Source: Gammaproteobacteria bacterium
GTDB taxonomy: Bacteria; Pseudomonadota; Gammaproteobacteria; SZUA-152
Length of the DNA: 22,094 nucleotides
Assembly: GCA_030617485.1 (NCBI GenBank)
Contig: JAUWVK010000009.1
Span: 1 to 22,094 of the forward strand
Direction: 5' to 3'
Shown here: positions 1 through 22,094 of the stretch, one piece after another
Layout of the letters: each line of letters opens with the position of its first letter
Position numbering within the stretch: position 1 is the stretch's first letter
Notes under the pieces: model-generated
Database searches by the model: none
Told to the model about the DNA's origin: nothing
Seen by the model: only the letters and a program-made list of their open reading frames with translations
Translations under genes and position numbers: made by a program

Positions 1-324
1 GTCTCCCAGCGCATTCACCCGGTTGTCGATATGATCATCATCGACGGGCAGTAGCAGCTGAAATTCGCAATTGGGGTCATTTAATTGCAGCCGTGTAATG
101 TCATGCAACTGGTTGAAGATTTCCAGGGCTTCTGCAGCCAGCAAGTCACCTGAATCATGTGACATATGTGGCCAGAGGTTATGTTGCCAGAGCTCGGCTT
201 TGGCACTGGTGGTGGCACATAAAAGGCCGGCCAGCGTGCCGTGAACTTCGCTGGGAGTAACCTCGGTATCCAGTTTTTCCAGCGCTGCGGTAATGGTGAT
301 GTAGTCTGGGATATTGTGTTCCAT
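1..324 (-). CDS. ygfB: UPF0149/YgfB-family protein, C-terminus cut by window edge
   Basis: The reverse strand reads from an ATG at 324 to the left edge without a stop, giving 108 residues starting MEHNIPDYITITAALEKLD. Visible family traits are the N-terminal helix, the VHGTLAGLLCA block (HG-LAGLLC is typical of YgfB/UPF0149), and an acidic LLPVDDDHIDNRV stretch. YgfB-family proteins are small, cytoplasmic and mostly helical; their general role is poorly defined. In other Gammaproteobacteria ygfB lies divergent from zapA, usually ahead of pepP-ubiH, and the same divergent arrangement is seen here. Full-length members are usually around 190 residues, so roughly the last 80 are outside the window. 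The family assignment is fairly sure and the function is not. Confidence 0.85.
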   Translation of the reverse strand, partial: MEHNIPDYITITAALEKLDTEVTPSEVHGTLAGLLCATTSAKAELWQHNLWPHMSHDSGDLLAAEALEIFNQLHDITRLQLNDPNCEFQLLLPVDDDHIDNRVNALGD

Positions 325-354
325 GGCCCTATCTTAACCTCAGGATGAACACTC

Positions 355-377
355 GTTTTAACATTAGTTTTAACATT
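355..377. repeat. Tandem 11-bp direct repeat in the ygfB/zapA divergent gap
   Basis: GTTTTAACATT occurs exactly twice, at 355-365 and 367-377, with a 12-base period. It lies about 30 bases upstream of the ygfB start and upstream of the zapA-operon promoter. It may be a regulator site or part of an AT-rich promoter upstream element. Nothing identifies a specific protein. Confidence 0.5.
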
Positions 378-405
378 GGATCAGGGTAAACACAGTACGA
401 TGGGT

Positions 406-434
406 TTGACCCACTTTCAGCCCCGATTTATAGT
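406..434 (+). promoter_or_regulatory. Sigma70-type promoter for the TIGR02449-zapA-ssrS unit
   Basis: TTGACC (406-411) and TATAGT (429-434) are separated by 17 bases; each hexamer matches five of six consensus positions. Transcription would start near 441, leaving a leader of about 36 nt before the ATG at 477. The -35 box sits inside a short perfect inverted repeat, TGGGT-TTG-ACCCA (401-413), which could be an operator or chance. Confidence 0.55.
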
Positions 435-476
435 GAGAGACAACAACACTGTTTTACCAGAGGGTACAATTTCGTT

Positions 477-686
477 ATGGCCGAATCGGATATTAGTAAG
501 CTGGAACAACGCATTGATGAGCTGATTACGCTCACTGAATCGTTGAGTAACGAAAATAGCCTCATGCGTGATCGCCAGGATATTCTGGTGGAAGAACGTG
601 CCAGATTGATTGAAAAGGCTGAACTGGCGAGGTCACGAGTGGAAGCCATGCTGGTGCGTCTCAAAGCCATGGAGACCGAAACGTGA
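477..686 (+). CDS. TIGR02449-family small coiled-coil protein (ZapB-like)
   Basis: This 69-residue, highly charged, all-helical protein shows a heptad-like pattern (ISKLEQRIDELITLTESL) over almost its whole length. It has no signal peptide or membrane segment and should be cytoplasmic. Proteins of this length and composition directly upstream of zapA are the TIGR02449 family, which resembles the division factor ZapB. The stop overlaps the zapA GTG (GTGA at 683-686), so the two are probably translationally coupled. AGAGG at 459-463 is a plausible ribosome binding site, 13 bases ahead of the ATG. A role in Z-ring organisation alongside ZapA is inferred from the neighbour and the fold, not shown by the sequence. 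Confidence 0.85.
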   Translation: MAESDISKLEQRIDELITLTESLSNENSLMRDRQDILVEERARLIEKAELARSRVEAMLVRLKAMETET

Positions 687-1009
687 GCCCAACTGACACT
701 TCGGTTGAGACAGAAGCCGTTACCATTCGTGTGCTGGACAAGGATTACCAGATAGCGTGCCCGGTTGATGAGCGGGATGCATTGCTGGATTCGGCGCGGT
801 TTCTTGACGGAAAAATGCGCGAAATACGCGACCATAGAAAGATGGTCGGAACAGATCGTGTGGCAGTCATGGCGGCTCTGAATATTACCCACGATCTGTT
901 GCAGTGTGAGTCTGGAAAAGATGGTGGATCCGGTAGTAAAACAAAGCTACGCAGTCTTCAGGCCAAAGTGGAGGCGGCAATTAGTCGTGGTCGGCAATTA
1001 GAGCTATAG
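683..1009 (+). CDS. zapA: Cell division protein ZapA
   Basis: The 108-residue protein has the ZapA layout. An N-terminal beta-rich part carries VTIRVLDKDYQIACPVDE and ALLDSARFLDGKMREIRD. DRVAVMAALNITHDLLQ follows, and then a C-terminal coiled coil (LRSLQAKVEAAISRGRQLEL). ZapA is a cytoplasmic tetramer that cross-links FtsZ filaments at mid-cell. The GTG start at 683 overlaps the upstream stop and fixes the N-terminus; the first ten or so residues are poorly conserved in the family. 6S RNA follows immediately, as it does in many Gammaproteobacteria, which supports the identification independently. Confidence 0.92.
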   Translation: MSPTDTSVETEAVTIRVLDKDYQIACPVDERDALLDSARFLDGKMREIRDHRKMVGTDRVAVMAALNITHDLLQCESGKDGGSGSKTKLRSLQAKVEAAISRGRQLEL

Positions 1010-1020
1010 AAGACTAGAGG

Positions 1021-1026
1021 TATGAT
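1021..1026 (+). promoter_or_regulatory. Possible -10 box for 6S RNA
   Basis: TATGAT matches five of six -10 consensus bases and would start transcription near 1033, just ahead of the 6S closing stem. The base run 17 upstream (998-1003, TTAGAG) is a poor -35. 6S may also be processed from the zapA transcript. Confidence 0.35.
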
Positions 1027-1033
1027 TTAAACA

Positions 1034-1234
1034 AGTTTCAGTTTGGCGTTTCCTGGGGTGTTCGATACTGTACCGACATTTTCTTGGCCCATGCTTAACC
1101 ATTTGGGGACATAACGTCGGTGTTGTGTGCATGTCCGTGCTTCGGAAAGCCTGATATGTCGACCGTTGTTCCCACGTAACTCGCTCTGGATCCAAGAGCG
1201 ACGGTACACCGGCACATTTGGGAAACGCCTCCTT
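1034..1234 (+). ncRNA. ssrS: 6S RNA
   Basis: The roughly 190-200 nt stretch between zapA and the 5-formyl-THF cyclo-ligase gene is the standard gammaproteobacterial place for 6S RNA. Both ends form the long closing stem: GGCGTTTCC (1045-1053) pairs with GGAAACGCC (1221-1229). Inside it, TGTACC near 1070 pairs with GGTACA near 1203, and ACCGAC near 1073 can pair with GTCGGT near 1118. The molecule is therefore a long, bulged, largely double-stranded hairpin, as expected for an RNA that mimics an open promoter. 6S RNA binds sigma70-RNA polymerase and serves as a template for pRNA in stationary phase. The ends are estimated from the stem and the -10 box, so they may be off by about ten bases. 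Confidence 0.87.
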
Positions 1235-1260
1235 TAATTACACTTCGGCACATTAGCAAA

Positions 1261-1291
1261 TTGACACGTTAGCAAACAGGCGCGCTACCAT
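1261..1291 (+). promoter_or_regulatory. Weak candidate promoter for ygfA
   Basis: TTGACA (1261-1266) is a perfect -35 hexamer. The best -10 downstream is TACCAT (1286-1291, four of six) with a long 19-base spacer. Two near-identical ACRTTAGCAAA segments flank the -35 (1250-1260 and 1266-1276). Read-through from the 6S transcript is an alternative source of ygfA mRNA. Confidence 0.3.
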
Positions 1292-1307
1292 TTACAGGAT
1301 TCCTTGA

Positions 1308-1916
1308 GTGACCGACTTAAGCGCATTGCGTCAACAACTGCGGGCTCAAAGAAACGCTCTGGATGAGGTTGAGCAGTCTCAACTGAGCCAGCGTGCAGTT
1401 CAGCGACTGGTTCGGCATCGCATTTTTCGTGCGGCACAACACATTGCCTGTTATTTGCCCAATGATGGTGAGCTGGATATTGCTCCTCTGATTGACCAGG
1501 CCTGGGCGATGGGGAAAACCGTTTATTTGCCGGTGCTGAGCTCCATACGTCACAATCATTTGCACTTTTTAGCCTATAAGCCGGACGATGAGCTGGTGCG
1601 TAATCGATTTGGCATTCCGGAGCCGGTGAACCGTAGTCGCCGGGTAGTCGATGTTAAACGCCTTGATCTGGTGTTAATGCCTCTGGTGGGCTTTGACTCT
1701 ATAGGCAATCGATTGGGAATGGGCGGGGGGTTTTACGATCGTAGTTTTGCTTTTTTACGGCGACGACAATGCTGGTTCAAGCCTGGGTTGCTTGGGGTGG
1801 CTTACGATATTCAGGAAGTGAAAACGTTGAAGAATAATGCCTGGGATGTGCCGTTGAACGGGGTGGTGACTGAAACCGGTGTGCGGTTATTTTCCAGCAA
1901 GAAACCCGCTGGTTAA
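1308..1916 (+). CDS. ygfA: 5-formyltetrahydrofolate cyclo-ligase
   Basis: This 202-residue cytoplasmic enzyme converts 5-formyl-THF to 5,10-methenyl-THF with ATP, recycling a folate storage form. Diagnostic elements are the N-terminal basic helix LRQQLRAQRNAL and CYLPNDGELDIAPLI, where the motif usually reads Y.P..GE.dt..li. FGIPEPV and the C-terminal signature NRLGMGGGFYDRSF (normally R.G.GGGYYDR) complete the match. Length is typical of the family. The start is a GTG at 1308 with ACAGGA eight or nine bases upstream. A position directly 3' of 6S RNA is conserved in many relatives, where the two are co-transcribed. The gene is also called fau or MTHFS in other annotations. Confidence 0.93.
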   Translation: MTDLSALRQQLRAQRNALDEVEQSQLSQRAVQRLVRHRIFRAAQHIACYLPNDGELDIAPLIDQAWAMGKTVYLPVLSSIRHNHLHFLAYKPDDELVRNRFGIPEPVNRSRRVVDVKRLDLVLMPLVGFDSIGNRLGMGGGFYDRSFAFLRRRQCWFKPGLLGVAYDIQEVKTLKNNAWDVPLNGVVTETGVRLFSSKKPAG

Positions 1917-1945
1917 TAGTTTGCCGATAGTATCGAACCGGGTTT
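1902..1945. terminator. Weak candidate terminator between convergent ygfA and the 58-aa gene
   Basis: AAACCCG (1902-1908) can pair with CGGGTTT (1939-1945), and the 3' arm continues into a short T run. The loop is long (30 bases) and the left arm lies in the ygfA 3' end, so the call is tentative. The symmetric A/T flanks would allow action in both directions. Confidence 0.25.
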
Positions 1946-2122
1946 TTAGTTTTTGCTGCGTGTTTGGGTACTTAGCTGGGCAGTATATGCAGAGCTGACC
2001 AGTTGCGCAGTTTTTGATTCCGATGAGTTCAACATGCCCTGTGCAAAACTACTGGCGACAACTCCTAGTCCGACAACGATAGCCAACACGGCCATCAAAT
2101 CTGGTTTTCTTTTCCGTTTCAT
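1946..2122 (-). CDS. Small single-pass membrane protein (58 aa), unknown function
   Basis: The reverse strand from an ATG at 2122 to a TAA at 1946-1948 encodes 58 residues. The N-terminus is strongly basic (MKRKRKPDLM) and is followed by one clear hydrophobic helix (residues 9-27, LMAVLAIVVGLGVVASSFA). A polar, Ser/Thr/Gln-rich tail completes the protein. The basic start predicts the N-terminus inside the cell and the tail in the periplasm. The composition is that of a real membrane protein rather than of random sequence. No good Shine-Dalgarno is visible (only CAGATA before the ATG). It converges with ygfA and lies about 250 bases downstream of the DUF1501-like gene. I do not recognise a named family. 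Confidence 0.55.
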   Translation of the reverse strand: MKRKRKPDLMAVLAIVVGLGVVASSFAQGMLNSSESKTAQLVSSAYTAQLSTQTRSKN

Positions 2123-2373
2123 TATCTGTTTCTGTTATGAGTTAATTGATTTTCGGCCTACAATTCCAGTAGTAAATAGAAATTGTGGCTGCCTTACTAT
2201 TGATAACGGCTGCCGCTAGTTTTTATTTAGAAAAGCAGATTTTTTTGCGAGCTCGTAAAAATAACGGAAGAATTAGATACTCACGGGGTGCCTGGTGAGA
2301 AGAATTGATTACCATATCTGCACGGATAACCCGCGGAACAGTTGTTTAAACTGGACAGAGACTGGCGCTTGTT
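2123..2373. other. Intergenic, AT-rich, no gene seen
   Basis: No convincing ORF is present on either strand. The notable structures are an 8-bp palindrome CGAGCTCG (2248-2255) flanked by T7 and A5 runs, and GGCTGCC repeated twice about 21 bases apart near 2190. Neither forms a normal terminator. The stretch holds the 3' flank of the three-gene operon and presumably the promoter of the 58-aa gene. Confidence 0.5.
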
Positions 2374-4053
2374 TTATCTAATTGAATTAAACGCGGTGAG
2401 GCCATCCATGGAGAAAGCATTACCCAGGTTGCTGCCAAAGAGACTGGTATAGCGGTTCTTGAAGTCTGTTCCATGCAAAGCCAGATAATTCAGTATCACC
2501 GTTTCTACTAGTAGATTGACGTTATTCGCCGCTGGGCTGGAAGCAGTATCCACCGAGCCATCCGAAGTGCGGAACCAGCCGATTTGTTTGTGCAGGCTGA
2601 GACCATCAGGTGCGGGCTGCAGCAGTGTTGCCTGCCCACCCGGATTGTAGACCAGGAAGAACGAGCCGGCAGTGGAAGAGTTGTCACCAGTCCATACACC
2701 CTTGCCGCGCCCCGGGTCAGTGAAATCATTGCCGTCGAGCGTGCCATTACTGGCAACTGAGCCGTCACTGCAGACGTAGATCATCACAGGCTTACCAACA
2801 CGTTTAGCGTATTCCAGGCAGGCACCTATGCACTTCCCGGCGCGTTCATCACGTGCTTCACCAACCGAGCGGTTGCCAGTGTGGTAATCGTAGCCACCCA
2901 TGGTGATTGTGCCGGCACCAGCATGGCCGTCTATAACCATTTTCATCACCGAGGCAGTTTTGCGGAATTCACCATCACCATCAAATTCTGCTTCAGTAAA
3001 AATTCCGCCAGTGTCATTTACTATAATTCGATCTGCCGGAAGCTTCGCATTGCGGTCATCTGGGCTTATTTCTTTGCCAACGAAGCGCTCGGCAATATCG
3101 GCGGCTTTGAGGTAACCACATTTCACCAAATCCTTGATAACTGCATCGGCTGTTATTTGTGTATTAACCTGATCGATTTTTTTGTCGCTGAGGCGCACCA
3201 CCGATTCCATTACTGCTTTTACATCTTCCGGGTCGCTTAGCACGCCAGTGAGATTGCCAGTATCCACTAAACCAGTCACATCCGATGGGCGATCCACCTT
3301 GGTGGGTCGAACCGAGGTATCTATCATGCCGGCTGGTGCCATCGAGTTGCCGCCAGATTCTGAGTTACGTGAGCCGATAAGTGTGACAATACCGCCATTA
3401 GCCCCGGTCTTGGCAATGCCATACATAGGGTTATGGGGATTGTTACCAGTATCGTTGTCGGAACGGGCCGGTATTACTGCGCCATTGATGTTGGGGGCGG
3501 TTTCAACTGGATTAATTTTATCCATGATGCCACGCAGAAAGCCGCTGTCTGAGTGAAAAGGCAGTCCGAGCCTGATGTCGATGAAATCGTTATTAGGGCC
3601 ACTTTCCGGTGATGCAGTTGGATCTGTGACTCCTGGCACCATGTCACCGGGTATGCCCATCTTGCTGTAGCCTGCTGTGCTGATGGGTGAATCCATGTAT
3701 CCATTCGGACCGCCTGCCAGCACATTGGAGCCAATCATATTGGAGCCACCGGCCAGGTCGAAACAGATAAACGGAATTTTGTTGCCGGCACCGAGGCCAC
3801 CTAATGTGCAGTTGGCGTTGCCTGGCAAAGTTAAGCTGGCTGCCAGGGTCTCTAGGTCAGCAGACAGTGCTGCTTGGGCCGCGCGAGGATTGGCAAACAG
3901 GCTAAATAGTGAACCTCCAAGGGCTACGCCAGTACCTGAAATGAACCCTTGAGCAAGAAAATCACGCCGCGTTACTGGCCGCGCATGGTCTCTATGGAAT
4001 AGAGGGGCGTCGGGTGAAAGTTCGGGTGTTTTTGGATGACGTCGTTTGGTCAT
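2374..4053 (-). CDS. Tat-exported DUF1501-like protein, unknown function
   Basis: The protein has 559 residues. A twin-arginine signal (TRRDFLAQG, RR at 29-30) is followed by a hydrophobic stretch and a likely cleavage after AQA near residue 61. It is therefore exported folded to the periplasm. The core shows GGYDYH (386-391), an Arg/Lys-rich helix with CLEYAKRVGKPVMIYVCSDGS (412-432) and a Gly/Asn/Asp-rich loop. This order resembles DUF1501 (GG.D.H, then a helix, then V.V...SEFGRT...NG..GTDHG), a family with an alkaline-phosphatase/sulfatase-like fold. The usual SEFGRT is replaced by CSDGSV, so activity cannot be assumed. It is last in an operon with two heme proteins, 35 bases after the lipoprotein gene, with a strong site (AGGAAAGG) before the ATG. 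Some databases may carry misleading secretion-pathway names for such proteins. Fold similarity is moderately sure and function is unknown. Confidence 0.8.
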   Translation of the reverse strand: MTKRRHPKTPELSPDAPLFHRDHARPVTRRDFLAQGFISGTGVALGGSLFSLFANPRAAQAALSADLETLAASLTLPGNANCTLGGLGAGNKIPFICFDLAGGSNMIGSNVLAGGPNGYMDSPISTAGYSKMGIPGDMVPGVTDPTASPESGPNNDFIDIRLGLPFHSDSGFLRGIMDKINPVETAPNINGAVIPARSDNDTGNNPHNPMYGIAKTGANGGIVTLIGSRNSESGGNSMAPAGMIDTSVRPTKVDRPSDVTGLVDTGNLTGVLSDPEDVKAVMESVVRLSDKKIDQVNTQITADAVIKDLVKCGYLKAADIAERFVGKEISPDDRNAKLPADRIIVNDTGGIFTEAEFDGDGEFRKTASVMKMVIDGHAGAGTITMGGYDYHTGNRSVGEARDERAGKCIGACLEYAKRVGKPVMIYVCSDGSVASNGTLDGNDFTDPGRGKGVWTGDNSSTAGSFFLVYNPGGQATLLQPAPDGLSLHKQIGWFRTSDGSVDTASSPAANNVNLLVETVILNYLALHGTDFKNRYTSLFGSNLGNAFSMDGLTAFNSIR

Positions 4054-4088
4054 GGTCCTTTCCTTAATCTCTTTATGTCTCTAGCAGC

Positions 4089-6938
4089 TTACTGAATTAG
4101 CATGATTGCGCTGCCCAGGACAGAGGTACACAGGGCTTTGGTAACCGCACGGGTGCGTATGTCACTATTGTCGCAATTTACATTGATTAGTGGGTCCGGG
4201 TCGTTGCAGACATTCGTCATTACAATGCCTAATTTATCGAACAGATTGTTTGGGTTGGTTCCAACTGGACCGATGAGTTCCGCTTTTACGTCTGCTTTGC
4301 TGGGCACATTTGTGAGTGTTACGCCAACAATAGGAGTCGAGTTGGGATCAGGATAGCCCACCATTTTGTTGTACAGAGCATCCACTATCTGATCTTTTTC
4401 TGTTGAAGAGGCAAAAGCAGTAGCAACAGGTGAATTAAAGCCAACAAAGCCGTTAAAGAAACTGTCACGTAGGCCAATGTTCAAGCCAGTGCTTTCTACC
4501 AGAGCATCACAATACTGGATTGCCAGTTGGGCGATTGCCATTTGATTGGCAGAAACAAAGCCCTCGATGGTTTCTACCGGAGGCAGTTGTTGCCTGATAG
4601 TGTCGAAGGTGACTTTTACATCGGTGGTATTGCGGTCAACGCCAGTAAGTTCTGCCATGGTGGCATTAATTTCATCGAAGGTGCGCAGGCCGATGTCCGA
4701 GGTTCGTGTGCCAATAACCGGTGATGTCAAACAGGTAGAGATGTTAGCGACGTCGCAAACATATTCAGCGTCAGCGTGGGCGCCCTCATCGGTGTTGGAT
4801 CCAAACTGTTCAAAGCTCAGGAAGAATTCGTCAGCACCCGCGCCTTTTTCCAGTGCGATGATGGTGCCGATACTGGAGACCACCTGGCCGCCATTCGCGG
4901 CATCATAGGCGGCGACATTAATATTAACAGGCGTCGGTTTGCCGACGTTAACAAAGGCTTGTCCCACGGCAGGTTCTTTGCCGTTGAGGCCAATACGCAT
5001 GCCGACAATATCCGCGTTGGCGATATCAGGATCAAATCCTGAATTCAGGCTAATGAAGGTAGGCGTGTTGAACAGGTAACTGTAGCTGTCAAACTGGCTG
5101 ACCAACATGTAAATGAAACACTGATCCCCTCGGGGGTTTCTTGCGGTCACCGCAGATATCTGGAAGCAGTTTGAGTCGCTTGGCGGTAGCGCTGGAGTGT
5201 CCATCAAATCGCTGACACTGAACATCAGGAAGAATTTTTCACCCACGCCGGCATCAAAATTTTGGGTGACTTGTGCTGGCGTCATAGCACGATTATGAAT
5301 GGCTACCAGGCGTAGCTTTCCAGCCCACTGGTGATCACCACCGGCTTCGCTGCCGAGTATGAAAGCAAAGCTATCGTCCCAGTTGGTGATACTGCCGGGT
5401 GCAACGGGGTCCACTTCACCACTGTTGTCATTGGGATTATCAACCCCGAAAATATCAATCCCGGAAACATCAAGCCCATTGACATAAATCCTGCGGCCAT
5501 TGATGGGGTCGTAGGTGACCACCACATGTTGTTGCGAGGCCTGCAGGTCTTCATCGGCATCGTCGGTGATAAAAGAGGCCTGGCCATTGGCGTCACTGTT
5601 TTCGTTACGGTTCATGTACTCGTAACGATATTCTGCCTGGCCCAGGGTGAAGTTGCGGGTGGTATGGCCGGCGGAATAGGTAATGATGCGTGACGGGTCA
5701 CCGGCCTCGCCCTGGTTGACATTAGCGGGCACGACCCAGGCTTCAATGGAATATTCTCCACTTGAAACTATTTGGTCTCTGAGCTTGGTATTTTGAGCAG
5801 AACCCTGGGCTCGACCGGAGATAAACTCCACGCCCCAGCCACCTACCCATTTGAAATCAATATCAGCATTGCCCGACAGGTTAAGGTCAAGCGCTGGCTC
5901 TACACCACTGGTGTCGTAGAGTGTATTGCCACTTCCTGATTTCATTTCATACAGGGCGATGGTGCTGGAATCATCACGTGCTCCACCACTGGCTAGAATA
6001 CCGTCGGTCAGATCTAGCGCTTTACTGGTGACCCAGGTGTCGTCTACTGCAGTAGGAAGGATGCTGCCAGCAAATTCGATTATTTTTTCCAACATTAATT
6101 GGCCAGAGGTAATGCAGCCGGTAGGATCGGCTCCCGTTGGCGTGGCCCAGCAGTTATGGAATTCCGGATCCAGGCGTACCACCAGGCGCGAAATGGCTGG
6201 GTCGTCCAGATTAATTTTCTGGCTGCTAACGACGGCAGCATAAGCGGCATTCACGTCACTTTCGGCGAAGAAGGGTGATTGGGGTGTCGATGCAGATTCT
6301 GTATGACAATTAGCGCAATTGTCTCTGAGCAGGGGCCACACAGTTGTTTCAAAGCCAGCGCTGTCGGAAGGGAAGCTTTTACTATCGCCAGTATTTCGTA
6401 TGGCGGGTGCGGTTAAGACAACGACATTGGTTGTGCCACCGCTGCCAACAGTACCGCCGTTGGCCCAGTTAGTGATGTAACCCAATACAATGTCAGCTAA
6501 TGCGTTACAGGCACCGGTATTGCCGCAATTGTGGCCTTCCCTGATTTTTTCGACTATCTCTTGTGGTGCTGTGGGGTCTGCAGTGGCTGGGCGGAGTGCT
6601 GGCAGGTTAACGATTGTCTTCGTCTGAGTGTAAGCGATATTGACGTCGCTGGACTCCATGAAAAAGGGTGATTGGGTGGTATTGCCCTGTGAGTCGTGAC
6701 AATTCGTGCACTGTTTGTCACTCATTTTGTTCCAGAACTCTACCTTGAAGGTACAGGCGTCCGTGGTGCTACACGAAGGCCCGGAGTATGCTAAAACGCG
6801 ATTGGTGGTGCCAACATTGGGCGTTGATTCTGTTGGTACGCTGTCACAGGCGACCAGCAAAAGACCGGCAAGCACAGCCCCAATTCCCTTGAGGTGAAGG
6901 CTTTGGCATAAAGTATCAATAGTGCGTGTGGTCTTCAT
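4089..6938 (-). CDS. Diheme c-type lipoprotein with LamG-like domain
   Basis: The protein has 949 residues. The N-terminal lipoprotein signal has lipobox LVAC (Cys31) and Asp at +2, the residue that in enterobacteria favours inner-membrane retention. Two c-type heme sites follow: CTNCH (77-81) and CANCH (208-212). Each sits in a repeated module: C..CH, then QSPFF.ES (89 and 220), DVN.AY, and a downstream HNC (136 and 261). This indicates an internal duplication. Residues about 320-575 look like a LamG/concanavalin domain: IALYEMKSGSGNTLYDTSG, EYSIEAWVVPA, HVVVTYD, GRRIYVNG, WAGKLRLVAIHNRAMT. The C-terminal 370 residues match nothing I recognise. The ATG follows the stop of the upstream heme protein after one base. 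A periplasmic electron-transfer or binding role is inferred. Confidence 0.85.
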   Translation of the reverse strand: MKTTRTIDTLCQSLHLKGIGAVLAGLLLVACDSVPTESTPNVGTTNRVLAYSGPSCSTTDACTFKVEFWNKMSDKQCTNCHDSQGNTTQSPFFMESSDVNIAYTQTKTIVNLPALRPATADPTAPQEIVEKIREGHNCGNTGACNALADIVLGYITNWANGGTVGSGGTTNVVVLTAPAIRNTGDSKSFPSDSAGFETTVWPLLRDNCANCHTESASTPQSPFFAESDVNAAYAAVVSSQKINLDDPAISRLVVRLDPEFHNCWATPTGADPTGCITSGQLMLEKIIEFAGSILPTAVDDTWVTSKALDLTDGILASGGARDDSSTIALYEMKSGSGNTLYDTSGVEPALDLNLSGNADIDFKWVGGWGVEFISGRAQGSAQNTKLRDQIVSSGEYSIEAWVVPANVNQGEAGDPSRIITYSAGHTTRNFTLGQAEYRYEYMNRNENSDANGQASFITDDADEDLQASQQHVVVTYDPINGRRIYVNGLDVSGIDIFGVDNPNDNSGEVDPVAPGSITNWDDSFAFILGSEAGGDHQWAGKLRLVAIHNRAMTPAQVTQNFDAGVGEKFFLMFSVSDLMDTPALPPSDSNCFQISAVTARNPRGDQCFIYMLVSQFDSYSYLFNTPTFISLNSGFDPDIANADIVGMRIGLNGKEPAVGQAFVNVGKPTPVNINVAAYDAANGGQVVSSIGTIIALEKGAGADEFFLSFEQFGSNTDEGAHADAEYVCDVANISTCLTSPVIGTRTSDIGLRTFDEINATMAELTGVDRNTTDVKVTFDTIRQQLPPVETIEGFVSANQMAIAQLAIQYCDALVESTGLNIGLRDSFFNGFVGFNSPVATAFASSTEKDQIVDALYNKMVGYPDPNSTPIVGVTLTNVPSKADVKAELIGPVGTNPNNLFDKLGIVMTNVCNDPDPLINVNCDNSDIRTRAVTKALCTSVLGSAIMLIQ

Positions 6939-6939
6939 G

Positions 6940-8214
6940 TTAACTACCCCTGCAATACACGGCTGATTCGGCGAACACCTGCTTGAGGTTGAAGTTACTT
7001 GCCTGGAAGTTTTCTATCAGGCCACCCGGGCCGCTGATCTTGTTGCGATCTGCCGCATCCACCGGGTCTCGCAGACAAACATTCTTGAAAACTTTTTTGA
7101 CCTGACATTGTGCGAAGGCGTAACTGTCCGCCAGTTCACGGCCCATGGAAGCAGCGCCTGTACCGGAACCTGTGCTGCTGCTGCCTGTTGCCCAGCCCCA
7201 GCCCATCACGCTATTGGGTCCGGCACGCCAGTAGTTGTCCCAGCGATCACCTGGATTGTCTGGTGGGTTGTGTTGAGTGACATAACCGAATTCGAAGTTG
7301 TTGCCATTGATGAGGTATTTGGGTTGCACGATGGCGTCGGTGAAGCCCATAAAGCCGTCATCAGTATTGGGGTCCATGTCTGGATCATCAATATAATCGT
7401 AATAGGCAAGCGCCTGGGTCATGGGATCCATGCCAGCATGGCAACCTACGCAGGCATTCATGTATATGCGGCTATCGCCACCGGGGCTCCGGGAAACATC
7501 TTGGCGAACCCTGTCCGGGCTGCGGGTGGTGTCTTTGATTTGTTCCAGATCAGTACAGAGATGGTTGAGCAGGGTAAAACGAAACATGGCGCGATTGGTG
7601 CCGTCGATTAAAAAAGCTCTGGCGCCCTGACGAGTGCTCATAATGCCAGCAGCAGCTGCGGCTGAAGCCTGTGTAGTTTGTGTCAATATGTCCTGCAAAT
7701 CGGAATTTTGATCATCTATGGCTTCATAGTGGGCATTGCTGTTGGCTGAATTGGCAGGTGAAATGCCAGTGCCGACATAAAGGATGTTGTCATAAAGGAT
7801 GCGGCGGAAGTCGAGATCATCTCGAACAACGCCAATTACTGTGGCGGTGTAATCATTAAGAGGTGCGAAGACGGTTTGTTCTTCGTTGGTCCATGGGGTA
7901 ATAAAATTTTTCAGGGTAACGCGATAAAAATCCTGGCCAATGCATTCGTCACCAGCGCCATCGTTGGTGATAGCATCCAGGGCTGCATCGTTAGCATTGC
8001 CGGCAGTCACTTTGGTTTGCAGTTGATCAAGGCAGGCGGCGCTTGGTGGTGTGCCTACAAGTCGGTCATGGATACGTTTTGCCTGGTCGCGAGCACCAGC
8101 ATGGGCATTTGATGAGGCACCAATTGCCAGAAATACCGCTAGCAGGGAAATGATTACCACAGGCAGAAGCCGAGTTTGTTTGGCTTCCTGTTGTTGGTAA
8201 GTTTCGATACTCAT
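6940..8214 (-). CDS. Exported mono-heme c-type protein, DUF1588/DUF1585-like
   Basis: The protein has 424 residues. A hydrophobic segment (17-33) precedes AHA-G, a good signal-peptidase site near residue 39; an uncleaved anchor is also possible. A single heme motif CVGCH (255-259) continues as AGMDPMTQALAYYDYID. This closely resembles the C..CH..MDP.G.ALE.FD pattern of DUF1588-type proteins from planctomycetes and other bacteria. The end (FAQCQVKKVFKNVCLRDP and NFNLKQVFAESAVYC) resembles the following DUF1585 part. The N-terminal RIHDRLVGTPPS and DDLDFRRILYDNILYVG recall DUF1549/DUF1592-type helices. It is the first gene of the operon, with AAGGATG as ribosome site and a long leader carrying a CRP-type site. 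Function is unknown; redox or substrate handling in the periplasm is inference. Confidence 0.82.
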   Translation of the reverse strand: MSIETYQQQEAKQTRLLPVVIISLLAVFLAIGASSNAHAGARDQAKRIHDRLVGTPPSAACLDQLQTKVTAGNANDAALDAITNDGAGDECIGQDFYRVTLKNFITPWTNEEQTVFAPLNDYTATVIGVVRDDLDFRRILYDNILYVGTGISPANSANSNAHYEAIDDQNSDLQDILTQTTQASAAAAAGIMSTRQGARAFLIDGTNRAMFRFTLLNHLCTDLEQIKDTTRSPDRVRQDVSRSPGGDSRIYMNACVGCHAGMDPMTQALAYYDYIDDPDMDPNTDDGFMGFTDAIVQPKYLINGNNFEFGYVTQHNPPDNPGDRWDNYWRAGPNSVMGWGWATGSSSTGSGTGAASMGRELADSYAFAQCQVKKVFKNVCLRDPVDAADRNKISGPGGLIENFQASNFNLKQVFAESAVYCRGS

Positions 8215-8401
8215 AACATCATCCTTAAAATAATATCTCAGTGCGCTTTTTGTTTTAATGTGTCCTACTGCACCTGATTAAAATTCAGGGGCTGCATTAT
8301 GGGACTTGTCGTCAGCGCTGTCACCGAGGCTTCCTGGTTTGGTATCTTTACCAACAGTGTTCAGTTGCCTGGCCCTGTTTATGCTTTACATGTCCGCTTA
8401 G

Positions 8402-8407
8402 CTTATA
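8402..8407 (-). promoter_or_regulatory. -10 box candidate of the heme-protein operon
   Basis: On the minus strand the hexamer reads TATAAG, five of six consensus bases, with a start predicted near 8395. The centre of the CRP-type site would then lie about 44 bases upstream, close to the -41.5 position of class II activation but about three bases off. No good -35 is present, as is usual for activator-dependent promoters. Confidence 0.45.
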
Positions 8408-8431
8408 TTCGGGAAAAAAGGCCTGAATCAC

Positions 8432-8447
8432 TGTGATAACGATCACA
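8432..8447 (-). promoter_or_regulatory. CRP/Vfr-type binding site
   Basis: TGTGA-TAACGA-TCACA gives both half-sites of the CRP consensus exactly, with the canonical six-base spacer. It lies 218 bases upstream of the first heme-protein ATG. It is the only perfect site noticed in the window. The spacing to the -10 candidate suggests activation of the three-gene operon by cAMP-CRP or an orthologue. Confidence 0.65.
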
Positions 8448-8654
8448 AATTACATGAGTTTTCAGCGAGATATCATATTTTGTAGGTCTATGCAGTGTGC
8501 TTTTTATCATTAATACCTCTAAACGATAGTTTTGGGCATTTTGTTCCCCGAACATGGTAGGCCGGGCATACACGGTGGTCAGTTGGTATATATAGTAGGG
8601 ATGGGGCTGGATTCTAGCTTGTTGTGGAAACAGACTCGCTTGTCGGTCAGGAGA

Positions 8655-9776
8655 TTAGGGCTTCAGCCTTTTTTTAATGGCAGCTATGTGTTCATCGGCA
8701 CCCCAAATGAGTTTCTTGTTGCAGTATTCCAGCAGAGGGATGATTTGCGCCGCAATCGCATTAAGGTGAGGGACGAGTGCATCGGGTCTGCCCTGTAACA
8801 GGATACGGATTGCAGCATCGATACTGATTCTCTTTTTCGCGGCCTTTTTCTGCTCAGTAGCCATGAGGCTGTTACCGCCCGCGGCCTGTGCTTTGGTAAC
8901 GTACTTTTCAGCAAGAGAGAGATATTCCTCAATAGCCTGTACTTTATCGACGCCGTGATTGACCAGGCCAATACTAACGGTGAGGGAAAGGTCTGAATGC
9001 TCATTGTTGAATGGCGATTCAGAAATCTGTTTCCGTATGCGATTACAGACAATTTCAGCTTCTGACCAGCCCAGTGTTGGCGCAATAATCGCAAAGCGGG
9101 AATTGCTGGTTCTGGCCAGGGTATCTTCTGTACGGATGCTGGTCTTTAGTGATTTGGCAACAGCGGTTAGAGCATTGACGATGATTTTTTTATCACCGGT
9201 GGCTCTGAGGGCTTCGAAATTATCCATACCGACTACGATGACAGACAGGTCATGATCGTGACGGGCGGCAAAGGCAAGATCCTGTTTGCCGCGTGTCAGG
9301 AAATAGTTTTTGCTGCGGATGCCGGTGGCTTTATCGTCGGTGCTTTGTTTTTCCAGATCACTGGTGGTTTTAACCTGTTTGGCCTGTGAGCGAACACGGG
9401 CCAGTAACTGGGCCTTATCAAAGGGTTTGGTGATGAAGTCAGTGGCACCGATTTTCAGTGCTTCCTGCCGGGATTCTTCATCCTCGGCAGCCGTGATCAT
9501 GATGATGGGGATTTCCTGAAGGCGCTTGTCATCATGGGCGCGGATACGCTCAATTAATTCATAACCATCCAGTTTGGGCATGCCGGCATCGGTGAGTACA
9601 ACCTGGATTTTTTTATCGGCCAGCAGGGCTTCCCAGCCTTCTTCACCATCGATGGCCTCAGCAATTTCGAATTCATCCTGCAACACGTTGGAGAGGGACA
9701 CTCGCACCAGGCGCGAATCATCCACGATGAGTATGCGAGGTTTAGGTGATTCCTGATTGTCGGGTGATTCAGCCAT
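8655..9776 (-). CDS. Response regulator with degenerate GGDEF domain
   Basis: The 373-residue cytoplasmic protein starts with a CheY-like receiver. Its acidic pair is DD 19-20, the phosphoacceptor is Asp63 (VLTDAGMP), Thr95 lies in IIMITA, and Lys117 in ITKPFD. A GGDEF-fold domain follows (about 150-305), recognisable from LSVIVVGMDNFEALR, IRTEDTLAR, SLTVSIGLV and AEKYVTKAQAAGGNS. The catalytic loop, however, reads SNSRF (224-228) instead of GGDEF. Diguanylate cyclase activity is therefore not expected, and a sensor, binding or scaffold role is likelier. The basic C-terminal 60 residues are helical and unrecognised. No histidine kinase is adjacent. AGGA lies upstream of the ATG. Confidence 0.88.
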   Translation of the reverse strand: MAESPDNQESPKPRILIVDDSRLVRVSLSNVLQDEFEIAEAIDGEEGWEALLADKKIQVVLTDAGMPKLDGYELIERIRAHDDKRLQEIPIIMITAAEDEESRQEALKIGATDFITKPFDKAQLLARVRSQAKQVKTTSDLEKQSTDDKATGIRSKNYFLTRGKQDLAFAARHDHDLSVIVVGMDNFEALRATGDKKIIVNALTAVAKSLKTSIRTEDTLARTSNSRFAIIAPTLGWSEAEIVCNRIRKQISESPFNNEHSDLSLTVSIGLVNHGVDKVQAIEEYLSLAEKYVTKAQAAGGNSLMATEQKKAAKKRISIDAAIRILLQGRPDALVPHLNAIAAQIIPLLEYCNKKLIWGADEHIAAIKKRLKP

Positions 9777-9820
9777 TTTTTTCCTACACTCACGCGGTTT
9801 TGCACCGGAGAGGCGTTATT

Positions 9821-9848
9821 ATTCTAATATCCTCATTCATAGCGGCAA
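9821..9848 (-). promoter_or_regulatory. Candidate promoter for the response regulator
   Basis: On the minus strand TTGCCG (9848-9843) and TAGAAT (9826-9821) are separated by 16 bases, matching four and five of six consensus positions. The start would be near 9814, about 38 bases before the ATG. This gives the regulator its own transcript downstream of ilvA. Confidence 0.4.
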
Positions 9849-9904
9849 AATAGCCAGATAATTCAATGAAATATATAACTATTTTTTTTAAGGTTTCTTG
9901 CGAT

Positions 9905-11419
9905 TTAACTTAAAAATATCTTATAGGCCGGGTTGTCTGTTTCTTCCCATGATTCATAGCCCAGCTCATCCAGAAACTGCTGAAAATCATCATTATCTTG
10001 AGTAGGCACCTGGATACCGGTAAGGATACGGCCATAGGCAGCGCCGTGGTTGCGGTAATGGAACAGGCTGATATTCCAGCGTTCGCCAATACGATTGAGG
10101 AATCGCAATAATGCGCCCGGGCGCTCCGGAAACTGGAAGCGAAACAGCCGCTCGTTTGTTACGCCGGTGCTGTGTCCGCCCACCATATAGCGAACATGAA
10201 CCTTGGCCATTTCGTTGTCCGTCAGGTCGAGGATGTCATAACCCCCGGTTTTCAGATCGTGGATGAGGCTGTCTTTTTCGGTATCACCACCACGCATTTT
10301 AACACCGACAAACACGTGGGCCTGGGTGGGGTCAGAATAGCGATAATTAAATTCGGTGATACCGCGCAGGCCGATGGTGTCACAAAATTTGCGGAAGCTG
10401 CCTTTTACTTCAGGGATCGTCACACTGATTAAGGCCTCACGGCGTTCGCCCAGTTCGGCCCGTTCAGCCACATGCCGCATGCGGTCGAAATTCATATTGG
10501 CGCCACTGTCGATAGCAACCAGCTCCTGACCATGAACATTGTCGCGGCTTACGTATTTTTTTAGCCCGGCCACTGCTAGCGCACCCGCGGGTTCAGTGAT
10601 GGATCGGGTATCGTCAAAAATGTCTTTAATGGCTGCACAGATTTCATCAGTGCTGACCAGAATCACTTCATCCACGATTTCGCGGGCAAGACGGAAAGGC
10701 TCTTCGCCAACCTGACGCACGGCAACACCGTCAGCAAAGATGCCGACCTGATCCAGGATTACGCGTTCGTCCGCCTCAAGAGCACGAAACATGCACGGGG
10801 CATCATCGGGCTCAACACCGATGATTTTGACCCCCGGGCGAACTGATTTTACATAGGCGGCAACACCGGCAATCAGTCCGCCGCCACCCACTGGCACAAA
10901 GATGGCGTCCAGTTGGTCTTCGTGCTGATTGAGGATTTCCATGCCAATAGTGCCCTGGCCAGCGATCACATCGGGGTCGTCGTAGGGATGTATGTATGTC
11001 ATGTCCCGCTCATGAGCGAGTTCGTGAGCGTGGGTTGAGGCATCGTCATAGGTATTGCCATGCAGTATGACTTCACTACCGAGCTGTTCGACAGAACGCA
11101 CCTTTATATCAGGTGTGGTTTTTGGCATGACGATCAGCGCTTTGAGGCCCAGGCGACTGGCCGATAGAGCAACGCCCTGAGCATGGTTGCCGGCCGAGGC
11201 AGCGATGACGCCTTTCTCACGCTGCGCCTCATTGAGGCTGGATATTTTGTTATAGGCGCCGCGCAGTTTAAAAGAAAATACAGGCTGCAGGTCTTCACGT
11301 TTGAGCCACACACGGTTATCCAGGCGAGCCGAAAGTGAAACTGCCAGCTCAAGGGGGGTTTTTTGGGCGACATCGTATACACGCGCGTCCTGGATTTTTT
11401 TAACGTACTCTTTCAACAT
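9905..11419 (-). CDS. ilvA: Threonine ammonia-lyase (threonine deaminase), biosynthetic
   Basis: This 504-residue PLP enzyme converts L-threonine to 2-oxobutanoate plus ammonia, the first step to isoleucine. The PLP lysine is Lys51 in FSFKLRGAYNK, SAGNHAQGVA binds the cofactor/substrate, and VGGGGLIAGVA is the phosphate-binding loop. The C-terminal third has two ACT-like regulatory domains (ALISVTIPEVKGSFRKFC and RLFRFQFPERPGALLRFL), the arrangement of the long, isoleucine-inhibited form rather than the short catabolic enzyme. The N-terminus MLKEYVKKIQDARVYDVA fits pseudomonad-type IlvA and supports the ATG at 11419, although no clear Shine-Dalgarno precedes it. It is divergent from rpiA, with 93 bases between them. 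Confidence 0.95.
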   Translation of the reverse strand: MLKEYVKKIQDARVYDVAQKTPLELAVSLSARLDNRVWLKREDLQPVFSFKLRGAYNKISSLNEAQREKGVIAASAGNHAQGVALSASRLGLKALIVMPKTTPDIKVRSVEQLGSEVILHGNTYDDASTHAHELAHERDMTYIHPYDDPDVIAGQGTIGMEILNQHEDQLDAIFVPVGGGGLIAGVAAYVKSVRPGVKIIGVEPDDAPCMFRALEADERVILDQVGIFADGVAVRQVGEEPFRLAREIVDEVILVSTDEICAAIKDIFDDTRSITEPAGALAVAGLKKYVSRDNVHGQELVAIDSGANMNFDRMRHVAERAELGERREALISVTIPEVKGSFRKFCDTIGLRGITEFNYRYSDPTQAHVFVGVKMRGGDTEKDSLIHDLKTGGYDILDLTDNEMAKVHVRYMVGGHSTGVTNERLFRFQFPERPGALLRFLNRIGERWNISLFHYRNHGAAYGRILTGIQVPTQDNDDFQQFLDELGYESWEETDNPAYKIFLS

Positions 11420-11476
11420 GGGCGTAAGGTAACAGCTCGTTGTGGTTCTGTCAGGCGCGCCAATGGGTTAGCTGCG

Positions 11477-11497
11477 TTATAATGACGCCAATTATAA
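11477..11497. promoter_or_regulatory. Palindromic -10 element shared by the ilvA/rpiA gap
   Basis: TTATAAT (11477-11483), seven bases, then ATTATAA (11491-11497) form a perfect inverted repeat. Each arm contains a consensus TATAAT: 11478-11483 on the plus strand (rpiA, start near 11490) and 11496-11491 on the minus strand (ilvA, start near 11484). No good -35 was found for rpiA. The minus-strand candidate TTGATT (11521-11516) has a long spacer. The repeat could be two overlapping promoters or a promoter with an operator. Confidence 0.45.
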
Positions 11498-11512
11498 GAA
11501 AGGGCATGAAAA

Positions 11513-12169
11513 ATGAATCAAGACGAAATGAAACAGGCGGTGGCGGCTGCAGCAATTGAATACATCAAGCCGGGTATGATTGTGGGTGTGGGCACTGGCA
11601 GTACGGCAAATTTTTTCATCGATGAGCTGGCCAAAATCAAGGGCCAAATTGAGACCACGGTGGCTAGTTCCGAAGCTTCAGCTGATCGCCTCAGAGGCCA
11701 CGGGATTCCGGTGGAAGACCTGAATATGGTGGATGTTATTGATGTGTATGTGGATGGCGCTGATGAATCCAATAAATACCTGCATTTGATGAAAGGTGGT
11801 GGTGGAGCGCTGACCCGTGAAAAAATTGTCGCGGCAGTGTCTAAACAGTTTGTCTGTATAGCCGATGAATCCAAGCTGGTGGATATCATGGGCAACTTCC
11901 CTTTGCCAGTTGAAGTTATTCCCATGGCGCGATCCTATGTGGCTCGCGAGTTGGTAAAGTTGGGTGGCCAGCCTGCCTATCGAGAGGGTTTCGTAACAGA
12001 TAATGGCAATGTGATTCTTGACGTGCATGGGCTGGAAATCATGAATCCAGTGGAATTTGAAAATACACTGAATGGCATTGTGGGCGTAGTCACCAACGGC
12101 CTGTTTGCGGTTCGACCGGCCGATGTATTGTTGTTGGGTACTCCGGATGGTGTGAAAACTATCACTTAA
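11513..12169 (+). CDS. rpiA: Ribose-5-phosphate isomerase A
   Basis: This 218-residue cytoplasmic enzyme interconverts ribose 5-phosphate and ribulose 5-phosphate in the non-oxidative pentose phosphate pathway. Typical motifs in order are [16 protein letters not shown] (phosphate binding), [19 protein letters not shown] [27 protein letters not shown] and [33 protein letters not shown] comes at the end. Length is normal for the family. AGGG (11501-11504) lies eight bases before the ATG. An upstream ATG at 11506 is in another frame and is ignored. It stands divergent to ilvA, an arrangement I have seen associated in related bacteria. Confidence 0.95.
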
Positions 12170-12171
12170 AA

Positions 12172-12327
12172 ATGGTCTATTTTCCCCAATACGGCGTTGG
12201 AAGGTTTTTGCAATCCATATTAACGCTCATGTTAACTCTGGTTCTCAGCCATTTTGTTGGGAACAGAATCGTCCGCCTGAATTTAGGGGAAAGTCTTGAG
12301 AAAAATATCCTAATTTTTACTATCTAA
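12172..12327 (+). CDS. Possible small membrane ORF (51 aa) between rpiA and the zincin-like gene
   Basis: An ATG two bases after the rpiA stop opens a 51-codon frame that fills the whole gap. It ends in TAATG, so its stop shares one base with the ATG of the next gene. The product starts MVYFPQYGVGR and has a hydrophobic stretch (12-29, FLQSILTLMLTLVLSHFV), a basic patch (NRIVR) and a short hydrophobic end. Neither this ORF nor the following gene has a good Shine-Dalgarno, so the frame may exist to couple translation. A 150-base frame open by chance is not rare, hence the low confidence. No family is recognised. Confidence 0.28.
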   Translation: MVYFPQYGVGRFLQSILTLMLTLVLSHFVGNRIVRLNLGESLEKNILIFTI

Positions 12328-13100
12328 TGAGCGCATTTCGACAATTTCGCATTTTAGTGTTGCTGATCATTTTATTTCTGGTCGCGGCGGGCACTTACTT
12401 AACACAGTTGCGGAGTACTTCCTGGGATCGCCCGCTTACTGTTGCAATTTACCCAATCAACGGTGATGGCAGTACGGTGTCGCGAAACTATATTGATGGA
12501 TTGTCTCTAGAAAATTTTAAAAATATCGAGACTTTTTTTGTTGATGAAGCGGAGCATTATGGGCTGTCATTGAAACATCCGGTGGAATTGGTAATGGGAC
12601 CAGTATTAACTGAATCACCCCCAGAGCCACCCAGGGGCAGAAATATTCTGGGAGTGATGTGGTGGAGTCTGAAAATACGATTTTGGACAAGAAATATTTC
12701 TAAGGAGTACGGTCCGCCAGCCGATATCCAGATGTTTGTATTGTTTCACGACCCTGAAACCAGTCCTCGCCTTGCTCACAGCTTAGGGCTGCAAAAAGGT
12801 TTGCTTGGTGTGGTGCACGCTTTTGCTAGTTGGCGCCAGGCTGGCAGCAATAATGTGGTGATAGCGCATGAGCTGTTGCACACTCTTGGGGCCACCGATA
12901 AGTATGATTTGCAAACTAATCAACCTATTTACCCAATAGGATATGCTGAACCGGAAAAAACTCCGCTGTTGCCGCAGGAATATGCAGAGATCATGGCGGG
13001 TCGTATCCCCTTATCGAAACATGAGGCAGAGCAACCCGAAAATCTAGACTCGGTATTGGTGGGTGAATATACGGCGATTGAGATTCACTGGATTGATTGA
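12327..13100 (+). CDS. Membrane-anchored zincin-like protein (HELLHxxGxxD)
   Basis: The protein has 257 residues. An N-terminal membrane anchor or uncleaved signal (9-26, ILVLLIILFLVAAGTYL) is followed by a domain probably in the periplasm. Near the C-terminus, VIAHELLHTLGATDKYD (178-194) carries the zinc motif HExxHxxGxxD: His181, Glu182, His185 and the candidate third ligand Asp191. About 30 residues later AEIMAGRIP (220-228) could be the methionine turn of metzincin-like enzymes. The HExxHxxGxxD form is known in some secreted metalloproteases, where Asp replaces the third His. Peptidase activity is inferred and the substrate is unknown. No Shine-Dalgarno precedes the ATG, which overlaps the stop of a possible small ORF. 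I do not recognise a named family. Confidence 0.75.
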   Translation: MSAFRQFRILVLLIILFLVAAGTYLTQLRSTSWDRPLTVAIYPINGDGSTVSRNYIDGLSLENFKNIETFFVDEAEHYGLSLKHPVELVMGPVLTESPPEPPRGRNILGVMWWSLKIRFWTRNISKEYGPPADIQMFVLFHDPETSPRLAHSLGLQKGLLGVVHAFASWRQAGSNNVVIAHELLHTLGATDKYDLQTNQPIYPIGYAEPEKTPLLPQEYAEIMAGRIPLSKHEAEQPENLDSVLVGEYTAIEIHWID

Positions 13101-13121
13101 GGCTCTCAGCTATATGCCGGG

Positions 13122-13307
13122 TTACAGGTTTTTTACCCTGGTTGCACCACAACGTTTGCAGCGAAATAGAGTAACCAGCTTTCCCGATCTAGAATCGAAT
13201 TGTTTTTCCTGACTGATGTCCCATTTGTGAAAACCACTTCGACATAGGGATTTACCTTTGAATTTATCTTTGGGGCGAATTTTTTTAAAAGGCAAAATAT
13301 CGGCCAT
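13122..13307 (-). CDS. Small Cys/His-containing protein (61 aa), zinc-ribbon-like
   Basis: This basic 61-residue protein starts MADILPFKKIRPKDK and contains LCRSGFHKW in the first half and FRCKRCGATRV near the end. One Cys, one His and a CxxC pair could bind one metal ion like a short zinc ribbon. The ATG at 13307 is preferred. A TTG at 13322 would add five residues (MDKRP) but has no better ribosome site. No signal or membrane segment is present. It converges with the zincin-like gene (21 bases between the stops) and is divergent from the DUF72 gene. Small proteins of this pattern occur in other marine Gammaproteobacteria to my knowledge, but their role is not known to me. Confidence 0.65.
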   Translation of the reverse strand: MADILPFKKIRPKDKFKGKSLCRSGFHKWDISQEKQFDSRSGKLVTLFRCKRCGATRVKNL

Positions 13308-13387
13308 GGGTCTTTTATCCAATGAGTCTTGTGTTCTTAGCTACAGCATAATTATGTATCAATTAACGTAGTAACATCATACAAAAT

Positions 13388-13396
13388 TTATCCACA
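13388..13396 (+). promoter_or_regulatory. Perfect DnaA-box 9-mer before the DUF72 gene
   Basis: TTATCCACA matches the strong R1-type DnaA box exactly and ends five bases before the DUF72 ATG. Only one copy was seen and there is no AT-rich unwinding array, so this is not an origin. It could be a regulatory box or a chance 9-mer. Confidence 0.3.
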
Positions 13397-13401
13397 GACA
13401 A

Positions 13402-14124
13402 ATGACTAACACACACACAGACATAATTGTTGCAGCTCGAGGCTGGTCATACCCGTCATGGCATGGGAGCTTCTATCCCGATGATTTGCCTGAGGATTGG
13501 CAGCTTTCGTTTTACGGCAACGAATTTAATGCGGTGGTGGTGCCAGCATCTAAATGGGTAAGTTTGGATATTGTTGAAATTGAGCGATGGATAGAGGATG
13601 TCCCTGAAGAATTCCTTTTTTATCTGGAAGTTGAGGATTTATTAACGGATTGGGAACAAACAGCAGAGATAATTAAACCTCTGGATAATCAGCTTGGAGG
13701 TATTTTGTTGAGACCTTTAGAAGTGGGCGCCGATCTTGCCATGATTTCCGCTAATATAGCTGCAGCATCACGACTGGCCCCGGTGAGCGTATTATTGCCA
13801 GATGGCATGGAACCCGATAAGGCTGGGAAAAGCCTGTTGAAAGAGTACGGCGTTCAATGTAGCTGGAATGTTGGTGATGGAAGGCCTGGGTGGATGGACG
13901 CCGATTATGATTCACCGCTAGTTGTTGTTCGCGTGGCGGGCAATAAGAACTTCACGGCGCGCCAATGGCGTGAGACCATTGAGACCTCTCTCCGCAAGGG
14001 AGACATAAAAAATCATACTATACTAATGGTGGTTGATAGTGCTGAACCAAAGATTAACGATCTGCGTACGGCAATGATGATTGGTGAAATGATGGCCGCA
14101 CCCACATCGTTGCTACAAAAATAA
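13402..14124 (+). CDS. Divergent DUF72 (YecE-like) protein
   Basis: The 240-residue cytoplasmic protein opens with the DUF72 landmark. The family usually reads G.SGW.Y..W.G.FYP...L..YA..F..VEIN; here it is ARGWSYPSWHGSFYPDD and LSFYGNEFNAVVVPASKW. The conserved acidic VEIN element has become VVVP, and the usual F.FA.K segment is FLFYLEVE. This member is therefore divergent and may have lost any original site. The rest is alternating strands and helices compatible with the family's TIM-barrel fold. DUF72 has no established reaction. The stop lies 15 bases before mlaF, so it probably heads the mla transcript. No strong promoter was found in the 94 bases upstream. Confidence 0.75.
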   Translation: MTNTHTDIIVAARGWSYPSWHGSFYPDDLPEDWQLSFYGNEFNAVVVPASKWVSLDIVEIERWIEDVPEEFLFYLEVEDLLTDWEQTAEIIKPLDNQLGGILLRPLEVGADLAMISANIAAASRLAPVSVLLPDGMEPDKAGKSLLKEYGVQCSWNVGDGRPGWMDADYDSPLVVVRVAGNKNFTARQWRETIETSLRKGDIKNHTILMVVDSAEPKINDLRTAMMIGEMMAAPTSLLQK

Positions 14125-14139
14125 CAACGCACCAAGCCT

Positions 14140-14952
14140 ATGGAAAGCACAGACAAGAATTTGATTAAGATCCGTGACCTGGTTTACAGGCGCGGTGACC
14201 GTGTCATTTTTAATGGTATGGATATTGATATTCAGCGTGGCAAGCTGACCGCTATTATGGGTCCGAGCGGAACGGGTAAAACCACATTGTTACGCCTCAT
14301 TGGCGGGCAACTAAAACCTGATGAAGGTTCTGTGGTGGTGGATGGCCAGTCTGTTCCAGATCTTAAATATGGCCCGCTTTACGAATTAAGAAAACGTATG
14401 GGCATGTTGTTCCAGAACGGTGCTCTGCTGACTGACATTAACGTTTTTGACAATGTTGCCTTTCCCTTGCGCGAACACACCGATTTATCTGAAAGCATGA
14501 TTCGTGATCTGGTGCTGATGAAATTGCACGCTGTTGGTTTGCGCGGTGCGCGTGACCTCATGCCTAGCGAGCTATCGGGCGGCATGTCTCGTCGCGTGGC
14601 TTTGGCTCGGGCTATCGCGCTGGATCCCATGATGATTATGTTCGACGAACCGTTTACTGGTCAGGACCCCATTTCTATGGGCGTGTTGGTAACGCTATTG
14701 CGAAGCCTAACGGATGCCTTGGGATTAACCTCAGTGATGGTGTCTCATGATGTGAAGGAAAGTTTATCTATTGCGGATTACGTGTACGTTATTTCGGAAG
14801 GTAAAGTTGTTGAACACGGAACGCCAGCTGCCCTGGAGCAATCGACATCTCCCTGGGTGCAACAGTTTATTCAGGGTCAGAGCGATGGGCCGGTACCATT
14901 TCACTTCCCTGCACCTGATTATGCTGAGGATTTGCTGGGAAATAATCCATGA
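14140..14952 (+). CDS. mlaF: Phospholipid ABC transporter ATPase MlaF
   Basis: This 270-residue ATPase energises the MlaFEDB complex that moves glycerophospholipids between the inner membrane and the carrier MlaC. Motifs are Walker [10 protein letters not shown] (41-49), Q-loop Gln92, signature LSGGM (145-149), Walker B MIMFDEP with Glu170, and the switch His203 (VSHD). The signature variant [14 protein letters not shown] and the sequence [23 protein letters not shown] are typical of MlaF/Mkl-type rather than other ABC ATPases. The stop overlaps the mlaE ATG (ATGA at 14949-14952), indicating coupled translation. The site before its own ATG is weak, so it may depend on translation of the DUF72 gene. 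Confidence 0.95.
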
Positions 14953-15725
14953 TTGATTTTTTGCAACGTCTCGGTGCAACAGCTATCGGAGTGAATGAAC
15001 GGCTGGGTCGTGGCAGCCTCTTTTTGTGGCATGTGTTAGGTGGCTTCCCCGGTTTGTTGCCGCGTTTTCGACTAGTGATTCAGCAGATGTATTCAGTGGG
15101 TGTATTGTCGCTGCTAATTATTGCTGTCTCAGGATTATTTGTCGGCATGGTGCTGGCTTTGCAAGGTTACAACACATTGGTGGATTTCGGAGCTACGGAA
15201 TCCCTGGGTGTTATGGTGGCGCTTTCACTGGTGCGTGAATTGGGGCCCGTGGTTGCAGGACTATTGTTTGCGGGCCGCGCAGGATCTGCGTTGACGGCTG
15301 AAATAGGTTTAATGAAAGCAACAGAGCAACTTTCAGCTATGGAAATGATGGCCGTTGATCCCTTGCACCGTATTGTCGCGCCACGATTTATGGCGGGTAT
15401 ATTGGCTATGCCTTTGCTGGCTGCTATTTTTAGTGCGGTTGCCATTATTGGCGGACATTTTGTTGGGGTTGAATTGCTGGGTGTCGACGAAGGCGCCTTT
15501 TGGTCGCAAATGCAGGCTAAAGTAGACTTGTATGATGATATTGCAAACGGTGTGATTAAAAGTGTTGTGTTCGGTTTTGTAATAACATGGATTGCGGTAT
15601 TTGAAGGTTATGACACAGTCCCTACTTCGGAAGGGGTGAGCCGCGCCACCACTAACACTGTCGTGCATGGTTCGTTGGCTGTATTGGGGCTGGACTTTAT
15701 TTTAACCGCGCTAATGTTTGACTGA
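14949..15725 (+). CDS. mlaE: Phospholipid ABC transporter permease MlaE
   Basis: This 258-residue inner-membrane permease of the MlaFEDB complex has about five hydrophobic segments. They include [41 protein letters not shown] and [13 protein letters not shown]. The family hallmark [22 protein letters not shown] leads into [20 protein letters not shown], the cytoplasmic coupling region that meets MlaF. Length is normal. The ATG overlaps the mlaF stop. Downstream is a 74-base gap before mlaD, the longest break inside mlaFED. Confidence 0.95.
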
Positions 15726-15799
15726 GAAATGTTCGAATAGCTGTCGGCGATTATTGATTAGAGCGTTGCGAAATTTAATTAACAAGCTGGAGATTGAGT

Positions 15800-16258
15800 A
15801 TGTACTCAAAAACAGTACAGGTCTGGGTAGGAATATTTGTGATGGCTGGCATGGCGTCTTTGTTAATGCTTTCCATGAAAGTGAGTAACATTAGCGCCTT
15901 TACGGAAACAGAAGGTTATGAAGTGACTGCGAACTTTGCAAACATTGGAGGTCTCAAAGTGCGGTCGCCAGTCAGCATGGCCGGAGTAGTGGTCGGGCGA
16001 GTGGCAAAAATTGGTTTTGACCGCGAGTCATATGAGGCAGTAGTGACCATCAAAATCCAAAATCAGTATGACAATATCCCTGAAGATGCCAGTGCCAGCA
16101 TATTTACAGCAGGTCTTCTTGGCGAACAGTATATTGGTCTGGATGCTGGTGGTGCGGAAGAGTTTCTTGAACAGGGCAGTGAAATACAATTAACTCAGTC
16201 GGCAATTGTTCTGGAGCAAATTATTGGACAGTTTTTGGTGAGCCAGGCAGACAAATAG
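15800..16258 (+). CDS. mlaD: MCE-domain lipid-binding protein MlaD
   Basis: The protein has 152 residues, with one N-terminal membrane anchor (VWVGIFVMAGMASLLMLSM) and a periplasmic MCE domain: YEVTANFANIGGLKVRSPVSMAGVVVGRVAKI, split by the usual glycine turns. IFTAGLLGEQYIGLDAGG marks the hydrophobic pore-loop region. MlaD forms a hexameric ring on MlaE that guides lipid. The ATG at 15800 is chosen over a TTG six bases earlier because GGAG (15789-15792) is well spaced from it. The protein is shorter than the Escherichia coli form, having little sequence after the MCE domain. Its stop lies one base before the TolC-family gene. Confidence 0.93.
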   Translation: MYSKTVQVWVGIFVMAGMASLLMLSMKVSNISAFTETEGYEVTANFANIGGLKVRSPVSMAGVVVGRVAKIGFDRESYEAVVTIKIQNQYDNIPEDASASIFTAGLLGEQYIGLDAGGAEEFLEQGSEIQLTQSAIVLEQIIGQFLVSQADK

Positions 16259-16259
16259 C

Positions 16260-17636
16260 ATGAAACGATTTGTTGCCATTTTTTCGACAGCAGTAATTTG
16301 TGTGACTGTGTTTGCACAGGCGCAAGCAGAGACAGTGGTGCTTGATTTGCCTCAGTCTATTGAGCGGGCAATGAACACTGATCCCCGCATCACTGAAAAA
16401 GAAAAACTGGTTGATGCGGCGCGCGCATTGTTGGCCGAAGCTCAAGGCGGTGACGGCTGGATGTTTGGAGTGAACAGTTTTGTAGGGCTGGCGCCAAAGC
16501 TGCGAGGTGGTTTTTTTGAGACCAGCGATCCTGATACGGGTGAGCAGGGCGTGGGTATCCCCGATGATGCATTTGATTTTAGTGGTATCTCCCCCTGGTA
16601 TTTCGTGGATTTTTCATTGATAAAGCCCCTGCATACATTCGGCAAACAAGAAAATTACGTAAAAGCGGCGACAGGAAATATTCAAATCAAAAAAGGAGAT
16701 GTTGCGTTACGCCGTGGTGAAACAACATTAGAAGTGACGCGTGCTTACAATGGTTATCTGGCGGCTCGTGATACTCGATTTTTATTAGAGGATACACTGA
16801 AAAAACTTCAAGCTGCTGTCGAACTGGTTGAAGGCTGGCTTGAGAAGGGTGAAGGTTCAAGCAAGCAATCAGATTTGTATGCTTTGCGAACAGGGACAGC
16901 TTTTTTGCAACGGTATATTGCTGAGGCAAGTGGTCTGGAAAAAATTGCCATGGCTGGCCTGCGATTGCTCACAGGCATTAGTTCTGATGATACATTGGAC
17001 CTTGCCGACAAACGGTTGAGTCCGGTGGCATTGCCTGAAGGCGAACTTAAAGAATTACAGTCAAAGGCGTTAGTGCAACGCCCAGAAATTAGTCAATTAA
17101 CAGCGGGCTTAAAGGCGCGTCGTGCTTTGGTGAGGGCAAAAAAGAGTGATGCTAACCCAAACCTTTACACAGGCGTTGTAGGTGTAATTTCTTTTGCGCC
17201 ATCACGTGAAAATCTCTCTGAGGTGAGCACATATGACCCGTTTTATTCAGCGGGCGCAACACCGGTGCTGGGTCTGAAGTGGGACTGGAATAGTGGTCGT
17301 CAACCGGCACAGGTGGCTCAGGCACAGGCGGAACTGGAAGCTACTTTGGCGGTCAAATCTTTTGCCCAGCAAGGCATTCCGTTTCAGGTGGCGGAGCAGT
17401 ACCACACGGTTCATTCGCATCACGAAATGGTGCAAAAGCTTTATGAGGGAAGTCGTAATGGCCGGCGCTGGATGATTAGCAGTTACGCAGATTTCGAGGC
17501 GGGCATTGAAGAGGCCGATAAAGTGATTAGCGCCTTTCTTGGTTATGTGCAGGCCCACAGTGATTATTTGATAACCGTGAATGATTATAATTTACACGTT
17601 ACTCGCCTGAAGGTGATTACAGGAGAAGTTCAATGA
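16260..17636 (+). CDS. TolC-family outer-membrane protein inside the mla operon
   Basis: The protein has 458 residues, with a signal peptide cleaved after AQA (about residue 23). The mature part shows the two-fold TolC pattern. LPQSIERAMNTDPRI starts the first helical half, and VKAATGNIQIKKGDVALRRGETTLEVTRAYNGYLAARD continues it. ALVQRPEISQLTAGLKARRALVRAKKSDANPNLYTGV starts the second half. YFVDFSLIKPLHTFGK and LGLKWDWNSGRQPAQVAQAQAEL are strand-turn elements of such channels. TolC proteins are trimeric outer-membrane ducts. No periplasmic adaptor (HlyD type) lies next to it. The ATG is one base after the mlaD stop and the end overlaps mlaC, so it is made together with the Mla proteins. Participation in lipid traffic is inferred from position only. 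Confidence 0.85.
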   Translation: MKRFVAIFSTAVICVTVFAQAQAETVVLDLPQSIERAMNTDPRITEKEKLVDAARALLAEAQGGDGWMFGVNSFVGLAPKLRGGFFETSDPDTGEQGVGIPDDAFDFSGISPWYFVDFSLIKPLHTFGKQENYVKAATGNIQIKKGDVALRRGETTLEVTRAYNGYLAARDTRFLLEDTLKKLQAAVELVEGWLEKGEGSSKQSDLYALRTGTAFLQRYIAEASGLEKIAMAGLRLLTGISSDDTLDLADKRLSPVALPEGELKELQSKALVQRPEISQLTAGLKARRALVRAKKSDANPNLYTGVVGVISFAPSRENLSEVSTYDPFYSAGATPVLGLKWDWNSGRQPAQVAQAQAELEATLAVKSFAQQGIPFQVAEQYHTVHSHHEMVQKLYEGSRNGRRWMISSYADFEAGIEEADKVISAFLGYVQAHSDYLITVNDYNLHVTRLKVITGEVQ

Positions 17637-18265
17637 GGAAATTTTGTGCGATACCTGTTTTTTTATTACCTGCTTTGCTACTAACGTTAACTGTGTTCTT
17701 TGCTGCGCCAGTAATGGCGATACAGGCACCAGAGGATTTGGTAGCAAAAACAACAAAAAAAATCACCAGCGCTTTGCGGGCTGAGCAGGATAAAATAAAA
17801 GCTAATCCTGGGCGATTGTATGAAATTGTTGATGAAGTAGTGCTGCCGCATTTTGATTTTGAACGTATGTCTCGATGGGCGTTAGGGAAGTATTGGCGCA
17901 AGGCAACAAAAAGTGAGCGCGTGCAATTTATGCGGGAGTTTCGTGTTCTGTTGGTGCGCACATACGCTAAAGCACTCAATGATAACTACGATCAAAAAAT
18001 TGATATGTTGCCTGTGCGCATGAGAAAAGGTGGCAAGGAGGCAACTGTTCGGACTGAAGTACAGCAATCAGCGGGATTCCCCATACCTATTGATTACAAA
18101 ATGTATATCAAGGGAGATGCGTGGAAGATTTATGACGTTAGCGTGGATGCAATAAGTCTGGTAGCAAACTATCGCACATCGTTTGCAACAGAAATTCGAA
18201 AAGATGGGTTGCCCAAGCTTATTGCTCGGTTGGCTGATCGCAACAAACAGGTCAAAAATGAGTGA
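17633..18265 (+). CDS. mlaC: Periplasmic phospholipid carrier MlaC
   Basis: The 210-residue soluble lipid-binding shuttle works between MlaFEDB and an outer-membrane partner. The signal peptide (hydrophobic 8-25) ends VMA, near residue 29. Family features are EIVDEVVLPHFDFERMSRWALGKYWRKA, FMREFRVLLVRTYAKAL and a late DVSVDAISLVANYRTSFATEIRKDGLPKLIARL, matching the MlaC/Ttg2D fold with its hydrophobic pocket. Length is normal. ATGA at 17633-17636 overlaps the TolC-family stop and a strong AGGAGAAG precedes the start. The last bases overlap mlaB. In this family MlaC normally pairs with outer-membrane MlaA, which is not in the window. Confidence 0.93.
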   Translation: MRKFCAIPVFLLPALLLTLTVFFAAPVMAIQAPEDLVAKTTKKITSALRAEQDKIKANPGRLYEIVDEVVLPHFDFERMSRWALGKYWRKATKSERVQFMREFRVLLVRTYAKALNDNYDQKIDMLPVRMRKGGKEATVRTEVQQSAGFPIPIDYKMYIKGDAWKIYDVSVDAISLVANYRTSFATEIRKDGLPKLIARLADRNKQVKNE

Positions 18266-18578
18266 TTTGCAAAAAGAGCCCTCAGCCAATATAGAGCTCG
18301 TAGGGGATAACTCTTTGCGTTTGAGTGGTGAGCTGAGTTTTAAAACCGTTCCTGCGCTTGTTGCCAACAACAAGGATTTTCTCAGCAATGGTAATAGTAT
18401 CGATATTGATCTTTCCGATGTGAGTCGTGCCGATAGTGCCGGTGTTGCCTTGTTGATTGAATGGCAGCGTCAGGCGCAGAAACAAAACAAATCTATTTGC
18501 TTTATTAATATTCCTTCCCAGATGTTGGCCATTGTGCGCCTGAGTGGCGTGGATGATTTGCTGTCTTTGAAAAGCTGA
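18258..18578 (+). CDS. mlaB: STAS-domain protein MlaB
   Basis: The cytoplasmic protein has 106 residues and a single STAS domain. It is visible from LRLSGELSFKTVPALV, IDIDLSDVSRADSAGVALLIEW and a final VRLSGVDDLL. The DSAGVAL turn is where anti-sigma-antagonist-like STAS proteins carry the conserved Ser. MlaB binds MlaF and is needed for stable, active transporter in known systems. The ATG at 18258 overlaps the mlaC end by eight bases. It is preferred to an in-frame ATG at 18183, which lies deep in mlaC and would add 25 unrelated residues. Confidence 0.9.
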   Translation: MSDLQKEPSANIELVGDNSLRLSGELSFKTVPALVANNKDFLSNGNSIDIDLSDVSRADSAGVALLIEWQRQAQKQNKSICFINIPSQMLAIVRLSGVDDLLSLKS

Positions 18579-18613
18579 TTCCTCATCATAATTAAATCTC
18601 TGGAGATTGTTGT

Positions 18614-19564
18614 ATGACTGTGGCCGTTTCGATTCAAGGTGTGCATAAACACTTTGGGTCACTGCATGCGCTTAACGATATTACGTTTGACGTTCCGCAA
18701 GGCAGTTTTTTTGGTTTGCTGGGCCCCAACGGTGCAGGCAAGTCGACCCTGATTAATATTATGGCTGGTTTATCGCGCGCTGATGCGGGCTCAATCAGTA
18801 TTATGGGTCACGATGTTGTCCGAGATTTTAGGATGGCGCGGCATAGTCTAGGTGTGGTGCCGCAGGAGTTGGTGTACGACCCTTTCTTTACTGTGCATGA
18901 AATCCTGAAATTGCAATCCGGTTATTTTGGCCACGGTTCAGAAAACAAAGCGTGGATAGAGGAATTAATCGAAACTCTCTCATTGAGCGATAAGGCTGAT
19001 GTAAACCTCCACGATCTTTCCGGTGGTATGAAGCGTCGCGTGTTGATTGCACAGGCCCTGGTGCATAAGCCAGCAGTGGTTGTGCTGGATGAACCTACTG
19101 CAGGTGTTGATGTGGAATTACGCCAGGCGCTATGGCGTTTTACCAAACGTCTTCATGACGATGGCAGTACGATTCTGTTAACAACACATTATCTTGAAGA
19201 AGCGGAAGCACTGTGTGAAGAGATTGCGATCTTGAATCGTGGCGAGGTTGTAGCGCTGGATAGCAAACAGGGTTTGTTGTCTCGCTGTCCGTATCGAACT
19301 TTGCATCTCACGGTTGATAAAGAAACTGACCAATTTAAGAATTCATTGCCAGAATATTTGCAATCATTATTGGTGGAAACACATGAAAATGAAATCAGCT
19401 TTCGTTTGCATAAAACCGAACATCAGATTGGTGATGTGCTAGAAGCATTGAAAAATTCCGGTTTGAATGTCGTTGATCTTTATACGGAAGAGGCTGGTCT
19501 GGAAGAAGTATTTTTGGGTTTGACTGAATCCGCATCTGAAGTCACATCGGAGGCGAGAGGATGA
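18614..19564 (+). CDS. ABC-2 type exporter ATPase (YadG-like)
   Basis: The 316-residue ATPase has Walker A GPNGAGKST (37-45), signature LSGGM (135-139), Walker B VVVLDEP with Glu160, and switch His192 (LTTHYLEE). A C-terminal extension of about 90 residues follows, as found in ABC-2/DrrA/YadG-type ATPases. It pairs with the permease that follows, overlapping by ATGA. The pair commonly lies after mlaB in related Gammaproteobacteria, and the substrate is not established. GGAG lies 12 bases upstream of the ATG, in the same CTGGAGATTG context found before mlaD. Confidence 0.9.
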   Translation: MTVAVSIQGVHKHFGSLHALNDITFDVPQGSFFGLLGPNGAGKSTLINIMAGLSRADAGSISIMGHDVVRDFRMARHSLGVVPQELVYDPFFTVHEILKLQSGYFGHGSENKAWIEELIETLSLSDKADVNLHDLSGGMKRRVLIAQALVHKPAVVVLDEPTAGVDVELRQALWRFTKRLHDDGSTILLTTHYLEEAEALCEEIAILNRGEVVALDSKQGLLSRCPYRTLHLTVDKETDQFKNSLPEYLQSLLVETHENEISFRLHKTEHQIGDVLEALKNSGLNVVDLYTEEAGLEEVFLGLTESASEVTSEARG

Positions 19565-20349
19565 AAGCCGGTTCCAGGGTCATTGGTTCAAGAGCGTATG
19601 GTTTTTATGCGTTGTTTGCCAAAGAAGTGGTGCGCTTTCTTAAGGTGACTGTGCAAACAGTCCTAACACCGGTAGTTACAGCATTGTTGTATTTACTGGT
19701 TTTTGGCCAGGCTTTGGAAGCACATGTAGAAGTGTACGAAGGTGTTTCTTACTCAGCATTCCTGATTCCCGGTTTAATGATGATGTCTATCATTCAGAAT
19801 GCATTTGCTAATAGCTCATCAAGCCTGATTCAATCGAAAATGATGGGCAATCTGGTGTTTGTGCTGTTATCGCCCATTTCAAGTCTGGAATTTTATGCGG
19901 CATTTACGCTGGCTGCAGTGGTGCGGGGTGTGCTGGTTGCATTGGCTGTTTATGTCGTTGCGATAATGTTTATTGATTTACCTCTTGCACACCCCTGGGC
20001 GATTATAACGTTTGCGATTTTGGGTAGTGCGATTTTGGGTGCATTAGGGTTGGTGGCCGGTATTTGGGCCGAAAAATTTGATCAGCTATCAGCATTTCAG
20101 AATTTTTTCATTTTGCCATTGTCGTTTTTAAGTGGTGTATTTTATTCTATTGAATCTCTGCCGGAGGCCTGGCAGACCGCTTCCCTGTTTAACCCGTTTT
20201 TTTACCTCATTGATGGGTTTCGTTACGGATTTTTTGGTGTTGCAGATGCCAATGTAGGAATCAGTATTGTGGTGTCATTAGGGTTTCTATTGATGATCAC
20301 TGTTGTCGCGTTGGTAATGCTTCATAAGGGTTACAAAATTCGTGGCTAA
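19561..20349 (+). CDS. ABC-2 type permease (YadH-like)
   Basis: The inner-membrane protein has 262 residues and about six hydrophobic segments. It matches ABC-2 permeases: AKEVVRFLKVTVQTVLTPV at the start, YSAFLIPGLMMMSIIQNAF, then LPLSFLSGVFYSIESLPE. SLFNPFFYLIDGFRYGFFG is near the end; the LP.SFLSG.F..I..LP and NP..Y..D..R patterns are family hallmarks. It forms a transporter with the preceding ATPase, starting inside the stop of that gene (ATGA, with GAGAGG before it). The exported molecule is unknown; co-location with mla suggests an envelope role. Confidence 0.9.
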   Translation: MKAGSRVIGSRAYGFYALFAKEVVRFLKVTVQTVLTPVVTALLYLLVFGQALEAHVEVYEGVSYSAFLIPGLMMMSIIQNAFANSSSSLIQSKMMGNLVFVLLSPISSLEFYAAFTLAAVVRGVLVALAVYVVAIMFIDLPLAHPWAIITFAILGSAILGALGLVAGIWAEKFDQLSAFQNFFILPLSFLSGVFYSIESLPEAWQTASLFNPFFYLIDGFRYGFFGVADANVGISIVVSLGFLLMITVVALVMLHKGYKIRG

Positions 20350-20413
20350 GGGGTATCCTTTGCGCCTGATTTTGGTTGGTTTTGACTGAGAAATATGAGT
20401 GAATAATTTCCTG

Positions 20414-20440
20414 GATAACTTTATAAATCAGTGAGTTATC
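20414..20440 (+). repeat. Inverted repeat ahead of ibaG
   Basis: GATAACT (20414-20420) and AGTTATC (20434-20440) are perfect 7-base arms around a 13-base AT-rich loop. The repeat ends 28 bases before the ibaG GTG and just before its AGGAG site. It could be a regulatory hairpin or an operator. The stem is A/T-rich and has no T run, so it is not a terminator. Confidence 0.4.
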
Positions 20441-20468
20441 TAGTTTATGTCAGCAGGAGTTCGGGCAA

Positions 20469-20729
20469 GTGGAAAACGCAGAAGTACAGCAATTAATCGA
20501 AGCGGGACTACCCGGTGCAGATGTTAAGGTGTCAGGTGATGGTAGTCATTTTGAGGCCGTGGTCATTTCGGAAGCTTTTGAAGGGAAATCACCCGTAGCC
20601 CAGCAAAAAATGGTTTACGCCACGCTGGGAGAGCATATTACCAATGGCACATTACACGCTCTGACCATCAAGGCTTACACGCCGGAAAAATGGGCGCTGG
20701 CCAGGAAATTAATGGTGGGGTCTGCCTGA
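20469..20729 (+). CDS. ibaG: BolA-family protein IbaG
   Basis: The 86-residue cytoplasmic BolA-type protein contains VSGDGSHFEAVVISEAFEGKSPVAQQKMVYATL and a C-terminal LHALTIKAYTPEKW, the end motif of the YrbA/IbaG branch. These proteins bind glutaredoxins carrying 2Fe-2S clusters and respond to acid or iron stress in known cases. The GTG start at 20469 is supported by AGGAG nine bases before it. Position between mla/ABC genes and murA is conserved in many Gammaproteobacteria. A 119-base leader with an inverted repeat may give it separate control. Confidence 0.92.
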   Translation: MENAEVQQLIEAGLPGADVKVSGDGSHFEAVVISEAFEGKSPVAQQKMVYATLGEHITNGTLHALTIKAYTPEKWALARKLMVGSA

Positions 20730-20749
20730 AATTTTGATCAGGGTTGCTT

Positions 20750-20768
20750 AAGTTAACTATAAGTTAAC
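20750..20768. repeat. Two AAGTTAAC copies one helical turn apart
   Basis: AAGTTAAC occurs at 20750-20757 and 20761-20768, an 11-base period, and a third GTTAAC lies at 20844-20849. The core GTTAAC is palindromic. The pair sits just after the ibaG stop and before the terminator. It is a possible protein site and nothing further identifies it. Confidence 0.4.
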
Positions 20769-20779
20769 AACAGAGGCGG

Positions 20780-20805
20780 CCACCAGACGGTGGTTTCTTT
20801 GTTTC
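20780..20805 (+). terminator. Rho-independent terminator after ibaG
   Basis: CCACC (20780-20784), loop AGAC and GGTGG (20789-20793) form a short GC-rich hairpin that wobble pairs can extend. It is followed by TTTCTTTGTTT. It would end the mla-ibaG transcript and insulate murA. Confidence 0.5.
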
Positions 20806-20816
20806 TGGCCTATATG

Positions 20817-22094
<1,278 letters not shown>

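Follow-up and report, generated by a model that had tools for sequence, protein, structure and literature searches.

A conserved heme, LamG and twin-arginine gene trio of Gammaproteobacteria: possible redox arm of an Agl/Glt-like envelope machine

What two heme proteins and a twin-arginine protein might do together at the bacterial cell envelope is the question raised by three minus-strand genes, here designated heme1, lamG2 and tat3 (Table 1), found in a 22,094-nucleotide stretch of gammaproteobacterial DNA (contig JAUWVK010000009.1; the window). A single base (6939) separates heme1 from lamG2 and 35 bases (4054-4088) separate lamG2 from tat3, an arrangement best explained by one operon. Re-reading of the ORFs and motifs confirmed this layout, as given in a previous sequence-only reading, together with the total of three CxxCH sites (residue 255 in heme1, residues 77 and 208 in lamG2, none in tat3). 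The three export motifs claimed there, one per protein, are also present, namely a hydrophobic N-terminal stretch terminating in AHAG in heme1, a LLLVAC lipobox ending at C31 in lamG2 and TRRDFLA at residue 28 in tat3; the corresponding Sec, lipoprotein and twin-arginine routes are putative, being read from these motifs.

Table 1. Coordinates of the trio and of its predicted promoter elements in the window.
Feature	Position	Strand	Description
heme1	6940..8214	minus	424-aa monoheme protein, putatively exported, DUF1588/DUF1585-like, heme site C255-H259
lamG2	4089..6938	minus	949-aa lipoprotein, two monoheme modules and LamG_3
tat3	2374..4053	minus	559-aa twin-arginine protein, alkaline-phosphatase-superfamily fold (predicted model)
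CRP-type box TGTGATCGTTATCACA	8432..8447	minus	perfect copy, 217 bases from box to heme1 ATG
putative -10 element TATAAG	8402..8407	minus	24 bases past the CRP box

The three genes form a genuine unit and are conserved together. All 71 loci whose flank upstream of tat3 exceeds 4.5 kb (window counted) had the same gene order, and so did 15 of another 16, the sixteenth being ended by the contig end; co-occurrence, which the sequence-only reading had proposed to survey, was thus verified, with the order fixed. Loci L001-L080 were picked by similarity to the query. In a sample of 369 Gammaproteobacteria genomes not picked in this way, tat3 was found in 50, two of which (G315, G374) are short fragment matches and one of which (G007) is the centre of the sample itself.

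Exactly one CxxCH was present in 88 of 88 heme1 homologues (frames under 380 aa dropped), and six cysteines are invariant in 22 aligned sequences. At E<=1, DUF1585 (PF07624) was matched by 16 of these 22 proteins (best 1.9e-6) and DUF1588 (PF07627) by 15 (best 0.011), and PF07624 is carried by 20 among the 120 homologues listed. The link to these families suggested earlier stands through the homologues, the window protein itself being below both cut-offs (15.2 bits with PF07627, gathering score 27; unmatched by PF07624 in the Pfam scan). The protein is predicted to be a minimal DUF1588/DUF1585-like monoheme protein. As for lamG2, LamG_3 (PF13385) was found at residues 379-557 (E 7.5e-15; 55.8 bits, above the gathering score of 27.6), each of the two CxxCH sites is followed by HNC, and the tandem heme modules are related to one another (two-sequence BLAST, E 2e-12, 36% over 85 columns). 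The protein thus carries a duplicated monoheme domain in addition to LamG. Two CxxCH are found in 81 of 90 homologues (frames under 600 aa dropped). LamG appears to be dispensable, because L133 and L134 have cytochrome c domains and no LamG by Pfam.

The predicted model of tat3 (pLDDT 81) has an alkaline-phosphatase fold over residues ~87-559, and in each of two listings of matches all 50 entries listed bear names that belong to the alkaline phosphatase superfamily (NPP, sulfatases, iPGM). The comparison with enzymes of this fold, put forward in the sequence-only reading, therefore gave a match, and the modelled core is that of the superfamily. The same reading had called the protein DUF1501-like, and this was not supported by profile searches. 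No Pfam family was matched by the window tat3, and none of 24 members matched DUF1501 (PF07394) at E<=1; L084 and L085 were unmatched even at E<=10, with the DUF1501 protein L093 scoring 118 bits. The hhalign probabilities were 0.8 and 0.5 out of 100, and hmmsearch in both directions gave best E-values of 0.083 and 0.16 (not significant). No significant match to DUF1501 was thus given by hmmscan, hmmsearch or hhalign, and the GGYDYH core, proposed as one of the links, comes down to a short motif resemblance. A sequence search of the PDB turned up no DUF1501 structure. Of the proposed gammaproteobacterial counterpart of the DUF1501-type pairing, the DUF1588/DUF1585 link, the alkaline-phosphatase fold and the co-occurrence hold, and DUF1501 by sequence does not. 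The family is large, with at least 7,998 homologues at E<=0.001; an RRxFL-type motif is present in 91 of 97 and CxxCH is absent from 96 of 97 (frames under 480 aa dropped).

With metal-ligand positions assigned by motif order on the two-metal ligand set of the superfamily, D99, D389, H391, D430 and D457 are invariant in 75 tat3 sequences. In every one of the 75, D430 is followed by Gly431 in place of the His of classical enzymes, and tat3 may consequently be non-catalytic. This substitution favours a reading of the trio as an assembly or quality-control set, with tat3 as an alkaline-phosphatase-fold scaffold and the hemes sensing redox or oxygen and gating the machine, to which the invariant heme1 cysteines and the TlpA-type neighbour in relatives can be added; the five invariant residues, however, fit a retained metal site, and we regard the scaffold reading as improbable.

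The trio has regular partners in relatives, a genomic context beyond the reach of the sequence-only reading; the two outcomes that would have refuted that reading, on fold and on co-occurrence, did not arise. In most relatives the trio adjoins a divergent cluster comprising an HZS_alpha-like diheme lipoprotein, two barrels, TlpA and DUF3570, with, in some of them, additional ApbE and TPR/ExbB/ExbD/TonB genes. Of 63 loci with over 9 kb of upstream sequence, 54 have the cluster next to the trio; the window and eight relatives make up the other nine. Within the window's clade the two are unlinked, as seen in the relatives' genomes. Partner proteins matched PF18582 (1e-13), DUF3570 (5.5e-13), ApbE (5.7e-79), OMP_myx_plus (3.8e-49) and a TlpA-type profile. 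In 12 of 12 genomes, the single OMP_myx_plus match over cut-off lies at this cluster. Among the 369 genomes, HZS_alpha is present in 57, tat3 in 50 and both in 43 (Fisher p=1.8e-36, with independence overstated as kinship is ignored), and the two lie within 10 kb in 32 of these 43 (count from place tables). HZS_alpha is missing from seven tat3 genomes, and 14 genomes have it without tat3. In the near relatives G001 and G005 the HZS_alpha matches are weak, in long frames (9.7e-9, 3.3e-9), and those of the coil protein described below are weaker than usual (3.6e-50, 3.7e-36). The trio is thus linked to and co-inherited with the HZS_alpha-like/DUF3570/TlpA/barrel cluster.

The composition of this cluster could indicate an outer-membrane electron conduit of the porin-cytochrome type for extracellular electron transfer, with two barrels adjoining heme lipoproteins, DUF3570 and ApbE. 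Known electron conduits, however, are heme-rich chains, and CxxCH sites are few here (one in heme1, usually two in lamG2, two in the HzsA-like protein); nor does a conduit give a role to the alkaline-phosphatase-fold protein, to LamG or to the TPR/ExbB/ExbD module, so that we hold this reading quite improbable. Nitrogen chemistry of the hydrazine synthase kind might be supposed from the match to PF18582, the hydrazine synthase alpha middle domain, and a wider hzs-like enzyme family has been proposed by others (relevant parts of PMC10732223). Against it, NF052339 scored 34.6 and 42.7 bits with a cut-off of 800, which puts the partner below the level of a hydrazine synthase alpha equivalog, and the scan of neighbour genes brought up none resembling hzsB/C; we give this reading hardly any credence.

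A further module at the partner locus, read in the relatives' loci L062, L136, L139 and L140 and not in the window, consists of TPR proteins, a TPR lipoprotein, ExbB, two ExbD and a TonB-like protein (TonB_N match in L062 below cut-off). Orthologs of its coil protein A5 are found in 45 of the 50 genomes with tat3 vs 9 of 319 others (Fisher p=5.9e-43, independence being overstated among related genomes), with a cut-off of E ~1e-55 set after the scores were seen; counting all matches, the figures are 48 of 50 and 34 of 319. The trio is therefore co-inherited with the TPR/ExbB/ExbD module. Among the 48 loci that have over 9 kb of downstream sequence, just 10 to 17 showed module proteins near the trio. 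The make-up of the module resembles the Agl/Glt core, a machine described without an assigned function in gammaproteobacteria (PMC3169522, 2011, and PMC3858216, in their relevant sections). Homology by sequence was not found with the NCBIfam gliding_GltC and gliding_GltE models: gliding_GltC was over cut-off in none of 12 genomes, with no match at the partner cluster. Single proteins scored 16.1 bits with gliding_GltC (cut-off 450) and 33.3-43.7 bits with gliding_GltE (cut-off 225), the latter no better than other TPR models, and the weak gliding_GltC matches of G598 and G015 have coil-protein paralogues next to them.

The CRP link of the operon, claimed by the sequence-only reading, is supported by a perfect, conserved TGTGA-N6-TCACA box upstream of heme1, a predicted site. 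Base composition predicts 0.02 perfect copies in the window; with one mismatch allowed there are two, where chance alone gives a mean of 1.00, and weight was therefore placed on the perfect copy and its conservation. Perfect boxes occur in 12 of 86 heme1 upstream regions vs 0.7% of random windows, and boxes with at most one mismatch in 28 of 86 vs 3.3% of random 480-base windows; the control upstreams gave, at the latter threshold, 6/95 for tat3, 1/90 for lamG2, 3/66 for TlpA and 0/58 for DUF3570. The perfect box is absent from most loci with an adjoining partner cluster. At the offset of the putative -10 element, 24 bases after the box, at least 4 of 6 positions agree with TATAAT in 4 of the 12 perfect-box loci. 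By eye, the block downstream of the box is similar across the 12 loci.

In the window's clade the trio stands apart from the cluster, with its own conserved CRP box. In four genomes in which the two are unlinked (G002, G003, G004 and G006), the box at the trio is perfect (L003, L004, L006, L010), and the SH3-barrel operon is preceded by another that has zero or one mismatch (L146-L149). Boxes at both loci were thus seen in four of seven unlinked genomes inspected, all four being near relatives of the window; the divergent ones (G598, G355, G515) have no heme1 box within one mismatch, and among them the SH3-barrel frame has a box in L151 only.

These observations bear on the reading of the trio as a free-standing counterpart of the planctomycete and verrucomicrobial PSCyt3-PSD and partner pairs, that is, a periplasmic oxidative glycan-processing system with LamG as sugar binder and the cluster nearby by coincidence. 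It agrees with the DUF1585/DUF1588 matches among heme1 homologues and with the LamG of the middle gene, since sections of PMC5615132 describe LamG_3 and other CBMs on PSCyt proteins and PSCyt2/PSCyt3 genes usually adjoining one of two unknown families. Yet neither sequence nor profile searches connect tat3 significantly with DUF1501, HZS_alpha and the coil gene co-occur with the trio well above chance, both unlinked loci have CRP boxes in four near relatives, and LamG is not essential (L133, L134), which together make this free-standing reading rather unlikely.

We favour, as the best reading though at slightly less than even confidence, a redox/hydrolase arm, under CRP control, belonging to an envelope machine of the Agl/Glt-like kind; that the trio is the redox part of some larger cell-surface machine, in certain gammaproteobacteria, is probable. 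The exported monoheme DUF1585-like protein, the diheme LamG lipoprotein and the Tat-type alkaline-phosphatase-fold protein would form, with the cluster and the module, one CRP-controlled machine. Electrons would pass between TlpA or flavinylated DUF3570 and the heme proteins, flavinylation of DUF3570 by ApbE having been published (PMC8238504, relevant sections). The alkaline-phosphatase-fold protein may act on, or hold, an anionic ester group carried by the surface polymer to which LamG binds, and the Agl/Glt-like ExbB/ExbD/TPR part would give the force by which the polymer is moved or assembled at the cell surface. Weighing against this reading are the three divergent unlinked genomes without boxes at both loci, the lack of a perfect heme1 box at most loci with an adjoining cluster, the weak matches in G001 and G005, the incomplete overlap of tat3 with HZS_alpha, the few loci with module proteins nearby, the gliding_GltC and gliding_GltE results, and Gly431. 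Possible but doubtful is the wider proposal that the gammaproteobacterial 'standalone' Agl/Glt-like core is itself a redox-coupled envelope machine, in which heme, flavin and thiol proteins and a new alkaline-phosphatase-fold Tat family chemically modify a surface polymer whose movement or export falls to the ExbB/ExbD/TPR part, both halves being CRP-controlled.

A large family without a Pfam model, tat3, is now assigned a modelled fold and a gene system, and this system joins three unknowns, namely heme domains of the planctomycete type, HZS_alpha-like proteins from bacteria other than anammox organisms and the Agl/Glt-like gammaproteobacterial module; it can be tested in hosts for which isolate genomes exist (Aliiglaciecola, Alteromonas, Microbulbifer). 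The Agl/Glt core shares seven component kinds with the partner module, a likeness of make-up; cytochrome, thioredoxin and DUF3570 are absent from the main text of PMC3169522, and the relevant sections of PMC3169522 and PMC3858216 do not mention the trio. By eye, DUF1501 proteins share with tat3 a twin-arginine N-terminus and GG-x-D-x-H and SDG/SDFG motifs in the same order, but where they have DHG tat3 reads WTGDN. PSCyt3-PSD2 proteins (DUF1588/DUF1585; Planctomycetes/Verrucomicrobia), as described in sections of PMC5615132, share with heme1 a CxxCH followed by an MDP motif and a DUF1585-like C-terminus, and with the trio a LamG in a neighbouring protein and a separate adjoining partner gene, whereas the trio splits the heme and LamG proteins into separate genes, has a partner that is not DUF1501 by sequence and is regularly linked to HZS_alpha/DUF3570/TlpA genes. 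Finally, the flavinylation clusters of DUF3570, ApbE, thioredoxin and DUF4266 (PMC8238504, in the sections concerned) resemble our loci in bringing DUF3570 together with a thioredoxin-like protein, and also with ApbE in the case of some loci, but here the DUF3570 set is accompanied by barrels, the trio and a lipoprotein of the HZS_alpha-like kind.

The trio of minus-strand genes encoding heme1 (424 aa), lamG2 (949 aa) and tat3 (559 aa, modelled with an alkaline phosphatase fold) forms a unit that in most relatives is linked to a cluster of envelope genes and that carries a conserved CRP box. ORF calling placed the three genes where the sequence-only reading had put them, with intergenic gaps of 1 and 35 bases. 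The export routes of their products were assigned from sequence motifs.

Features of the window (positions on the whole stretch)
Feature	Position	Strand	Remarks
heme1	8214..6940	minus	one CxxCH
lamG2	6938..4089	minus	two CxxCH and a lipobox
tat3	4053..2374	minus	TRRDFLA motif, zero heme sites
CRP box, perfect	8447..8432	minus	ahead of heme1
Response-regulator/GGDEF gene	8655-9776	minus	directly upstream of the trio
6S RNA	1047-1228		RF00013, 70.7 bits; flanked by zapA and a 5-formyltetrahydrofolate cyclo-ligase-like gene (latter by eye)
Exported-looking protein	12327-13100		HELLH motif; no Pfam match at E<=0.001
TolC-type outer-membrane efflux gene	16260-17636		PF02321, 7.5e-24; inside mla operon, between mlaD and mlaC

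The window heme1 matched PF07627 (DUF1588) weakly (E 0.026), and at E<=1 this family was matched by 15 of 22 aligned homologues (best 0.011) and PF07624 (DUF1585) by 16 (best 1.9e-6), the latter being annotated in the database for 20 of the 120 heme1 homologues listed. In the window lamG2, a LamG_3 domain was found by Pfam (7.5e-15) together with two tandem related monoheme modules, each showing CxxCH and, further on, HNC, and aligning with each other at 36% over 85 columns (two-sequence BLAST, E 2e-12). Two CxxCH occur in 81/90 lamG2 homologues of at least 600 aa. The gene at the lamG2 position of two loci (L133 and L134) has cytochrome c domains, and Pfam found no LamG there. No family was matched by tat3 in Pfam or NCBIfam searches. 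One 653-aa tat3 homologue (P0045) has its central segment repeated in the alignment, possibly an assembly duplication.

At least 7,998 homologues each were retrieved for tat3 and heme1 at E<=0.001. The genome scan gave 80 loci, from records that are gammaproteobacterial or symbiont/endosymbiont by title. The order heme1-lamG2-tat3 was kept in all 71 loci whose sequence extends over 4.5 kb beyond tat3 on its upstream side (window counted) and in 15 of 16 further loci, with tat3 identity down to 41%, the 16th being interrupted by a contig end. Two trios lie on separate contigs of genome G598 (L128, L129), and G347 has a second, divergent trio (L130). Beside the 44%-identical trio of L128, a gene similar to that of the HELLH protein and ilvA-like and rpiA-like genes were seen by eye.

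Neighbour clustering revealed a divergent cluster adjoining heme1, comprising an HZS_alpha/PD40 diheme (HzsA-like) lipoprotein, an SH3-barrel protein, an OMP_myx_plus barrel, a TlpA-type thioredoxin and DUF3570. The HzsA-like gene is present in 54 of the 63 loci that have over 9 kb of upstream sequence and absent from nine (the window, L002, L003, L006, L008, L010, L011, L016 and L022). Divergent from the trio, L003 carries MSHA pilus biogenesis-like genes (406-4224; MshM, MshL and MshJ by eye). Among the 48 loci that have over 9 kb of downstream sequence, the trio is followed by genes for the coil protein (A5) and a 633-aa TPR protein in 17 each, a 941-aa TPR protein and ApbE in 14 each, and ExbB in 10. 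In seven genomes the cluster is located elsewhere than the trio, and its sequence was taken from there (L146-L152); the coil and TPR genes come after DUF3570 instead in L146, L147, L148, L150 and L151, the 633-aa TPR was not recognised among the genes after DUF3570 in L152, and the L149 sequence stops short of where they would come. The A5 search also reported a 24,160-aa open frame (G001:C34:39719-40000), perhaps masked sequence.

Genomes were sampled from the phylum and the class of G007 (Aliiglaciecola by locus L012), itself a tat3 genome. In the phylum sample tat3 was present in 5/299 genomes and in the class sample in 50/369. Of the latter 369, 57 have HZS_alpha and 82 have the coil protein, which in 54 reaches ortholog level. 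Among these 369 genomes, tat3 occurs together with HZS_alpha in 43 (p=1.8e-36) and with the ortholog-level coil protein in 45 (p=5.9e-43), both p values being inflated by shared ancestry. HZS_alpha is missing from 7 of the 50 tat3 genomes and tat3 from 14 of the 57 HZS_alpha genomes; position tables place the two within 10 kb in 32 of the 43 having both. Two near relatives, G001 and G005, match HZS_alpha weakly.

The heme1 upstream regions of 86 loci include 12 with a perfect CRP box and 28 with a box of one mismatch or fewer; among 4,150 random windows the rates are 0.7% and 3.3%. Control upstream regions gave boxes at the one-mismatch level in 6/95 (tat3), 1/90 (lamG2), 3/66 (TlpA) and 0/58 (DUF3570), none of them perfect. 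By eye, the stretch after the box is alike among the 12 perfect-box loci, and a -10-like hexamer stands at constant offset with at least 4 of 6 positions in four of them. All eight relatives without the adjacent cluster belong to these 12. In four unlinked near relatives (G002, G003, G004, G006) the trio has a perfect box, and the SH3-barrel operon (L146-L149) is preceded by a box with 0 or 1 mismatch. In the divergent unlinked genomes G598, G355 and G515 no box within one mismatch was found at heme1; where the SH3-barrel frame begins, L151 has a perfect box and L150 and L152 have none.

Two papers (PMC3169522, PMC3858216) describe a core of seven Agl/Glt proteins (AglR, Q, S and GltC, D, E, G) that occurs by itself in gammaproteobacteria, with no function assigned to it there. 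Direct homology of the partner module to Agl/Glt could not be established, and in the single model scan over genomes (gliding_GltC) none of the 12 reached the cut-off. Weak gliding_GltC matches lie beside coil-protein paralogues, away from the main cluster, in G598 (G598:C3:165103-167759, E 0.018) and G015 (G015:C1:1470349-1471694, E 0.33), and may represent second Glt-like modules. The partner module has component kinds matching those of the core, namely three TPR proteins (of which one has the N-terminus of a lipoprotein), ExbB, two ExbD and a TonB-like protein. ApbE has been shown to flavinylate DUF3570 (PMC8238504). The reading reached from this is a CRP-controlled, Agl/Glt-like envelope machine in which the trio would serve as redox/hydrolase arm. 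CRP would bind at the boxes, and the machine would provide an electron path, act on a substrate and couple force.
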